Position numbers and translations under genes: made by a program
Shown: one piece after another, positions 1-64,000 of the stretch
Layout of the letters: the number at the start of each line of letters is the position of its first letter
How positions within the stretch are numbered: the stretch's first letter is position 1
The notes under the pieces: model-generated
The model's input: only the letters and a program-made list of their open reading frames with translations
The model's database searches: none
Told to the model about the DNA's origin: nothing
Source: Methylocystaceae bacterium
Lineage (GTDB): Bacteria > Pseudomonadota > Alphaproteobacteria > Rhodospirillales > Terasakiellaceae
DNA: 64,000 nucleotides
Reading direction: 5' to 3'
Assembly (NCBI GenBank): GCA_013373205.1
Contig: JABXIG010000019.1
Coordinates: forward strand, 62,001-126,000

Positions 1-312
<312 letters not shown>

Positions 313-325
313 AAACTGAAGAAAG

Positions 326-366
326 AAAGGGACCGCGCGCGTTATATGTGCATTGGTCCCTTTTTT
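326..366 (+). terminator. Intrinsic terminator after thiC
   Basis: A 9-bp perfect stem (AAAGGGACC at 326-334 with its complement at 355-363) with a 20-base loop runs into a T-run. It lies just after the thiC stop codon. Confidence 0.8.
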
Positions 367-455
367 GCCAATTGGTAGGAAAAATACAATTATATGTGTG
401 AAAGGTATAATTTTGTGGATATAATCCCTTTAAAATACTTCTATTCCTAATTGAA

Positions 456-1226
456 GTGGATGAAATGAAAAACGCCGGGAAAGTTTATAAGGCCAAGCTG
501 TCAGGTCTGGTCTATGTTTGTGCTGTTTTATGGTGCGGACTTTTTCTTTCCATTGTCCCTGCGCGTGCAGATCAATGGGTGATGTCTTTACAAAAAGACA
601 ACCTTGCCCCGTTTAAGCACCGTAATGGTTATGGACCTGGCGGGATTAATGTAGATATTATCACCGCCATCGCCCATGAAATTGGTGTGGATATGGTCTT
701 TAAAGATTATCCAATTGATGTGGGGCGCGAAAAATTTTTAACAGGCGAATTGACAGTTGATTGTTGCTTGAATGAAATTTGGTTTCCTGTGCGCGATCAA
801 ACGGTCCATATATTCAGTGATCCGATTTATAAATTGATCGAAGTTTTTGTTTTTCCCAAAGGCAAAGTGTTTGATGTTCCCAATACGACGGTTTTACGCG
901 ACAAAAGGGTGGGTGGCATTAAAGGCTTTACCTATCCTAACCAACAAGATTACGGTGAACGCATTGATGCCAACAGTCCTTTGGAAGTTCTTCAACTTTT
1001 AAATGAAAGGAAAGTTGATGTGGCCGTATTGGAACGTCATGCAGCCTCTTTCAATATAAATCAGCATAAGTTTAAGGTTCAATTTGGGGACCCTTATTAT
1101 TCTGTTAAGGTCGGGGTGCGTTTGCATAAGTCGCAAGCTGATAAGATCGATGATGTCAATAAAGCCATCGCCAAGTTGAAATCTTCTGGGGTTATTGAAG
1201 ATATAATTCAGCGTAATATTCGTTAA
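456..1226 (+). CDS. Periplasmic solute-binding protein (SBP family 3-like), orphan
   Basis: The product is a 256-residue secreted protein. A GTG start at 456 or an ATG at 465 (MKNAGKVYK) would both place a basic n-region before a hydrophobic core ending in PARADQ, a likely signal peptidase I site. The mature part resembles extracellular solute-binding family 3 domains: an early DIITAIAHEIGVDMVFKDYP segment, then a FLTGELTVDCCLNEIW stretch and a C-terminal helix with a VNKAIAKLKSSG pattern. No permease or ATPase is adjacent, so it may be a ligand-sensing or scavenging protein rather than part of a classical ABC importer. The ligand is unknown. It stands alone between the thiC terminator and a candidate sRNA. 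Confidence 0.75.
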   Translation: MDEMKNAGKVYKAKLSGLVYVCAVLWCGLFLSIVPARADQWVMSLQKDNLAPFKHRNGYGPGGINVDIITAIAHEIGVDMVFKDYPIDVGREKFLTGELTVDCCLNEIWFPVRDQTVHIFSDPIYKLIEVFVFPKGKVFDVPNTTVLRDKRVGGIKGFTYPNQQDYGERIDANSPLEVLQLLNERKVDVAVLERHAASFNINQHKFKVQFGDPYYSVKVGVRLHKSQADKIDDVNKAIAKLKSSGVIEDIIQRNIR

Positions 1227-1299
1227 AATCGAAATAAGGCACATTAAGGCAAAAATAGCTCATATTACTGCCCAATTTCCCCTGCATATTAAGACCATG

Positions 1300-1475
1300 G
1301 ATCGGATGATGTTGTGAAGGGCATCCCCCCTCTTTGATTGTCGATCAGCCCCCGTATCGATGGTTTGTGGTTTAACAGATATAGCTCTTCATACAGGGTC
1401 CGAACCAAGTGAAATCGATCATGCCAGAACTTTCAGAACATCCCCGGACTTGCCCCCCGGGGATGTTTTGTTTTA
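1300..1475 (+). ncRNA. Candidate small RNA with C-rich hairpin loops
   Basis: The 285-base gap between 1227 and 1511 has no convincing reading frame. It shows three successive hairpins: an imperfect one at about 1316-1335 exposing a run of six C (1325-1330); a second with arms TCGAT (1341-1345) and ATCGA (1356-1360), extendable by G-T pairs, exposing CAGCCCCCGT; and a strong terminator hairpin at 1437-1467. C-rich loops in front of an intrinsic terminator resemble alphaproteobacterial anti-Shine-Dalgarno sRNAs. No family match can be claimed and the 5' end is a guess. It could instead be a leader of ccmA. Confidence 0.3.
1437..1475 (+). terminator. Strong intrinsic terminator upstream of ccmA
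   Basis: An 11-bp perfect stem, AACATCCCCGG at 1437-1447 with its complement at 1457-1467, is followed by TTTTGTTTT. It lies over 200 bases after the preceding gene, so it probably ends an unannotated RNA or acts as an attenuator for ccmAB. Confidence 0.65.
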
Positions 1476-1511
1476 ACGTGCGGGCAAAATGAAACCGCCA
1501 AGGGGATAGAA

Positions 1512-2183
1512 ATGGCGATATTTTCAGGACAGGACCTGGTTTGTATCCGGGGAGAACGGCTGGTGTTTTCCGGTCTTACCTTTTCTTTGGAAAGCAAAGG
1601 GTGCTTGACGTTGATCGGTCATAACGGGGCCGGGAAGTCTTCTTTGTTACGTATGATGGCCGGGCTATTATCCCCGGCTGCTGGTGGGATGTTCTGGGAC
1701 GATACTTCGGTGTTGGAAGAACGGGATGAACATCGCGAACGTCTTCATTACGTTGGCCATCATGATGCGATCAAACCTGTTTTGACTGTGGAAGAAAATT
1801 TGAAATTCTGGGCCGGCTTGCGTAGTGATCCCGCCGAAGCCGAAGCCAACTTTATTGAAGCCCTCGACGTTTTCGATATTGCCCATCTGTTTGATGTGCC
1901 GGGTCGGTTTTTATCGGCCGGGCAAAAGCGCCGGGCCAATCTGGCACGCATTATTGCGTCAAAATCTCCTTTATGGCTGCTGGATGAACCGACCACCGCG
2001 TTGGATAAAGACTCGATCAAAAAACTGGAAGGTTTGATCGAAGCGCACCGAGAAAAAGGCGGGATGGTTGTTTTATCCACCCATTCGGACATGAATATTG
2101 CGCACCAGCAGATTCTCAATGTGGGTGATTTTAGTGCAGCACGTGGGGCAGAAAGTGCTTCTTTGCTGGCGGAAGGGATATAA
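1512..2183 (+). CDS. ccmA: Heme exporter ATP-binding protein CcmA
   Basis: The 223-residue protein is the ATPase of the CcmABC(D) complex of the cytochrome c maturation (System I) pathway. That complex releases holo-CcmE at the inner membrane. It shows a Walker A motif GHNGAGKSS near residue 37, the ABC signature LSAGQKRR, Walker B LWLLDEPTTALD and the switch His in VVLSTHSD. Length fits the family. The ATG is preceded by an AGGGGATAGAA-type ribosome site. The ccmB gene starts 2 bases after the stop, so the two are co-translated. A terminator-like hairpin lies 45 bases upstream. Confidence 0.93.
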   Translation: MAIFSGQDLVCIRGERLVFSGLTFSLESKGCLTLIGHNGAGKSSLLRMMAGLLSPAAGGMFWDDTSVLEERDEHRERLHYVGHHDAIKPVLTVEENLKFWAGLRSDPAEAEANFIEALDVFDIAHLFDVPGRFLSAGQKRRANLARIIASKSPLWLLDEPTTALDKDSIKKLEGLIEAHREKGGMVVLSTHSDMNIAHQQILNVGDFSAARGAESASLLAEGI

Positions 2184-2185
2184 TC

Positions 2186-2851
2186 ATGGGCCGTTTTTTC
2201 TCCATCGTGCATCGTGATTTACGTCTGGCTCTGCGTCAAGGCAGTGACAGTGTTATGGTTGTGATGTTCTTTATTCTCACCGTCGTCCTGTTTCCCTTCG
2301 GTATCGGACCGGAAGGCAATATTCTTGCCCGTGTGGCGTCCGGCGTGATCTTTGTGGCGGCTCTGCTTGCTTCTATGTTGTCACTGGAACGTCTGTTTCA
2401 GACAGATTATGAAGATGGGTCGTTGGAACTTCTGAGCCTCAGCCCCATGCCCCTGGAAGTGATTGTACTTGCAAAAATCACTGCGCATTGGTTGACTACG
2501 GGCTTGCCTTTGATGATCGCTTCACCAATTCTTGCGATTTTGATGAATATGGGCAGCGATGGTTTTACCATGCTCATGGTCGCCCTGTTACTCGGCACGC
2601 CTGCGCTAAGTCTGATTGGTGCGATCGGCGCCGCCCTTGTGTTGGGTTCGAGAAGGGGTGGTGTCTTGATCTCGTTGCTGGTCCTTCCCCTCTTTGTTCC
2701 GATCCTAATCTTCGGAGTTGGTCTGGTGGAAGCGGCGATTGGGGGCTTTGCCGTTAAATCTCAAATTCTGATTTTGAGCGGCATTTTATTTGCCAGCCTC
2801 GCCTTCTGCCCCTTTGCAGCCGCTGCGGCTGTCAGGCAGTCGGTGGAATAA
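2186..2851 (+). CDS. ccmB: Heme exporter membrane protein CcmB
   Basis: The 221-residue integral membrane protein has about six hydrophobic segments, starting with VMVVMFFILTVVLFPFGIGP. It carries the CcmB-typical FQTDYEDGSLELLSLSPMPLEVIVLAKITAHW-like stretch in its first half. It partners CcmA in the heme-handling ABC complex of cytochrome c maturation. In most alphaproteobacteria ccmC and ccmD follow directly; here the next gene is convergent and only 4 bases away, so the rest of the ccm genes must be elsewhere or absent from this locus. Confidence 0.92.
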   Translation: MGRFFSIVHRDLRLALRQGSDSVMVVMFFILTVVLFPFGIGPEGNILARVASGVIFVAALLASMLSLERLFQTDYEDGSLELLSLSPMPLEVIVLAKITAHWLTTGLPLMIASPILAILMNMGSDGFTMLMVALLLGTPALSLIGAIGAALVLGSRRGGVLISLLVLPLFVPILIFGVGLVEAAIGGFAVKSQILILSGILFASLAFCPFAAAAAVRQSVE

Positions 2852-2855
2852 AAGC

Positions 2856-3503
2856 TTAGAACCTGGTTGTATCTTTGAGGGGTAGTTTTTCAGATAAAAT
2901 CTGCAAAATTTCTTTATTCCTCGGCGATTTTTTACTCACGCCTATATAAAGCGGCATCTGGGTAACCGTTTTCATTGTCAGACCCTCGGTGTCGCGGTGG
3001 TTAATGTAGTGTGCGGGCATGAGGCTGTAATCTGCGCGGTTGAGTTTGATCATTTGTAGGACGGTGTTGATGGTGTTGACTTCTTTTGTCGCCATGTCCG
3101 GGGTTGTATATTCTTTAATTAAGGAAGTACCGCGCAAGAAAACGCCTTTAAGCTTCGAGATATTTTCAAGATTCAAATCCTGACCATTTTGAAAGAGCAT
3201 GATGATTTGTAAATATGCAATCGGACCAAAAAAGTCAGTGAATGTCTCGCGTTTCGGGGTTTGGAAGAGGCAGGGGGTCAGGTCTGTTTTGCCATGTTCC
3301 AGGTTCAATATAATGCGTTTCCACGGTACATTTTCAATGATTAGGTTGGGGAAGACATCACGTACCCTGTCCAGACAGCGCGCATCGTCCGGTAGCCCAA
3401 GGATCGTTTCGTAAGACAGGGCGACTTTGACAGGCAGATCAGCCGCGCGCGCAACAAAGGGCAGCGTTACTAGAATAAAAAAGGCAAGAATTCCAAGCCG
3501 CAT
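2856..3503 (-). CDS. Periplasmic solute-binding protein (SBP family 3-like), orphan
   Basis: The start chosen is the ATG at 3503, which has a GGGAG ribosome site 6-7 bases upstream. An in-frame ATG at 3548 lacks one and would put 15 charged residues before the signal peptide. The 215-residue product begins MRLGILAFFILVTLPFVARA, a good signal peptide cleaved before ADLPVKV. The mature part has the pattern of small SBP_bac_3 proteins, with a Cys pair (ARCLDRVR and TPCLFQTPKR) that could form a disulfide. No transport partner is nearby. The ligand is unknown. Confidence 0.7.
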   Translation of the reverse strand: MRLGILAFFILVTLPFVARAADLPVKVALSYETILGLPDDARCLDRVRDVFPNLIIENVPWKRIILNLEHGKTDLTPCLFQTPKRETFTDFFGPIAYLQIIMLFQNGQDLNLENISKLKGVFLRGTSLIKEYTTPDMATKEVNTINTVLQMIKLNRADYSLMPAHYINHRDTEGLTMKTVTQMPLYIGVSKKSPRNKEILQILSEKLPLKDTTRF

Positions 3504-3553
3504 CGCTGGCTCCCAGTCTTTCTTTTGATCATACTTGGAATATAACATAAAAA

Positions 3554-3629
<76 letters not shown>

Positions 3630-3636
3630 TTTTTAT

Positions 3637-6009
3637 TTATTCGACACCATCTTTCCCGGCGAGGATTTTACGGCGACCGACGCGGTCCGGTGCTGACACA
3701 ATACCATCTTCTTCCATTTGATCGACAATGCGTGCCGCCCGGTTATAACCGATGGAAAGTCGACGTTGGATATGACTGGTGGAGGCTTTGCCGTCTTGAA
3801 TACAGATTTGTACAGCCTGATCATAAAGCGCATCGCCACTGGAGGTATTGCCGCCCACAGAGCCTGTCGGCATAACCAGACCGTCGATGGGTTCATCACT
3901 TTCTTCGGTTACGGCTTCGACATATTTAGGTTCACCTTGTTTTTTCAGGTGGTTGACTACATCTTCGACTTCCTGATCCGAGGCAAACGGCCCATGGACG
4001 CGGGACACCTGACCGCCGCCCGGCTTAAACAGCATGTCCCCCATTCCTAAGAGCTGTTCAGCCCCTTGGGTTTCCAAAATAACGCGGCTATCAATCTTGG
4101 TGGTTACGGTAAAGGCAATGCGCGACGGGAAGTTGGCCTTGATGGTCCCGGTCATGACATCGGTTGAGGGACGTTGCGTCGCCATGATGAGGTGGATGCC
4201 GGCGGCCCGTGCTTTTTGCGCCAGAGACTGAATGCAGGCATCAATTTCTTTACCGACCATCAGCATGAGATCGGCAAATTCATCCACGATGACGACAAGG
4301 AAAGGCATGGCTTCCATATCAAGCGGCTGCTCTTCAAAGATCGGTTTCCCGGTTTCCGGATCAAACCCGGTTTGAACACGGCGGGTCAGAACCTCGCCTT
4401 TTTTGCGACTTTCTTCCAGCTTGGCATTGTAGCCGGAGATATTGCGCACCCCCAGGTTGGACATCAAACGATAGCGTTCGTTCATTTCCTGTACACACCA
4501 TTTTAGGGCCATAACCGCCTTGCCCGGTTCGGTCACAACAGGGGACAGCAAATGCGGAATGCCGTCATAGACAGACAGTTCCAGCATTTTTGGATCGATC
4601 ATAATGAACTTACATTCTTCCGGCGTCATGCGGTAAAGCAGCGACAGGATCATGGTATTGACCCCGACAGATTTACCAGAACCTGTGGTTCCTGCGACCA
4701 GCAAGTGCGGCATGCGCGCAAGGTCTGCCATGACGGGTTGTCCGCCAATATCCACACCGAGCGCCATATTAAGATTGGCTTTTGGGTTATCAAAACCGGA
4801 TGATTCAATCAGTTCACGCAAATAGACGGTTTCACGTTTGGCATTTGGCAATTCAATCCCGATGACGCTGCGACCCGGTACCACTGCGATACGCACGGAC
4901 ACAGCAGACATGGATCGGGCAATGTCATCAGCCAGTGAAATGACGCGCGATGTCTTGGTGCCCGCTGCGGGTTCCAGTTCATAGAGGGTGACGACGGGTC
5001 CGGGGCGAACTTCTACGATTTCGCCTTTTACGCCAAAGTCACCGAGAACCTGTTCTAAGAGTTCAGCATTATGTTCTAGCGCCGCCCTATCGATTTTAGA
5101 GGATGCTTTTTGCGAGGGGCTGGCTTCGGTCAGGAGATCCATCGGTGGGAAGTTGTAGCTGTCAGGCGACAGCACCAAAGACTGCTGTTTGGCCTTGCTG
5201 GATTTTTTGGGCACTTCCAGATTAGTTTCAGGTTCCTTGACGCGTTTGGGTGATTTTTTGCGTTTTAAAACGGGTACCTCTTCATCATCCAGCGGGCCTT
5301 CTTCTTCTTCAATGAGTTCTTCCAGTTTGGTGCGTTTTAAGACGCCGACACCTTTTTTCATTGCATCGACGGATCCTGTTGCCGTGCCTTTAAGGGCTAC
5401 ACCAACGCCATAGCCCATGAGAGACCATTCATTTCTGGACAAGGCCAGGCCATATATCAGAGCAAAACTGCCGATAATGCCACAAGCAAGCGCCAATGCT
5501 GTTTGTAAAAACGCAATATTGCCAAGCCCAATCAAGGTGACAAGATCCATCAAACGCTGGGTTAACAACAAACCGGATAAACCGCCTCCACTGCGCAGCG
5601 GCCATTCAGCCGGGGTCGGGATGGCGTTTAAGGCGATGGTCAGCAAAAGTGTTGCCGCCCCAAGCATGACCAAACGCATCCAGAGATTGGTGACCATCTG
5701 TTTCGATGCAATACGCCAGGCCCAGCTGAGTAAAACAAGAACAGGCACAACCGACACCAACCCAATGGATTGCACGAACAGATCGGCGGCATAAGCCCCA
5801 GCCGGTCCCATCAGGTTTTGCACATCATGGGGTGAAGCACTGTTGAGAGAAGGATCACCGGGAGTATAGCTGATGAGTGTGACAGCCAGAACAATCGCCA
5901 AGGCCCCTAACGAAATCCCGAAAGCTTCAATCGCGCGGCGATTCAGAAATTCCTGAACACCTGGGGGTAGAAGAGGGGTACGTTGGGTCTTTGTTGTGCT
6001 ACGGGCCAT
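3637..6009 (-). CDS. ftsK: DNA translocase FtsK
   Basis: This 790-residue septal DNA pump coordinates chromosome dimer resolution with cell division. The N-terminal 200 residues have four transmembrane segments, beginning ISLGALAIVLAVTLISY. A short charged linker (residues about 225-320) is followed by the motor with Walker A GTTGSGKSVG near residue 440 and the family motif IMATQRPSTDVMTGTIKANFPSR. The last 65 residues form the winged-helix gamma domain (SIGYNRAARIVDQMEEDGIV) that reads KOPS sites. The linker is short compared with E. coli FtsK, as is common in alphaproteobacteria. It is followed by tRNA-Thr. Confidence 0.97.
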   Translation of the reverse strand: MARSTTKTQRTPLLPPGVQEFLNRRAIEAFGISLGALAIVLAVTLISYTPGDPSLNSASPHDVQNLMGPAGAYAADLFVQSIGLVSVVPVLVLLSWAWRIASKQMVTNLWMRLVMLGAATLLLTIALNAIPTPAEWPLRSGGGLSGLLLTQRLMDLVTLIGLGNIAFLQTALALACGIIGSFALIYGLALSRNEWSLMGYGVGVALKGTATGSVDAMKKGVGVLKRTKLEELIEEEEGPLDDEEVPVLKRKKSPKRVKEPETNLEVPKKSSKAKQQSLVLSPDSYNFPPMDLLTEASPSQKASSKIDRAALEHNAELLEQVLGDFGVKGEIVEVRPGPVVTLYELEPAAGTKTSRVISLADDIARSMSAVSVRIAVVPGRSVIGIELPNAKRETVYLRELIESSGFDNPKANLNMALGVDIGGQPVMADLARMPHLLVAGTTGSGKSVGVNTMILSLLYRMTPEECKFIMIDPKMLELSVYDGIPHLLSPVVTEPGKAVMALKWCVQEMNERYRLMSNLGVRNISGYNAKLEESRKKGEVLTRRVQTGFDPETGKPIFEEQPLDMEAMPFLVVIVDEFADLMLMVGKEIDACIQSLAQKARAAGIHLIMATQRPSTDVMTGTIKANFPSRIAFTVTTKIDSRVILETQGAEQLLGMGDMLFKPGGGQVSRVHGPFASDQEVEDVVNHLKKQGEPKYVEAVTEESDEPIDGLVMPTGSVGGNTSSGDALYDQAVQICIQDGKASTSHIQRRLSIGYNRAARIVDQMEEDGIVSAPDRVGRRKILAGKDGVE

Positions 6010-6097
6010 ATCTCGCGCTCATATTAATGGATTCCTAGATCGTGTAAATTTAACTTATAGGCCTTAACAGATGGTTTACAGTCTTCGTCTTTAGCGT

Positions 6098-6763
6098 ATG
6101 ATGTCATCCATGAAACAGATTAACAGTTTGGCAGGATTGGGTTGTCTTGGCCCTGAAGATACGGCCTTTATCACCTCTCATTTGCAGAAAATGACTGTGC
6201 CTGCGGGCACGAAAGTCTTTGAAACCGGTAATACGTGTAGTGCTTTTTTGATGGTATTAGATGGGTGTGTGCGCGTTCAGATGATTGGGGAAACAGGACG
6301 CGAGATTGTGCTTTATCGCGTAGAAGATGGGCAAACCTGTATTTTGACCACATCATGTCTTTTGTCGGGTGACCTTTATAGTGCCGAAGCAGTGACAGAA
6401 TGTGAAACAACAGCTGTTGCGCTTCCTGTTCAGCAGTTTAAGGAATTATTGAACCGATCTCAGGCCTTTCGCGATCTGGTGTTTTTAAGCTATGGGCAAC
6501 GGATTTCCAATCTGGTCTCCTTGGTTGAAGAAGTGGCTTTTGGTCGGGTGGATGTGCGGTTGGCCCAGTTTTTACGGGATCGGGCAGATGATGAAGGCCT
6601 TTTGAAAAAAACGCATTATGAACTGGCTGTGGAATTGGGCAGTGCGCGTGAAGTGGTTTCGCGCCAGCTGAAAGAGTTTGAGAAAAAGGGCTGGATTGTG
6701 TTGATGCGTGGTCAGGTCAAAATTCTGGACCCAAAAGGCCTTGAAGGCTTTATTTCAGCATAA
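6098..6763 (+). CDS. Crp/Fnr family transcriptional regulator
   Basis: The 221-residue protein has an N-terminal cyclic-nucleotide-binding-like beta barrel (residues about 20-130) containing PAGTKVFETGNTCSAFLMVLDG. A dimer helix and a C-terminal winged helix follow, with recognition helix SAREVVSRQLKEFEKKG. Cysteines are scattered (GCLG, NTCS, QTCIL, TSCLL) and do not form the N-terminal FNR iron-sulfur cluster motif, so it is not a canonical FNR. The next gene encodes a DUF2892 protein; the gap between them carries two palindromes of the same geometry (6764-6778, 6811-6825) that are plausible targets. Two tandem ATGs are possible starts and no clear ribosome site was seen. Confidence 0.88.
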   Translation: MMSSMKQINSLAGLGCLGPEDTAFITSHLQKMTVPAGTKVFETGNTCSAFLMVLDGCVRVQMIGETGREIVLYRVEDGQTCILTTSCLLSGDLYSAEAVTECETTAVALPVQQFKELLNRSQAFRDLVFLSYGQRISNLVSLVEEVAFGRVDVRLAQFLRDRADDEGLLKKTHYELAVELGSAREVVSRQLKEFEKKGWIVLMRGQVKILDPKGLEGFISA

Positions 6764-6778
6764 TGTGATTTAGTCACA
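6764..6778. promoter_or_regulatory. Palindrome TGTGA-N5-TCACA, probable Crp/Fnr-type operator
   Basis: Perfect inverted repeat with 5-bp arms and a 5-base spacer, starting 1 base after the regulator's stop codon. The half-site matches the CRP TGTGA half-site, but the spacer is 5 rather than 6. It lies upstream of the DUF2892 gene. Confidence 0.5.
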
Positions 6779-6810
6779 GAAAAACAGTTGAAAATCCTGT
6801 TTATTCCTTC

Positions 6811-6825
6811 ACAGTGAATTACTGT
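6811..6825. promoter_or_regulatory. Palindrome ACAGT-N5-ACTGT before the DUF2892 gene
   Basis: A second perfect inverted repeat with 5-bp arms and a 5-base spacer. Its centre is 47 bp from that of the first palindrome, and it ends 6 bases before the AGGAG ribosome site of the DUF2892 gene. Confidence 0.4.
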
Positions 6826-6845
6826 CATTTTAGGAGAATGGGACA

Positions 6846-7055
6846 ATGACAAAGAATGTCGGTTCTATCGATAAGATTTTGCGTATCATCGTAGGTTTGG
6901 TTTTGCTGGCTTACGGTCTTGGATTTATTGCACCAGGTACAGGCTATAACGCTTGGGGCTTTATCGGGATTGTGCCGATTGTCACAGCCTTGTTGGGCTG
7001 GTGCCCGGCTTATACGCTGATCGGTCTGAACACCTGCCCGGCCAATAAAGACTAA
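6846..7055 (+). CDS. DUF2892 family small membrane protein
   Basis: The 69-residue protein has the DUF2892 (YgaP-like transmembrane) pattern. It opens with NVGSIDKILRIIVGLVLLAYG, has a second hydrophobic helix WGFIGIVPIVTALLGWCPAYTLIG and ends in a conserved NTCPA-type tail. The two Cys (GWCPAY and NTCPA) are typical of the family, which is linked in many genomes to sulfur or rhodanese functions. The exact role is unknown. A strong AGGAG lies 9 bases before the ATG. Its pairing with the upstream Crp/Fnr gene suggests local regulation. Confidence 0.85.
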   Translation: MTKNVGSIDKILRIIVGLVLLAYGLGFIAPGTGYNAWGFIGIVPIVTALLGWCPAYTLIGLNTCPANKD

Positions 7056-7093
7056 GTAGGTTTGATGCCGAATAAAGTCGGTGTCGGGTCACA

Positions 7094-7133
7094 TAAAAAA
7101 AGGGCTTCTGTGTTTATACAGAAGCCCTTTTTA
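7094..7133. terminator. Bidirectional terminator between DUF2892 gene and rhlE
   Basis: An 11-bp perfect stem, AGGGCTTCTGT at 7101-7111 with its complement at 7118-7128, has an A-run before it and a T-run after it, so it can work on both strands. It serves the two convergent genes. Confidence 0.85.
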
Positions 7134-7145
7134 CTTTATTGACCG

Positions 7146-8543
7146 TTATGCCGCTTGGCGTTTCGGGCCAGCACTGCCTGTGCGGTTGTTCTTTTTGGCA
7201 GCGGTCTTTTTGAAAGAACCGGTTGGAGCTTTTTTCTTGAAGCCACCGGATTTCTTTTTAAAGGCACCTTCTTTTTTGGGGCCACCTTCTTTTTTGAAGC
7301 CGCCTTCCGGTTTCTTGCGGCCACCGCCAAATTTGCGTTTGCCGCCATTACCACCGCCGCCAAAGCGACGACGTTTTTGATCTCCACCGGCTTTAAATGG
7401 CAGCGGGTCTTGATGGAACGGGTGGTCTGCATCCATATCAACGCGTTGCTTGATGGTGCGTTCAATCACCTGCAGCAAATCACCTTCACCATCTGTACAG
7501 AAAGACAAGGCAACACCACTTTGTCCGGCTCGGCCTGTACGACCAATACGGTGAACATAGCTGTCACCTTCTAAAGGCATGTCATAGTTGATAACGTGTG
7601 AGATGTCGGCGACATCAATGCCGCGTGCGGCCACATCCGTTGCGACGAGCAATTCGATATTACCGCTACGGAACGCGCGCAAAACCCGTTGGCGGGCAGA
7701 TTGCTGGCGGTCCCCATGAATGGCATCGGCCTTGTGGCCTTTTTCTTTCAGATTATCACACAAACGATCAGCCATGGCTTTGGTGCGGGTAAAGATCAAG
7801 ACCTTTTTCATGGTCGGATCATCCAGCAGATGCGCCAGAAGTTTTGGCTTGTCTTTTTGCTTCATATGCAAAACGCGGTGATCAATAGTGGTGGCGACAG
7901 AATTTTCGCGCGCAGCTTCTACCTGTTTGGGCTTGTTCAACAGACCTTGTGCCAGAGCACGAACGCCCTTGGACATGGTGGCTGAAAACATCACCGTTTG
8001 CTTTTCTTCGGGCATTTCGGCGGCGACTTTTTTCACATCATGAATAAAGCCCATATCAAGCATACGGTCAGCTTCGTCGAGAACGAAGGTATGAACGTTA
8101 TCAAACTTGATGGTGCCGCGTTCCATATGGTCCATCAGACGACCCGGTGTGGCGATAACAATGTGAACGCCGCGTTGCAGCTGTTGTAATTGTTGACGAT
8201 AGGGCGAGCCACCGAAAATAACGGTATGGAAAATTTTAAGGCCCTTTGTCAGATCGCGAATGGCGACACCGATTTGTTGGGCGAGTTCCCGAGTCGGTGC
8301 GAGAATGATGCAGCGCGGTTTGCCTGCAACGGTCTTTTCATTTTCTTCGAGTAATCGGTTGAGCATGGGCAGAACGAAAGCAGCGGTTTTACCGCCACCG
8401 GTTTGGGCAACACCCATCAAATCAAACCCGTTCATCAAATGAGGGATAGATTTATCCTGGATGTGTGTTGGTTCAGTAAAGCCTTGTTTTTGGACGGCAG
8501 ACAGCAACGGCTGCGCCAGACCCAACATATCAAATGTGGTCAC
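7146..8543 (-). CDS. rhlE: DEAD-box RNA helicase, RhlE-like
   Basis: The 465-residue ATP-dependent RNA helicase is probably involved in ribosome assembly, mRNA turnover and cold adaptation. It has a Q motif in the first 30 residues, Walker A AQTGGGKT at 46-53, DEAD at 156-159, SAT at 187-189 and the domain-2 motif HRIGRTGRAG. The tail after about residue 385 is rich in Lys, Gly, Arg and Phe, a disordered RNA-binding extension. The start is a GTG at 8543 with AGGA 8 bases upstream. A sigma70-like promoter about 180 bases upstream implies a long leader. Confidence 0.92.
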   Translation of the reverse strand: MTTFDMLGLAQPLLSAVQKQGFTEPTHIQDKSIPHLMNGFDLMGVAQTGGGKTAAFVLPMLNRLLEENEKTVAGKPRCIILAPTRELAQQIGVAIRDLTKGLKIFHTVIFGGSPYRQQLQQLQRGVHIVIATPGRLMDHMERGTIKFDNVHTFVLDEADRMLDMGFIHDVKKVAAEMPEEKQTVMFSATMSKGVRALAQGLLNKPKQVEAARENSVATTIDHRVLHMKQKDKPKLLAHLLDDPTMKKVLIFTRTKAMADRLCDNLKEKGHKADAIHGDRQQSARQRVLRAFRSGNIELLVATDVAARGIDVADISHVINYDMPLEGDSYVHRIGRTGRAGQSGVALSFCTDGEGDLLQVIERTIKQRVDMDADHPFHQDPLPFKAGGDQKRRRFGGGGNGGKRKFGGGRKKPEGGFKKEGGPKKEGAFKKKSGGFKKKAPTGSFKKTAAKKNNRTGSAGPKRQAA

Positions 8544-8558
8544 GCGTTTATCCTATAT

Positions 8559-8590
8559 CAAATGCGTTCAAGTCGTTCAAATGCGTTCAA
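8559..8590. repeat. 13-bp direct repeat in the rhlE leader
   Basis: CAAATGCGTTCAA occurs at 8559-8571 and again at 8578-8590 (19-bp period), just upstream of the rhlE ribosome site. In the gene's sense, TTGAACG recurs three times. It could be a binding site for a regulator or for RhlE itself, but this is unproven. Confidence 0.5.
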
Positions 8591-8725
8591 CGACCCATAA
8601 AACTTTTCCGCACATGATGCCCATATCGGGGCAAGGAAACGCGACCTTAGATCTGTCAAAAGACAGCATCTTTAATAAAGGGCACGTGCATTAACTTTGC
8701 ACGCGCGGAAATACTTGGTGAGGGG

Positions 8726-8754
8726 TATATCTTCTTTTTCAGAGCGTTTGTCAA
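8726..8754 (-). promoter_or_regulatory. Probable sigma70 promoter of rhlE
   Basis: On the minus strand a perfect TTGACA (8749-8754) is followed after 17 bases by GATATA (8726-8731). The predicted start near 8719 gives a 5' leader of about 175 bases before the rhlE GTG. That leader contains small hairpins, for example GATCTGTC/GACAGcATC. Confidence 0.5.
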
Positions 8755-8782
8755 GAAAACTTCGCATGTGCAAAAAGAAAGA

Positions 8783-8809
8783 GGCTGTCCTTTATTGCAA
8801 AGGACAGCC
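8783..8809 (-). terminator. Terminator after the phasin gene
   Basis: An 11-bp perfect stem, GGCTGTCCTTT at 8783-8793 with its complement at 8799-8809, is followed on the minus strand by CTCTTTCTTTTTG. It lies 31 bases downstream of the phasin stop codon. Confidence 0.75.
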
Positions 8810-8840
8810 CAAGATCAAACCTTAGTATAGGGGGTAAGGT

Positions 8841-9356
8841 TTATTTTTTCAGCTTCAGAACTTCAGCTTTAACTTCGTCCAGAGACTCAGTGAAACGAGT
8901 ACGGATTGTTTCGAAAGCTTCTGTGTTGGACTTGCCAGCCATTTCAGCGAGTTCTTTCATGTTAGAAAGTGCTTTTTCAACAGCTTCTTTAACCAGTTCA
9001 GTTTGTTGAGCTACTTTGTCTTGCGGCTCACCAGCAGCAGACAGTTCTTTGAAAGTGGCTTGCATTTCTTCCATGGCTTGACCCATGATTTCAGCTTGGC
9101 GTTTGAATACGGCTTGCATGCCTTCCAAAGCGACTTTGTTAGCTTGGGCCAAAGCTTCAACGTTTTTCTTTTGGCTTTCCAGAACGATGTTACCATCGAC
9201 GCCAGGGATTTTGTATTCAGAGAACGCTTTTTGGAAATCGCCCATGAATTTTTGCGGGTCGAATTCACCCATCAGTTTAGTTGGGTCGAAATCACCAAAC
9301 ATTTTAGTGGCGTCAAAAGCGAAAGGGTTAGTTTGGGTTTTTTTAGTTGCGGTCAT
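8841..9356 (-). CDS. Phasin family protein
   Basis: The start is the ATG at 9356 (MTATKKTQTNPF), which has GGAG 8 bases upstream; an upstream extension of the frame to 9446 has no such site. The 171-residue protein coats polyhydroxyalkanoate granules in phasin-containing bacteria. It has the family's N-terminal motif followed by amphipathic helices with the typical NVEALAQANKVALEGMQAV pattern and a long helical C-terminal half. A short repeat occurs near the N-terminus (GDFDPTK, GEFDPQK, GDFQKA). PHA synthase genes are not in the window. The upstream gap 9357-9580 holds no other gene. Confidence 0.88.
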   Translation of the reverse strand: MTATKKTQTNPFAFDATKMFGDFDPTKLMGEFDPQKFMGDFQKAFSEYKIPGVDGNIVLESQKKNVEALAQANKVALEGMQAVFKRQAEIMGQAMEEMQATFKELSAAGEPQDKVAQQTELVKEAVEKALSNMKELAEMAGKSNTEAFETIRTRFTESLDEVKAEVLKLKK

Positions 9357-9580
9357 TATGTTAGCTCCAGATATTAAAAGTTGTAAAGACTTGCTGCACT
9401 GCAAAGTTTCTAAGCGCAATATGAGGGAGCAGCATACAATAGTCAATCTTTTTTTGTGCGGCGCACAAAATACTTTTACGTATTTTTATGTATAGGCAGT
9501 GAGAGCTCGCAGAAAATAAAGGCTTTAAGGGGGTTTTAAGAACTTTTATTATTTTATGACAAAGCCAATATAGTACCAGG

Positions 9581-10387
9581 CTACCCTGCTAGCTCTTTGC
9601 TTCGCTGCACTGCAGCATAAATGGCTTGATCCATCATAGGGGCGAATCCATTTTCTGCCATCAACACTTCAAGAGCCGCTTGAGTTGTCCCGCCTGGTGA
9701 GGTGACATTAATTCTCAGTTGATCAGCATCAGTCCCACTTTGCCGCATAAGTTCGCCAGCTCCGGCCACGGTGGCGCGTGCTAATTGGGTTGCGAGTTTT
9801 TCTGGCAGACCTGCTTTGATCCCGGCCTGTGTCAGGCATTCAGTCATGTAAAATACATAAGCAGGACCAGAACCGGAAACAGCAGTGACGGGGTCCATCA
9901 GGGCTTCATCGTCAATCCAGGCGACTTCGCCGATGGCTTCCAGCAATTTGGTGCAATGATCTTTCATGCCGTCTGTAACCTGATCATTGGCACAGGCAAC
10001 ACTAATGCCACGACGAACAGCAGCAGGGGTATTGGGCATGACACGGATAATTCGTGCATCGGTGCCAATGGCCTGTTCATAATAGGAAATGGTTTTGCCA
10101 GCCGCCACGGACACGAATGTTGCACGGTCTTTGAAACGTACAGCTTTGGTGATGGCATCGTCCATCATTTGCGGTTTGACCGCCAGCAAAATCACATCCG
10201 CAGGAAAGCCGTCTTCAATATCGTCGAGACTATCGGCTACGATAATATCATGGGTATCGCGCAACGCTTGGGCATGTTCACCGGAACGTTCAATAATGCG
10301 AATACTGTCTTTTGGCACGCCTTGATCCAGCCAGCCTTCTAGCATTGCGCCACCCATTTTGCCACATCCGACGAGGATCAAACCCAT
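9581..10387 (-). CDS. proC: Pyrroline-5-carboxylate reductase
   Basis: The 268-residue enzyme catalyses the NAD(P)H-dependent last step of proline synthesis. It has the Rossmann start LILVGCGKMGGAMLEGW, the VLLAVKPQ motif and the C-terminal signature VSGSGPAYVFYMTE with TSPGGTTQAAL. The ATG at 10387 is preferred over a TTG two codons earlier because AGGAG lies 8 bases before the ATG. It follows a hypothetical gene and a ybjN-like gene on the same strand, the usual alphaproteobacterial neighbourhood. Confidence 0.96.
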   Translation of the reverse strand: MGLILVGCGKMGGAMLEGWLDQGVPKDSIRIIERSGEHAQALRDTHDIIVADSLDDIEDGFPADVILLAVKPQMMDDAITKAVRFKDRATFVSVAAGKTISYYEQAIGTDARIIRVMPNTPAAVRRGISVACANDQVTDGMKDHCTKLLEAIGEVAWIDDEALMDPVTAVSGSGPAYVFYMTECLTQAGIKAGLPEKLATQLARATVAGAGELMRQSGTDADQLRINVTSPGGTTQAALEVLMAENGFAPMMDQAIYAAVQRSKELAG

Positions 10388-10501
10388 GATCAATTCTCCT
10401 GCATTTTTGATTTGTGTATATTTAGTATAATGCGCACGGTCTGAGAAGGGCGCAAATCGGTAAAACGAAGGAAACTATCCCGTAATTAGAATAAAGACGG
10501 G

Positions 10502-11017
10502 TTACTCTTCCCAATCCACATCTTTTAAGAAGCCGAGTGTATCTTGATTGTCTTTTTTCCAGTCTTCAAAAAAGTCTGGATCAATTTCGCGGAGGTTTGT
10601 GCTCAGGCGAGCTTCGAAAGACATGGAGACTTTGACCGAAACGGAGGTTTCATTCTCCGTCTGTTCCATCATAATCTCGACGACAGTTTTTTGGGTCGCT
10701 TCAAACAGAATCTGGCTACGTTGGGAAAAACGGTCTTCGCCGATTTCGCCACGTTGTCTGTTTAATAGATTTTCGAACTTGCTAAGTGTTTCACGCGCTT
10801 GTGCTTGACCTTCTTTTAAAAGATCAAGCAGTTCTTCCTTCCTGGATGCCTGTTCGATTTTACTGCGGAAATTTTCACCGACCCCAAGATCAATGGTGTC
10901 TTCGATGGGGTTGTCATCTTCTTTTGAAGAGGTTTTTGCATCATCATCCGGTTTGTTACGCGATACATAACTTGCCCGCCCATCCTGATGCACGGCGATT
11001 ACTGAAGAAATAGCCAT
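10502..11017 (-). CDS. Hypothetical protein, helical with acidic tail
   Basis: I do not recognise the family. The 171-residue protein starts at the ATG at 11017 (MAISSVIAVHQDG), with an AAGGTG-type site upstream. It has a polar, disordered N-terminal part (SRNKPDDDAKTSSKEDDN), a helical central region (RKEELLDLLKEGQAQARETLSKFENLL) and an acidic C-terminus ending DVDWEE. There is no signal peptide or membrane segment. It sits between ybjN-like and proC genes on the same strand, which says little about function. Confidence 0.65.
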   Translation of the reverse strand: MAISSVIAVHQDGRASYVSRNKPDDDAKTSSKEDDNPIEDTIDLGVGENFRSKIEQASRKEELLDLLKEGQAQARETLSKFENLLNRQRGEIGEDRFSQRSQILFEATQKTVVEIMMEQTENETSVSVKVSMSFEARLSTNLREIDPDFFEDWKKDNQDTLGFLKDVDWEE

Positions 11018-11088
11018 TCTGGTCACCTTCACAGTTTTTCTAAACTGGGATGACTATAGCATAATTCCATTAAGGGATGCATCTTGAA

Positions 11089-11592
11089 TTATGCGTTGCC
11101 CACACATTCGAACAAGGCGCAGGCGATCGCGTCAGGGGCGCACATTTTATTAAAGGCGGCAAATTGGAAGGCGGGATAGAACCGTTCACATTCGCCAAGA
11201 CCGATTTCGATGATTTCTTCCAGTTCGGCGGCTTTAAGGGTGTGTGGCCCTTTCATCAACAAGGTGTGACGAAACGCAGGTGTGTTGCCTTCGGCCAGAA
11301 CGGCAAAGTGACCGATCCAGAGCTTGGCATTGATATGGGCAAGCAGGTCATTGATTTCTGCACCCGCATCAGCAGGTAAATGCATATCAATAGAACAGGT
11401 GATGTGCAGGCATTGATATTCCGCTGACCAGGTGAACTGCACATCATAAGTGCACCATTCACCCGTGCTTTGCATGATTAAGTCGCCATTATCGGCCTGA
11501 TCCAGAATCCAGCCGCGATCATCGGCCAGTTTTTCTAAAATATCGAGACCGCGAGTCGTCGCGGTCGAGCTTACCTGTTCCAGTAAAGACAT
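11089..11592 (-). CDS. YbjN domain-containing protein
   Basis: The 167-residue cytoplasmic protein matches the YbjN/bacterial sensory transduction regulator fold, related to type III secretion chaperones. It contains GDLIMQSTGEWCTYDVQFTWSAE followed by a helix with NDLLAHINAKLWIGHFAV and a C-terminal helix ending in CALFECVGNA. Alphaproteobacteria often keep this gene directly upstream of proC; here a hypothetical gene intervenes. The biochemical role is not established. Confidence 0.82.
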   Translation of the reverse strand: MSLLEQVSSTATTRGLDILEKLADDRGWILDQADNGDLIMQSTGEWCTYDVQFTWSAEYQCLHITCSIDMHLPADAGAEINDLLAHINAKLWIGHFAVLAEGNTPAFRHTLLMKGPHTLKAAELEEIIEIGLGECERFYPAFQFAAFNKMCAPDAIACALFECVGNA

Positions 11593-11639
11593 GTGTTTAT
11601 AATCTTTTTGTTCGTGTTCGTTTCAGTCGAACCTAAACA

Positions 11640-11663
11640 AAAAAAGGGGCCGTGCAAGGCCCC
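11640..11663 (-). terminator. Terminator downstream of ubiK
   Basis: A short GC-rich stem pairs 11646-11651 (GGGGCC) with 11658-11663. On the minus strand it runs into seven or more T. It separates ubiK from the ybjN-like gene. Confidence 0.7.
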
Positions 11664-11761
11664 AGTGGATTCGAAAAAAAGATTCCTGTGGATAAAAATG
11701 TGGAAGACTTGCGTATGAAAATTGGCGACTCCGCAGGGTCTCTCTCTCTGACTTAACTTGT

Positions 11762-12019
11762 TTATTTTTTTGATTTTTTTAAGGCTTCTTCCAGAGCTTC
11801 GATACGGGCGTTTAAGGTGTCCTGTTCTGCGCGTGCTTTGGCTGCCATGGCTTTGACCGCTTCAAATTCATCACGCGGCACAACATCCATATCAGCTATA
11901 ACCCGTTCAATTTGTTGACGAATCATGCCGTCAATTTCTTCGCGAACGCCGGTTAATGTGCTGACCGCACCACTGGCAACTTTGGCCATATCGTCGAAAA
12001 GGCGGTTTTTGCTTTGCAT
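11762..12019 (-). CDS. ubiK: UbiK/BMFP accessory factor
   Basis: The 85-residue membrane-fusogenic coiled-coil protein (BMFP family) supports ubiquinone biosynthesis by interacting with UbiJ or lipids. It opens MQSKNRLFDDMAKVASGAVSTLTGVREEID, the family's amphipathic N-terminus, and ends in a heptad-patterned helix ARIEALEEALKKSKK. The ATG at 12019 has AAAAGG about 9 bases upstream; the next upstream ATG (12028) abuts that site and is less likely. It is divergent from hldD. Confidence 0.88.
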   Translation of the reverse strand: MQSKNRLFDDMAKVASGAVSTLTGVREEIDGMIRQQIERVIADMDVVPRDEFEAVKAMAAKARAEQDTLNARIEALEEALKKSKK

Positions 12020-12155
12020 GGATGTCATCCTTTTGTCTGCAGCGAATCGGTGCGGCATTATGGCATGTGAATTTTGTAGTGCAAGTCTTGCTTGATGCAG
12101 ATGCACAATCGGACATATAACAGGCAGGTCGATAAAAGAATAAAAGGTTATAAAG

Positions 12156-13145
12156 ATGTTTGTTGTCACTGGTGGTGCTGGTTTTATCGGATCCAACATT
12201 GTTGCAGCGCTGGAAGAACGCTATCCCGATTACAGGATTGTGGTTGCCGATCGTCTGCGCGATGGTGTGAAATGGCAAAATATCGCCAAGCGTGACCTAT
12301 ATGACATCGTTCATCCCGATGACCTGTTTGAATTTCTCAAACAATACCAAGGTGACATAAAATCGATTTTCCATATGGGGGCAATCTCGGCCACTACGGA
12401 AACCGATGCCGATAAAATTCTCGAAAATAACTTTCACTTGACCGCTGCCCTATGGGATTGGTGTACACAATATCAGGTTCCATTTATTTATGCGTCTTCA
12501 GCTGCTACGTATGGCGATGGTGATAAAGGCTTTGTTGATTTCGAAGATCGCAAGAACCTTTCAGGTTTACGTCCCTTAAATGCCTATGGCTGGAGCAAAC
12601 ATCTTTTTGATCGCACAGTTGCCCGATCTTTGGAAGAACAGTCTAGCACGCCGCCCCAGTGGGCAGGGCTTAAGTTCTTTAATGTATATGGTCCAAATGA
12701 ATATCATAAAGGCGGGCAGAAAAGCGTGGTCGCCCATGTCTTTCCGCAAGCCATAGGGGCTGATGCATGCAAGCTGTTTCAATCGCATCATCCCGATTAT
12801 GAAGATGGCGGACAGTTGCGTGACTTTGTCTGGGTTGGCGATGTGGTTGATGTGATCCTGTGGCTTTATGAAAAAGGCAATGTGTCCGGTTTGTTTAATG
12901 TGGGGACGGGCAAGGCGCGTTCCTTCAAGGATCTGGCAACGGCTGTTTATACGGCTTTGGGGAAAGAACCTCTGATCCAATATGTGCCGACACCGGAAAA
13001 TATTCGCGATAAATATCAATATTTCACCGAAGCCAAGATGGATAAATTACGTCTTGTGGGATATGACAAAGACTTTACCGATCTGGAAGAAGGCGTGCGC
13101 CAGTACGTGCAGGATTTCTTAAATCAGGACGACCCCTTTAAATAA
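12156..13145 (+). CDS. hldD: ADP-L-glycero-D-manno-heptose 6-epimerase
   Basis: The 329-residue NADP-dependent short-chain dehydrogenase/epimerase makes the L,D-heptose precursor of the LPS inner core. It has the dinucleotide motif GGAGFIG at 6-12, a Ser pair at 114-115 and catalytic Y144-x3-K148 (YGWSK). The family's KFFNVYGPNEYHKGGQKSVV segment is also present. Length fits HldD. It is divergent from ubiK and 15 bases upstream of lgt. Confidence 0.95.
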   Translation: MFVVTGGAGFIGSNIVAALEERYPDYRIVVADRLRDGVKWQNIAKRDLYDIVHPDDLFEFLKQYQGDIKSIFHMGAISATTETDADKILENNFHLTAALWDWCTQYQVPFIYASSAATYGDGDKGFVDFEDRKNLSGLRPLNAYGWSKHLFDRTVARSLEEQSSTPPQWAGLKFFNVYGPNEYHKGGQKSVVAHVFPQAIGADACKLFQSHHPDYEDGGQLRDFVWVGDVVDVILWLYEKGNVSGLFNVGTGKARSFKDLATAVYTALGKEPLIQYVPTPENIRDKYQYFTEAKMDKLRLVGYDKDFTDLEEGVRQYVQDFLNQDDPFK

Positions 13146-13160
13146 GACAGGATAGATACT

Positions 13161-13970
13161 ATGGCATTTGCCATTCCCTTTCCCATGATCGATCCGATCG
13201 CCCTTGAGCTTGGCCCCATTGCTATTCGCTGGTATGCGTTGGCCTATATCGTTGGGCTGGTTGGCGGTTGGCAATATATCAAACGGATTTCACCCAAGTT
13301 CCCCGGAAATATTACCCATGAACATGTGGATGATTTTTTGTTCTGGGCAACTATTGGTGTCGTTTTGGGGGGGCGGACCGGTTATGTGCTGTTTTATAAT
13401 TTCGATTATTTCAGCAGCAACCCGGTTGCGATTTTCCAAGTCTGGAATGGGGGTATGTCGTTCCACGGTGGCTTTATGGGTGTGGTGGTTGCCGCGATGC
13501 TATTCTGTAAAAAACACAAGCTGCCTATGATGACCTTTGGGGATTTATTAGCCTGTGGCACGCCTATCGGTTTGTTTTTTGGCCGGATCGCTAATTTTGC
13601 CAATTCCGAACTTTATGGTCGCACGACGGATGTGCCGTGGGGGGTTATTTTTCCCAATGGGGGGCCGGACCCGCGTCATCCCAGCCAGATTTATGAAGCG
13701 ATTATGGAAGGTTTAATCCTGTTTATCGTTTTATTTGTTTTGTCACGACGTGAACGTTTGCGCCATGCCCCCGGTTTGTTCGTTGGTATTTTTATTGCAG
13801 GATATGGCGTTGCACGTTCCATCGTTGAATTGTTTCGCCAACCTGATGCGCAGATCGGCTTTTTAAGTGGCGGCTCCACCATGGGGCAATGGTTATCTGT
13901 GCCCATGATCCTGATCGGTTTGTTTTTTGTCTGGCGTGCCTTGGTAAATAAACAAGAAACGAACACATGA
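13161..13970 (+). CDS. lgt: Prolipoprotein diacylglyceryl transferase
   Basis: The 269-residue polytopic inner-membrane enzyme transfers diacylglycerol to the lipobox Cys of prolipoproteins. It shows the GGMSFHGGFMG segment and the Lgt signature GRIANFANSELYGR, plus RHPSQIYEA. About seven hydrophobic helices are visible. The next gene starts within its stop codon (ATGA overlap), so the two are translationally coupled. Confidence 0.96.
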   Translation: MAFAIPFPMIDPIALELGPIAIRWYALAYIVGLVGGWQYIKRISPKFPGNITHEHVDDFLFWATIGVVLGGRTGYVLFYNFDYFSSNPVAIFQVWNGGMSFHGGFMGVVVAAMLFCKKHKLPMMTFGDLLACGTPIGLFFGRIANFANSELYGRTTDVPWGVIFPNGGPDPRHPSQIYEAIMEGLILFIVLFVLSRRERLRHAPGLFVGIFIAGYGVARSIVELFRQPDAQIGFLSGGSTMGQWLSVPMILIGLFFVWRALVNKQETNT

Positions 13971-15058
13971 GCGCTTTATTAAAGTCTTTGCGTCGTGAAA
14001 TCGAAGCCACGGGTCCTGTGTCAGTGGCTGATTATATGACCCAATGTCTGTGCCATCCCAAGTATGGGTATTATATGACCCGCGACCCTTTTGGGGTGAA
14101 AGGGGATTTCACCACCGCCCCTGAAATCAGTCAGTGCTTTGGGGAGCTTTTGGGCCTATGGGCGGCGATTGTCTGGCAGCAGATGGGTAGCCCGAAAGAC
14201 ATGCATCTGGTCGAACTGGGACCGGGACGGGGTACTTTGATGAAAGATGCTTTGCGCGCGGTGCGTGCAGTGCCCGATTTTATAGATAGCATTCATATTC
14301 ATCTGGTGGAAATCAGCCCGACTTTAAAAGAAAAACAGAAAGACAGTCTGCAAGATTATAAGGTCAACTGGCATGAGAGTGTGATGACCATCCCCGATGG
14401 GCCTGCTATTTTTCTTGCCAATGAATTTTTTGATGCGTTGCCGGTTCGTCAGTTTGAAAAAGGCGAAAAAGGCTGGGCAGAACGGTTTGTTGATCTTGAC
14501 CCCGACGGCGAGGGTTTGCGGTTCGTCTTAAAAACGGATGAAGCCGCAACAATGTTGATGCCATCCACATTAAAAGATCAGGAAACACAAGGCAGCCTGT
14601 TTGAAACTTCTCTGGTCGCTCAAGCTATTGCCTTGGGATTGGCCGAGCGTATCAAGGATCAGGGCGGGTCCATTCTGGCGATTGATTACGGGTATGAACA
14701 ATCCGCGTTTGGCGAGAGCTTGCAGGCTTTGAAGGATCATAAATTTACGGATGTGTTGGCAACGCCGGGAGAGGCTGATGTCACCGCCCATGTAAACTTT
14801 GAAACGTTGGCTCGCAGTTTTAAAGAAGGTGGTGCTCATGTTTTTGGTCCCATGGGGCAGGGGGAGTTTCTGGAACGTCTGGGCATCACCGCACGCATGC
14901 AGGCCCTGATCAATGGGGCACAGGATGATGCCCAACGAAATGATTTGATTGCTGCGCACAAACGACTTTGTTCCCCTGATGAGATGGGCAGCTTATTTAA
15001 AGTCATCTGCGCAACCCATCCCGCCCAGCCCCACCCGCCTGCATTTGAAGAGGTTTGA
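13967..15058 (+). CDS. SAM-dependent methyltransferase, MidA/NDUFAF7 family
   Basis: The 363-residue protein belongs to the family whose mitochondrial member NDUFAF7 methylates an Arg of complex I subunit NDUFS2 during assembly. It shows HPKYGYYMTRDPFGVKGDF near the N-terminus, the SAM motif VELGPGRGTLMKD and FLANEFFDALPVRQF. A similar role in NADH dehydrogenase assembly is an inference. It overlaps lgt by 4 bases and pgeF follows 2 bases after its stop. Confidence 0.9.
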   Translation: MSALLKSLRREIEATGPVSVADYMTQCLCHPKYGYYMTRDPFGVKGDFTTAPEISQCFGELLGLWAAIVWQQMGSPKDMHLVELGPGRGTLMKDALRAVRAVPDFIDSIHIHLVEISPTLKEKQKDSLQDYKVNWHESVMTIPDGPAIFLANEFFDALPVRQFEKGEKGWAERFVDLDPDGEGLRFVLKTDEAATMLMPSTLKDQETQGSLFETSLVAQAIALGLAERIKDQGGSILAIDYGYEQSAFGESLQALKDHKFTDVLATPGEADVTAHVNFETLARSFKEGGAHVFGPMGQGEFLERLGITARMQALINGAQDDAQRNDLIAAHKRLCSPDEMGSLFKVICATHPAQPHPPAFEEV

Positions 15059-15060
15059 TC

Positions 15061-15837
15061 ATGTCAGAAGATGAAAAGCTCCCGTACCTGAAAGCAGATC
15101 ATATCAAGGCAACCCATGGATTTTTTACGCGTAAAGGCGGGATTAGCACGGGGGTATATAATAGTTTAAACTGTGCCTGGGGTTCCAAGGATGATCTAAA
15201 AGACGTTCTGACCAATCGCGCGCTTGTGGTTCAGGCTTTGGGTCCGGATGTGTCTGATTTGTTAAGTGCGGCCCAGGTCCATTCCAATCGGGTACAGATC
15301 GTTGATAGAATTTGGAGCCGCGAACGTGCCCCGGAACTAGATGCGCTCGTTACAAAAGAACCTTATATTGCCTTGGGCATTTTGACAGCGGATTGCGCAC
15401 CTGTGCTTTTTTCAGATGATGACAACCGCGTGATCGGGGCTGCGCATGCCGGATGGAAAGGGGCCATTGGCGGTGTTCTGGAAAATACGGTGGAGGCTAT
15501 GGTCTCTATCGGGGCAGAACGTGCAAAGATCAAGGCCGCAGTCGGTCCCTGTATTCATCAGCCTTCGTATGAGGTTGATACGGGATTTCGAAAAACTTTT
15601 TTAAATATGGATCCAGCTTTTGCGAGCTATTTCACAGACGGGCAAAGCGAAAACAAATATCAGTTTGACCTGCCCGGTTTCGTCATAGCCAAACTGGATG
15701 GCCTCGCTCTGGCCTCGGTCGAAGGATCGCGCGTTGATACATATGAAGACGAAGAGAATTTCTTCAGCTATCGACGCACCACCCATCGATCAGAGCCTGA
15801 TTACGGACGCCAGATCTCAGCAATCGTATTGGATTGA
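15061..15837 (+). CDS. pgeF: Peptidoglycan editing factor PgeF / purine nucleoside phosphorylase-like
   Basis: The 258-residue member of the YfiH/multicopper polyphenol oxidase family has been assigned purine nucleoside phosphorylase activity and a role in removing L-Ser-containing muropeptides. It carries the zinc-site motifs QVHSN, LTADCAPVLF and HAGWKGA and the GPCIHQPSYEV segment. The ATG at 15061 has AGAGG 7 bases upstream; a TTG at 15055 is possible. It is part of the lgt-midA-pgeF run. Confidence 0.92.
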   Translation: MSEDEKLPYLKADHIKATHGFFTRKGGISTGVYNSLNCAWGSKDDLKDVLTNRALVVQALGPDVSDLLSAAQVHSNRVQIVDRIWSRERAPELDALVTKEPYIALGILTADCAPVLFSDDDNRVIGAAHAGWKGAIGGVLENTVEAMVSIGAERAKIKAAVGPCIHQPSYEVDTGFRKTFLNMDPAFASYFTDGQSENKYQFDLPGFVIAKLDGLALASVEGSRVDTYEDEENFFSYRRTTHRSEPDYGRQISAIVLD

Positions 15838-15839
15838 TT

Positions 15840-15911
15840 ATGCCTTATATAATAATGATGATGTTTATGGTGATGGCCGCGTTGCTCTTTTCTTGTGTGA
15901 TGGTGGTCTGA
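15840..15911 (+). CDS. Possible 23-residue hydrophobic micropeptide
   Basis: An ATG lies 2 bases after the pgeF stop (TGATTATG). It opens a 23-codon frame of almost purely hydrophobic residues, starting MPYIIMMMFMV and including LLFSC, and stops 2 bases before the ATG of the next lipoprotein gene with the same TGATTATG junction. It could be a single-span peptide or a coupling device for the downstream gene. It may also be chance, as there is no good ribosome site. Confidence 0.3.
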   Translation: MPYIIMMMFMVMAALLFSCVMVV

Positions 15912-15913
15912 TT

Positions 15914-16867
15914 ATGCCGAAGGTTCTGTCTTTTCTTCTTTTGCTGGTTGTTTTAATGGGCTGTACTCAAGCCCCGCAACCGTTTCGTCATGAACGCACC
16001 GGTGTGGATACATCGGGGCTGCGTCTGCGCGATGGTGGAACGGTGCAAATTCTGGCGATGGAAGGAACGTCCATCCCTATGGGACAGATCCTTACCAGAA
16101 GTCTGGCTGATAGTCTGGCGGTGCGCAATATTCCGGCTACGTCAAAACGTCTTCACAATCCGACATATAAAGTGCGTGGGCAGGTTATTCTGGATCGAAA
16201 TGCCCAGCCATCTGAGAAGTTAGGCAGCATTTACTGGACCTTTATGGACCGGACCAACACCGTCATTCATGAATCTTCACAAGAAATTGTCGGGCAGAAA
16301 TATCAATGGGATTATGGCGATCAGGATTTGATTGATGATCTGGTTGAACCTGCGGCTGACCTTTTTGCTGGATATCTACAAGATGCCTCTGAAAAAGAAG
16401 CTGTTGAACGGGACCCGATGGACCGTCCGGTGGTGTTTGTTTTGGGGGACATCAAAGGCACGCGCGGGGATGGGGCCCAAGCCCTTCATAAGGCGATGGG
16501 ATTAACCTTGCGACAATTTGGTGCCAAGGTGCGCAGTCAGGGGGATGCGGATTCCTATTACCTATCCTGTGAGGTTGATATTCTTCCCGCCTTTGAAGGC
16601 AAAGAACGTATTAAAATTGCATGGATTGTCCAAGACGCCGAAGCGAACGAATTGGGTCGTGCCCAGCAGGATAACCAGCTGGATGAAGGTGTGCTGGATG
16701 GCAAATGGGGGCGTCTGGCCTATAATATTTCACGCGCAGCCATGCCCGGTATTGGTCAGATAGTTGAAAGAGACCGGGCCGAAAAAGCATTTGAGGCGAG
16801 TCGTGAGCAGATCGGTACGTCGGCTGCACCAGGAAGACGTAGTCGCTTGTCTATTCCACCTTTTTAA
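15914..16867 (+). CDS. Putative lipoprotein of unknown function
   Basis: The start chosen is the ATG at 15914 because it opens a lipoprotein signal peptide (MPKVLSFLLLLVVLMGC, lipobox LMGC). The frame is open further upstream, but only as a shadow of pgeF. The 317-residue protein has no family I can name. It has two similar halves of mixed alpha/beta character: QILAMEGTSIPMGQILTRSLAD in the first, and VFVLGDIKGTRGDGAQALHKAMG in the second. These suggest two related periplasmic subdomains. It lies between pgeF and prs. Confidence 0.75.
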   Translation: MPKVLSFLLLLVVLMGCTQAPQPFRHERTGVDTSGLRLRDGGTVQILAMEGTSIPMGQILTRSLADSLAVRNIPATSKRLHNPTYKVRGQVILDRNAQPSEKLGSIYWTFMDRTNTVIHESSQEIVGQKYQWDYGDQDLIDDLVEPAADLFAGYLQDASEKEAVERDPMDRPVVFVLGDIKGTRGDGAQALHKAMGLTLRQFGAKVRSQGDADSYYLSCEVDILPAFEGKERIKIAWIVQDAEANELGRAQQDNQLDEGVLDGKWGRLAYNISRAAMPGIGQIVERDRAEKAFEASREQIGTSAAPGRRSRLSIPPF

Positions 16868-17007
16868 TGGGGGTGTATCCCGCACTTTGTCTTTGTTTCG
16901 TCATAAATTGGTTCTTTTTACTGAATTAAGGCGTTTACAGGGCAGGGCGGCGTTGATATGTTGCCGAAAATTTATCAGGCACATCAAATTAAGGGCTAGA
17001 TTTTCAC

Positions 17008-17940
17008 ATGAAAATCCTTACAGGTAACGCAAACCGTCCTTTGGCCGAAGCGATTGGTAAAGAGCTTGGCATCCCTCTCACCGAAGCGAGCGTAAAGCGC
17101 TTTTCCGATCAGGAAGTTTTCGTGGAAATCCTCGAAAATGTCCGTGGCGAAGATGTGTTTATCGTACAGCCGACATCATATCCTGCAAACGACAATATGA
17201 TGGAATTGCTGGTCACGATTGATGCCGCAAAACGCGGGTCTGCCCGTCGTATCACAGCCGTCGTTCCATATTTTGGTTATGCACGACAAGACCGCAAAAG
17301 TGCGCCGCGTTCGCCGATTTCAGCAAAGCTGGTGGCAAATCTGATCACGACAGCAGGTGCAGATCGCGTTCTGACGATGGATTTGCATGCCGGTCAAATT
17401 CAGGGCTTTTTCGACATTCCGGTAGATAACCTGCATGCCGCGCCTGTTTTTGCCCGTGATATTGCTGAAAATTATGATACCGAAAATCTTTTGATCGTTT
17501 CACCCGATGTGGGTGGGGTGGTGCGTGCACGTGCCATTGCCAAACGACTGGATGCGGGTCTGGCTATTATTGATAAACGCCGTGAACGAGCCGGTGTGTC
17601 CGAGGTCATGAACGTGATCGGGGAAGTCGATGGTAAAAACTGTATCCTCATCGATGATATTGTTGATTCTGGCGGGACGCTCTGTAACGCGGCGCAAGCT
17701 TTGTTGGAAAATGGGGCTAAATCTGCTTCTGCCTATATTACCCATGGGGTTTTGTCTGGTGGTGCGGTGTCACGCATTACGTCTTCTGCTTTGCAGGAAC
17801 TGGCGGTTACAGATTCCATTTTGGGCACTGAACAGGTGATTGATGCGGGTAATATCCGTCATATTTCCATTGCACCTATTCTGGCTGAAGCGATGAAACG
17901 CATTCATGATGAACAGTCGGTATCCTGCCTGTTTGACTAA
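17008..17940 (+). CDS. prs: Ribose-phosphate pyrophosphokinase
   Basis: The 310-residue enzyme makes PRPP from ribose 5-phosphate and ATP for nucleotide, His and Trp synthesis. It contains the flexible-loop segment YGYARQDRK-like ([20 protein letters not shown]), [17 protein letters not shown] and the PRPP-binding site [18 protein letters not shown]. Length fits bacterial Prs. It is followed by an intrinsic terminator. Confidence 0.97.
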
Positions 17941-17959
17941 GCCGTAGCCGTTTTTAAAT

Positions 17960-17989
17960 AAAAGGGCGTCCTTTTGGGCGCTCTTTTTG
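17960..17989 (+). terminator. Terminator after prs
   Basis: A stem of AAGGGCG with CGCTCTT (one G-T pair) closes an imperfect hairpin followed by a T-run, about 20 bases after the prs stop. Confidence 0.6.
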
Positions 17990-18001
17990 CGTTTGATTAA
18001 G

Positions 18002-18030
18002 TTGACTCGCTTGGTCAATTGCTGTATCAC
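18002..18030 (+). promoter_or_regulatory. Probable sigma70 promoter of rplY-pth
   Basis: TTGACT at 18002-18007 is followed after 17 bases by TATCAC at 18025-18030, just downstream of the prs terminator. The implied leader to the rplY ATG is about 65 bases and contains a GGGG/CCCC hairpin. Confidence 0.45.
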
Positions 18031-18103
18031 GCGCGCTTACTGTTGTGGGGCACCCCTGGAGGCACCATGACTTATTTTGAGATTTATATTTAAGGAAACA
18101 GCA

Positions 18104-18733
18104 ATGAGCTACGTTCTAACTGCACAAAAGCGTGAGACAGCCGGCAAGGGGGCAGCCCGCGCAATCCGTCGTGAAGGCCTGGTACCGGCCGTCATCTACG
18201 GTGATAAAAAAGACCCTGTCAGCATCGCTATCAGCCCGAAAGAGTTGTGGAAAGAATTGCACACTGGTCAAACTTTCTTTGCTTCCACAGGTGAAATCCA
18301 GTTGGGCAAAGCAAAAGAAACTGTAATCTGCCGTGATGTACAATTCCACCCGGTTACAGACCAGCCGTTGCACGCTGACTTCCTGCGTTTGGCTAAAGAT
18401 GCGAAAGTCGCTGTTGAAGTTCCGGTTAACTTCCTCAACGAAGAAAAATCCGAAGGCATGAAACGCGGTGGTGTCTTGAACGTAGTTCGTCACGAGATCG
18501 AACTGCTTTGTCCGGTAACGGCTATTCCGGAAAGCATTGATGTTGATCTGGCTGGCCTGGCTGTTGGTGACAGTGTTCACATTTCTGCCATCACACTGCC
18601 GGAAGGCGTTGAGCCGACCATTACAGACCGTGACTTCACCATCTGTACAGTTGCTGCACCGAGCTCCGGTGAAAAAGCTGCTGTCGAAGACGAAGATGGC
18701 GAAGAAGGCGAAGAAGAAGCAACCGAAGAATAA
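18104..18733 (+). CDS. rplY: 50S ribosomal protein L25 (CTC type)
   Basis: The 209-residue long form of L25 binds 5S rRNA. The N-terminal 95 residues are the L25 domain (RETAGKGAARAIRREGLVPAVIYG) and the next 90 the CTC/TL5 beta domain. An acidic tail rich in Glu follows. The ATG at 18104 has AAGGAA upstream. The pth gene follows 11 bases after the stop, the common rplY-pth pair. Confidence 0.95.
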   Translation: MSYVLTAQKRETAGKGAARAIRREGLVPAVIYGDKKDPVSIAISPKELWKELHTGQTFFASTGEIQLGKAKETVICRDVQFHPVTDQPLHADFLRLAKDAKVAVEVPVNFLNEEKSEGMKRGGVLNVVRHEIELLCPVTAIPESIDVDLAGLAVGDSVHISAITLPEGVEPTITDRDFTICTVAAPSSGEKAAVEDEDGEEGEEEATEE

Positions 18734-18744
18734 GGTTTATTCTT

Positions 18745-19437
18745 ATGATTTTGTTGGTCGGATTAGGCAACCCCGGTGGGAAATATGCCAAAAACCGCCA
18801 CAACATCGGTTTTATGGCGCTGGACACGATTGTCCGGCACCATTCTTTTGGGCCTTGGCGGTCCAAGTTTTCCGGCCAGATGTGTGAAGGCACCATTGAT
18901 GGGGTTAAGATTCTTGCTTTGATGCCGGAAACTTATATGAACGAGTCTGGACGCAGCGTTTCTGCGGCGGCGCGCTTTTATAAAATCGTTCCTGAACAGA
19001 TTATTGTTATGCATGACGAGCTGGACCTGCCTTTTGCGAAAATCAAGATCAAGACAGGCGGTGGTCACGGTGGTCACAATGGCTTGCGCAGTATCGATGC
19101 CCATATGGGCAAAAACTATAAGCGTGTGCGCTTAGGGATCGGCCATCCCGGTTCCAAAGAAAAAGTTCATAATCATGTGCTTGGAGATTTTGCCAAGGCA
19201 GAAACGCCCGATTTGGACAAGATGCTGGACTGTGTTGCCCAATTGATCGGTCTGGTCTGTGAGGAAAAAGATACGGACTTCATGAACCGTTATGCCATGG
19301 ACATGCGCCCGCAACGCCCGAACAAGCCAAAACCGCAGGAACAAAAGACTTCGTCTGCTCCCAAAAAGTCCGTAGATGATATTGAGGATTCACCATTTGC
19401 GGTTTTGAAAAAGTTAGGCCGCACGCCAACAGAATAG
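18745..19437 (+). CDS. pth: Peptidyl-tRNA hydrolase
   Basis: The 230-residue enzyme recycles peptidyl-tRNA released by drop-off. It has the N-terminal motif LVGLGNPGGKYAKNRHNIGF with catalytic His19, PETYMNESG, and HDELDLPFAKIKIKTGGGHGGHNGLRSI. The last 40 residues (QRPNKPKPQEQKTSS...) are a disordered extension beyond the usual 190-residue core. It is co-transcribed with rplY. Confidence 0.96.
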   Translation: MILLVGLGNPGGKYAKNRHNIGFMALDTIVRHHSFGPWRSKFSGQMCEGTIDGVKILALMPETYMNESGRSVSAAARFYKIVPEQIIVMHDELDLPFAKIKIKTGGGHGGHNGLRSIDAHMGKNYKRVRLGIGHPGSKEKVHNHVLGDFAKAETPDLDKMLDCVAQLIGLVCEEKDTDFMNRYAMDMRPQRPNKPKPQEQKTSSAPKKSVDDIEDSPFAVLKKLGRTPTE

Positions 19438-19589
19438 ATTTGAGCAAGTGTCTTCAGAAATGACATGCCCTCAGCGGGTTATTCTACGCACATTCATATG
19501 TAATAAGTCCGAACAGGCTCTAGCACATTCTAAAAACCCGTGGTAATGTGCGGCCAAATTTAAGCTCCATCGTGAAGGTTATTTAGACT

Positions 19590-21365
19590 TTGCAAGCCGA
19601 ACAGCCCCAGGACACCCGTACATTCCCGCTGATGAAGCGTATTTTTCAGGAATATGTCCTGCCATATAAATTTCAATTATCTATTGCCCTAACCTTTATG
19701 GCTGTCTCTTCTATTGCAACGGCCCTTAGCATGAGCCTGTTAAAGCCCGTGGTGGATGAGATTTTTACGGCGAAAAACCCCGATATGCTATGGAATGTGG
19801 GGTTAAGTATTGTCTTTGTTTTTCTGGTCAAAGGCATCTCGCAATTTGGTCAATTGACAACCATGTCCTGGCTGGGTTTACGCATCGTGTCGGACATTCA
19901 AATCAAGCTTTATAATCATCTGATGAAGATGGACCTGGCCTTTTTTCATGATAATCCCAGCGGCACGCTTGTTTCACGTTTCATGACCGATGCGGTTTTA
20001 ATGCGCAATACGGCAACCAAGGTTCTGACCAGCGCGGGTAAAGACCTAACGTTGCTGATCGGGATGGTCACGGTCATGCTGGTCACCAACTGGCAACTGG
20101 CCCTATTTGCCCTGATCGTTTTCCCCATCACAATTGGTCCAGTCTTAAAAATCGGCAAACGCATCCGCAAGGTCAGTACCAACACACAAATTGAATTTGG
20201 TCACCTGCTGACCTTCCTCAATCAAAGCATCTCCGGTGTTCGCCACGTTAAAGCCTATCGGATGGAGAAATATGAACGCGGCCAGATGCGTCATCATACG
20301 GAAAATATCCGTCGCTTGATTTTGAAATCGGAACGCACCAAGGCCTTAAACTCCCCCATTATGGAATCGGTCATCGGCTTCACCGTTGCGCTTGTGATCG
20401 TCTATAGCGGCTATCAGGTCATCGAAGGCATTAAAACAGCAGGTGATTTCTTTGCCTTTATGGCCTCTGCCTTTAGCGCGTACGAGCCAGCGAAACGACT
20501 GGCCCACCTAAATGCGGAAATGCAAGGTGGTTTGGCAGGTGCCGTCCGGGTCTTTAACCTGTTTGCCCTAAAGCCCGAGATTAAAAATATTGATCAGGCC
20601 AAAGCACTGGATGTCACAGGCGGAGAAATCGATTTCAAAGATGTTGGCTTTGAATATGCCGACGGCACCAAGGCCTTGCAGAACCTGAACATCCATATTC
20701 CAGCAGGCAAAACCGTCGCCCTTGTCGGGCCCAGCGGAGCGGGGAAATCGACAGTTCTAAATCTGGTCCCACGTTTTTATAATCTGAATGATGGTACCAT
20801 CAAAATTGATGGGCAAGATATCTCTCATGTCCGTTTGGCCTCCCTTCGTAGGGCCTGTGCGTTGGTCAGTCAGGAAACCGTCTTGTTTGATGATACTGTG
20901 CGCGCCAATATCGCCTATGGCAGTCTGGATGCCTCTGAAGATGATATCATCCATGCCGCCAAACATGCCGCCGCCCATGACTTTATCATGGAACTGCCAG
21001 AGGGCTATGACACCATGGTTGGTGAAGATGGGGTGAAATTGTCCGGCGGTCAGCGCCAGCGCATTTCCATCGCGCGCGCCATGTTGAAAAATTCCCCCAT
21101 CTTGTTGTTGGATGAAGCGACGTCAGCTCTGGATACAGAAAGTGAACGCAAGGTTCAGTCGGCCTTGCAGGAACTGATGAAAGAACGTACCACTTTGGTC
21201 ATTGCGCACCGTTTATCTACCGTTGTCGATGCGGATTTGATCTATGTGATTGATAAAGGACAGGTTGCCGAACAGGGTACGCATACTGAACTGATCAATC
21301 ATGACGGTATCTATGCTAAGCTTTACGCCATGCAATTCAGCGAAGAAGAAACGGGCGAAGAATGA
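19590..21365 (+). CDS. msbA: Lipid A export ABC transporter MsbA
   Basis: The 591-residue half-transporter fuses six transmembrane segments (residues about 30-320) to an ATPase with Walker A GPSGAGKST, signature LSGGQRQRISIARAM and Walker B ILLLDEATSALD. Members flip lipid A-core across the inner membrane. Its place at the head of an operon with Kdo transferase and lipid A kinase genes supports this over a drug exporter. The start is a TTG at 19590 with GAAGG upstream; the next ATG (19632) has no site. The next gene overlaps by 4 bases. Confidence 0.88.
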   Translation: MQAEQPQDTRTFPLMKRIFQEYVLPYKFQLSIALTFMAVSSIATALSMSLLKPVVDEIFTAKNPDMLWNVGLSIVFVFLVKGISQFGQLTTMSWLGLRIVSDIQIKLYNHLMKMDLAFFHDNPSGTLVSRFMTDAVLMRNTATKVLTSAGKDLTLLIGMVTVMLVTNWQLALFALIVFPITIGPVLKIGKRIRKVSTNTQIEFGHLLTFLNQSISGVRHVKAYRMEKYERGQMRHHTENIRRLILKSERTKALNSPIMESVIGFTVALVIVYSGYQVIEGIKTAGDFFAFMASAFSAYEPAKRLAHLNAEMQGGLAGAVRVFNLFALKPEIKNIDQAKALDVTGGEIDFKDVGFEYADGTKALQNLNIHIPAGKTVALVGPSGAGKSTVLNLVPRFYNLNDGTIKIDGQDISHVRLASLRRACALVSQETVLFDDTVRANIAYGSLDASEDDIIHAAKHAAAHDFIMELPEGYDTMVGEDGVKLSGGQRQRISIARAMLKNSPILLLDEATSALDTESERKVQSALQELMKERTTLVIAHRLSTVVDADLIYVIDKGQVAEQGTHTELINHDGIYAKLYAMQFSEEETGEE

Positions 21366-22054
21366 AGCTGATTAAGACCCTGACCAAATCGGATGGATTT
21401 AGAAATATGCTGTGCTGGTTGGGCGCACAATATATCCGTTTTGTTTATTGGACAGGGCGTTGGAACGTGATCAATGGCGCGGTCCCGCAGGAATTCTGGG
21501 ATCAGGATAAACCGTTTATTCTGGCTTTCTGGCATGGTCGTATTCTGATGATGCCATACTGCTGGAACCAAAAGAAAAACATCCACATGCTTATCTCGCA
21601 ACATCGCGATGGGCAATTAATTGCCAAAACTGTTGGGCATTTTGGAATTCAGACGGTAGAAGGCTCCAGCTCAAAAGGTGGGGCCCAAGCCTTGCGCGCC
21701 ATGTTAAAAGCCCTAAAAGCAGGCGAAAGCATTGGCATCACGCCGGATGGTCCACGGGGGCCGCGTATGCGCGCCAGCAGTGGCATTGTCAATGTGGCCA
21801 AAATGTCAGGTGTCCCTGTGATTGCCTGTGCATTTGGGACAAAAGCGCGCAAACATTTAGGCAGTTGGGATCGTTTTTGTCTGGCTTTACCTTTTTCCAA
21901 AGGGGTTTTTTGTTGGTCTGACCCCATCTATATCCCGAAAAAATCAGATAAAACCGAACTGGATCATTTTCAACAGCAAATCGAAGATGCGCTGACAACC
22001 GTGCAGAATTTCTGCGATGAACAAACCGGCCATCCCCCTATGGAGGCCGCATGA
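21362..22054 (+). CDS. Lysophospholipid acyltransferase family protein (DUF374)
   Basis: The 230-residue protein has the DUF374 acyltransferase pattern: FILAFWHGRILMMPYCW, QHRDGQLIAKTVGHFG and ITPDGPRGPRMRASSGIVNVAKMSG. It probably acylates a lipid substrate at the inner membrane; the substrate is unknown. Linkage with msbA, waaA and lpxK is typical of alphaproteobacteria and points to a lipid A-related or envelope role. It overlaps both neighbours by 4 bases. Confidence 0.85.
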   Translation: MKLIKTLTKSDGFRNMLCWLGAQYIRFVYWTGRWNVINGAVPQEFWDQDKPFILAFWHGRILMMPYCWNQKKNIHMLISQHRDGQLIAKTVGHFGIQTVEGSSSKGGAQALRAMLKALKAGESIGITPDGPRGPRMRASSGIVNVAKMSGVPVIACAFGTKARKHLGSWDRFCLALPFSKGVFCWSDPIYIPKKSDKTELDHFQQQIEDALTTVQNFCDEQTGHPPMEAA

Positions 22055-23328
22055 TTTATTCGCTTTATCGACTGAGCACGACTCTGGCGGCTCCACTGAT
22101 TCACCGTTACCTTCAAAAGCGTTTGGTCAAAGGCAAAGAACATCCCACGCGTTTTGAAGAACGTTTCGGTCATGCTTCGCAGCCACGTCCAACGGGCCAG
22201 CTGATCTGGTTACATGGTGCGAGTGTGGGGGAAGCGATCTCGTTATTAGCCCTGATCGATAAACTGCAAAATGAATTGCCGGATTATCACATTTTAATGA
22301 CAACCGGGACGGTGACGTCGGCAGAATTGATGGAGAAGCGCTTGCCTGAAGGCGTGATCCATCAGTTTGTTCCCGTTGACCGCCTGCCTTATGTGAGACG
22401 TTTTCTGGATTACTGGCGACCTGACATCGCTTTATGGGCAGAAAGTGAACTTTGGCCCAATCTTTTGCATGAAAGCCATAAGCGTGGGATCAAAATGGCT
22501 TTGATCAATGCGCGCATGTCGTCACGGTCTCTCAAAAAATGGCTGCGCTTTAAAGGCTTTATTAAAGGATTGTTATCGACCTTTGACTTGTGTCTGGCCC
22601 AGACGGACAAAGACTGCGAAAATTATCGTCTATTGGGCGTGAAACACATAGAATGTGTGGGCAATTTAAAATATGCCGCAGGGGACTTGCCCTGTGATGA
22701 AGCCGAATTGGCTTTTTTGAAAGAACAGACCGCGCAGCGCCCGCTTTGGTTAGCTGCCAGCACCCATCCAGGCGAAGAGCTGCGCATGGGCCGGGTCCAT
22801 CACGAACTGAAAAAAAAGTTTCCTGGTCTTTTGACCTTAATTGCGCCGCGTCATCCTGAACGTGGGGATAGCATTCTTATGGATTTAAAGGGGGAAGGCT
22901 TATGTGTGGCACAACGTTCAAAAGCGGATCAACTTCACCCAGAAACCGACGTTTATCTCTGCGACACCATGGGGGAACTCGGCTTGTTCTATCGTCTTTC
23001 ACCGATCGTCTTTATGGGAAAATCGCTTGATCCGTTGGGGGGGCAAAATCCACTGGAACCGGCACGGCTGGATTGTGCTTTGCTCTGTGGTCCTTATATG
23101 ACAAACTTTACCGAAATTATGAACAGTTTCGAGCAGTCTCAGGCGATTACTATCGTGAAAGATGAAACGGAACTGTCTCAAGTCATTGATGGATTTTTGC
23201 GAGATCCTGTAAAACTACATGCATCTGCTGTTTCAGCTAAACAGATTGCTTATGGTGAAGCCAGTGTGCTCGATCGTGTGTTTAAGCGTTTATGTCATAA
23301 TTTTTCACTAGAAATCAAGGGGGACTAA
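22051..23328 (+). CDS. waaA: Kdo (3-deoxy-D-manno-octulosonate) transferase
   Basis: The 425-residue GT30 glycosyltransferase adds Kdo to lipid IVA at the inner membrane. It starts with a membrane-anchor helix and has the catalytic-base segment LHGASVGEA. WAESELWPNLL and the C-terminal GGQNPLEPA motif that binds CMP-Kdo are also present. It overlaps the DUF374 gene by 4 bases; lpxK starts with the base after its stop. Confidence 0.95.
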   Translation: MIYSLYRLSTTLAAPLIHRYLQKRLVKGKEHPTRFEERFGHASQPRPTGQLIWLHGASVGEAISLLALIDKLQNELPDYHILMTTGTVTSAELMEKRLPEGVIHQFVPVDRLPYVRRFLDYWRPDIALWAESELWPNLLHESHKRGIKMALINARMSSRSLKKWLRFKGFIKGLLSTFDLCLAQTDKDCENYRLLGVKHIECVGNLKYAAGDLPCDEAELAFLKEQTAQRPLWLAASTHPGEELRMGRVHHELKKKFPGLLTLIAPRHPERGDSILMDLKGEGLCVAQRSKADQLHPETDVYLCDTMGELGLFYRLSPIVFMGKSLDPLGGQNPLEPARLDCALLCGPYMTNFTEIMNSFEQSQAITIVKDETELSQVIDGFLRDPVKLHASAVSAKQIAYGEASVLDRVFKRLCHNFSLEIKGD

Positions 23329-24297
23329 GTGAAAACCCCCGCGTTCTGGTCATATGGTTATGATGGTTTTTTAGCGCGTCTTTTATCGCCTCTTGGGGCC
23401 ATTTATGGGTATCAGACGGGTAAACGCGCAGCGCAAGACCCTGTGTTTAAAGCCGACATTCCGGTCATTTGTATAGGTAATCTGACAATGGGCGGGGCTG
23501 GCAAAACCCCAACGGCACTTGCAATATGCAAAAATTTAAAAGAATTAGGTAGAAAGCCGTTTTTTCTATCGCGTGGATTTGGCGGCACATTAGCAGGCCC
23601 AGTGATGGTCGAAGCTCAGACAGCGGCAGAGGTAGGGGATGAACCCTTGCTGTTGAAGCAAGCTGCTCCTGTCTGTATTTCGCATGATCGCCCGTTAGGG
23701 GCAAAGATGTGTCAGGATCATGGTGGTGACATCATTATTATGGATGATGGATATCAAAACCCGCATCTTTCTAAAGACTTGTCCTTTGTGGTGATTGATG
23801 GCGGCTTTGGCCATGGTAATGAACACGTCTTTCCCGCTGGTCCTTTACGCGAACCGATTGAGACAGGTCTAAAGCGTGCGGATGCCATTATTTTTATAGG
23901 GCAGGATCAAACAGGTTGCAAAAGCCGGATCAGAGAACATTATTCAGGTTTACCAATTCTATCCGCATCAATTGTGGTAGATAATCGGCCTGATTTGAAA
24001 GGTGAAAAAGTTTTCGCTTTTGCCGGAATTGCCCGGCCGGAGAAATTCTATGAAACCTTGCGAACAATGGGTGCAGATGTGGTAGAAACAGAGAGTTTTG
24101 GTGACCATCATGCTTTCAGCACGACTGAAATTGATGGGCTTATTCAAAGAGCATCACAGCTTGACGCTCGTTTGGTGACGACTGAAAAAGATTATGTGCG
24201 CTTAGACCCGTCAGTACGTTCTTCCATAGATTTCATAAAAATCTCACTGGATTTTGCCACACCTGACATGTTAAATGCTTTTTTTCAAAAAATTTGA
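23329..24297 (+). CDS. lpxK: Tetraacyldisaccharide 4'-kinase
   Basis: The 322-residue kinase phosphorylates the lipid A disaccharide at the 4' position. The P-loop GNLTMGGAGKTPTAL lies near residue 50, followed by the family's LSRGFGG and DDGYQNPHL motifs. The GTG start directly abuts the waaA stop codon. Fourth gene of the lipid A operon. Confidence 0.95.
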   Translation: MKTPAFWSYGYDGFLARLLSPLGAIYGYQTGKRAAQDPVFKADIPVICIGNLTMGGAGKTPTALAICKNLKELGRKPFFLSRGFGGTLAGPVMVEAQTAAEVGDEPLLLKQAAPVCISHDRPLGAKMCQDHGGDIIIMDDGYQNPHLSKDLSFVVIDGGFGHGNEHVFPAGPLREPIETGLKRADAIIFIGQDQTGCKSRIREHYSGLPILSASIVVDNRPDLKGEKVFAFAGIARPEKFYETLRTMGADVVETESFGDHHAFSTTEIDGLIQRASQLDARLVTTEKDYVRLDPSVRSSIDFIKISLDFATPDMLNAFFQKI

Positions 24298-24309
24298 AGC
24301 CAGAGTGTC

Positions 24310-25203
24310 ATGCGCGCCGTCATTCAAAAATATTTGTCTCATCCCGCCCAAGCATTCGCTATCCACGTGATCTTTTTAATAGTGCGCATGCTGCCGTTTA
24401 ATGTGGCGTCGGCAATTGGTGGATTTGTCGCTCGGCTTATCGGGCCGATGACGAAAACACATGGGCTGGCCCGTGATAATTTGACACACGCTTTTCCGGA
24501 AAAAACAACGGATGAAATTAATAAAATTCTGACCGGAGTATGGGATAACGTAGGTCGTACGGCTTTTGAAATACCTCATGTTCCGACCATGAATGTTTAT
24601 GATAACCCTGAGCGTTTTGAAATTGTTAATGCTGATTTAATTGATCAATTGCGCGACGATGGTAAATGTGGGGTGATTTTTTCAGGTCATCTCGCAAATT
24701 GGGAATTTTCACCGCATTCAGCAGCGCAAAGAACCCCACCGCTTTATGTGGATTTGGTGTATCGCGCACCAGATAATCCGTGGGTGAAAAGTATTTTTGA
24801 TAAACGTAAACCGGACGGCTGTCGCTTGATTCCGAAGGGACTGCAAGGTGCCCGACAAGCCATGAAATCTTTGCAGGAAGGTCGTCATCTTGCCCTGTTG
24901 GTCGATCAGAAAATGAATGATGGCATTTCAGTGCCCTTTTTTGGTCGTGATGCCATGACGGCCCCGGCGATTGCACAATTTGCCTTGAAGTTTGACTGTC
25001 CGCTGATCCCTATGCGGATTGAACGGATTGAAAAGACGAAATTTAGATTAACTTATTACCCCGCGCTTGAAATGCCCAAGAGTGGTAACCGACAAGAAGA
25101 TATTCAACGGATCATGGCGGATGTAAACAATACGCTGGAAAGCTGGATCCGGGAAAAACCGGATCAGTGGTTGTGGGTTCATCGACGTTGGCCGAAAGAT
25201 TAA
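24310..25203 (+). CDS. Lipid A biosynthesis lauroyl acyltransferase-like protein
   Basis: The 297-residue member of the LpxL/LpxM (HtrB) family adds secondary acyl chains to Kdo2-lipid A. It has an N-terminal membrane helix, RDNLTHAFPE, and the catalytic H-x4-acid motif in SGHLANWEF (His127, Glu132). LALLVDQKMNDGISVPFFGR is also present. It closes the msbA operon. Its TAA stop overlaps the stop codon of the convergent response-regulator gene through a shared TTAA. Confidence 0.9.
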   Translation: MRAVIQKYLSHPAQAFAIHVIFLIVRMLPFNVASAIGGFVARLIGPMTKTHGLARDNLTHAFPEKTTDEINKILTGVWDNVGRTAFEIPHVPTMNVYDNPERFEIVNADLIDQLRDDGKCGVIFSGHLANWEFSPHSAAQRTPPLYVDLVYRAPDNPWVKSIFDKRKPDGCRLIPKGLQGARQAMKSLQEGRHLALLVDQKMNDGISVPFFGRDAMTAPAIAQFALKFDCPLIPMRIERIEKTKFRLTYYPALEMPKSGNRQEDIQRIMADVNNTLESWIREKPDQWLWVHRRWPKD

Positions 25204-25586
25204 GTCTCTTGCGGTTGCGGCGTTTCAGATAATAGATCTTGAATACAGTCCAAAAGTTTATCGGCAGAAAATGGTTTGGCCAAGGCTTCGTTTGCCCCTA
25301 GGGAACGTGCATATTCCAACGGATTGAATCGGCTTTTATCATATCCTGACATCGCAATGATTTTAATCGTTGTGTTCAGGCGGCGAATCTCGCCTATGGT
25401 TTCCAAACCATCTTTTTCCGGCATGAAGATATCTAATATAACCAGATCAAAACATTCGGTGCGCAAAAGGTCCATGGCAGCATTGCCATCATGACTGTGG
25501 GCAACGTCAAAACCCTTGCCAATCAACATGGCTGACATGGCAAAACAGATGTCCACGTCATCATCAACGATTAAAATACGACTCAT
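25200..25586 (-). CDS. Single-domain response regulator
   Basis: The 128-residue CheY-like receiver has the acidic triad D8-D9-D10, phospho-acceptor Asp52 in LVILDIFMPEKDG, and the switch Lys104 in ALAKPF. There is no output domain and no kinase gene nearby, so it may serve an orphan histidine kinase or a phosphorelay. It overlaps the lpxL-like gene tail to tail by 4 bases. Confidence 0.93.
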   Translation of the reverse strand: MSRILIVDDDVDICFAMSAMLIGKGFDVAHSHDGNAAMDLLRTECFDLVILDIFMPEKDGLETIGEIRRLNTTIKIIAMSGYDKSRFNPLEYARSLGANEALAKPFSADKLLDCIQDLLSETPQPQET

Positions 25587-25668
25587 AATTTCCTACCCTA
25601 AGGCGAATAATCTGTGCTTTTAGCATCTAATTCTGTCTTGGCGCCACCCATTTGAGTGGTATTTTAGG

Positions 25669-26547
25669 TCATTTGGGCAATAAAAGGGGGTCCAATGCAA
25701 CATTTTTCAGACTCACACCCCAATGTAAATGGGGCCCCGTTGCCCGACCCGACATGCCAACCTTGCCGACGGGGGCCCCTTTTTTTACGAATTGTCCTTC
25801 TTTCACAAGGATTTCATTCATATGGATATAGATGGTTTGTAGGCCGTGACCATGGTCAATCATCACGGTTTTCCCCATCAAATACATATCAGGATGCAGC
25901 AAGGAAATGATCCCGTCGGCGTCAGCCGTAATCAGCGTTCCTTTCTTGGCGGCAATATCGACACCTTTATGGGGACTGCGGGGCTTGCCGTTCAAGATAC
26001 GTTGTGACCCGAACACCCCGGATATGCGCCCCTTCACTGGCCAGTCAAACCCGCTGGCGAAATAGGGGGTGTTTGATATCTGCTGTCGGGTTTCTCCCAC
26101 TTGCGCATTATCGGCAATGATTCGTTTGGTTGCTTCCGGGTCAGGTGTGACTTTCTTTTTGGGCAATCCATCAATGCGCTGAATTTTAAAATTTTGCTTG
26201 GCGATTGTTAGGGTTTCACTAACTTGACCGCCATCGGGATAGGTGATGCTGAGATGACTATCTGTCTTGGCATCCCGCCCGAAACCCAACAGGAACAATC
26301 CATCCTTGGAGACCTTGATTTCTTCTGCATCCAGTTGCACAAGACTGCCTGGTGTGACGGTGCCAAAAACCAGCCCGCCTTGTGTGAAGCTACCGTTTAA
26401 GGAATATGTACCGGCATGGGCGTTGACGCTAAACAGTAGCATGAAAATAAATACCGTGTTCCTGCGAAGGCAGGAACCTGTTTGACGTTTTAAAAATACC
26501 TGCGTGTGCAGGGATACAATCATTTTTTTAAGCAAGAAAAACATCAA
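25669..26547 (-). CDS. M23 family metallopeptidase (LytM/peptidoglycan endopeptidase-like)
   Basis: The 292-residue secreted protein has a C-terminal zinc peptidase domain (residues about 185-285) with ligands in SPHKGVDIAA (H-x3-D) and HLHWG (H-x-H). It probably cleaves peptidoglycan cross-links. An N-terminal beta domain precedes it. The start overlaps the xseA stop by 4 bases. The n-region before the hydrophobic TVFIFMLLFSVNAHA core is about 30 residues, unusually long. It is encoded by DNA carrying two CCTGC-N4-GCAGG palindromes, so a repeat insertion seems to have lengthened it. Confidence 0.9.
   Translation of the reverse strand: MMFFLLKKMIVSLHTQVFLKRQTGSCLRRNTVFIFMLLFSVNAHAGTYSLNGSFTQGGLVFGTVTPGSLVQLDAEEIKVSKDGLFLLGFGRDAKTDSHLSITYPDGGQVSETLTIAKQNFKIQRIDGLPKKKVTPDPEATKRIIADNAQVGETRQQISNTPYFASGFDWPVKGRISGVFGSQRILNGKPRSPHKGVDIAAKKGTLITADADGIISLLHPDMYLMGKTVMIDHGHGLQTIYIHMNEILVKEGQFVKKGAPVGKVGMSGRATGPHLHWGVSLKNVALDPLLLPK
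26458..26512. repeat. Two small palindromic repeats inside the M23 signal-peptide region
   Basis: Copy 1 is a perfect 8-bp inverted repeat with a 4-base loop (26458-26465 and 26470-26477, GTTCCTGC core). Copy 2 has CCTGC at 26499-26503 and GCAGG at 26508-26512. Both share the CCTGC-N4-GCAGG core with a third copy at 42400-42419. Confidence 0.65.
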
Positions 26548-28082
26548 AACAAACTTCCCTGTTCCGGTGAGGGGCCTTTCTTTTTGGCTGGGGCCTTAGG
26601 TTTAGGTTTAGCTACAGGCTCAGCCGTTGGGGCAACACCTTCGCCATTAACCAGCACATCCAGTTTTTCATCCCCGCCAAACTGGATGGCGAGTTCCTGA
26701 CCAATTTCCAATCCTTGGGCAGAGGTTACGGCGCTGCCTTCTTTATCTGTGACCAACGCAAAGCCGCGATCCAACACGCTCTTATAGGAATAACTTTCCA
26801 GCAAAGCCGATACGCTGGAAAGCCGTTGTTCGGCGCGTTGAAGACCGTCATCCACTGCTTTACGCCGGACCAGTGCGGATGTGCGATCATATTGGCTTTG
26901 TTTTTTCTGTAAGGTGTTCCGATAGCCATTCATCAAGGCTTGGGTGCGCCCACGTAATCGTTCCTGTGCATTTTGAATTTGCTGTCTGGGTTCTGGGATT
27001 TTTGATGTCAGTTGGTCCACCCGCATGGAATGACGTTGTAACAGGTTTTCAACGGAATTACCCAGCCGTTCCACCCGGTCATCCAAGCGTTGGGTCATAT
27101 CATCGACAAGGCGTTGTGGATTTGGGATGGCGCGAGACGCCGATTTTACCCGCAAATTGCGCTCATCCATCATGCGGTTCATGGCGGCAACAAGTCGGGT
27201 GCCGTCATCCATGACTTGCGCTAAGACTTCCATACGCACCGGCACGGCCATTTCCGCAGCTGCCGTTGGGGTGGGGGCGCGGCGGTCCGAAGCATAGTCG
27301 ATTAAGGTGGTGTCGGTTTCGTGACCTACAGCCGAAATGAGTGGGATATCGCTTTCGGCAGCGGCGCGCACGACGATTTCTTCATTAAAGGACCAGAGGT
27401 CTTCTAACGAGCCCCCACCACGGGCCACGATCAACAGGTCTGGCCGTGGCACACCTTGGGTGCCATCGATGGAATTAAAGGCGCGAATGCCTTGGGCAAC
27501 CTGTTCAGCAGCGCCTTTTCCCTGCACCAAACAGGGCCACAACAGCACATGACGCGGGAAACGATCATTTAAGCGATGCATGATATCGCGGATCACCGCC
27601 CCGGTGGGTGAGGTCACAATGCCGATCACTTTGGGTAGAAACGGCAGTTGTTTTTTGCGTTCTGGATCAAACAGACCTTCAGTGGCGAGTTTGTGTTTTA
27701 AATCTTCTAACAGCTTGAGCAAGGCCCCTTCGCCCGCAAGCTCCATCGATTCGATGACCAATTGATATTTGGATCGCCCGGGATAGGTGGTCAGACGCCC
27801 TTTACAGATCACTTCCATGCCGTCTTGCGGGCGTAGATCAATTTTGTTGGCGACCCCTTTCCAGCAGACCGCATCCATCACGGCATTTTCATCCTTGAGA
27901 CCAAGGTACAAATGACCGGACGCTGCACGCTTGAAGCCCGATATCTCCCCGCGTACACGCACAAAGGAAAAAGCGTCTTCAACCGTGCGCTTTAAAGCGC
28001 CGGAAAGTTCAGAAACACTCAGGATCGGTTGATTATGTTGTCCCGGTGTGTCAAATGCATCTGCAAAAGGGTTGTCAGTCAT
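26544..28082 (-). CDS. xseA: Exodeoxyribonuclease VII large subunit
   Basis: The 512-residue subunit of ExoVII degrades single-stranded DNA to oligonucleotides. It has an N-terminal OB fold (VRVRGEISGFKRAASGHLYLGLKD), the catalytic core with TSPTGAVIRDI, VARGGGSLEDLW and SAVGHETDTTLIDYASDRRAPTPTAAAE, and a long coiled coil. A disordered Lys/Pro-rich tail ends it. The ATG at 28082 (MTDNPFADAF) is preferred over in-frame upstream starts because the family begins here and divergent purD starts at 28140. It overlaps the M23 gene by 4 bases. Confidence 0.95.
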   Translation of the reverse strand: MTDNPFADAFDTPGQHNQPILSVSELSGALKRTVEDAFSFVRVRGEISGFKRAASGHLYLGLKDENAVMDAVCWKGVANKIDLRPQDGMEVICKGRLTTYPGRSKYQLVIESMELAGEGALLKLLEDLKHKLATEGLFDPERKKQLPFLPKVIGIVTSPTGAVIRDIMHRLNDRFPRHVLLWPCLVQGKGAAEQVAQGIRAFNSIDGTQGVPRPDLLIVARGGGSLEDLWSFNEEIVVRAAAESDIPLISAVGHETDTTLIDYASDRRAPTPTAAAEMAVPVRMEVLAQVMDDGTRLVAAMNRMMDERNLRVKSASRAIPNPQRLVDDMTQRLDDRVERLGNSVENLLQRHSMRVDQLTSKIPEPRQQIQNAQERLRGRTQALMNGYRNTLQKKQSQYDRTSALVRRKAVDDGLQRAEQRLSSVSALLESYSYKSVLDRGFALVTDKEGSAVTSAQGLEIGQELAIQFGGDEKLDVLVNGEGVAPTAEPVAKPKPKAPAKKKGPSPEQGSLF

Positions 28083-28139
28083 GGGGGTCAATATGGTACA
28101 AGTCTGCCAACTTGTGAACATCAAATATGGGAAGTCGTT

Positions 28140-29426
28140 ATGAAAGTACTCGTCATTGGGTCCGGTGGTCGTGAACATGCCTTATGTTGGGCCATTGCAA
28201 AGTCTGAAAAACTCAGCACGCTTTATTGCGCACCGGGCAATGCCGGGATCAAGGATGTCGCCGAATGTGTCGATATCGGCGCAGAAGATGTGGACGGGCT
28301 TGTTGCTTTCGCCAAAGACAATGCCATTGATCTTGTCGTCGTTGGCCCAGAAGCCCCGCTGGTTTTAGGTGTGGTTGACAAGTTGGAAGCCGAAGGGATC
28401 AAAACCTTTGGCCCAAGTGCAGCCGCCTCTGTCTTGGAAGGTTCCAAAGGCTTTATGAAAGACATGTGCGCCAAAGCCGGGGTTCCGACCGCCGCTTATG
28501 GACGTTTCACCGATGCGGATCAGGCGAAAGATTTTATCCGTAAACATGGTGCCCCCATCGTTGTGAAAACGGATGGTCTGGCAGCAGGCAAAGGGGTGAT
28601 TATCTGTCAGAATGAAGAAGCCGCGTTTCGGGCCGTTGATGACATGATGGGTGATAAAATCTTTGGGGATGCGGGCAGCGAAATCGTAATTGAAGAATTC
28701 CTTGATGGTGAAGAATGCAGTTTCTTTGCTTTGATTGATGGTGAACGTGCTTTGCCCTTGGCTGCTGCACAAGATCACAAGGCCGCCTTTGATGGCGATA
28801 AGGGGCCAAACACAGGTGGCATGGGTGCCTATTCCCCAACCCCGATTGCGACCCCCGACATCTGTGACAAGATTATGGAAACAGCCATTACCCCGCTGAT
28901 CAAAACCATGGCGGCAGAAGGTTGTCCGTATAAAGGCGTGCTGTTCTGTGGTTTGATGGTGAAAGAGGGGATTCCGACCGTACTGGAATATAATATTCGT
29001 TTTGGGGACCCGGAATGTCAGGTCTTGATGATGCGCTGGAAATCAGATGTTTTGGAAGCGCTACAAGCTGCAGCTGAAGGCCGCCTTGATGATATCACAC
29101 TTGATTGGCATGACGAAACAGCCATGGTAGTTGTTATGGCGGCTAAAGGCTATCCGGGGTCTTATAAAAAAGGTACCGTGATAAAAAATATCGATCAGGC
29201 AAATGCAATTGAAAAAGCCTATGTTTTTCATGCGGGTACAAAAGCGGATGGCAATGAAATTCTGGCGACAGGTGGGCGTGTGCTGGGTGTGACTGGGCGC
29301 GGTACCAGTGTGATCGAAGCCCAGACGACGACTTATCAGGCGGTTGATGCGATCGATTGGTCAGAAGGTTTTTGCCGTCGTGATATTGGCTGGCGTGCTG
29401 TGGAGCGTGAACGCCTTGGTTCATAA
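28140..29426 (+). CDS. purD: Phosphoribosylamine-glycine ligase
   Basis: The 428-residue ATP-grasp enzyme makes GAR in purine synthesis. It starts MKVLVIGSGGREHALCWAIA and has FGPSAAASVLEGSKGFMKDM. The ATP-grasp segment VVKTDGLAAGKGVIIC, the GPNTGGMGAYSP loop and EYNIRFGDPE are also visible. The frame is open to 28029, but the conserved N-terminus fixes the ATG at 28140. It is divergent from xseA and followed by a clear terminator. Confidence 0.96.
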   Translation: MKVLVIGSGGREHALCWAIAKSEKLSTLYCAPGNAGIKDVAECVDIGAEDVDGLVAFAKDNAIDLVVVGPEAPLVLGVVDKLEAEGIKTFGPSAAASVLEGSKGFMKDMCAKAGVPTAAYGRFTDADQAKDFIRKHGAPIVVKTDGLAAGKGVIICQNEEAAFRAVDDMMGDKIFGDAGSEIVIEEFLDGEECSFFALIDGERALPLAAAQDHKAAFDGDKGPNTGGMGAYSPTPIATPDICDKIMETAITPLIKTMAAEGCPYKGVLFCGLMVKEGIPTVLEYNIRFGDPECQVLMMRWKSDVLEALQAAAEGRLDDITLDWHDETAMVVVMAAKGYPGSYKKGTVIKNIDQANAIEKAYVFHAGTKADGNEILATGGRVLGVTGRGTSVIEAQTTTYQAVDAIDWSEGFCRRDIGWRAVERERLGS

Positions 29427-29461
29427 AAATTAGATAGGACGTAAGTAACGTCATTTTCAAG

Positions 29462-29502
29462 GCCATAAAGCGGGTTTCCACCTTGCTTTATGGCTTTTTT
29501 TT
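29462..29502 (+). terminator. Terminator after purD
   Basis: A 10-bp perfect stem, GCCATAAAGC at 29462-29471 with its complement at 29485-29494, is followed by eight T. Confidence 0.9.
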
Positions 29503-29588
29503 GACTAATTTGTATGGAAGGAATTAGATGATAAAATTAAGTGCACATTAAAGAAAAAAAGCACAAATAAAGCCAAGGCGTACGTACC

Positions 29589-30581
29589 ATGCTGAAACCT
29601 GTTAGGACAGCACTGACAACATTCTTTTTAGCCGTCATTTTGTTCGCTTCACAAAGCTATGCTCAAAATGTTAGCACACAACCTGTCGCGCGTTCAAACG
29701 AACCTATCCTTCCGATCCCTCTTCGTCATGAAGTAGATGAAGATAAAGTCGCGTTGGGGGATCGTTTGTTTCATGAAACCTTGTTATCCGGCGACAATAC
29801 GATCAGCTGTGCCAGTTGCCATAACGTGAATAATTTCGGTGTGGATGGAACAAAGATATCCACAGGGATTGATGGTAAAGAAGGTACGGTGAATGCCCCC
29901 ACGGTGATGAACAGCCGATTTAATTTCGCGCAGTTCTGGGATGGGCGGGCCGCTGATCTAACCGAACAAGCCAAGGGGCCGGTGACCAATCCTATCGAAA
30001 TGGGATCGGCCTGGGAAGATGTCATTGAGAAGCTGACAAATGATCCAAGCTATAGCGAAGCGTTCCAAGCCCTCTATGACGGGGAAATTTCACCCGATAC
30101 CATCGGTGATGCCATCAAACATTATGAATATACGCTGATTACGGTGAATTCACCCTTTGATCAATATTTGCGTGGCTATGATGATGCCATTACGGAACAG
30201 CAGAAACGCGGCTATTCCCTTTTTAAAGAATTCGGCTGTGTCGCCTGTCATCAAGGCGTGAATGTGGGTGGGAATATGTATCAACGCATGGGTGCTTTTA
30301 TTCCTTATTTTAACGAAAAAAACACAGATTCCCAAGACGACCTCGGACGGTTTAACGTGACACAACATAAAGATGATCTGCATGTCTTTAAGGTGCCGAG
30401 CCTGCGTGTTGCTGCCCATACTGCACCCTATTTTCATGACGGTAGTGTGCAAACACTGGAAGAAGCCATCAACATTATGGCGCGCTATCAGTTAGGCTAT
30501 ACGATTTCCAAACAGGAAAATCTTGATCTTCAAGCTTTCATCAAATCCTTAAGTGGTGAATATCGCAAGGGCATGCAATGA
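29589..30581 (+). CDS. Di-heme cytochrome c peroxidase (CcpA/MauG family)
   Basis: The 330-residue periplasmic enzyme has a signal peptide (cleavage after SQSYA) and two c-type heme sites, CASCHNVNNFG and CVACHQGVN. It also has MAPTVMNSRFNFAQFWDGRA-like and PSLRVAAHTAPYFHDG segments of bacterial di-heme peroxidases that reduce H2O2. Heme attachment needs the Ccm system, part of which is at 1.5 kb. Its stop overlaps the start of a GGDEF-EAL sensor gene (ATGA), an unusual coupling of peroxide metabolism to c-di-GMP control. Confidence 0.92.
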   Translation: MLKPVRTALTTFFLAVILFASQSYAQNVSTQPVARSNEPILPIPLRHEVDEDKVALGDRLFHETLLSGDNTISCASCHNVNNFGVDGTKISTGIDGKEGTVNAPTVMNSRFNFAQFWDGRAADLTEQAKGPVTNPIEMGSAWEDVIEKLTNDPSYSEAFQALYDGEISPDTIGDAIKHYEYTLITVNSPFDQYLRGYDDAITEQQKRGYSLFKEFGCVACHQGVNVGGNMYQRMGAFIPYFNEKNTDSQDDLGRFNVTQHKDDLHVFKVPSLRVAAHTAPYFHDGSVQTLEEAINIMARYQLGYTISKQENLDLQAFIKSLSGEYRKGMQ

Positions 30582-33421
30582 AGTCTTCCCATCTGATCGG
30601 TATTCTCTTTGGATTTTTGGCCCTGACAATTGCCCTGACATTCCATCTCTTTAAAAGCGAAACCGATGAAAATACGGCCCTGACGGCCACGCTTCAGGAT
30701 GCCCATAAGCTTAAATATCTGGACGTTAAATTAAACGAGGATGCGTTAAAGGCTGCCAGTTTCAAGCTCGTTCATTTTGATGGTATTGTTGAACATGTTC
30801 GCCAGATCAACGACGTTCGCAAGATTATTGCAGGTTCACTGACGTTGATTCCGGAACGGACAAATCCGCCTCTGATGGTACAGATGGACCAGCTCAATCA
30901 GGCTATTGATGAAAGAATAACTCAGATCGAATGGCTGAAGGCCAAGGTTGCTTTGGCGCGCAATTCCAGTAACTTCCTTTTGGCGTCTTTGCGTGATTAT
31001 GCAAAAGATTATGGGATGGAGGCGACCGCCCTATCGTTGCGTGCGTTGAACGAGCTACAGGGGTATCAAATTTTTCCGACCGAAGAACGCTTGGAAACCA
31101 CCCGCAATATTTTAAACCAGTTGCGCGATCTGGCATTAAGCGGTGGACAGACGGCGGAATTGGAGAATGCCTTGCGTCATATGGAGGTCAGCTTTGCAGC
31201 AGCGCAGGATATTTCCGGTATTTTAGACCATCTGTTGCAAGAAGACAGCCAGTTAAATGCAGAGAAACTGATCACGACTTTAGAAAATATTCGGATCACG
31301 CGTCACAATAACGCCAATGGTTATTTGTTCTTGCTGCTGGGTGTCGCATTCATAATTTTCATCGCGCTCGCTTATTCGATCTTTCGCTGGTATCTCGCCA
31401 GTGAGAAATCCCGTGAAAACGCCCGGCTGTTTCGCGATGCGGTTTCCAGTATGTCTGAAGGGTTTGCCTTTTTTGGACCGGATAATAAACTGGTTTTCTG
31501 GAATGCCACGTTTGAACGGTTGCATAAAAGTCTGGGTGATCGTTTAAAACAGGGCATGGAACTGGATGAATTCACTGAAGCTCAGCAAGACAGTCAAATG
31601 ATTGTTCAGCGTGAAAATCAGGCTGATGGCAGTTATCTTGAACTGACGCAGGATGACAACTGGATACTGAGTTCTAACACACCGATGAGTGAAGGGGGGC
31701 ATGCACTGGTGCGGGTTGATTTGACCGAACAGAAACGCGCTCAGGACCAACTCCATCTGGCGGCCACCGTTTTCCAAACAGCTTCTGAAGCTATGATGGT
31801 TACCGATAAAGATAATATTATTGAAATGGTCAATCCGGCTTTTACGGAAATCACGGGGTACACCGAAGAGGATGTCATTGGTAAAACGCCTCATAAGCTC
31901 AGTTCCGGGCGTCATGACACAAGCTATTATCACCGGATGTATAAAGAATTGCAGCTTAGCGGAACTTGGCAAGGTGAAATTTGGAACCGCCGTAAAAATG
32001 GCGAAATTTATCCCGAATGGCTCTCCATTACCACGATTTACGATGATGAAGGCGCGATGTCGAAGCGGGTGTCACTCTTTACCGATATTACCAGTCGTAA
32101 AAAATCGGAAGAACGCATTCATTATCAGGCAAATTACGATTCCCTGACCGATTTGCCTAACCGTAACTTGTTTCGTGATCGTCTGACCCAGTCCATAAAT
32201 CTGTCAAAGCGCAATAACCAACGCATCGCCTTATTCTTTCTGGATCTTGATAATTTTAAACATATCAATGATACGCTTGGTCATATGATCGGGGATGAGT
32301 TGCTGTGCCATGTGGCAGACCGATTACGTTCCCTGTTTAGAAACAGTGATACGATTGCCCGCCTAAGCGGGGATGAATTTATTATTATTGTCAATGAGGC
32401 CAACAACGATGCCGACGTGAAACTGTTGCTGGATCGGATGCTTGAATGCCTGAGCCTGCCTTATGTATTAGAAGGCAATACGACATATACGTCGGTTTCT
32501 GTGGGGGCAACTTTTTATCCTGATGATGGTCTGACGGTGGATAGTTTGTTGCAAAACGCCGATGCGGCCATGTTCAAGGCGAAGGATCTCGGGCGCAATA
32601 CCTATTGTTTCTTTACACCAGAAATGAATTCACGCGCGCAGGAACGCCATGAAATGGAAGTTGCCCTGCACGAAGCCATGGCCAAAGGTCATTTCGTATT
32701 ACATTACCAACCGATTATTGATCCCATGACCCAGAAGGTCAAAACAACCGAATGTCTGGTGCGCTGGAACGATCCGGTGCGTGGTCTTATTCCACCGGGT
32801 ACCTTTATCCCGGTTGCAGAAGATACCGGAATGATTATTCAGATGGGGGAATGGATCTTAAAACAGGCGTGCCGTGATGCCGCCCATTGGAATCTGGAAA
32901 AAGGGCTTGAGGTTGGGGTCAGCGTCAATTTATCCAGTCGACAGTTTAAACGCAGTGACATTGTTGCTTTGGTAAAAGAAACTTTAGCTGAAACAAAGCT
33001 GCCTAATGAGAAATTGACCCTGGAAATTACCGAAAGTCTGTTGGTGGATGATGATGCTGAGGTGTTAAAAACCCTGCGCGGCATCCGTGACCTTGGGGTT
33101 CATCTGTCGATTGATGATTTTGGGACGGGGTATTCTTCACTCAGTTATCTAAAACGCTTCCCGATTTCCACCCTTAAGATTGATCGCTCGTTCATCAATG
33201 ATGTGTTAAGTGATCCTGAAGATGCAGCGCTTACCGAAGCAATTTTGTCTATGGCGCATAGCTTAGGGCTGAATACGGTTGCCGAAGGGGTCGAAACGCA
33301 AGGACAGAATGACTTTCTGCTGGAACGAAACTGCAGCCTGATCCAGGGCTTCCTGTACAGCAAACCCATTCCTGTAGAAGATTTTCTGGATAAAATCGAT
33401 CGCAATGAATTAAAAATTTAG
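30578..33421 (+). CDS. Membrane sensor GGDEF-EAL protein with PAS domains
   Basis: The 947-residue protein has a first membrane helix at 6-22, an all-helical periplasmic region (about 30-245) resembling DAHL sensor domains (LKYLDVKLNEDALKAAS), and a second helix near 247-275. Two PAS-like domains (about 285-500) follow. The GGDEF domain has SGDEF at 597-601 in place of GGDEF, with an RxxD I-site 5 residues before; the EAL domain has the E-x-L variant ECLVRW near 725 and the conserved DDFGTGYSSL. The EAL half looks active; cyclase activity is uncertain. It overlaps the peroxidase gene by 4 bases, so peroxide or redox state may be the input. Confidence 0.93.
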   Translation: MKSSHLIGILFGFLALTIALTFHLFKSETDENTALTATLQDAHKLKYLDVKLNEDALKAASFKLVHFDGIVEHVRQINDVRKIIAGSLTLIPERTNPPLMVQMDQLNQAIDERITQIEWLKAKVALARNSSNFLLASLRDYAKDYGMEATALSLRALNELQGYQIFPTEERLETTRNILNQLRDLALSGGQTAELENALRHMEVSFAAAQDISGILDHLLQEDSQLNAEKLITTLENIRITRHNNANGYLFLLLGVAFIIFIALAYSIFRWYLASEKSRENARLFRDAVSSMSEGFAFFGPDNKLVFWNATFERLHKSLGDRLKQGMELDEFTEAQQDSQMIVQRENQADGSYLELTQDDNWILSSNTPMSEGGHALVRVDLTEQKRAQDQLHLAATVFQTASEAMMVTDKDNIIEMVNPAFTEITGYTEEDVIGKTPHKLSSGRHDTSYYHRMYKELQLSGTWQGEIWNRRKNGEIYPEWLSITTIYDDEGAMSKRVSLFTDITSRKKSEERIHYQANYDSLTDLPNRNLFRDRLTQSINLSKRNNQRIALFFLDLDNFKHINDTLGHMIGDELLCHVADRLRSLFRNSDTIARLSGDEFIIIVNEANNDADVKLLLDRMLECLSLPYVLEGNTTYTSVSVGATFYPDDGLTVDSLLQNADAAMFKAKDLGRNTYCFFTPEMNSRAQERHEMEVALHEAMAKGHFVLHYQPIIDPMTQKVKTTECLVRWNDPVRGLIPPGTFIPVAEDTGMIIQMGEWILKQACRDAAHWNLEKGLEVGVSVNLSSRQFKRSDIVALVKETLAETKLPNEKLTLEITESLLVDDDAEVLKTLRGIRDLGVHLSIDDFGTGYSSLSYLKRFPISTLKIDRSFINDVLSDPEDAALTEAILSMAHSLGLNTVAEGVETQGQNDFLLERNCSLIQGFLYSKPIPVEDFLDKIDRNELKI

Positions 33422-33545
33422 CGGTTTTCTTTATCGTTCCTTATGTATAACCATGGGATAGATAAGAAAAAAGAGGTTCGATCAATGAGCCGATCCATTC
33501 GGATGAAAACACATTAATATTCACCTTAAGCACTGCCCTTGAAGA

Positions 33546-33560
33546 AAAATGGGTCAAGGG
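33546..33560. repeat. Left 15-bp direct repeat flanking the ArsR/CDF cassette
   Basis: AAAATGGGTCAAGGG is identical to 34597-34611. It also forms one side of an 8-bp inverted repeat GCCCTTGA (33535-33542) with TCAAGGGC (33554-33561). It lies in the gap after the GGDEF-EAL gene. Confidence 0.8.
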
Positions 33561-33604
33561 CCGTAAACGTTAGTGAAGTTGCACAATGTAAAATAATATG
33601 CTAA

Positions 33605-33624
33605 ATATGAATAGTTGTTCATAT
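33605..33624. promoter_or_regulatory. SmtB/CzrA-like operator palindrome
   Basis: A perfect 7-bp inverted repeat, ATATGAA and TTCATAT with a 6-base spacer, lies 14 bases before the regulator's ATG. This matches the usual ATATGAA-type half-site of zinc-responsive ArsR/SmtB repressors. Confidence 0.7.
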
Positions 33625-33638
33625 GTATATGGCTTATC

Positions 33639-33941
33639 ATGCAGATTAAGACGGACCAACTGGTTGAGCTTTCTGAAGTTTTTAAATTGCTTGGAGATCC
33701 AACGCGACTCAGGATTCTTTTGACGTGTTTGGAACAAGAAATGACCGTGGGAGAAATTGTCACGGCAAGCGAGGCATCACAGTCGCTGGTAAGTCATCAC
33801 CTGCGTCTATTACGTGCTGCCCGTCTGGTAAAACCACGCCGGGAGGGGCGACATATTTATTATCGCGCACATGATGACCATATCCGCTGTACTTTAAAAG
33901 ATATGATCGAACATGTGCAGGAAGAAGAGGATATGGTATGA
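33639..33941 (+). CDS. ArsR/SmtB-family metal-sensing repressor (zinc type)
   Basis: The 100-residue winged-helix repressor starts at the ATG at 33639 (MQIKTDQLVEL); longer forms would overlap the operator. The DNA-reading helix is SEASQSLVSHHLRLLRAA. The C-terminal alpha5 site fits D-x-H-x10-H-x2-E exactly (Asp79, His81, His92, Glu95), the zinc/cobalt site of SmtB and CzrA. The N-terminal alpha3 CxC site of arsenic or cadmium sensors is absent. It overlaps the downstream CDF gene by 4 bases and probably represses both from the palindrome at 33605-33624. Confidence 0.9.
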   Translation: MQIKTDQLVELSEVFKLLGDPTRLRILLTCLEQEMTVGEIVTASEASQSLVSHHLRLLRAARLVKPRREGRHIYYRAHDDHIRCTLKDMIEHVQEEEDMV

Positions 33942-34582
33942 GCGCCGGATGCCACAGCTGTGCCAGTGACCACCAGAGCGAAGTAGTGGATCAAGCCTAT
34001 CGCCGTATTCTCTGGTTTGCCCTCATTACCAATGGTGCCATGTTTTTGGTGGAACTGGTGGCCGGGGCTTTGGGGCAATCCCTCGCCCTTACTGCGGATG
34101 CCATGGATTTCTTTAGTGATGCGGCAAATTATGCAATTACCTTGATCGTGCTGGGCATGAGCCTGTCAGTCCGTGCAAAGGCCGCCTTGTTTAAAGGGAT
34201 TTGTATGGGACTTGTCGGGTTATATGTCTTTTACACGTCCATTCACCATATCGTTGAAGGGACCGTGCCACGTGCCGAGGTAATGGGGATTATTGGCTTT
34301 CTTGCCCTTATCACTAATGTGGTTGTGGCCCTTTTGCTTTTTCGTCATCGCAGCGGAGATTCCAACAGGCAATCCATCTGGATTTGTTCCAGAAACGATG
34401 CCATTGCCAATATTGCGGTTATGATGGCCGGGCTCGGAGTGTGGCAAACGACGACGGGCTGGCCCGATATTATTGTGGGGTTGGGGATTGCTGCGCTGGG
34501 CTTATGGGGCGCAGGGCAGATTATCACTAAATCCTTGAATGAACTCCGCACTACACAAAAGTATCTGGACAAACAGTTCTGA
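33938..34582 (+). CDS. Cation diffusion facilitator (CDF) family metal exporter
   Basis: The 214-residue protein has a short Cys/His N-terminus (CHSCASDH) and about six membrane helices, but no C-terminal cytoplasmic domain. It belongs to the short CDF class. The TM2 metal site reads ADAMDFFSDAANY, with Asp at the position usually held by His. The TM5 segment is RNDAIANIAVMMAG. Its regulator suggests Zn or Co efflux; the ligand change leaves the metal open. It shares a 4-base overlap with the regulator, and the pair is flanked by 15-bp direct repeats. A decayed copy of its 3' end lies at 51634-51692. Confidence 0.87.
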   Translation: MSAGCHSCASDHQSEVVDQAYRRILWFALITNGAMFLVELVAGALGQSLALTADAMDFFSDAANYAITLIVLGMSLSVRAKAALFKGICMGLVGLYVFYTSIHHIVEGTVPRAEVMGIIGFLALITNVVVALLLFRHRSGDSNRQSIWICSRNDAIANIAVMMAGLGVWQTTTGWPDIIVGLGIAALGLWGAGQIITKSLNELRTTQKYLDKQF

Positions 34583-34596
34583 GGTTCAGTTTAAGC

Positions 34597-34611
34597 AAAA
34601 TGGGTCAAGGG
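34597..34611. repeat. Right 15-bp direct repeat flanking the ArsR/CDF cassette
   Basis: AAAATGGGTCAAGGG, identical to 33546-33560, starts 15 bases after the CDF stop codon. The two copies bracket exactly operator, regulator and transporter (1,051 bp apart). Confidence 0.8.
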
Positions 34612-34644
34612 GGTCCGGCCTTAGATATACGCACGAAAATAAAT

Positions 34645-34683
34645 AAAAAGGCCGCAACTGATAAAACAGTGCGGCCTTTTTAT
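34645..34683. terminator. Bidirectional terminator between CDF gene and grpE
   Basis: AAAAGGCCGCA pairs with TGCGGCCTTTT across a loop that includes a small ACTG/CAGT stem. A-run before and T-run after allow use by both convergent genes. Confidence 0.85.
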
Positions 34684-34702
34684 TTTACTTTAAGCGTAAA
34701 GA

Positions 34703-35407
34703 TCAGGTTTCCTGATCCAGTGTAGAGCCAGCGCCATCACCAGTTGGTTCTTCATAACTGGGTTGACCCGGGCCTTCCTCAGCGGCAGGTGCTGTGTTTT
34801 CCTCGGGTGCGGCAGCTGGGGCGGCTTCCATTTTTGGGCCACCTTTGGTGACACCGACCATGGCAGGGCGCAGCAAACGATCATGGATGACATAGCCATC
34901 TTGCATGACCTGAGCTACCATACCCGCAGGCTGGCTTGGGTCTTCAATTTCAAACATAGCTTGGTGCAGGTTATGGTCAAACGGCTGCCCCGCAGCCTCG
35001 ACCCGTTTAATGCCGGCTTTGTTGAATGCATTTTGCAATTCACGTTCGGTCATTTCCACGCCTTTAACCACGTCACTGTCTTTTAGTTCTTCTGAAGCAC
35101 TCTCAAGGGCGCGGCGCAGGTTATCGGCGACACTGACCATTTCACGTGCAAAATTGGTGACGCCATATTTCAGCGCATCCTGCTTTTCTTTTTCAGAACG
35201 GCGGCGCACATTTTGTTCATCAGCCACTGCACGCAACCATTTATTTTTCATTTCCGCCAAATCGGCTTCAAGTTTCGCAATCTGGTCATCGGCTGTAAAC
35301 CCTTGAACATCAGCTTCCAGGGTCGCTTCTTCCTGAACAGTTTCTTCAACCGCAACTTCAACTGCTTCGTTATCTTCAGGTGTTGCTTGTGTATTCTCGC
35401 CTGACAT
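34703..35407 (-). CDS. grpE: Nucleotide exchange factor GrpE
   Basis: The 234-residue co-chaperone releases ADP from DnaK. The acidic N-terminal third is disordered; a long dimer helix follows (residues about 40-110) with KNKWLRAVADEQNVRRRSEKEKQDA. The C-terminal beta domain has NPFDHNLHQAM-like (GQPFDHNLHQAMFEIED) and VIHDRLLRPAMVGVTKG. An unusually long Ala/Glu/Pro-rich tail ends it. It lies 21 bases downstream of hrcA, the standard heat-shock pair. Confidence 0.95.
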   Translation of the reverse strand: MSGENTQATPEDNEAVEVAVEETVQEEATLEADVQGFTADDQIAKLEADLAEMKNKWLRAVADEQNVRRRSEKEKQDALKYGVTNFAREMVSVADNLRRALESASEELKDSDVVKGVEMTERELQNAFNKAGIKRVEAAGQPFDHNLHQAMFEIEDPSQPAGMVAQVMQDGYVIHDRLLRPAMVGVTKGGPKMEAAPAAAPEENTAPAAEEGPGQPSYEEPTGDGAGSTLDQET

Positions 35408-35428
35408 CTTGTTTACTCTTCACTCTTG

Positions 35429-36466
35429 TTAACCAATTAATCGGCCGATTACCTTGGATGTGTAATCAACCATCGGAATAATGCGCGCATAGTTGATGCG
35501 GGTTGGCCCGATCACGCCAATTGCGCCGACAATTTTTTGGTGGGGGTCATGAAAGGGGGCCACCACCATCGAACAACCAGAGACATTAAACAATGGATTG
35601 TCCGATCCTATAAATATTTGTACGCCATCGGCCCCGTCCGCAAGGCGCAGAAGCTTTAACAGGGTTTCTTTTGTTTCTAAAGCCTCAAATAAAGATTTTA
35701 TGCGTTCAAGGTCACCCATGGCCGAAATATCGTCCAGAAGATGACTTTGACCGCGCACAATCAATGATCCAGATTCTTCAGACCCCCCTGCCCATTGAGC
35801 CAGTCCTACTTCAACCACATGGCTGGTTAATTCATCCAATTGGGCCTTATGGCTTTGTAATTCTTTGGTTATTTCTTCCAATCCGTCACTGACTGTCTGA
35901 CCAACCAGCTTGGCACCCAGATAGTTACTCGCCTGCACCAAGGCACTGGGCGGGATATCGGGTGGGGTTTCTATGACACGGTTTTCCACCACGCCATTTT
36001 CCATCACCATGATGACCAATGTGCGTCCCGGTGATAAATTTACAAATTCAATATGTTTTAACGGAGAATCGGATTTTGGTGCAAAAACCAGAGACGCACA
36101 GCCCGACAGACCCGAAATCATGCCTGAGGCTTCTTTCATCACATCTTCAAACCGCCGTCCTTTGGCTGAACATTCCAAATCGATCTGCTGGCGTTCATTT
36201 TCAGCCAAATCGCCAATTTCCATTACCCCGTCAATGAACAGGCGCAATCCCGCTTCTGTCGGCATACGCCCGGCCGACGTATGGGGGGAATGGAGCAAGC
36301 CCATATCTTCCAAGTCCGACATCACATTGCGGATGGAGGCCGGCGAAAGCGCATTTTCCAACAGTTTGGAAACAGTGCGCGAGCCCACAGGTTCGCCAGT
36401 TTGCATATAGGCATCCACAATGCGCCCGAAGATATCGCGCGATCTATCATTCAAATTACTTAACAT
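35429..36466 (-). CDS. hrcA: Heat-inducible transcription repressor HrcA
   Basis: The 345-residue repressor normally controls groESL and similar genes through CIRCE elements. It has an N-terminal winged helix (LNDRSRDIFGRIVDAYMQTGEPVGSRTVSK, then SPASIRNVMSDLEDMG) and the family's C-terminal region ending TSKVIGRLIG. The ATG at 36466 starts just before the conserved LNDRS. A TTG at 36502 would add 12 residues but lies within a palindrome; neither has a good ribosome site. I found no CIRCE (TTAGCACTC-N9-GAGTGCTAA) upstream. Confidence 0.93.
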   Translation of the reverse strand: MLSNLNDRSRDIFGRIVDAYMQTGEPVGSRTVSKLLENALSPASIRNVMSDLEDMGLLHSPHTSAGRMPTEAGLRLFIDGVMEIGDLAENERQQIDLECSAKGRRFEDVMKEASGMISGLSGCASLVFAPKSDSPLKHIEFVNLSPGRTLVIMVMENGVVENRVIETPPDIPPSALVQASNYLGAKLVGQTVSDGLEEITKELQSHKAQLDELTSHVVEVGLAQWAGGSEESGSLIVRGQSHLLDDISAMGDLERIKSLFEALETKETLLKLLRLADGADGVQIFIGSDNPLFNVSGCSMVVAPFHDPHQKIVGAIGVIGPTRINYARIIPMVDYTSKVIGRLIG

Positions 36467-36490
36467 AGTAGAAAATTTAGTACCAAGTGG

Positions 36491-36505
36491 GCGTTGCGTC
36501 AACGC
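36491..36505. promoter_or_regulatory. Palindrome in the hrcA / DUF3126 divergent promoter region
   Basis: GCGTTG-CGT-CAACGC is a perfect 6-bp inverted repeat with a 3-base spacer, located between the divergent hrcA and DUF3126 genes. It is a candidate operator; the cognate factor is unknown. Confidence 0.3.
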
Positions 36506-36556
36506 AAGAGGCTATGTTAAACCCGTCCTAACATTCATACCTCAGGAATTTATATT

Positions 36557-36769
36557 ATGATTACGATGGAAGAAATTCAAAAAGTCACCGCGCATCTGCG
36601 TAAAACCTTCGGCAATGACAAAATTCGTGTTCAGCCGCCGAAAAAGCCGGATCACCCGATCGAGGTTTATGTTTTGGACGAGTTTATCGGCGTCTTGCAC
36701 CGTGACGAAGACGAAGGTGAAGTGTCTTTCGATCTGAATATCTCCATCATTGCAGAAGATCTGGAATAA
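36557..36769 (+). CDS. DUF3126 family protein
   Basis: The 70-residue protein matches the alphaproteobacterial DUF3126 pattern, with [24 protein letters not shown], then [29 protein letters not shown]. The function is unknown. It is commonly encoded directly before rph, as here, where the rph ATG lies 1 base after its stop. Confidence 0.85.
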
Positions 36770-36770
36770 G

Positions 36771-37493
36771 ATGACCCGTCCTTCAGGGCGCGCCGCCGAC
36801 CAACTGCGCGAAGTTTCTTTCGAAATGGGTTTTTCCAAATATGCCGAAGGCTCCTGTCTTGTAAAATTTGGCGATACTCACGTTTTATGTACCGCCACTG
36901 TGGAAGAAAAAGTTCCCGGTTGGATGCGTGGGTCTGGCGAAGGCTGGGTGACGGCTGAATATGGCATGCTGCCGCGTTCCACCCATGACCGTATGCGCCG
37001 CGAAGCCTCCAGCGGCAAACAATCTGGTCGCACGCAGGAAATTCAGCGTCTGATCGGACGTTCTTTGCGCGCGGTTTGTGATTTAAAAGCCATGGGCGAA
37101 ATTCAGGTTCGTGTAGATTGTGATGTGTTGCAAGCCGATGGTGGGACACGTACAGCGTCTATCACCGGGGCTTATGTTGCTATGTATGCCGCGTTCCAAA
37201 AAATGATCGACGAAGACAAGCTGGAAACTATGCCGCTTTCAAGCGAAGTGGCTGCGGTGTCTTGCGGTATTTATGAAGGTACGCCTGTGCTTGATCTGGA
37301 TTATGACGAAGACAGCAACGCGCAAGCTGATGCCAATTTCGTTTTGACCGGAAACGGTGGCATTGTGGAAATTCAAGGCACAGCGGAAGAAGACCCGTTT
37401 AGCCGTGATGAATTTATGCAGCTTTTAGATCTCGCCCAAAAAGGCATTACGGAACTGGCCGTGAAACAACGCGCTGCCCTTGGATTGGAGTAA
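36771..37493 (+). CDS. rph: Ribonuclease PH
   Basis: The 240-residue phosphorolytic 3' exonuclease trims tRNA and rRNA ends. The start is set at [21 protein letters not shown], the conserved N-terminus; earlier in-frame starts lie in the DUF3126 gene. It contains [34 protein letters not shown] and [18 protein letters not shown], which hold the phosphate- and RNA-binding residues. rdgB follows 6 bases after. Confidence 0.96.
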
Positions 37494-37499
37494 TCGCCC

Positions 37500-38111
37500 A
37501 TGACCCGCAAATTAAGCGCCGGAAAACTTGTCATCGCCAGCCATAACGAAGGTAAAGTACGTGAAATTCGTGATCTTCTTGCCCCGCTTGGGATGGAAGT
37601 CATTTCTGCAGCCGAGCTTAATTTGCCCGAACCGGTGGAAGATGGCGACAGTTTTGTCGCCAATTCCCTGATTAAATCTTTAGCTGCTGCCAAAGCGTCC
37701 GGCTTTCCTGCCATGGCCGATGATTCTGGTCTCGCCGTGTCGATCTTAGGTGGTGCACCGGGCATTTATTCTGCACGTTGGGCCGGGCCGAAAAAAGATT
37801 TCAGCCTCGCCATGAAAAAGGTGCAAACTGCGATTGAAGAGTTTGATACGATCGAACAAAAGGCCGATCGTAGCGCTGCCTTCATTTGTGCGCTGTCTTT
37901 GGCTTGGCCCGATGGACATACTGAAGTGTTTGAAGGCCGGGTAGAAGGTGAAATGGTCTGGCCTGCCCGCGGGGAAAGCGGCTTTGGGTATGACCCCACC
38001 TTCCAACCCATAGGTTATGACATCACCTTTGGCGAAATGGACCCGACAGAAAAGCACGAGATTAGCCATCGTGCGGATGCGTTTAAACAAATGGTCAACG
38101 CCTGTTTTTAG
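37500..38111 (+). CDS. rdgB: XTP/dITP pyrophosphatase
   Basis: The 203-residue house-cleaning NTPase removes XTP, ITP and dITP. It shows the substrate segment [11 protein letters not shown], the catalytic MADDSGLAV and the C-terminal [10 protein letters not shown]. It forms an operon with rph and ends exactly where the convergent tag gene ends, with no gap. Confidence 0.95.
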
Positions 38112-38720
38112 TCAGGTCGGACGGACAAATTTCTTGCGCAGTTCATCTGATTTGGCGCGCGAAATACAACCTTCCACATGGTCATTAATGAGCCCCATGG
38201 CCTGCATGAACGAATAAACCGTGGTTGGGCCGACAAATTTCCAACCACGTTTTTTCAATTCTTTTGACAATTTTGTGGAAACCGCGCTGGTTGATACCGT
38301 TTGCGGGGCAGGTAAACTTTCTTCGTCAGGCTCATAGGACCAGAAAAAAGTGGCCAATGATCCTTCTTGTTCCACCATTTCAATCGCGCATTTGGCATTA
38401 TTAATCACAGCTTCGATTTTGCCGCGATGGCGGATGATGCCCGCATCTGTAACAAGACGTTCCACATCATTGTCATCATAAGTGGCCATTTTATGGAAAT
38501 CAAACTGGTCAAAGGCGGTGCGGAAATTTTCCCGCTTATCCAAAATCGTGCGCCAACTCAGGCCCGACTGAAAACTTTCCAGACAAAGCTTTTCAAACAA
38601 ACGTTGGTCATCGGCCACCGGATAGCCCCATTCATCATCATGATAGGGGAAGAAATTATCAATGGTGCCACACCAGCCACAACGCGGTTGCCCATCGGGG
38701 CCTAAAACTGTTTTGCTCAT
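38112..38720 (-). CDS. tag: DNA-3-methyladenine glycosylase I
   Basis: The 202-residue base-excision repair enzyme removes 3-methyladenine. It starts near RCGWCGT (Zn Cys) and has YHDDEWGYPV containing the catalytic Glu. The helix-hairpin-helix-like SWRTILDKRENFRTAF and a C-terminal segment MGLINDHVEGC with zinc-binding His/Cys are also present. Length and motifs fit Tag. Confidence 0.95.
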   Translation of the reverse strand: MSKTVLGPDGQPRCGWCGTIDNFFPYHDDEWGYPVADDQRLFEKLCLESFQSGLSWRTILDKRENFRTAFDQFDFHKMATYDDNDVERLVTDAGIIRHRGKIEAVINNAKCAIEMVEQEGSLATFFWSYEPDEESLPAPQTVSTSAVSTKLSKELKKRGWKFVGPTTVYSFMQAMGLINDHVEGCISRAKSDELRKKFVRPT

Positions 38721-38789
38721 CTCTCTTACTTGCTTTCATCTGTTTGATCCCTAAATTTAACCAAATATGAAACATAAGGAAAGATCAGT

Positions 38790-39353
38790 ATGTCCTCTTT
38801 GACTCACCTGCTAGAATTCTGGTTTGAAAGCGCGAAAATGGACCAAATGGCGACCCATCGTGAACAATGGTGGATCAAAGATCATAATTTTGACCAACGC
38901 ATCCGTGATGACTTTAAGGATTTATTTGACCAAGCCATCTCTGGAAAACTAGCTAATTGGGAAGAAACACCGCTCGGCTGCACCGGGCTTGTCCTTCTTC
39001 TTGATCAATTCCCGCGTAATATGTTTCGGGGTAGCCCGCGTGCCTTCGCCTATGACGAACAAGCCCGTGCGTTGACCCGTAATGTGCTTGCAAAAGGATT
39101 TGATCAACACCTTCCAATGGGGCCCCGGCTTTTTCTGTATTTGCCGCTGGAACATAGTGAAAACCTCCAAGACCAAAAGGACTGCATCACCCTGATGGAA
39201 GCATTAGGGGATGACGATTACCTTTATTTTGCACGTAAACATTTGGTTATCATTGAACAATTTGGGCGTTTCCCCCATCGAAACGATGTGTTAGGTCGTC
39301 ACAGTACGCCGCAAGAAGTGATGTTTTTGAAAGAACCCGATTCTTCTTTTTAA
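38790..39353 (+). CDS. DUF924 family protein
   Basis: The 187-residue TPR-like helical protein has the DUF924 hallmarks FWFESAKMDQ, LLLDQFPRNMFRGSPRAFAYD and FGRFPHRNDVLGR. The conserved acidic and His residues suggest a buried active or binding site, but the biochemical function is not established. The ATG has AAGGAA upstream. Confidence 0.9.
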   Translation: MSSLTHLLEFWFESAKMDQMATHREQWWIKDHNFDQRIRDDFKDLFDQAISGKLANWEETPLGCTGLVLLLDQFPRNMFRGSPRAFAYDEQARALTRNVLAKGFDQHLPMGPRLFLYLPLEHSENLQDQKDCITLMEALGDDDYLYFARKHLVIIEQFGRFPHRNDVLGRHSTPQEVMFLKEPDSSF

Positions 39354-39485
39354 ACAACCTATTAAGATCATGAATTATTCTTTCATCGATTAATGCTATA
39401 CTTTAGAAGTATTTTAATGCTTGACGACCTATCGCTTTATATATAGAAGCAGGTCAACTATTCTGCCTTTGATGGGTCGGAGACA

Positions 39486-40235
39486 ATGACCAGAATCAGT
39501 GACACAAAAACCTATGATAAAGACGTGCAGTTTCATAGCGAAAGCATGAAACTGGATTTAATTGTGGTGGCTTTTGCCAATCTGGGCGTCTTGCTAATTG
39601 CATCACAAGTTGATCTGTCCTATTGGCTGGATGGGTTAACCTTTAGCGGGGCGGATATTTTTATTCCGCTTACAATTTCTTTAAGCCTTTCCCTTGTCTA
39701 TCTGCTGGAACGTAAACGTCGTCTTGCCATTCAGGAACGTGACAAGTTCATGCGTGAATCACGCCATGATAATCTGACGGGTCTCTATAACCGACAATAT
39801 TTGCAGGATTCAGCCACCATCGAGCTGGAACGCACCAAACGGGTTCTTTCAACCTTTTCGGTTATTTTGCTAGATATTGATGATTTCAAAAAAATCAACG
39901 ACAACGAAGGTCACAATGTCGGCGATCAGGTCCTGACCCAGTTTGCCCATGTCCTGGAGCAAACCGTTCGTCAAATTGATGTGGTTGCCCGTTGGGGCGG
40001 TGAAGAATTTATCATCCTGTGTCGTGACACCAACGATCAAGGGGCCTTCACCCTGGCAGGAAAGGTCAGACAAGCCTTAAAAGAAACCGATTTTACCTGT
40101 CAGCAAAATGTCACTGCCAGCATGGGCGTGGCCTCCGTTGAAGAAGCTCACAATCTGGAAGAACTGATCAAGCTGGCGGACCAACGGATGTATCAAGCCA
40201 AACGTGAAGGCAAAGACCGGATCATCAGCCGTTAA
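39486..40235 (+). CDS. Membrane-anchored diguanylate cyclase
   Basis: The 249-residue protein has two N-terminal membrane helices (residues about 25-75), then a GGDEF domain with RWGGEEFIIL. The product-inhibition I-site RQID lies 5 residues before GGEEF, so it is probably an active, feedback-inhibited c-di-GMP synthase. There is no sensor domain beyond the membrane part. A GGAG site precedes the ATG. Its stop shares TTAA with the convergent IalB-like gene. Confidence 0.93.
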   Translation: MTRISDTKTYDKDVQFHSESMKLDLIVVAFANLGVLLIASQVDLSYWLDGLTFSGADIFIPLTISLSLSLVYLLERKRRLAIQERDKFMRESRHDNLTGLYNRQYLQDSATIELERTKRVLSTFSVILLDIDDFKKINDNEGHNVGDQVLTQFAHVLEQTVRQIDVVARWGGEEFIILCRDTNDQGAFTLAGKVRQALKETDFTCQQNVTASMGVASVEEAHNLEELIKLADQRMYQAKREGKDRIISR

Positions 40236-40726
40236 GAACAGGCCTTGGTCATCGCATTGTAAGCGGCAGAAATCCCTTTCAGGGAATAGGTGTCGCTTGT
40301 TTTTGTACCACGTGTGGAAATTGCGTTTACATCCATGGTCGAGCCTGCCTTCATCATTTTGACAAGGCGCACATCATCTTTGCTTTCATAGGTCCAGGCG
40401 GTTTCGTCTGATCCAAAAAGTTTAAAGGCTGCACTGCCAATCGTGACATTGATGTCTGCACCTTTTTTCAACGGATAGCCCTGATGAAAGCTGACGACAT
40501 CCTTGAATCCTTCGGATTTACGACGGGTAACCAGTACATAAATGTCACCGCGTTTATCCTTGTGACTGGCTTTGCTCGGAACGGAAGCAATATAGCACAC
40601 ACTGGCATTTGCCTTTTTATCGGCAAATACATCCCAATCACCTTGTGGGCCTAAAAACTCGAATCCGGCTGCCTGTGCCTGCGCAGACAGAAGCAGCGCG
40701 CCAAAAAATGCAATTTTTTTCATCAT
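40232..40726 (-). CDS. Invasion-associated locus B (IalB)-like secreted protein
   Basis: The 164-residue protein begins with a signal peptide (MMKKIAFFGALLLSAQAQA). The mature part resembles the IalB family: GPQGDWDVFADKK, ASVCYIAS and a late SLKGISAAYNAMTKAC. The paired Cys may form a disulfide. The role is unknown outside Bartonella. It overlaps the diguanylate cyclase gene tail to tail by 4 bases. Confidence 0.8.
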   Translation of the reverse strand: MMKKIAFFGALLLSAQAQAAGFEFLGPQGDWDVFADKKANASVCYIASVPSKASHKDKRGDIYVLVTRRKSEGFKDVVSFHQGYPLKKGADINVTIGSAAFKLFGSDETAWTYESKDDVRLVKMMKAGSTMDVNAISTRGTKTSDTYSLKGISAAYNAMTKACS

Positions 40727-40772
40727 AGGGATGTCTTAGCAAAAACCCCTTAACAAATTGTTTATCTGGCCT

Positions 40773-41348
40773 TCACTCCCCCCAATTTTCAGGGACTTCC
40801 GGTGGGCGATCTTCAAAGGGGGAGCCATTGCGAAATATCGGTCCGCCAAAGTTTGGCGCAGCAAGGGGTTCAGTTGGGCCACCGGCGCGCACCGGGCGAT
40901 CTGCAAAACGGCCCATACTCTGGACGCGATCATACATGACCAAGGCCCCGGCTGTGCCGACATTGATACAGAATTTCATCGGGATTTTGATAATGTGATC
41001 GCAGCGTTCAAGGATTTCAGGCGTCAAACTGGATCGTTCCGGCCCTAACAGATAAGCCGCCTTGGTGGGATGGCGAAAGCTCGGCAGTTCAATGGCATCT
41101 TCGGTCAGTTCCACACCGACCAGCTGACACCCCTGAGGCAGCATCATGTCGTCCAATGACGGAAAGCTGTAAAAAGGTGTGTGATCCATGGACTTGGATG
41201 TATCGGTCTTGTTTAATTTATAACGCGAATATTTAGCATCCACCGTATAGACAAAACTCGCCCCGAAAGCATGGGCGGTGCGAAATAGGCTCCCCGCATT
41301 ATAGGCCTTGCTGACCCCCTGAATACCAATTCCAAAATATCCACGCAT
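40773..41348 (-). CDS. TrmH/SpoU-family RNA methyltransferase
   Basis: The 191-residue protein has the SPOUT knot motifs N-terminal NAGSLFRTAHAFGA, then LLGPERSSLTPEIL and the C-terminal IPMKFCINVGTAGALVMYD. These form the SAM-binding trefoil knot. The last 45 residues are Pro/Gly-rich and probably disordered. The RNA target is not evident. A GAGGAAG site lies 5 bases before the ATG. Confidence 0.9.
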   Translation of the reverse strand: MRGYFGIGIQGVSKAYNAGSLFRTAHAFGASFVYTVDAKYSRYKLNKTDTSKSMDHTPFYSFPSLDDMMLPQGCQLVGVELTEDAIELPSFRHPTKAAYLLGPERSSLTPEILERCDHIIKIPMKFCINVGTAGALVMYDRVQSMGRFADRPVRAGGPTEPLAAPNFGGPIFRNGSPFEDRPPEVPENWGE

Positions 41349-41416
41349 GATGACTTCCTCGCCGTAAAAAACATTGCTACATATAATGCCAACGTTTTTC
41401 GATCAAGGAGTTCTTC

Positions 41417-42391
41417 ATGAAAGCCGCCCTGTGCAAGACTTTAGACGGATATGACAAACTGGAAATCTGCGAGGTTGATATCCCCTCCCCAAATGACCAT
41501 CAGGTTCTGATCCGGGTGAAAGCCAGTGCACTAAATTTTGCGGACAGTTTAATCGTTAAAGGCAAATATCAGGTCAAACCCCCTTTGCCTTTTTCTCCCG
41601 GGCTGGAATGTGCCGGAATTGTCGAACAGGTCGGATCAAAAGTCACCACCTGCAAAACCGGTGATCGGGTTATGGCGGTGCTGGATTGGGGCGGATTTGC
41701 TGAATATGCCCTAGCCGAAGCCCATGATGTCTATCCCATCGCGGATAATCTGAATTTTAAAACCGCTGCTGCCATTCCCGTTGCCTATGGGACGTCCCAT
41801 CATGGCTTAAGCGTCAAAGCAGAATTAAAAAAAGGTGAAACACTGGTTGTTCATGGCGCAGCAGGCGGGGTTGGCTTAACCGCTGTCGAAATTGGCAAAC
41901 AACTGGGCGCGAGCGTCATTGCCACAGCGGGCGGACCCGAAAAGCTTGCCATCTGTAAAGACCATGGCGCGGATCATCTGATTGATTATCGCGACGGGGG
42001 CGTTCGGGAAAAGATTAAAGAACTCACGGACGGATTGGGTGCCCATGTGGCCTATGATCCGGTGGGCGGTGATTTATTTACCGAAACCTTGCGTAGCACC
42101 CGCCAAGATGGACGTATCCTTATCGTCGGATTTGCCAGCGGCGATATTCCACAAATCCCGGCCAATATCATAATGGTGAAAAATATAAGCTGCATTGGCT
42201 ATCACTGGGGCGCATACCGTAAATTGGCCCCGGATGAATTGCGTGCCTCTTTTGCCGAATTGATGGATTGGATCAGCAAAGGCAACCTTAATCCCCATGT
42301 CTCCATGACGTTTGGACTTGAGGACCTTAAAGGGGCCTACGAGGCCTTGCTGGCACGCAAATCCACAGGAAAAGTCGTAATTGAAATTTAA
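41417..42391 (+). CDS. NADPH:quinone oxidoreductase-like MDR protein
   Basis: The 324-residue medium-chain dehydrogenase/reductase of the zinc-independent quinone reductase group has an N-terminal GroES-like domain and a Rossmann fold with VVHGAAGGVGLTAVEIGKQLGA. FSPGLECAGIVEQVG and the C-terminal STGKVVIEI are typical of QorA-like or acryloyl-CoA reductase-like proteins. The exact substrate is uncertain. CAAGGAG precedes the ATG. Confidence 0.88.
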   Translation: MKAALCKTLDGYDKLEICEVDIPSPNDHQVLIRVKASALNFADSLIVKGKYQVKPPLPFSPGLECAGIVEQVGSKVTTCKTGDRVMAVLDWGGFAEYALAEAHDVYPIADNLNFKTAAAIPVAYGTSHHGLSVKAELKKGETLVVHGAAGGVGLTAVEIGKQLGASVIATAGGPEKLAICKDHGADHLIDYRDGGVREKIKELTDGLGAHVAYDPVGGDLFTETLRSTRQDGRILIVGFASGDIPQIPANIIMVKNISCIGYHWGAYRKLAPDELRASFAELMDWISKGNLNPHVSMTFGLEDLKGAYEALLARKSTGKVVIEI

Positions 42392-42399
42392 AACCCCGT

Positions 42400-42419
42400 T
42401 TTCCTGCGCAAGCAGGAAA
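42400..42419. repeat. Palindromic repeat CCTGC-N4-GCAGG (third copy)
   Basis: A perfect 8-bp inverted repeat TTTCCTGC / GCAGGAAA with a GCAA loop lies between convergent genes. A looser CCCCT / AGGGG hairpin follows at 42437-42454. The core matches the two copies at 26458-26512. It may also help terminate transcription, although no strong T-run is present. Confidence 0.6.
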
Positions 42420-42462
42420 CTTTTATATGTCAGAGGCCCCTGCTTTCATAGGGGAACAGCTT

Positions 42463-43662
42463 TTATGCCCGCTGCATTCTGGGTACGGCAATTTCCTTGA
42501 TCGGCAAATGAACGATGGCCGAGAAAATGCCAAGCGCGATTGACGCTTGCCACGCCCCATCAAATGACCCGGTTAGATCATAAAAATATCCCCCCAGCCA
42601 CGCCCCAAAGAAAGCACCGATCTGATGGGTGAAGAGCGTGATAGCAAACAGGGTCCCCATATAGCGTGTTCCAAACATCACCCCAACGAGACCACTGGTC
42701 AACGGGACGGTTGACAGCCACAAAGACCCCATCGCAATGGAAAAGGCAATGGTGGAAAAGACTGTCACCGGGATCATGGTATAAATCAGGATCGCCGCTG
42801 CGCGGCTCAGATAAATCAGACTGAGCAGATATTTCTTGGAATATTTACCACCCAGCACACCCGCTACATAGGTCCCGGCCATATTCGCCAAGCCAATGGT
42901 CGCCAAGGCCGTTGCTCCAACTTCTGGTGAAATATTGCAGGTCGATAAAAACATCGGCAAGTGCGTCACGATAAAGGCGATATGGAAGCCACAGACAAAG
43001 AAACCGAGGTTCAGCAAAATATAACTGTTCGTCCCGAAGGCTTCTTTTAAGGCTTCCCCCAAGGTCTGTTGTACAACAGATGGGTCGGGATCATGACTTT
43101 CGGGCTTAGCATTGACTTGCAAGGCAAGAAATACCCCTAAAGACGCAAACGCAGCCAGAACACAAAACGCGATCGCCCAGCCATATTGATTGAGCAACCC
43201 TTGCGATATAGGGGCGAACAGGAACTGTCCAAAAGATCCGCCCATGGACGCAATCCCCAATGCGGTACTGCGCTTTTCTTCCGAGACCATCCGGGCAACT
43301 GCGCCCAACACCACTGGCAGGCCCATGGCCGCAACGCCAATGCCGATAAAGACCCCGGCACTCATATGAAACATCAAAGGACTGGCCGGAAAGGCCATGC
43401 CGATCAGACCGAGCACATAAACAACAACCCCCGCCATCAAAACAGGCATGCTGCCGTATTTATCCGCCAAAGCGCCCGCAAAGGGCTGCGCTACGCCCCA
43501 CATCAGGTTCTGGATCGCCAAAGCCAGAGCAAAGATGCCTAATTGCCAGCCAAGGTCGTCCCGCATGGGTTCGATGAACAAACCGTGATTTTGTCGCATC
43601 CCCATACCGAGTGCAAGGATCAACGCCCCGCAAATAATGACCGTCCAAGCTTTTCTGCCCAT
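42463..43662 (-). CDS. MFS transporter
   Basis: The 399-residue permease has 12 predicted membrane helices. The cytoplasmic loop motif GALADKYGSMPVLM between TM2 and TM3 is the MFS signature. AAGGAA lies 7 bases before the ATG at 43662, which is preferred over an upstream GTG or ATG. The substrate is unknown; it resembles monocarboxylate/oxalate-type or YbfB-like carriers. Confidence 0.87.
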   Translation of the reverse strand: MGRKAWTVIICGALILALGMGMRQNHGLFIEPMRDDLGWQLGIFALALAIQNLMWGVAQPFAGALADKYGSMPVLMAGVVVYVLGLIGMAFPASPLMFHMSAGVFIGIGVAAMGLPVVLGAVARMVSEEKRSTALGIASMGGSFGQFLFAPISQGLLNQYGWAIAFCVLAAFASLGVFLALQVNAKPESHDPDPSVVQQTLGEALKEAFGTNSYILLNLGFFVCGFHIAFIVTHLPMFLSTCNISPEVGATALATIGLANMAGTYVAGVLGGKYSKKYLLSLIYLSRAAAILIYTMIPVTVFSTIAFSIAMGSLWLSTVPLTSGLVGVMFGTRYMGTLFAITLFTHQIGAFFGAWLGGYFYDLTGSFDGAWQASIALGIFSAIVHLPIKEIAVPRMQRA

Positions 43663-43787
43663 GACTGTTTCCTTCTTTTCAACTTGCGCGCAGCCTACCA
43701 TATAACTGTTAGATAACTGAACAATATTTTTACTACATCTACCCTAGGTATAATACGGACTATTCACATTTTTTAATTTCGCCTATA

Positions 43788-44525
43788 GTGAAATCAAAAT
43801 CACCACTGATATGGCCCATGTTTAAAGTCACCTGCCTGTTTCTTGCGTTTTTATTCAGCTTTACTGTATCGCACGGTAAGGCAGATGCTGACTTATCCAA
43901 AGTCAATGTCATCACCTCTTTTTACGAGCCCTATAGCTATTTAAGTGAGGGTTCGCCACAGGGGATTGCTGTTAATCAGGCCCGCAAAATTTTTGCCGAA
44001 CTGAATTTTTTTCCCGCCATTAAAATTTATCCCTGGGCGCGGGCTTATACGCATGCACTGAACGAACCCAACACCGTCCTCTTTTCCATCGCGCGTACCC
44101 CGGAACGTGAAGAAAAATTTCACTGGATTGGGGAAATCGTTGGTTTTGATGTTTATCTTTTCCGCGAAAAATCCCGCGATGATATTCAAATCAACACTTT
44201 GAGTGATGCGACAAACTATAAAGTCGGAGCCCTCATTAAAGATGTGAAGGGTCAATATCTCGAAAAGAACCATGTTACGGTGACCGAGATCAACAATGAA
44301 GAAACCGGGATTAAAATGATCCTGAACAAACGCCTCGAGCTTTTACCTGTTGATCTCGTTTCCTTACAACATCGTTTGAAAAAACTGGGTTTCGACCAAG
44401 ACCAACTGGTGCCCGCCTTTCATCTTAAAGAAATTTCAAGGCCGCTTTACATCGTGCTTAGTCGCAACAGCGACCCCGAGGTCGTCGCTGCTTTTAAAGC
44501 GGCTTATAAGCGGGCCTTCCCCTAA
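43788..44525 (+). CDS. Periplasmic solute-binding protein (SBP family 3-like), orphan
   Basis: The 245-residue secreted protein starts at a GTG at 43788 or an ATG at 43818 (MFKVTCLFLAFLFSF); neither has a clear ribosome site. The signal peptide is cleaved after about SHGKA. The mature protein has the small SBP_bac_3 pattern seen in orphan binding proteins (YEPYSYLSEGSPQGIAVNQARKIF). It carries FSIARTPEREEKFHWIG, typical of this subgroup. No permease is linked. Its 3' end overlaps the convergent EamA gene by 32 bases. Confidence 0.78.
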   Translation: MKSKSPLIWPMFKVTCLFLAFLFSFTVSHGKADADLSKVNVITSFYEPYSYLSEGSPQGIAVNQARKIFAELNFFPAIKIYPWARAYTHALNEPNTVLFSIARTPEREEKFHWIGEIVGFDVYLFREKSRDDIQINTLSDATNYKVGALIKDVKGQYLEKNHVTVTEINNEETGIKMILNKRLELLPVDLVSLQHRLKKLGFDQDQLVPAFHLKEISRPLYIVLSRNSDPEVVAAFKAAYKRAFP

Positions 44526-45414
44526 AAAGCATACGTTTAAACATACCGGGTTTGGTTAAAACCAAGACATTCCCCCACAGCACCAAGGGCACACCGACCA
44601 CCGCTGCCATCGGCCAATGATATCCTTCATAAACCGTTGAAAGGCTGAGTGCGACCAGCGGAAACAGAACAATGCTATAAACCGCTTTTTCCGCCCCGAT
44701 ATTGCCCAATAAGGTCAAATATGTGCCAAAGGCAATCACAGACCCAAAGAGGGCGAGGTAGGTCAATGACCAGATATAATCAAAGCTTGGATCAAAATTA
44801 AACTCGCGGCCCATCGCAAAGGCAAAAACAGCCATAAAGATTGCCCCGTAGGTCATACCCCACGCATTTGCCTGCATCACAGGTACAGCATTTTTCTGAT
44901 TGCGGCTGGATACCATATTACCAAGGGAGGCTAAAAGCGTACCGATAAGGACAAGGCTCAAGCCATAAACGCCTGTGTCACTGAGATCAAAGTTCTGAAC
45001 TTCGGGCCAGAACACCATGAAGATTCCCATCATCCCAAGGCCCGCGCCCACGATTACACGCAAACTGATATGGGTTTTAAAAAACAAACGACTGAGCAGA
45101 ATATTCATCACGACCATGGAACAGAAACCCACACTGACCAGCCCTGTGGTGATATGGCCAGAGGCCAGATACATAAAGAAATAATTTGCGCTAAAGAGGA
45201 AAAAACCCAGCAATGCCATCCAGACATGATGATGCCAATGAAAACGCAACGATTTTTTTGTCACCAGACAAAAAAGCAAAAGGACAACCCCTGCCAATGC
45301 GAAACGATAAGCGATGGAAACTTCAACTGCAACGGTGCCAAGTTGGTATTTGATCGCCAACCAGGTCGATCCCCAAATCAGCACCGTCACAAGATATAAA
45401 ACCGCATTGGTCAT
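44494..45414 (-). CDS. EamA/DMT superfamily transporter
   Basis: The 306-residue membrane protein has ten predicted helices in two EamA repeats. The first begins VLYLVTVLIWGSTWLAIKYQLG, with the WGSTW motif common in RhaT/RarD-like metabolite exporters. The substrate is unknown. A DUF1127 gene lies just upstream on the same strand, and the LysR gene is divergent. Confidence 0.9.
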   Translation of the reverse strand: MTNAVLYLVTVLIWGSTWLAIKYQLGTVAVEVSIAYRFALAGVVLLLFCLVTKKSLRFHWHHHVWMALLGFFLFSANYFFMYLASGHITTGLVSVGFCSMVVMNILLSRLFFKTHISLRVIVGAGLGMMGIFMVFWPEVQNFDLSDTGVYGLSLVLIGTLLASLGNMVSSRNQKNAVPVMQANAWGMTYGAIFMAVFAFAMGREFNFDPSFDYIWSLTYLALFGSVIAFGTYLTLLGNIGAEKAVYSIVLFPLVALSLSTVYEGYHWPMAAVVGVPLVLWGNVLVLTKPGMFKRMLFRGRPAYKPL

Positions 45415-45433
45415 AGGTGTTGTTCCTATTACT

Positions 45434-45667
45434 TTATTTTACCCAAAACGGTTTATCTGCTTCTGCTGTTACATCAGCACGGGTCAGGCCAATGTCGTGC
45501 AACATATGGTCACTTAAACCAGCAAGCTGGCGGCGGCTGCGATTGCGTTCAGCCCAAAGTGATAAAAGCGTCAAGCCTTTTAAAAAACGGCTTTTGATAT
45601 CTGTTTCAGGTTTTTGATCCCCGCAACATGCAGGAATTTGAAAGTTGTTCAGAGTCTCTACTGACAT
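45434..45667 (-). CDS. DUF1127 domain protein
   Basis: The 77-residue protein has the DUF1127 (YjiS-like) C-terminal motif RRQLAGLSDHMLHDIGLTRADV. Such Arg-rich small proteins of alphaproteobacteria bind RNA and affect growth or phosphate and carbon turnover. It lies 19 bases upstream of the EamA gene and may be its operon partner. The N-terminal third is unlike the family. Confidence 0.88.
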   Translation of the reverse strand: MSVETLNNFQIPACCGDQKPETDIKSRFLKGLTLLSLWAERNRSRRQLAGLSDHMLHDIGLTRADVTAEADKPFWVK

Positions 45668-45774
45668 ACTATCCTCATCAAAGTTTGAGTTAATCCAGTA
45701 GAGGCGCGCCTCTTATGGTCTTTGTTTTACCAACTTCATGCCCCCTTCACAAACGAGCTTTTTTGCGTTATCAA

Positions 45775-45789
45775 ATTAGATAAACTAAT
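45775..45789. promoter_or_regulatory. LysR-type box upstream of the GcvA-like gene
   Basis: ATTAG-ATAAA-CTAAT is a perfect inverted repeat with the T-N11-A core typical of LysR operators. It lies between the divergent DUF1127 and LysR genes, 27 bases before the LysR ATG, consistent with autoregulation. Confidence 0.45.
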
Positions 45790-45815
45790 CCGAAAAGAGG
45801 GATTGTATCGACACA

Positions 45816-46724
45816 ATGGCCCGTAAACTTCCCCCGTTAAACGCATTGCGCGCGTTTGAATCAGCTGCCCGACACCTGAGCTTTACGCGTGCAGCGGATG
45901 AATTATTTGTCACACAAGCGGCCGTCAGCCATCAGGTCAAAGCCCTTGAAGAACATTTAAACATCAAACTTTTCAAACGCTTAAACCGCGCCCTCATGTT
46001 GACCGACGAAGGGCAGAAATACTTTCCCGCTGTGCGCGATGCACTGGATCAACTGGCGCAGGCGACCCAGTCTTTACATAAATCCGATACCAGCGGTGTC
46101 ATGACCGTATCAGTCATGCCTTCCTTTGCTTCGCTCTGGCTGGTGCCACGCCTGCAACATTTTTCATCTGCACATCCGGATATTGATTTGCGCATTTCAG
46201 CAGACGATAAACTCGTCGATTTTAATCAGGATGATGTGGATTGTGCCATTCGGTATGGACTGGGCCATTGGCCCGATGTCTACAAACAAAAATTTCTGGA
46301 AGAAGAGGTCTTCCCCGTTTGCTCCCCCCATTATCTGGACAAGCATCCGTCAATTACCACCCCCGAAGGGTTAAAAGGTCATGTACTGTTACATGATTAT
46401 GCGGTCTACAGTGATGCAGAACGTCATTTATCGTGGGAATATTGGCTGGACCAAGCTGGCATCAAAGACATTGACCACACCCGTGGTCCCAAATTTTCCC
46501 ATACCCATATGGTGATGCAATCCTGTATCGCCGGCGAAGGGGTTGCCCTTGGTCGTTCTGCACTCATCAAAAATGATCTCGATTCGGGGCGGCTTGTGCG
46601 ATTATTTGACTATGTCATCAAATCCAACGTGGCCTACTATTTTGTCTGTCCGCCCGATGCGATTGAAAGGTTCAAGATTAAAGCATTTTGTGATTGGTTA
46701 TTATCAGAAAGTCAAAAAACTTAA
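45816..46724 (+). CDS. LysR-family transcriptional regulator, GcvA-like
   Basis: The 302-residue protein starts MARKLPPLNALRAFESAARHLSFTRAADELFVTQAAVSHQVKALEEHL, the classic GcvA-type winged helix. It has a C-terminal effector-binding domain with VSVMPSFASLWLVPRL. It is divergent from DUF1127-EamA and precedes ipdC by 66 bases in the same direction. Either could be the target. The inducer is unknown. Confidence 0.92.
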   Translation: MARKLPPLNALRAFESAARHLSFTRAADELFVTQAAVSHQVKALEEHLNIKLFKRLNRALMLTDEGQKYFPAVRDALDQLAQATQSLHKSDTSGVMTVSVMPSFASLWLVPRLQHFSSAHPDIDLRISADDKLVDFNQDDVDCAIRYGLGHWPDVYKQKFLEEEVFPVCSPHYLDKHPSITTPEGLKGHVLLHDYAVYSDAERHLSWEYWLDQAGIKDIDHTRGPKFSHTHMVMQSCIAGEGVALGRSALIKNDLDSGRLVRLFDYVIKSNVAYYFVCPPDAIERFKIKAFCDWLLSESQKT

Positions 46725-46755
46725 CGCCAAATTACAATCCGTTTCTGCTAGTCTC

Positions 46756-46769
46756 GTTTCAAATGAAAC
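46756..46769. promoter_or_regulatory. Palindrome GTTTCA-AA-TGAAAC before ipdC
   Basis: A perfect 6-bp inverted repeat with a 2-base spacer, about 20 bases before the ipdC ATG. It is a plausible operator; the factor is unknown, and it lacks the T-N11-A form of the LysR box. Confidence 0.4.
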
Positions 46770-46790
46770 AATAATGATGAGGCTTTTTTC

Positions 46791-48413
46791 ATGTTACTTG
46801 CAGAGGCATTATTCACCGCCCTTAAGGATCGGGGCGCGCGCGAAGTTTTTGGTATTCCGGGCGACTTTGCTCTGCCTTATTTTAAAATTCTCGAAGACAG
46901 TAAAGTCCTGCCGCTCTACACCATGAGCCATGAACCGGGTGTGGGCTTTGCCGCAGATGCTGCCGGACGGTTTAATTCATGTCTGGGTGTGGCAGCTGTC
47001 ACTTACGGGGCAGGGGCGCTGAATATGGTCAATCCTGTGGCCCAAGCTTATGTGGAAAAGTCCCCCCTTGTCGTGATCTCCGGCGCACCGGGCAAGCTGG
47101 AAAGTCAGCGTGGCCTGGGCCTGCATCACCAAGTTAAACGCATTGATTCCCAATATAAAATCTTTGAAGAAATCACCTGCGCCCAAATCGTTCTGGATGA
47201 TGCCAAGACCGCCCCGAAACTCATTGCCGAGGCACTTGATACATGTATCGAACAATCCCGTCCGGTTTATATCGAATTTCCGCGCGATATGGTTGCTGAA
47301 GAAGTTGATCCGGTCCCACCTTATCAGCCAACAACCGAAGATATGGACGCCGCGCGCGCTTGTGCTGAAGAAGTACTGGAACATCTGCGCGCCGCCAAAC
47401 AGCCCTGTATTATGGCCGGTGTTGAAATCCGCCGTTTCGGGCTGGAAGACAAGTTGGCTGAACTTACGTCTATGTTGGGCATTCCGGTTGTTACCTCTTT
47501 TATGGCCCGTGGTATTCTGGCCGATGCCGATTCACCGCTTATCGGGACCTATCTTGGCCTGGCGGGCACCGAAGATGTGCGCCAGACCGTCGAAGGGTCT
47601 GACGGTCTGTTAATGTTGGGCGTTATCTTATGTGACACCAACTTCGGGGTCTCCAAACGCGAAATCGACATGCGTGCTTCTGTGCATGCCTTTGATCGTG
47701 AAGTCACCTTCGCTCATCACACCTACCCCAATGTGCCGCTTGGTGCGTTGATCGAAGCCATGATCGAAATTGCCAAGCCTTTGGGTAAGGCTGAAAAGCT
47801 TGCCCCTTCAAGCTATCCCCGGAATCTGCCACGCGATGACAGCCCGATCAGCCCGACCAATGTGGCCAGCGCCGTCAACGACATGTTCAGCCGCCATGGC
47901 AAGATGCCGATTGCCTCTGACATGGGGGATTGCCTGTTCACCGCTATGGATATTGAAAATACAGCCCTTGTTGCGCCGGGTTATTATGCCTCCATGGGGC
48001 CGGGCGTTCCAGCGGGTCTGGGGATTCAGGCTACATCCGGCAAGCGTCCCATCATCATGGTCGGTGACGGTGCCTTCCAGATGACGGGGTGGGAATTAGG
48101 CAATTGCCGCCAATATGGCTGGAACCCGATTGTGCTGCTGTTCAACAACAAAAGCTGGGAAATGCTGCGCACCTTCCAGCCTGGTCCTGATTATCACGAT
48201 CTGGACGACTGGGGTTTTGCAAAAATGGCAGAACCCATGGGTGGTCATGGTGTGCGCGTCACGACCAAAGCCGAACTGGTAGATGCCTTGGAAAGTGCCT
48301 GTCAGGACGAAACCCGCTTTCACCTGATCGAAATCATGCTGGATCGTGGCGAAATCTCACAAACCCTGAACCGTTTCGTCAATGCGGTTAAAAGGCTAAG
48401 TGGGGTCAAGTAA
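46791..48413 (+). CDS. ipdC: Indolepyruvate/phenylpyruvate decarboxylase (TPP enzyme)
   Basis: The 540-residue thiamine diphosphate enzyme closely follows the pattern of Azospirillum IpdC: MLLAEALFTALKDRGAREVFGIPGDFALPYF at the N-terminus, catalytic Glu48 in SHEPGVGF and AAVTYGAGALNMVN. The TPP-binding VGDGAFQMTGWELGN...NN is in the C-terminal domain. It decarboxylates indole-3-pyruvate or phenylpyruvate, giving the precursor of indole-3-acetate or phenylacetate. Substrate preference cannot be read from sequence alone. A LysR gene lies upstream and a terminator downstream. Confidence 0.88.
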   Translation: MLLAEALFTALKDRGAREVFGIPGDFALPYFKILEDSKVLPLYTMSHEPGVGFAADAAGRFNSCLGVAAVTYGAGALNMVNPVAQAYVEKSPLVVISGAPGKLESQRGLGLHHQVKRIDSQYKIFEEITCAQIVLDDAKTAPKLIAEALDTCIEQSRPVYIEFPRDMVAEEVDPVPPYQPTTEDMDAARACAEEVLEHLRAAKQPCIMAGVEIRRFGLEDKLAELTSMLGIPVVTSFMARGILADADSPLIGTYLGLAGTEDVRQTVEGSDGLLMLGVILCDTNFGVSKREIDMRASVHAFDREVTFAHHTYPNVPLGALIEAMIEIAKPLGKAEKLAPSSYPRNLPRDDSPISPTNVASAVNDMFSRHGKMPIASDMGDCLFTAMDIENTALVAPGYYASMGPGVPAGLGIQATSGKRPIIMVGDGAFQMTGWELGNCRQYGWNPIVLLFNNKSWEMLRTFQPGPDYHDLDDWGFAKMAEPMGGHGVRVTTKAELVDALESACQDETRFHLIEIMLDRGEISQTLNRFVNAVKRLSGVK

Positions 48414-48437
48414 GAGGACCCATTCAATAAACAAAAG

Positions 48438-48469
48438 GCGCACGGGAGATACGATCTCGTGCGCTTTTT
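48438..48469 (+). terminator. Terminator after ipdC
   Basis: GCGCACG (48438-48444) pairs with CGTGCGC (48458-48464), with an inner AGAT/ATCT stem and a GG bulge, followed by TTTTTC. Confidence 0.75.
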
Positions 48470-48490
48470 CTTTAAGACGTTCAAACATAA

Positions 48491-48525
48491 AAAAAGCCGC
48501 CTGACATATTGTCGGCGGCCTTTTT
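48491..48525. terminator. Terminator downstream of the tRNA-Gly genes
   Basis: GCCGCCTGACA pairs with TGTCGGCGGC (one bulged base), flanked by A-run and T-run. On the minus strand it lies just after the two tRNA-Gly genes; it may also back up the ipdC terminator. Confidence 0.7.
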
Positions 48526-48538
48526 AATCGCTTTAAGA

Positions 48539-48613
48539 TGGAGCGGGCGAAGAGATTCGAACTCTCGACCTAAACCTTGGCAAGGTTTCGCTCTACCCCT
48601 GAGCTACGCCCGC
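48539..48613 (-). tRNA. tRNA-Gly (anticodon GCC), copy 2
   Basis: The 75-base cloverleaf on the reverse strand has acceptor GCGGGCG, D-arm TAGCTCAGGGGTAGAGC, anticodon loop TTGCCAA (GCC) and T-arm GAGTTCGAATCTC, with encoded CCA. It is identical to the copy at 48648-48722. Confidence 0.97.
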
Positions 48614-48647
48614 ATTGCATCTTAGTGCGTCTATGTGTTTTAGAAGA

Positions 48648-48722
48648 TGGAGCGGGCGAAGAGATTCGAACTCTCGACCTAAACCTTGGCAAGGTTTCGC
48701 TCTACCCCTGAGCTACGCCCGC
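48648..48722 (-). tRNA. tRNA-Gly (anticodon GCC), copy 1
   Basis: Identical 75-base tRNA-Gly, promoter-proximal copy, separated from the other by 34 bases. The two are probably co-transcribed from the promoter at 48790-48817. Confidence 0.97.
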
Positions 48723-48789
48723 ATATCATCTTTTAAAACCTGCATCCTACAAAGGTTGGGACTGGGTGGTCCCCGTAGAAGCGGGGCGC

Positions 48790-48817
48790 ATAATATTAAA
48801 AGCCTGAGACATTGCAA
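48790..48817 (-). promoter_or_regulatory. Stable-RNA promoter of the tRNA-Gly pair
   Basis: On the minus strand TTGCAA (48812-48817), a 16-base spacer and TATTAT (48790-48795) are followed by GCGCCCC. A GC-rich discriminator of this kind is typical of stringently controlled tRNA and rRNA promoters. Confidence 0.55.
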
Positions 48818-48949
48818 GCTAAAAAATTCAAGAAAATGAAATATTTTTAAATCTTTCCTTTCAGAGCACCCCAAATCCAACCTATAAATTACGTGTACGC
48901 ATATACTAACCCCTTCCAGAAGCCTTGCATTCTCTAGGATAAGTTGACC

Positions 48950-49435
48950 ATGACCACACCCGAAGAACTGCTAAATCATCTTGAATCCCTTGGCATTGAA
49001 AGCACCACCCATCACCACCCGCCATTACGCACCGTAGAAGACAGCAAGGCCTTGCGCGGTGATTTACCGGGTCTTCATTGCAAGAATCTTTTTTTGAAAG
49101 ATAAAAAAGGGGCGCTCTGGTTGATCGTGGCCGAAGAAGATACCGCCATTAATTTGAAAGAGATGAAAAACAAAATCGGCTCGGCCCATCTGTCTTTTGG
49201 AAAACCTGAGCTTTTGATGGAAGTTTTGGGTGTGATCCCCGGATCCGTTACGCCATTTGCGCTGATTAACGATAAAGAACACCGCGTCAATGTCATCTTG
49301 GAAGAACGCATGATGTCCGCAGAGCTGGTTAATTACCACCCACTGAGCAACGAAATGACCACCGCCCTGAGCCCGAAGGGTTTAAGACAATTTATCGAAG
49401 CTTGCGGTCATCAGTTGCGTGAAGTCGCCCTTTGA
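48950..49435 (+). CDS. Prolyl-tRNA deacylase-type editing protein (YbaK/PrdX domain)
   Basis: The 161-residue free-standing editing domain hydrolyses mischarged Ala- or Cys-tRNA-Pro in homologues. It has STTHHHPPLRTVEDSKALRGDLPGLHCKNLFLKDKKG and the late GVIPGSVTPFALIND motif, both hallmarks of PrdX/ProXp-ala. The ATG at 48950 is chosen over a TTG at 48944. AGGA lies about 10 bases upstream. Confidence 0.9.
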   Translation: MTTPEELLNHLESLGIESTTHHHPPLRTVEDSKALRGDLPGLHCKNLFLKDKKGALWLIVAEEDTAINLKEMKNKIGSAHLSFGKPELLMEVLGVIPGSVTPFALINDKEHRVNVILEERMMSAELVNYHPLSNEMTTALSPKGLRQFIEACGHQLREVAL

Positions 49436-49479
49436 TTTATCTAAGTAGACAAGCATTTTTTTAATAACGGATTTTTTCA

Positions 49480-50370
49480 ATGATCATCGACCCTAACGCC
49501 CCCGCAGGCGCCGCCGATCTTATCAAAGATACGACTACCGAAACTTTCATGGCCGATGTGGTCGAAGCTTCACAAGAAGTCCCTGTTCTAGTCGATTTCT
49601 GGGGACCGGGTTGCAAGCCATGTGAAACCTTAAAGCCCATTTTGGAAAATCTTGTGCGTTCCATGGGCGGAGCGATCAAGCTGGTCAAAGTCAATGCACA
49701 GGAATGCCACGACATTGCCCGGCAGCTTCAAGTACAATCGGTTCCGACGGTTTTCTGCTTTAAAGGTGGCCGTCCGGTGGATGCGTTTCAGGGGGCTTTG
49801 CCGGAAAGTGAATTGCGTAAATTCATCGATAAACAAATTGGTGGCGAGGGCTCTCCCATCACACAAGCTTTGGCACAAGCGAAAGAACTATTGGAAAGTG
49901 GTGATGCTGCCAATGCCCAAGGTCTTTACATGCAAATCCTAGAACATGACAATTCCAACCCGGAAGCCTGCGCAGGCGTCATGCGCACCCATGTGGCTTT
50001 GGGCAATATCGATAGCGCCAAAGAAATCGCCGACAATCTGCCGGGTGAATTAAAAAGCAATGAACATATCGCCTCTGCCATTGCCATGATTGATCTGGCA
50101 GGACAGGGTAATGTGGATACCAGCGAACTGGAAGCCAAGCTGGACGCCGACCCCAATGATCATCAGGCACGGTTTGATCTGGCGATGGCGCTTTATGGGG
50201 CGGGAAAGAACGAAGAAGGTTTGACCCAGCTTCTTGAAATTGTCAAAAAAGACCGTACATGGAATGACGATGCAGCGCGTTTGCAAATGTTGAAAATCTT
50301 TGAGGCAATCGGTTTAACAGATCCGCTTGTCATCCAGATGCGCAAAAAACTAACCACAGTGTTGTTCTAA
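49480..50370 (+). CDS. Thioredoxin-TPR protein (CnoX/YbbN-like co-chaperone)
   Basis: The 296-residue protein has an N-terminal thioredoxin domain with WGPGCKPCETLKP (C45-x2-C48) and the cis-Pro segment VQSVPTVFCFKGG. A helical TPR-like C-terminal half (about 125-296) includes LLESGDAANAQGLYMQIL. This architecture matches CnoX/YbbN, a holdase that works with GroEL and DnaK. The intact CxxC suggests it also has redox activity. The next gene starts inside its stop (TAATG). Confidence 0.9.
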   Translation: MIIDPNAPAGAADLIKDTTTETFMADVVEASQEVPVLVDFWGPGCKPCETLKPILENLVRSMGGAIKLVKVNAQECHDIARQLQVQSVPTVFCFKGGRPVDAFQGALPESELRKFIDKQIGGEGSPITQALAQAKELLESGDAANAQGLYMQILEHDNSNPEACAGVMRTHVALGNIDSAKEIADNLPGELKSNEHIASAIAMIDLAGQGNVDTSELEAKLDADPNDHQARFDLAMALYGAGKNEEGLTQLLEIVKKDRTWNDDAARLQMLKIFEAIGLTDPLVIQMRKKLTTVLF

Positions 50371-51032
50371 TGGGTCCGATCCTGCCTGAAACCCTTCCTC
50401 TATTCCCTTTAAGTGGCGCGCTTTTGCTGCCGCGTGGTCAGTTGCCCCTTAATATCTTCGAGCCGCGCTATCTGACCATGGTCGAAGATGCACTCGCTGT
50501 CGGTCGCGCCATCGGTATGATCCAGCCGAGTCATGACGTGCCGGACCCGGTACCCGATAGCTGCGCGCTTTATGGTGTTGGTTGTTTGGGTAAGATCGTT
50601 GAATTTCGTGAACTGGAAGACGGCCGTTTCCTGATTACACTGGCAGGCATTACCCGTTTCAACGTTGTGGAAGAGTTGGAGATTGAACGCGGTTATCGCC
50701 GTGCCCTTGTCGATTACAAACCTTATCAAAAAGTCGATCTGGAAGAAGATAAATCCACAGTAGATCGTGAGGCGCTGCTGGATGGCTTGCGCCATTTCCT
50801 TGATTTAACAGGCCCGAACGCCCAGGAAATGCTGGATGTAAACTGGGATGCGTTGGAACAGGCCCCCGATGAAGATCTGGTCAATGCCCTTGCCATGCTG
50901 GGTCCGTTTGAACCGCGTGAAAAACAGGCATTGTTAGAAGCCATCACCTTGACACAACGGGCACAAACCCTCATTACCATGATGTCCATGGCCGCGCTTG
51001 GTCAGGAAGATGGATCATCCGGTCACGCATAA
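50370..51032 (+). CDS. LON peptidase substrate-binding domain protein
   Basis: The 220-residue protein is a stand-alone LON N-domain: LPLFPLSGALLLPRGQLPLNIFEPRYLTMVEDAL, then GCLGKIVEFRELEDGRFLITLAGITRF. There is no ATPase or protease domain. It may act in protein quality control, which fits its place after a CnoX-like gene. It overlaps that gene by 1 base. Confidence 0.9.
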   Translation: MGPILPETLPLFPLSGALLLPRGQLPLNIFEPRYLTMVEDALAVGRAIGMIQPSHDVPDPVPDSCALYGVGCLGKIVEFRELEDGRFLITLAGITRFNVVEELEIERGYRRALVDYKPYQKVDLEEDKSTVDREALLDGLRHFLDLTGPNAQEMLDVNWDALEQAPDEDLVNALAMLGPFEPREKQALLEAITLTQRAQTLITMMSMAALGQEDGSSGHA

Positions 51033-51047
51033 AGGAAATAAAACACT

Positions 51048-51236
51048 ATGACAAACCCCGCTGTAGATCCAAAGTTACTTGAAGTGCTGGTCTGCCCCAT
51101 TACCAAAGGTCCGTTGCGTTATAATGCGGACACACAGGAACTTATCAGCGATCAAGCTCATCTGGCCTATCCCATCCGCGAAGGTATTCCCATCATGCTG
51201 CCCGATGAAGCCCGCCAGCTGGATGAGGATAACTGA
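51048..51236 (+). CDS. Trm112-family protein (UPF0434)
   Basis: The 62-residue protein has [17 protein letters not shown] and [20 protein letters not shown], the bacterial YcaR/Trm112-like pattern. The second zinc Cys pair of eukaryotic Trm112 is missing, as in other bacterial members. It may support a methyltransferase or have another role. Confidence 0.88.
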
Positions 51237-51239
51237 TCC

Positions 51240-51617
51240 ATGGCCATCTCTCCTGAAGGTGGCAACCTTAACGTCACTGAATTACGTGTCAAAAAAGAAG
51301 AAAAAGCCCTGATCGTTACCTTCGATAATGGGGACAGTTTTCAAATCCCGGCAGAATTGCTGCGCGTTGAAAGCCCATCTGCCGAAGTTCAGGGCCATAA
51401 CCCGTCAGAAAAAAAGATCATCGCCGGGCGACGCCATGTGGGGATCATCGGGGCAGAACCGGTAGGGAACTACGCGGTTAAACTGACATTTGATGACCTG
51501 CATGACACAGGTATTTTCACATGGGGTTACCTACATTGGCTGGGTGATAACATGAATGATATCTGGGATGAATACCTGACCAACCTGGCAGCAGCAGGTC
51601 TCAGCCGCGATCCTTAA
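51240..51617 (+). CDS. DUF971 (GBBH-like N-terminal domain) protein
   Basis: The 125-residue protein resembles the N-terminal domain of gamma-butyrobetaine hydroxylase: LRVKKEEKALIVTFDNGDSFQIPAELLRVESPSAEVQGH. It ends with VKLTFDDLHDTGIFTWGYLHWLG, the DUF971 signature. It may handle metals or Fe-S clusters, but this is not established. The start lies 3 bases after the Trm112 stop. Genes from 49480 to here form one operon. Confidence 0.9.
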   Translation: MAISPEGGNLNVTELRVKKEEKALIVTFDNGDSFQIPAELLRVESPSAEVQGHNPSEKKIIAGRRHVGIIGAEPVGNYAVKLTFDDLHDTGIFTWGYLHWLGDNMNDIWDEYLTNLAAAGLSRDP

Positions 51618-51633
51618 TCGTTTGGGATTAAGG

Positions 51634-51692
51634 ATCACTAAATCCTTAAAAGAACTGCGCACTGCACAAAAGTAACTGGACAAACCGCCCTG
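51634..51692 (+). pseudogene. Remnant of the 3' end of a CDF transporter gene
   Basis: This stretch aligns without gaps to 34523-34581, the last 59 bases of the CDF gene, with 51 identities. Its translation, ITKSLKELRTAQK-stop-LDKP, mirrors ITKSLNELRTTQKYLDKQF and contains an internal TAA. Nothing upstream of it resembles the CDF gene. It is therefore a 5'-truncated relic of the gene at 34 kb or of a lost paralogue. Its CTGGACAAA part supplies the apparent -35 box of the asd leader promoter. Confidence 0.75.
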
Positions 51693-51705
51693 TTTTCAGT
51701 ATGTA
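51677..51705 (+). promoter_or_regulatory. Probable sigma70 promoter of the asd leader, overlapped by an inverted repeat
   Basis: TGGACA (51677-51682), a 17-base spacer and TATGTA (51700-51705) predict transcription from about 51712. A perfect 10-bp inverted repeat, CCTGTTTTCA at 51689-51698 and its complement at 51716-51725, brackets the -10 and start site and could bind a repressor. Confidence 0.45.
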
Positions 51706-51739
51706 ATGGCCCTGATGAAAACAGGAGCTACCAGCAATT

Positions 51740-51880
51740 ATGCAAAATGCAGCGCACATCATGTCTAAGACGACAACAACCGCAAAGGTTTTTGCGGCTG
51801 ATGGTGCATGCACGCTTCTCACCGCTACAAAGACAACCAAGACAACAACCAAGACCAAAAGGTTGCTTGCGAGGACTTAA
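51740..51880 (+). CDS. Thr/Lys-rich leader peptide of asd (46 codons)
   Basis: The 46-codon frame (M1 to T46, TAA at 51878-51880) has 14 Thr and 6 Lys codons, clustered as SKTTTTAK (codons 9-16) and ATKTTKTTTKTK (codons 29-40). GGAG lies 12 bases before the ATG, a rather long spacing. A second in-frame ATG at 51761 (codon 8) is possible. It ends 18 bases before a strong terminator, and asd (aspartate semialdehyde dehydrogenase, common to Lys, Thr and Met synthesis) begins 132 bases after its stop. Composition, position and RNA folding fit an attenuation control peptide rather than a functional protein. A conserved small protein is a less likely alternative. Confidence 0.7.
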   Translation: MQNAAHIMSKTTTTAKVFAADGACTLLTATKTTKTTTKTKRLLART

Positions 51881-51939
51881 GTAACGGATCGTATATTCGA
51901 AAAAAGGCCTCGCGGGAAACCGCTTAAGGCCTTTTTTCG
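51850..51939 (+). promoter_or_regulatory. Transcription attenuator of asd (regions 1-4)
   Basis: Three mutually exclusive pairings are visible. 1:2 pairs CAAGACC (51850-51856) with GGT-tg-CTTG (51861-51869). 2:3 pairs 51866-51878 with 51904-51916: 12 of 13 positions pair, two as G-U. 3:4 is the terminator, 51898-51910 with 51927-51939, plus an inner GCGG/CCGC stem, with six T in its 3' arm. A ribosome stalled at the Thr/Lys codons (51827-51859) would mask region 1 and free region 2 for the 2:3 antiterminator. A ribosome at the stop codon would mask region 2 and let the terminator form. Confidence 0.7.
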
Positions 51940-51964
51940 TATCTGCGTTCTAAAAATCGAAAAA

Positions 51965-51989
51965 GGCCTTCTTCGGCAAACCGAAGGCC
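51965..51989 (+). other. Second hairpin just before the asd ribosome site
   Basis: GGCCTT-ctt-CGG pairs with CCG-AAGGCC around a CAAA loop. No T-run follows, so it is not a terminator. It sits 12 bases before the AGGAAG ribosome site of asd. The preceding TCGAAAAAGGCCT duplicates, with one A less, the 5' arm of the attenuator terminator (51897-51910). Confidence 0.5.
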
Positions 51990-52012
51990 ACAGATGATAA
52001 AGGAAGAAACTA

Positions 52013-53038
52013 ATGGGCTATAAAGTCGCAGTCATGGGTGCCACTGGTAATGTGGGACGTGAAATGCTCCAAATCATGGCGGAACGTAATTTTCCCGCTG
52101 ATGAAGTGGTGGCATTGGCGTCACGTCGATCAGTGGGCCGCGAAATCTCTTACGGTGAAAACGAAATCCTGAAAGTTCAGGACCTGGATACGTTCGATTT
52201 CACCGGAACAGATATCGTTCTGTCTTCACCGGGTGGGGCTGTCTCTGCGAAATATTCCCCGCGCGCAGCAGAAGCCGGCGCCGTGGTGATTGATAACACA
52301 TCCCATTTCCGCATGGACCCGGACATTCCGTTGATCGTACCGGAAGTAAACCCAGAAGCCATCGGTGACTACAAGAAAAAAGGCATCATCGCCAACCCGA
52401 ACTGTTCAACCATTCAAATGATGGTGGCTCTAAAACCGTTGCATGAAGAATTCGGCCTTGAACGTGTGATCGTATCGACGTACCAATCCGTTTCTGGCGG
52501 CGGTAAAGAGGCGATGGATGAATTGTTTGAACAGACAAAAGGCATCTTTATGAACAAGCCTGCGTCTGAAAATAAAAATGTTTTCACCAAGCAAATCGCC
52601 TTTAACTGTATCCCGCACATCGATGTGTTCATGGATGACGGCGCGACGAAAGAAGAGTGGAAAATGAAGGTTGAGACTGCAAAAATTCTCGACCCGAAAA
52701 TCAAAGTCCACGCCAACTGCTGTCGTGTTCCGGCCTTTATTGGCCATGCGGAATATATCAACATCGAAACCACAAAACCAATCGATGAAGATCGCGTTCG
52801 TGAGGTCATGGCCGCCCAAGATGGTCTGGTGGTTGTGGATCACCGCGCCGATGAAGGCTATGTGACTCAGGTTGAATGTGCAGGCGAAGATGCGACTTAT
52901 GTGTCGCGCATCCGCAAAGATGACACCGTTGAAAACGGCCTGTCTTTCTGGTGTGTATCTGACAACCTGCGCAAAGGTGCAGCCTTGAACACCGTTCAGA
53001 TCGCCGAAGCGTTGATCAAAGATCACCTGAAAAAATAA
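52013..53038 (+). CDS. asd: Aspartate-semialdehyde dehydrogenase
   Basis: The 341-residue NADPH enzyme reduces aspartyl phosphate to the semialdehyde feeding Lys/diaminopimelate, Thr, Met and Ile synthesis. It has the Rossmann motif GATGNVGREMLQIM, active-site Cys131 in IANPNCSTIQM, and the catalytic region NCCRVPAFIGHAE with the conserved Arg and His. AGGAAG lies 6 bases before the ATG. It is preceded by a Thr/Lys-rich leader frame and attenuator and followed by a terminator, so it is a single-gene unit with its own control. Confidence 0.97.
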   Translation: MGYKVAVMGATGNVGREMLQIMAERNFPADEVVALASRRSVGREISYGENEILKVQDLDTFDFTGTDIVLSSPGGAVSAKYSPRAAEAGAVVIDNTSHFRMDPDIPLIVPEVNPEAIGDYKKKGIIANPNCSTIQMMVALKPLHEEFGLERVIVSTYQSVSGGGKEAMDELFEQTKGIFMNKPASENKNVFTKQIAFNCIPHIDVFMDDGATKEEWKMKVETAKILDPKIKVHANCCRVPAFIGHAEYINIETTKPIDEDRVREVMAAQDGLVVVDHRADEGYVTQVECAGEDATYVSRIRKDDTVENGLSFWCVSDNLRKGAALNTVQIAEALIKDHLKK

Positions 53039-53068
53039 GAAGCTTTCTTTTTTAGCTTTGACGAAAAA

Positions 53069-53108
53069 GGACCCGCCTTGCAGATATGCAGTGCGGGTCT
53101 TTTTTTTT
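53069..53108 (+). terminator. Terminator after asd
   Basis: GACCCGC (53070-53076) pairs with GCGGGTC (53093-53099), with an inner TGCA/TGCA stem, followed by nine T. Confidence 0.9.
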
Positions 53109-53162
53109 GAGCTTATTTCAAATTACGAAAAAGGACTTACTATAGATATTGCTTTTAGGTGA

Positions 53163-53921
53163 ATGATTATTTATTTTTTTCTTAATGGTTGTATTTTTGA
53201 TGGGCTGGAGAAGATATTGGAAACCGAATATTTCAGGATTTTTATGGAAAATGTTTCGGCATGGCCTGTTTTAGCTGCAATTGTTTTAATCTGGTTGATG
53301 CTGAATCCAGCCATACTTGAACGTATTACATCACTGAAAGTGGGCAATGTAGAAGTTCAGCTAAAAGAAATGCAGGAGCATATTGAAGAATTGGAAAATG
53401 AGTTATCAAGGCAAGAGCAAAAATTCTTGGATGATATTGATAACATTGATGCAAATGCCTCTGTTTCAGATTTAGGGGAGGTTCGTGCGGCATTAAAGGC
53501 TTCGGCCCGTGGTTTGGATGGTTTGGATAGTCTAAAACAATTGTTAGGCGAAGAAGCGACTGCTGAAGAAATATATGCCGCTGCCGTTGCTTTACGTGAA
53601 AGACCAACGGCTTACTTGTTTGGAGATGCGATTAATTGTCTTGAGCGTTTGGCTAATGATAAAAATTTAAAAGGGTTAAGACTAAATTTCGTATGGACAT
53701 TGACCAGTGCAATTCATCGAATTCTATTAGATGATATTAAGCATTCAGCTTATCCTACTCTCCAGAAGGCAGAATTATTGAATGCGGACCGTGTTCTTTC
53801 ATTGCTGGAGCAAAACGCACGGGTTCAAAAAGATCGTCCAGATAATCCTCGTAAAGGTATCCTAGGACCAATAAAATTTTCGAAAGATTGGATCAGTAAA
53901 GGCTTAAAGAAACTGAGCTGA
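53163..53921 (+). CDS. Hypothetical membrane-anchored coiled-coil protein
   Basis: I do not recognise the family. The 252-residue protein has one strong membrane helix (PVLAAIVLIWLMLNPAIL, about residues 35-52). A coiled coil rich in Glu/Leu follows (VQLKEMQEHIEELENELSRQEQKFLDDID, about 63-95), then a helical C-terminal domain with a Lys-rich end. The body is therefore probably cytoplasmic and anchored by one helix. It is more AT-rich in feel than its neighbours and stands alone between the asd terminator and the ars genes, which suggests acquisition by transfer. An ATG at 53244 is a possible later start. Confidence 0.6.
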   Translation: MIIYFFLNGCIFDGLEKILETEYFRIFMENVSAWPVLAAIVLIWLMLNPAILERITSLKVGNVEVQLKEMQEHIEELENELSRQEQKFLDDIDNIDANASVSDLGEVRAALKASARGLDGLDSLKQLLGEEATAEEIYAAAVALRERPTAYLFGDAINCLERLANDKNLKGLRLNFVWTLTSAIHRILLDDIKHSAYPTLQKAELLNADRVLSLLEQNARVQKDRPDNPRKGILGPIKFSKDWISKGLKKLS

Positions 53922-54021
53922 CATTAAAATATAATTTGGATTCATAGGCTAGGTGAGACGTTCGACGCGTGTTCAAGGTTTTTGTTTATAGTTTCTACCA
54001 CTTTGTTGATAGTTTATGTCT

Positions 54022-55227
54022 CTATTGATCAATCTTTTTCCTTAAAAAAGAAACACTTCCAGCGGCGATCAATACCATGAGGGAGGATACCGCAAGGCAA
54101 GCTTCCAGCCCGGCCATCTGATAAACCAGCCCCGACAAAAGCGTCCCCAACAAGCGCCCCACGGCATTGGCCATATAATAAAACCCAACGCTTAAAGACA
54201 CTTTATCTGCATCGCTATAGGCGACGATTAGGAAGCTGTGGATGGATGAATTCATGGCAAAGACAAGCGCAAAGGCGAGCAGCCCTGTGATGAGCAAAAG
54301 GGTTGCTTGATCGGGGAATTGCATCAGCCCCCACGCCATACCCGCAGGCAGCAGCAATAAGATGAAGCCCCAAAGGGTTGCGGCCTGTGCCCCGGAGGTG
54401 GCGTCTTTTGTTTTGGAACTCAGGCGCGGGACAAAGGCTTGGATGATGCCGTATCCCACAATCCACGCAGCCATGAAGAGACCGATTTCATCAAAGCTCC
54501 AGCCCAGTTGGGAGGCAAAGAAAACAGGAACACCGACGACAAACCAGACATCGCGAGAAGCAAATAAGAAGATTCGGGCAAAGGACAGGATATTAATTTC
54601 ACGCGATTTGGAAAAGAGGTCTTTTCCGGTGATTTTGGATTTGGCTTTGCCAAGCTCACCCTGCACCGCCATGACAGCGAAGATCAGGATGGCGGCGAGA
54701 CATCCGGCCATGGCCCACAGTGCGATTTGAAAGCCCAAGGTTTCCAGCAAAAATCCACCAAGGAAAAAGCCGATGCCTTTCAGCGCGTTCTTTGATCCGG
54801 TCAGCAAGGACACCCATTTAAACAATAAGCCTTCGTCCGCCACCACCAGTTTGACCGCGCTTTTGGAACTCATCTTGGTTAAGTCCTTGGCAATCCCGCT
54901 TAAGGCCTGGGCGGCCATGACGTAAGCCACAGATAAAGAGACGGCCCAGCCATCTTGCAATAAAGACAGCATGACAAGGGCGGCGATTTGGGTGGCGAGG
55001 CCTGCAAACAAGGTTAAACGCAAACCAAAGCGCGCGCCGATCCAACCGCCGACGAAATTTGTGACAATCCCCATGGCTTCGTAGAGCAGGAACAGAAAGG
55101 CCAGATCAAGCGGGGTGTATCCTAAATGATGAAAGTGCAACAGCACCAGCATGCGCAACGCCCCATCCGATAGGGTAAACCCCCAATAGCTGGCCGTTAC
55201 GCAGGCATAGTTCTTAAGGTCGCTCAT
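54022..55227 (-). CDS. arsJ: Organoarsenical efflux MFS transporter ArsJ
   Basis: The 401-residue, 12-helix MFS protein opens [46 protein letters not shown], which is characteristic of ArsJ. ArsJ exports 1-arseno-3-phosphoglycerate, the unstable product formed when a dedicated GAPDH uses arsenate in place of phosphate. The gene overlaps that GAPDH gene by 4 bases, which strongly supports the call. Confidence 0.92.
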
Positions 55228-56237
55228 GACATTTTTTCAGCCATCATATGGGCGATATCCATCATGCGATTTACATAGCCCCATTCGTTATCGTACCAGA
55301 GATAGACTTTTAAGTGTGTGCCATCGACCACAACCGTGCTCGGTCCATCAACGATGACGGAACGCGCATCAGTGGTGAAATCGGTAGAAACCAGCGGGCG
55401 GGATTCGAAACCAAGAATACCTTTCAGCTCACCTTCTGCGGCTTCTTGGAAAAGGCCGTTTACTTCTTCAGCAGTGACGTCACGGCTCATCTCAAAAACA
55501 AAGTCGGTTAATGATCCGGTCAGAAGCGGCACACGCACCGCATGACCATCCAGCTTGCCTTTTAGTTCCGGGTAAATTACCGCAACGGCTGTGGCAGACC
55601 CAGTGGTTGTGGGGACCAAGGAGTTCACGCCAGAACGCGCGCGGCGTAAATCTTTGTGCGGGCTATCCACAATTACTTGTGTGTTGGTCAAGTCATGAAT
55701 GGTGGTAAAAGACCCGCGTACAATCCCGATCTTTTCATGCAAGACTTTGATGGCAGGGGCAATACAGTTGGTGGTGCAAGAGGCTGCCGTGACGATATTG
55801 TGGGTGTCAGGATTATAGAGATGGTCATTCACCCCATAGACCAGATTAAGCGCGCCGTCTGTTTTAACCGGGCAGGCAACCAAAACTTTTTTAATGCCCG
55901 CATTCAAAAACGGTTGCAGTAATTCGTCGGTGCGATATTTACCGGAACATTCCAGCAGGATATCCACGCCTAAATCTGCCCAATTGACTGCATTGGGGGT
56001 GGTTTCTTTTGAAAAGCTCAGGCGTTGATCATCAATGAGAATGGCGTCTTTTTCGTGTGAGACTTCATGATCCCAAGTCCCGTGGACTGTATCAAACTGT
56101 AACAGGTGTGCCGCACATTCTGCCCCGCCTTTGGGTTCATTAATATGGACAAATTCGATCCCCGGTGTATTCCAACCTGCGCGCAAGACCAGCTTGCCCA
56201 TCCGGCCAAAGCCATTAATCGCTACACGAATTGTCAT
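55224..56237 (-). CDS. ArsJ-associated glyceraldehyde-3-phosphate dehydrogenase
   Basis: The 337-residue GAPDH has the NAD-binding start [17 protein letters not shown], the active-site segment [17 protein letters not shown] with catalytic Cys, and the C-terminal [12 protein letters not shown]. Inserted between arsR and arsJ, it belongs to the arsenate-detoxification subgroup that makes 1-arseno-3-phosphoglycerate. It overlaps both neighbours by 4 bases. Glycolytic GAPDH would be encoded elsewhere. Confidence 0.93.
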
Positions 56238-56551
56238 GTTTCATTTCCTTTTAAACAGAGTTTGGGCTGCCCCTGACAACAATCATCCGATAAAAAACCG
56301 ATCAGGCCGTTCATTTCGGTAAAGTTTACCGAATAAATTAACGAGCGTGCTTCGCGTCTGCGATCAACCAATCCAGACTGTCGCATCTGATTAAGGTGAT
56401 GAGACAATGTTGAAGGTGTGATTGCGCAGGCTTTCGCAATCTCGCCAGCAGGCGCGCCATCAGGCCCGATGTGGACAAGAAATCGAAAAATATCTAATCG
56501 GGCCTCAGAGGCCAAAGCAGAAAGCATTATGACAGCATGATCCGTTTTCAT
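56234..56551 (-). CDS. arsR: Arsenic-responsive repressor ArsR
   Basis: The 105-residue winged-helix repressor has recognition segment [19 protein letters not shown]-terminal cysteine set, [12 protein letters not shown] (Cys91, Cys92, Cys99), is a likely As(III) site of the type found at the C-terminus in some ArsR proteins. The E. coli-type CVC motif in the DNA-binding helix is absent. A perfect palindrome abuts the ATG, and there is no ribosome site, so translation may be leaderless. It heads the arsR-GAPDH-arsJ operon. Confidence 0.93.
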
Positions 56552-56579
56552 ATTTCGATAATAGCCGAATTATCGAAAT
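56552..56579. promoter_or_regulatory. ArsR operator: perfect 11-bp inverted repeat
   Basis: ATTTCGATAAT (56552-56562) and its exact complement (56569-56579) flank a 6-base spacer, directly next to the arsR start codon. In the gene's sense a TATTAT lies 6 bases before the ATG and overlaps the operator, so repressor binding would block the promoter. The rest of the 220-base gap to 56771 is AT-rich with no clear gene. Confidence 0.8.
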
Positions 56580-56771
56580 GATAAATGACAAAATTATGAA
56601 ATTTTTATATTAGATTTACCTTTAAAAAGTGGGGTTTAGCATTCCCCACGCTTCTAAATATTTAACTTGGGAGCCTCTGCATTATCGTATACGCTAGTCT
56701 TTTAAAAATTAATATCGCGCGAATTGAAATACGAAAAAGCAAAGATAAAGAGCAGCTGAACGGGATTACGG

Positions 56772-58415
56772 ATGAAATGGATCGAAGTCGTACAATCAAT
56801 GTGGCAAACCATCACATTGACTGAAGATATTCAAGAAGATGTGAGTAAAGACACCCTGACCCGCAATTATGTTGTGAAAAATGCGGAAGTTAAAACTTCC
56901 GAGGATGCAAGCACAGAAGAAATCCATACGCTTGAAGCTTTCTCGAGTGGCAAAGGTATGTTGTTCGCAAATGGCTATGAAAATGTAACCGTGCTGTTTG
57001 GCGGGAATGAAAAATCCCATATTGAGCTGAATGGTGTCAAAAATGCATTGGTTCGTACCTATAGCGGGGATGATTACATCGAAATTAACCCGAGTCCGGA
57101 AAGTAAAGACCAGTCCTTTTTACAGATATTCACCCATGCTGGAAATGACATGGTGATCCTGAATTCCATCTTAAATGCAGATACACATTACAAGATTAAA
57201 ACAGGGCCGGGCGATGATCGTATTTTCTCACGCGGACGCAGTAAAGAAGTGTTGGACGGGGGCGAAGGTGATGATTATTTCGAACCCGGTGTCGGCAATG
57301 ATGTGGTGCTGGGTGGGCCCGGTTATGATGAAGTCCGTTTTATAGATAATTTGTCCGATTACAGAGTCAAAGAACTTGCAAATGGTCGTGTAGAAGTCAG
57401 TAATGACAATGAAATGAAGACATTGGTTGATGTCGAACTTTTAACATTCAAAGACACTTATTTGAATTTCGACCATTTAATGCTTGATAATGATAGCGCG
57501 ATGGCGGTTCGACAGTCTTTTTCGGGAAGTTATTCGTTTGCGCCTGATTATAGTTTTGGTGATGGTCTGGCTATTGATCGGCCTGTTTTTTTGCAAGAGT
57601 TGCAGAATTTCTTTAAATCCCGTTACGTCGCTTATCAAACTGAATTTAATACCAGTGACGAAAAGCCAAAAGAAACAGATGATGGAAATTCGTTTCAGAA
57701 CGAGCATGTGGAAGCTATTTCTACAGCGCTGTTCAATTTAGAAGATGTTCTGGGCACGGTATTTGATGAATTTCCAGAGAATGAGGAAGTAGAAGAAGAG
57801 GAGGACCAAGAGATCGGTCTTCAAAATCATTCCCCTCCTGCTGGCGAAGATACCCTTGATGTTATTCTCAATCACCTCCCTGATGATTCACCTATTGATA
57901 TGATTACGATTGAAGGGGAAATTATAAATAGCGGTCATTGCAAAGGTTATCTGTTTGGGAGTTGGGAAAGCGATCTGATTATAGGCGGTGACGATCAGGA
58001 CAACCTGTTTGGCTGGACGGGTGATGATGTTTTGGTCGGGGGTGCTGGTAACGACTGGATGGAAGGTGGTCTCGGCGATGATCTGATTATTGGGGGAACA
58101 GGGCACGATACGGCCTTTTATCTGGGCTGGGCCGATTCGTATGTTTATGATCAGGAAAATGGCACACTCACAGACCTTTTTGGTATGTATGGTATGGATA
58201 CCCTGGTGTCGGTAGAACGTCTGCAGTTCATTGATGGTACGTATGAAATCACAGATAAGGGTGTTGAGAAAATTTCCTCCGGCTTTGGTTGGGGCTGGCA
58301 GAGCGGGCTTCATGTGACGGGTGATGCGCCTTTAGAATCTGATAGAGAGAGCAATTCATATCAATTGCATGTGAGTTACGATGGGAAGCAACATCACATA
58401 GAAATTGATATTTGA
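56772..58415 (+). CDS. RTX-repeat calcium-binding protein with duplicated module
   Basis: The 547-residue acidic protein has two groups of GGxGxDxUx nonapeptides: an imperfect one around 145-195 (GPGDDRIF, GGEGDDYF, GVGNDVVLGGPGYDEV) and a canonical one around 410-450 (TGDDVLVGGAGND, GGLGDDLIIGGTGHD). Each is followed by a similar 50-residue segment ending VELLTFKDTY or VERLQFIDGTY, so the protein looks like an internal duplication with an acidic linker (EEVEEEEDQE). No N-terminal signal peptide is visible, as expected for type I secretion, but no exporter is linked. It could be an adhesin or matrix protein. A diguanylate cyclase gene follows. Confidence 0.85.
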   Translation: MKWIEVVQSMWQTITLTEDIQEDVSKDTLTRNYVVKNAEVKTSEDASTEEIHTLEAFSSGKGMLFANGYENVTVLFGGNEKSHIELNGVKNALVRTYSGDDYIEINPSPESKDQSFLQIFTHAGNDMVILNSILNADTHYKIKTGPGDDRIFSRGRSKEVLDGGEGDDYFEPGVGNDVVLGGPGYDEVRFIDNLSDYRVKELANGRVEVSNDNEMKTLVDVELLTFKDTYLNFDHLMLDNDSAMAVRQSFSGSYSFAPDYSFGDGLAIDRPVFLQELQNFFKSRYVAYQTEFNTSDEKPKETDDGNSFQNEHVEAISTALFNLEDVLGTVFDEFPENEEVEEEEDQEIGLQNHSPPAGEDTLDVILNHLPDDSPIDMITIEGEIINSGHCKGYLFGSWESDLIIGGDDQDNLFGWTGDDVLVGGAGNDWMEGGLGDDLIIGGTGHDTAFYLGWADSYVYDQENGTLTDLFGMYGMDTLVSVERLQFIDGTYEITDKGVEKISSGFGWGWQSGLHVTGDAPLESDRESNSYQLHVSYDGKQHHIEIDI

Positions 58416-58432
58416 CGATAAACAGGTTTGCC

Positions 58433-59800
58433 ATGTCTTTTGCCACACAAAATCCGACTTGGACGCTTGTCAAACTAGCCTTGTTAATGACCCGCCCCTT
58501 TGCCCTTATTGCGGCAGGCTTCGGGCTTGCGGCGTTGCTTGGGTATTTTTTGCAGGTTGATACATTATATCGCCCGCTTGTTGGGGGACCTGCGACCAAT
58601 CCATTAACGGCATTGTGTTTCTTGCTTCTGGGTGTTGCCGTATTTTATACTAAAGATAAACAAGATAATAAAATCAAGTTAGCCAGTGCCGCTTGTGCTT
58701 TTACTTTGATATTTTGCCGCCTGATGGATCAAATGGCCGGCACTGATTTTGCGATACAGATGACCCCGTTTCAGTCCGTTGTCGAAACTGAACTTGCGGC
58801 AGGCAAACAAAATGCTATGGGGGTGAATTCCGCCCTTATGCTTGGATTCATTTCTTTGTCCCTGTTGTTGCACGGTTTTATGAAGCTGATCGCCGCACAG
58901 ATTATCGCTTTTCTTGCTCTGGCAATTCCAGTTGTGTCTTATACGGGCTATGCCTATGGTTATGATGATTTTTATGGGCAGATGTCTTTTCTGACTGCGA
59001 CCATTGGGATTATTTTATCTTCGGCATTACTAAGTTCGACCGCACATATTGGCGGGATGAAAGCTATCCTCAGTCCTTATGTTGGTGGTAAAAAATCGCG
59101 TGTACAAATGATCATGGGAATTGCTATTCCCTTTATGCTTGGCTTTTTGTTTGTCAAAACTTTGATGCATACGCAGCACACTGATTTGTTTGGTGTGTTT
59201 GTGGTGACAATTATCTGGTTTATTTCCAGTCTTGTCGTGGTGAGTGCTTATTTTCAGGAACAGATTGATGAAAAGCGTCGCGATGGTGAGGCTGAGCTTT
59301 TGCGCCGTGCCACGGTTGATCCCTTAACCCAACTGGCTAATCGACGCTATTTCTTTGAAATTGCGGAACGCGAGATGGAACGTTCAAATCGGACCAACAT
59401 GGGTTTTTCCCTGTTGATGCTGGATCTGGATCATTTCAAAAAAATTAATGAAACGGCAGGACATTCTATGGGAGACAAAGTTCTGCAAGAGGTGGCGAAA
59501 TTGCTTCATACTTCGGTGCGTGCGGTGGATGTTGTGGGACGTTTCGGTGGGGAAGAATTTGCGATTCTGCTTTGTGATACACCCCCTAAAGCCGCTGAAC
59601 AGGTCGCCGAAAAAATCAGAAGACAGATTGAAACATTGCAAATTGATGGTTGGACCAATATGTATGGGCCGCTAACGGCTTCGCTTGGTTTGGCTGGATC
59701 AATCAATTTTGAATATCTGGAAGAATGTATGCAGGCAGCGGATATTGCCCTTTATAAAGCCAAGCAAAGCGGGCGAAATCAGGTTGTGATCGCAAAATAG
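58433..59800 (+). CDS. Diguanylate cyclase with multi-helix membrane sensor
   Basis: The 455-residue protein has about seven or eight membrane helices (residues about 20-285), then a GGDEF domain with GRFGGEEFAILL. The I-site RAVD lies 5 residues before GGEEF, so it is probably an active, feedback-inhibited c-di-GMP synthase. The membrane part has no named family that I can assign. The ATG at 58433 has ACAGG upstream; a TTG at 58412 would overlap the RTX gene stop. Its coupling to the RTX gene suggests joint action in adhesion. Confidence 0.9.
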   Translation: MSFATQNPTWTLVKLALLMTRPFALIAAGFGLAALLGYFLQVDTLYRPLVGGPATNPLTALCFLLLGVAVFYTKDKQDNKIKLASAACAFTLIFCRLMDQMAGTDFAIQMTPFQSVVETELAAGKQNAMGVNSALMLGFISLSLLLHGFMKLIAAQIIAFLALAIPVVSYTGYAYGYDDFYGQMSFLTATIGIILSSALLSSTAHIGGMKAILSPYVGGKKSRVQMIMGIAIPFMLGFLFVKTLMHTQHTDLFGVFVVTIIWFISSLVVVSAYFQEQIDEKRRDGEAELLRRATVDPLTQLANRRYFFEIAEREMERSNRTNMGFSLLMLDLDHFKKINETAGHSMGDKVLQEVAKLLHTSVRAVDVVGRFGGEEFAILLCDTPPKAAEQVAEKIRRQIETLQIDGWTNMYGPLTASLGLAGSINFEYLEECMQAADIALYKAKQSGRNQVVIAK

Positions 59801-59937
59801 TCCGATCCGGTCTTCCTGCGAGTTTGAATGATTTCGGGATAAAATCCAAAATTAATATGGATTTCAGGCGAACAGGCTGGAACTTTCTCTCTATACTTGT
59901 CTTACCACTTAAGTTTAGTCAGGAATTGGAGTTTATC

Positions 59938-60108
59938 GTGCGAAACGCAATGGGACAGACCGTTCAGTTGCCAGATCAAAATGGCGAATATATGGAAGCT
60001 TTTTCCGTTCGCCTTCTCAATGCATTAGGACGTAAAGAGGCGGAACAGATCTGTCGGGAACATCAATGGTTTGGGGTTCTGCGTCAAATCAATGCCACGA
60101 AAGATTAA
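59938..60108 (+). CDS. Small hypothetical protein (56 aa)
   Basis: The start is the GTG at 59938 with GGAG 8 bases upstream; longer forms lack such a site. The peptide reads RNAMGQTVQLPDQNG early and ends with a helix SVRLLNALGRKEAEQICREHQWFGVL. There is no signal or membrane segment and I know no family. It stands alone, followed after 65 bases by a strong terminator. Confidence 0.5.
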   Translation: MRNAMGQTVQLPDQNGEYMEAFSVRLLNALGRKEAEQICREHQWFGVLRQINATKD

Positions 60109-60173
60109 CGATTTTTCATTCCTTTCATTGATTGCTTTATGCGCGGCTGATGTCGTGTGTATGTCTATACCTT

Positions 60174-60216
60174 GGCGTCAGGTCGCTTTCCCATGTTTTG
60201 ACCTGACGCCCTTTTT
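60174..60216 (+). terminator. Strong terminator after the 56-aa gene
   Basis: An 11-bp perfect stem, GGCGTCAGGTC at 60174-60184 with its complement at 60200-60210, is followed by five T. The next gene begins soon after on the same strand. Confidence 0.85.
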
Positions 60217-60282
60217 AGGTTTTTGGGTGAAGCTTATGTGATTTCTTGTTTTTTCGGCCAAATTGCATTATGTCTTCGCGCT

Positions 60283-61059
60283 ATGAAAAATGACCTTATT
60301 GCAGCCGTTCAGGCCTATGTTGATACGGGCGTTCCGGCTCGAAGTGTTCCGTTTGAATGGGATGGTAAACGCTATTGGATCAAAATTTCCTTACCGTGCC
60401 AGCGGACCGTATGGCATAGGGTACAGGATTGTTTCGCTTTTTTAAGTCGTGCAGAGGTATTGCGTTCAACGGTTTCCAGTTTTGATCAGGTTGGGTTGGA
60501 TGAAGAAGCCAAGCGTTTAATCCGGATCAAGGCGCGTCATGTTCTTGTGCCCGATGTGGTCGCACAAAAGCCGGGCTGGTTGTTGCTGAGTGATATCGGC
60601 ACCAGTCTCCACGATGCACTTGAAAATGCCGAAGAGAAAGAACCATTACTGATGAAAGCGATGGTGGCTTTGGCTGACTTGCATCAAAAAGGCGGATGGC
60701 ATGGGACCGGGCAATTACGTGATATGATTATATCGCCTGCTGGTGAAGTTGGCTTCATTGATTTTGAAGAAGCCGTCGGCGAAGCTATGGGCCGGGATGC
60801 AGCACAAGCGCGTGATGTATTGCGCTTTTTAATTTCAGCGGTTCGTTTTGATCGCGAAGATGGGGCTTTGTTGCAGCAATTGCTTGCCCGCTACCAGGCC
60901 AACGGACCGCAAACCGTCTGGCCGCAAATGAAAGCGGTTTTACGTTTAATCAGTCCGTTGGCCTTTATTTTGCGCCCGTTTTATAACAAGCTTGGGCGCG
61001 ATGTTCGCGAAACGCTTTTGGTTTATCAAGCCCTTAAACAGACTGTCCGGCAACCGTAA
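60283..61059 (+). CDS. LPS kinase-like (WaaP/Bud32-type) protein
   Basis: The 258-residue protein starts at the ATG at 60283 (MKNDLIAAVQAYV); a TTG at 60223 would add 20 residues. It resembles a compact lipopolysaccharide kinase fold: a catalytic-loop-like segment LADLHQKGGWHGTGQLRDMII and a metal-loop-like VGFIDFEEA. The usual HxD aspartate and DFG are altered (HGTGQLRDM, DFEE), so activity is uncertain. The substrate may be a core sugar or be lost. Its end overlaps pmbA by 26 bases. Confidence 0.65.
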   Translation: MKNDLIAAVQAYVDTGVPARSVPFEWDGKRYWIKISLPCQRTVWHRVQDCFAFLSRAEVLRSTVSSFDQVGLDEEAKRLIRIKARHVLVPDVVAQKPGWLLLSDIGTSLHDALENAEEKEPLLMKAMVALADLHQKGGWHGTGQLRDMIISPAGEVGFIDFEEAVGEAMGRDAAQARDVLRFLISAVRFDREDGALLQQLLARYQANGPQTVWPQMKAVLRLISPLAFILRPFYNKLGRDVRETLLVYQALKQTVRQP

Positions 61060-62383
61060 GGCCTTCAATGCGGATCGTCGGCGCGTTGGTGCTGTATCTA
61101 AATTCCAGATCATCCGCAGGCGTCATTTCCTTGAACATATCTTTTAAGTTTCCGGCGATGGTCAGTTCATTGACCGGATAGGCAATTTTGCCATTTTCAA
61201 TCCAGAAACCAGAGGCACCGCGGCTATAATCCCCGGTCACGCCATTGACCCCCATGCCGATGAGTTCCGTGATATAAAAACCATCCTTGATGTCGGCCAT
61301 CAATTCATCCGGGCTTAAGCGACCTGCTTCCATATAGAAATTTGTGGTGCTGGGCGATGGTGCAGACCCCGTGCCGCGTGCGGCATGGCCTGTGCTTTCA
61401 AGACCCAATTGACGGGCCGAGCGTAAATCCAAGATCCAGCTTTGCAGCACACCCTTTTCAACAAAATTACGTTTCTGATTGGCCAGACCTTCTGCGTCCA
61501 TAGGTTTGGAACGTAAACCGCGTTTGCGGTGCGGGTCATCTACAATGGCGATGTGGGGTGCGAAAATTTCTTCGCCCATTTTGTCTTTTAGGAAACTGGT
61601 GCCACGGGCAACCGAATTACCGTTAATTGCGCCCACCAGATGACCCAATAATCCGGCAGAGACACGCGGGGAATAAATGACTGGGACTTGCTTTGTCCCT
61701 ACTTTGCGCGGATTTAATCGTGCAACGGCTTTTTCCCCTGCTTTGCGACCAATTTCAACCGGGTCGGTCAAATCTTCGGCATAGACGGCTGTGGAATAAT
61801 CATAGTCACGTTCCATGCCGGTGCCTTCGCCTGCCAGAACACAGGCACTGACAGAACAACCCGATGAGGTATAGGCATGGGATAATCCGTTTGTACCCAC
61901 GATTGCCACATCATGGCGGCCCCATCCGGCTTCTGCGCCTTCGGAATTGGTGACGCCTTCAACAGCACGGGCGGCTTCTTCTGCCTTGGTTGCCCAGCTG
62001 ATTAAGGTTTCTTCGTCTGGTTCGTATGGATCATAGCCATCAACGTCGGGAAAGCTGGTGGCCAGTTGATCCGGGTCTGCCAGACCGCAATATTGATCTT
62101 CGGGCACGACACGGGCCATGGCGACCGCGCGTTCGGCCAATTCATCCAAGGCATCTGCGTTGAAATCGCTGGAAGAAACAATGGCTTGGCGTTTACCGAT
62201 CAAAACACGTAAACCCAAATCCTGCCCTTCGGAGCGTTCCAGATTTTCAGGTTTACCCAAACGTTGCGATAAGGACAAGGATGTGCCTTCCACCAAAACC
62301 GCATCGGCTGCATCAGCCCCTAAGCCTTGTGCTTTTTTGACGAGGTTGTTTAACAGGTCGAGGTTATTTTGATGGTTGCTCAT
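61034..62383 (-). CDS. pmbA: TldD/PmbA family metalloprotease subunit
   Basis: The 449-residue protein matches PmbA (TldE). It starts with LVKKAQGLGADAADAVLVEGTSLSLSQRLGKPENLERSEGQDLGLRVLIGKRQA and has the C-terminal GDYSRGASGFWIENGKIAYPVNELTIAGNL. PmbA pairs with TldD to mature peptides such as microcins and to degrade others. TldD proper, carrying the zinc HExxxH, is not seen here. The ubiD gene lies just upstream on the same strand. Confidence 0.92.
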   Translation of the reverse strand: MSNHQNNLDLLNNLVKKAQGLGADAADAVLVEGTSLSLSQRLGKPENLERSEGQDLGLRVLIGKRQAIVSSSDFNADALDELAERAVAMARVVPEDQYCGLADPDQLATSFPDVDGYDPYEPDEETLISWATKAEEAARAVEGVTNSEGAEAGWGRHDVAIVGTNGLSHAYTSSGCSVSACVLAGEGTGMERDYDYSTAVYAEDLTDPVEIGRKAGEKAVARLNPRKVGTKQVPVIYSPRVSAGLLGHLVGAINGNSVARGTSFLKDKMGEEIFAPHIAIVDDPHRKRGLRSKPMDAEGLANQKRNFVEKGVLQSWILDLRSARQLGLESTGHAARGTGSAPSPSTTNFYMEAGRLSPDELMADIKDGFYITELIGMGVNGVTGDYSRGASGFWIENGKIAYPVNELTIAGNLKDMFKEMTPADDLEFRYSTNAPTIRIEGLTVAGQSV

Positions 62384-62455
62384 ACGTGATGCTCTTTATT
62401 TTTTGTCAGGTGTCTTACGGTTTAAGATATGCCAAATGAAAATTCAGACAACCCA

Positions 62456-63964
62456 TTATTTCCAGATGGGTTTGCCGGACCCGGGCAGGCCGAGCTTGTC
62501 CCAGATGTCAGATACCTTATCGACGACGTCTTGATCCATGGCAATTTTGGTGCCCCATTCACGATGGGTTTCATTACCCATCTTATTGGTGGCATCCCAG
62601 CCGACCTTGCCGCCCAGCCCACTTTCGGGGGAGGCAAAATCAAGATAGTCAATCGGGGTATTTTCTACCATCAAGGTGTCACGTACAGGGTCCATGCGGG
62701 TGGAAACCGCCCACCAGACATCTTTCCAGTCGCGCGCATCAATGTCATCATCAACCACGATAATAAACTTGGTGTACATAAATTGACGCAAGAAGGACCA
62801 GCAACCCATCAACACGCGCTTGGCATGACCGGGATAGGCTTTCTTGATGGAGACTACAGCCACACGATACGAACAGGCTTCAGGGGGTAGCCAGAAATCC
62901 ACAATCTCGGGAAATTGCTGTTGTAACAGGGGGACGAACACATCGTTTAAGGCTTCGCCTAGCACACTGGGTTCATCAGGCGGACGTCCGGTAAATGTGG
63001 ATAAAAAGATCGGTTTTTTGCGCATGGTGATGGCGCTGATTTCAAAGACCGGGAAATTTTCCACGCTGTTGTAATAACCCGTATGATCGCCATAAGGGCC
63101 TTCGGGGGCTTCTTCATCGTGGCGCACGTAGCCCTCCAGTACAATCTCGGCTTCTGCCGGGACTTTCAGCGGCACGGTCTTACAATCGACCAGTTCGACT
63201 TTTTTACCGCGCAGCAATCCGGCAAACTGATATTCTGATAAAGTATCCGGTACAGGCGTGACTGCCGCCAAAATGGTGCCGGGATCCGCACCCAGCACGA
63301 TGGCAACCGGCATGGGCGCATTATTTTTATCGACCCAGCGTTTGAAATGTTGCGCCCCGCCGCGGTGTTTCAACCAACGCATGATACAGCGGTTTTTCCC
63401 CAGAACCTGCATACGATAGATGCCAAGGTTGAAGTCATCGGTTCTGCCATTATCGGGGCCTTTGGTGACGACCAGCGGCCATGTGATTAACGGGGCGGGT
63501 TCGCCGGGCCAGCAGGTCTGGATCGGCAGTTTTGATAAATCAATATCATCGCCTTCCAACACGACTTCCTGACAGGGGGCTTTTTTTACCGTTTTGGGTT
63601 TCATGGACATGACGGTTTTAGCCAGCGGCAGAAGTTTTAAGGCCTCTTTAAATCCGTTTGGCGGTTCCGGCTGTTTTAAAAATGCCAGCGTTTCCCCAAT
63701 TTCGCGCAGGCCCGATGGGTCACGATCCATCCCCCAAGCAACCCGTTCCACGGTGCCAAATAAATTGACGAGCACAGGCATATCATAGGGGGTGCCATCT
63801 TCTTTTACGACATTTTCAAACAAAACAGCGGGGCCTTCTTCGGCCAGAAGGCGGGTTTGAATCTCGGTCATTTCCAGAACCGGGGAGATGGGTTCAGATA
63901 CCCGTACCAGTCGGTTTTCCCGTTCCAGCCGATCCATGAAATCACGCAATGAAGAAAATGGCAT
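62456..63964 (-). CDS. ubiD: UbiD family decarboxylase
   Basis: The 502-residue prenylated-FMN enzyme of the UbiD family probably decarboxylates 3-polyprenyl-4-hydroxybenzoate in ubiquinone synthesis. It has [26 protein letters not shown] at the N-terminus, [19 protein letters not shown] and [16 protein letters not shown] with the conserved acid residues, and a C-terminal region with [26 protein letters not shown]-like sequence. The prFMN-producing ubiX is not in the window. It is the first gene of the ubiD-pmbA pair. Confidence 0.95.
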
Positions 63965-64000
63965 TAATCATCCCTTTAGAAAAATCTTTCACGTCTTCTC

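Follow-up and report, generated by a model that had tools for sequence, protein, structure and literature searches.

Expression of the threonine operon thrABC in Escherichia coli is set by the thrL attenuator (Rfam Thr_leader), whose leader peptide carries Thr and Ile codons. Aspartate-semialdehyde dehydrogenase (Asd), the product of asd, feeds lysine as well as threonine synthesis. It stands at the branch point of the lysine and threonine/methionine paths, the last step that threonine and lysine share, and a Thr/Lys leader at asd is one testable mechanism by which this common step might be set.

In Sinorhizobium meliloti, a paper from 2023 describes, in the part available, the small ORF SEP5, which lies in the 5' UTR of a gene that is named aspartate dehydrogenase there and which carries six Thr and three Lys codons toward its 3' end (PMC10117765). 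SEP5 was reported to be translated, on the evidence of Ribo-seq and of a tagged fusion detected by Western blot, and the same excerpts suggest it as a possible leader peptide and report its conservation only in Sinorhizobium (PMC10117765). Our literature search, mostly outside subscription journals, turned up a Thr/Lys leader near a gene of this kind only in this partly available paper; asd, threonine and lysine do not occur in the main text of PMC2965389, and a search on aspartokinase feedback by Lys and Thr found nothing on these bacteria. A Thr/Lys leader for asd has already been proposed in print, in this one short Sinorhizobium contribution, as far as the available text of PMC10117765 goes. 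A preliminary description of the locus reported here, made from its sequence alone, had stated that no Thr/Lys attenuator of asd was known to have been described in alphaproteobacteria, a statement that is partly wrong in the light of SEP5.

Here we analyze a stretch of 64,000 nucleotides (the window) in which a Thr/Lys-rich leader ORF, a strong terminator and asd follow one another. Judged from its sequence and that of its relatives, the region probably acts as a ribosome-mediated transcription attenuator that couples asd to the availability of charged tRNA-Thr and tRNA-Lys.

Leader ORF, terminator and asd in the window

The elements of the locus, all on the forward strand, are as follows.

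51677-51705, forward strand: putative promoter-like element, TGGACA-17-TATGTA (sequence)
51723-51727, forward strand: AGGAG, likely ribosome-binding site of the leader ORF (sequence)
51740-51880, forward strand: leader ORF, ATG start, 46 codons, 14 Thr and 6 Lys (coding signature in relatives)
51827-51859, forward strand: Thr/Lys control codons, TKTTKTTTKTK, leader codons 30-40
51838-51850, forward strand: region 1, CAACC at 51846-51850 plus bases upstream, inside the control codons (folds)
51861-51878, forward strand: region 2, in which GGTTG pairs with region 1 and CTTGCGAGGACTT with region 3 (folds and swap test)
51898-51916, forward strand: region 3, 5' arm of the terminator and also partner of region 2 (folds)
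51920-51939, forward strand: region 4, 3' arm of the terminator with T-tract 51932-51937 (fold)
52013-53038, forward strand: asd, aspartate-semialdehyde dehydrogenase, 341 aa (homologues annotated likewise)

The leader peptide is 46 residues long, MQNAAHIMSKTTTTAKVFAADGACTLLTATKTTKTTTKTKRLLART. A recount of the ORF agrees with the 14 Thr and 6 Lys codons given for this 46-codon frame in the preliminary description, and the translation confirms its reading of codons 29-40 as ATKTTKTTTKTK. A promoter consensus scan gave no match at its threshold upstream of the leader. The ACAAA and AGTATG blocks of the promoter-like element are invariant in 6/6 same-genus genomes, all of which also share the column of the leader ATG. 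Early in the ORF, at 51780-51797, lies a hairpin-like sequence, CCGCAAAGGTTTTTGCGG, whose arms CCGCAA/TTGCGG are kept in the same six genomes; this element could be a pause hairpin or could reflect mere coding conservation.

An intrinsic terminator is predicted between the leader and asd. Folding of 51898-51945 pairs 51898-51910 with 51927-51939, exactly as proposed earlier for the 3:4 pairing, and adds an inner stem of four pairs; its energy of -27.1 kcal/mol compares with -9.9 +/- 2.7 for shuffled sequences (z -6.4), none of 200 shuffles being equally stable. The 2:3 antiterminator that had been proposed is likewise recovered when 51856-51916 is folded, with 12 pairs at -16.8 kcal/mol (z -2.3; 5/200 shuffles equally stable). 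It is mutually exclusive with the terminator, and its 5' strand lies at the end of the leader ORF. The 1:2 pairing is weak and not unique in the window, and its previous placement (51850-51856 with 51861-51869) is replaced in the minimum free energy fold by CAACC 51846-51850 with GGUUG 51861-51865. A transcript ending in region 3 is predicted to fold into the 12-pair antiterminator, the ribosome-free full transcript to favor the terminator together with the 1:2 hairpin, and the terminator to persist when region 2 is masked, alternatives that suggest the logic of a ribosome-read attenuator. When the upstream strand is removed, region 2 is predicted to fold on itself.

The 132 bases from the leader stop to asd contain the terminator. 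A second inverted repeat, GGCCTTCTTCGGCAAACCGAAGGCC, occupies 51965-51989, downstream of the terminator and 23 bases short of the asd start; Terasakiella pusilla lacks the 5' half of it. The genome is Terasakiella-like, its Asd protein being 94% identical to the homologue in T. pusilla and 93% to that in T. brassicae. Elsewhere on the minus strand of the window are a tandem tRNA-Gly(gcc) pair (48539-48722) and a tRNA-Thr(cgt) (3554-3629). The same leader on other pathway genes of this genome was considered and rejected, as no Thr/Lys leader was found before lysC, hom, dapA or thrC within at most 450 bases of the first start of the longest ORF; the pathway check consists of these four genes, a second dapA-like locus (L322) having been mis-picked and carrying no information.

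Conservation within the genus

The leader, its Thr/Lys run, the terminator and asd occur in the same order in all five other same-genus genomes (G001-G005), and the pairing core in Terasakiella is GCGAGG or GCGGGG with CCTCGC. In four of the six genomes (G001, G003, G004 and G005) the leader ends before region 2, which lies just past the stop. The window and T. pusilla have TTG in place of that stop codon, which lengthens the leader by five codons and takes it through region 2, so that region 2 falls inside the last leader codons. The earlier claim that region 2 lies within the end of the leader is therefore accurate for these two genomes and fails for the other four, as well as for most other families.

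Comparison of the six genomes also shows a coding signature in the leader frame. Synonymous pairwise codon differences number 93 in the leader frame compared with 38 and 40 in the shifted frames, and the gaps inside the ORF are of one size only, three bases, while gaps of 1, 2 and 3 bases occur after it. The classical excess of changes at third positions over second positions is nevertheless absent, as the six leaders vary in 11, 22 and 23 of 41 columns at codon positions 1, 2 and 3. The mid-section FA.D.ACTL is kept in 6/6 same-genus leaders. A leader from a distant family (L261) reads ...ALAGDLACSP... before its Thr/Lys tail, resembling FAGDVACTL of Terasakiella.

Distribution among asd upstream regions

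The order of leader, terminator and asd is also present in other alphaproteobacterial families. Among 266 distinct asd upstream regions, 43 carry a Thr/Lys tail, defined as at least 8 of the 15 residues before the stop; the same 266 regions gave none when read on the opposite strand and 0, 0, 1, 0 and 0 in five shuffles, and a chance codon run was rejected on these counts. Thr plus Lys ranks first among 190 amino-acid pairs with its 43 loci, the next pair reaching 26.

The order set comprised 100 genomes, with asd found in 98; 90 upstream regions were taken (two from one genome), 2 were too short and 88 were counted. The class set comprised 192 genomes, of which 152 matched at a strict limit, giving 108 upstream regions, 107 of them counted. 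With the limit lowered to 7 of 15 residues, the tail is present in 37/88 order-set and 11/107 class-set regions, and regions below that limit are the majority in both (51/88 and 96/107). By a comparison made by hand, the order-set tails are spread over 11 of the 31 family labels of that set. A draw from the whole phylum (59/70 genomes matched) showed 27 new loci, 14 alphaproteobacterial and 13 from other classes: the tail occurs in 5 of the 14, several of which repeat genomes of the class draw, and in none of the 13, which represent 13 of 41 matching other-class genomes. Methylobacterium, Ruegeria and Sphingomonas (L311, L312 and L315, of six plasmid-collection records) have no Thr/Lys tail. 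On this sequence survey the Thr/Lys leader at asd appears as scattered widely within one class. In many leaderless genomes the frame before asd resembles the end of what we take to be leuB, so asd may be co-transcribed there. In three further loci (L019, L020 and L193) Thr/Lys tails, for example ALTTKTSTKTTGD, lie 386-392 bases before asd together with a terminator, and the GC core is a different one.

Pairings across clades

In most other families region 2 reads GCGGGC(C) just past the stop, region 3 GGCCCGC and region 4 GCGGGCC; L180 and L192, of one genus, have GCGGCC with GGCCGC. Region 1 varies by clade and its partner follows, as in CAAAACC/GGTTTTG, CGAAAAAG/CTTTTTCG, AACCGGC/GCCGGTT and TCGACCA/TGGTCGG. 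In swap tests whose permutations ignore the relatedness of the loci, own partners scored above permuted ones for all three pairings (41 loci): 15.4 vs 14.2 +/- 0.35 for 1:2 (0/5000), 19.6 vs 18.2 +/- 0.39 for 2:3 (3/5000) and 28.0 vs 23.2 +/- 0.49 for 3:4 (0/5000). These 41 loci come from 51; eight, including the same-genus L084, were removed by hand for the want of a clear terminator or for another layout, and the same-genus L003 and L085 were lost to a low terminator-finder score, though the alignment shows their terminators. In a stricter comparison, the share of foreign partners that do as well as the own partner has a median of 0.45 for 1:2, 0.65 for 2:3 and 0.14 for 3:4.

Covarying pairings were sought in an alignment of 37 of 43 loci, from which five same-genus loci and L172 were excluded for their different layout. 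Column covariation is modest for 3:4, where 29/500 shuffles reach the score, and nil for the 2:3 core (403/500 shuffles, 37 sequences); in the six same-genus sequences that of 3:4 is at chance level (171/500). In the 2:3 core 88.8% of cells are paired, compared with 17-49% after sliding, and covariation is uninformative there because the core is nearly invariant. A pattern search for GCGGGCC...GGCCCGC...GCGGGC (150 genomes, 51 matching) was discarded for counts, being unspecific in GC-rich DNA, with control matches also frequent.

Selection by structure

Loci were also picked on structure only, by a 6-base region 3 with exact upstream and downstream complements and a T-rich end, a rule that 32/266 loci pass and same-genus loci fail, so that the latter are absent from the 32. 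Taking the best stop codon within 12 bases, with figures that stand without a shuffle comparison, 29 of the 32 have a stop near region 2 after a tail with at least five Thr plus Lys residues, and 28 with at least six; L145, L159 and L231 have no such tail. Relatives with the RNA structure therefore do keep the Thr/Lys codons, in 29 of 32 cases, and these codons run up to the antiterminator strand.

Loci without a clear terminator

Upstream of a gene annotated as aspartate-semialdehyde dehydrogenase, S. meliloti CP090106.1 carries an ORF that terminates in RKTTAKTTTKTV; from its match to the published description, in the part of PMC10117765 available, we infer that this ORF is SEP5. Unlike in the window, the RNA downstream of it has no clear U-run terminator. 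A kept Thr/Lys tail with at most 3 to 5 T per 8 bases before asd was found in L310, L313, L314, L331, L333, L334, L337 and L261. For three of these loci, which belong to Hyphomicrobiales by record, the positions concerned are as follows.

L310, 885-1006: terminator-poor Thr/Lys leader, S. meliloti / Sinorhizobium
L313, 888-1006: terminator-poor Thr/Lys leader, Rhizobium sp. NLR16a
L314, 886-1006: terminator-poor Thr/Lys leader, Shinella

Past the leader stop, the terminator-poor loci contain C/U-rich sequence that is complementary to the ribosome-binding region of asd, which suggests a translational output, and these loci are possibly translational attenuators. In a swap comparison of seven loci without a clear terminator, this complementarity is above the foreign mean in four (L331, L333, L261 and L327) and the comparison fails for the other three, L310, L313 and L314. 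A tentative reading is that an old alphaproteobacterial Thr and Lys sensor at asd has kept its leader constant while its output was switched, between transcription termination (Rhodospirillales-type genomes) and, in Sinorhizobium, Rhizobium, Shinella and their relatives, occlusion of the ribosome-binding site of asd. We give it clearly less than even weight, a value reduced because the swap comparison fails for precisely the three loci from these named genera.

Discussion

The attenuator proposed here would work as follows. RNA polymerase would transcribe the leader with a ribosome trailing on the leader ORF. With Thr and Lys plentiful, the ribosome would reach the stop codon and cover region 2, allowing 3:4 to form and transcription to terminate at the U-tract. 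With either amino acid short, it would stall on the Thr/Lys codons, occupying region 1, so that region 2 would be available to region 3; formation of the terminator would then be blocked and asd transcribed. With no ribosome, 1:2 and 3:4 would form and transcription would end. We infer translation of the leader in this genome, the stalling of the ribosome and the sign of the response. That the leader senses two amino acids, as first suggested for this locus, gains support from the 29 of 32 structure-picked loci, the coding signature of the leader and the preference for Lys over Asn.

The same features could be produced by an attenuator sensing threonine only, the Lys codons being filler by which the RNA stays rich in A and C and free of structure. 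In the tails of the structure-selected loci Thr indeed outnumbers Lys almost threefold (40% T and 14% K, with 1.6% I and 1.1% M), and some tails have one Lys (L124, L146). Filler of similar composition would, however, also bring in Asn, Gln and His, and the 51 tails hold 128 Lys codons against 3, 3 and 1 of these. The dominant Thr codon is ACC (202/324 Thr codons in the same tails); although AAC is one step from ACC, Lys so far exceeds Asn that it appears to have been favored for itself and not to result merely from the A/C richness of the RNA. As these 51 tails were selected on Thr plus Lys, it is this contrast, and not the level of Lys, that counts as evidence. Together with the established role of Asd in supplying lysine besides threonine, this makes sensing of threonine alone an unlikely explanation.

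Two further readings would dispense with ribosome stalling at Thr and Lys codons. If the terminator were constitutive and the ORF encoded a small protein with its own function, the FA.D.ACTL mid-section kept throughout the genus would find a ready explanation. This reading is nonetheless very improbable, given that the listed peptides outside the genus share little besides the Thr/Lys tail, that the tail ends at region 2 in those 29 of 32 loci, and that conservation of SEP5 is reported only in Sinorhizobium in the available text of PMC10117765. Control of asd by a riboswitch or T-box, with the ORF present by chance, would be in keeping with the lysine riboswitch that controls lysine genes in other bacteria. 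An Rfam scan of the window at gathering score returned three tRNAs only and no leader, riboswitch or T-box family, on which any known Rfam leader was rejected; with a codon bias far above shuffles as well, we regard such control as barely credible.

If the proposed attenuator is correct, an orphan small protein of S. meliloti would join a wider regulatory family, and many species are offered for comparing the same sensor with different outputs. The working principle appears, from sequence, to be the same as that of thrL, with a different gene and amino-acid pair. Like thrL, the window has a short leader, tandem codons for two amino acids, and a terminator with a competing antiterminator. Unlike thrL, which precedes thrABC and reads Thr and Ile, the window leader precedes asd and would read Thr and Lys, and where thrL has the Rfam family Thr_leader, the window matches no Rfam leader family at gathering score. 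It would share with trpL/peTrpL of S. meliloti, as presented in the accessible part of PMC7298713, the character of an alphaproteobacterial ribosome-dependent transcription attenuator, although trpL/peTrpL uses Trp codons and controls trpE (PMC10117765, in part). SEP5 resembles the window leader in being a small Thr/Lys ORF before asd proposed as a leader peptide, and differs in that the available part of its description gives no RNA mechanism (PMC10117765). What is new here is the breadth of the Thr/Lys leader at asd, the anatomy of its 1:2, 2:3 and 3:4 pairings, and the existence of relatives in which the leader is retained but no clear terminator is seen.
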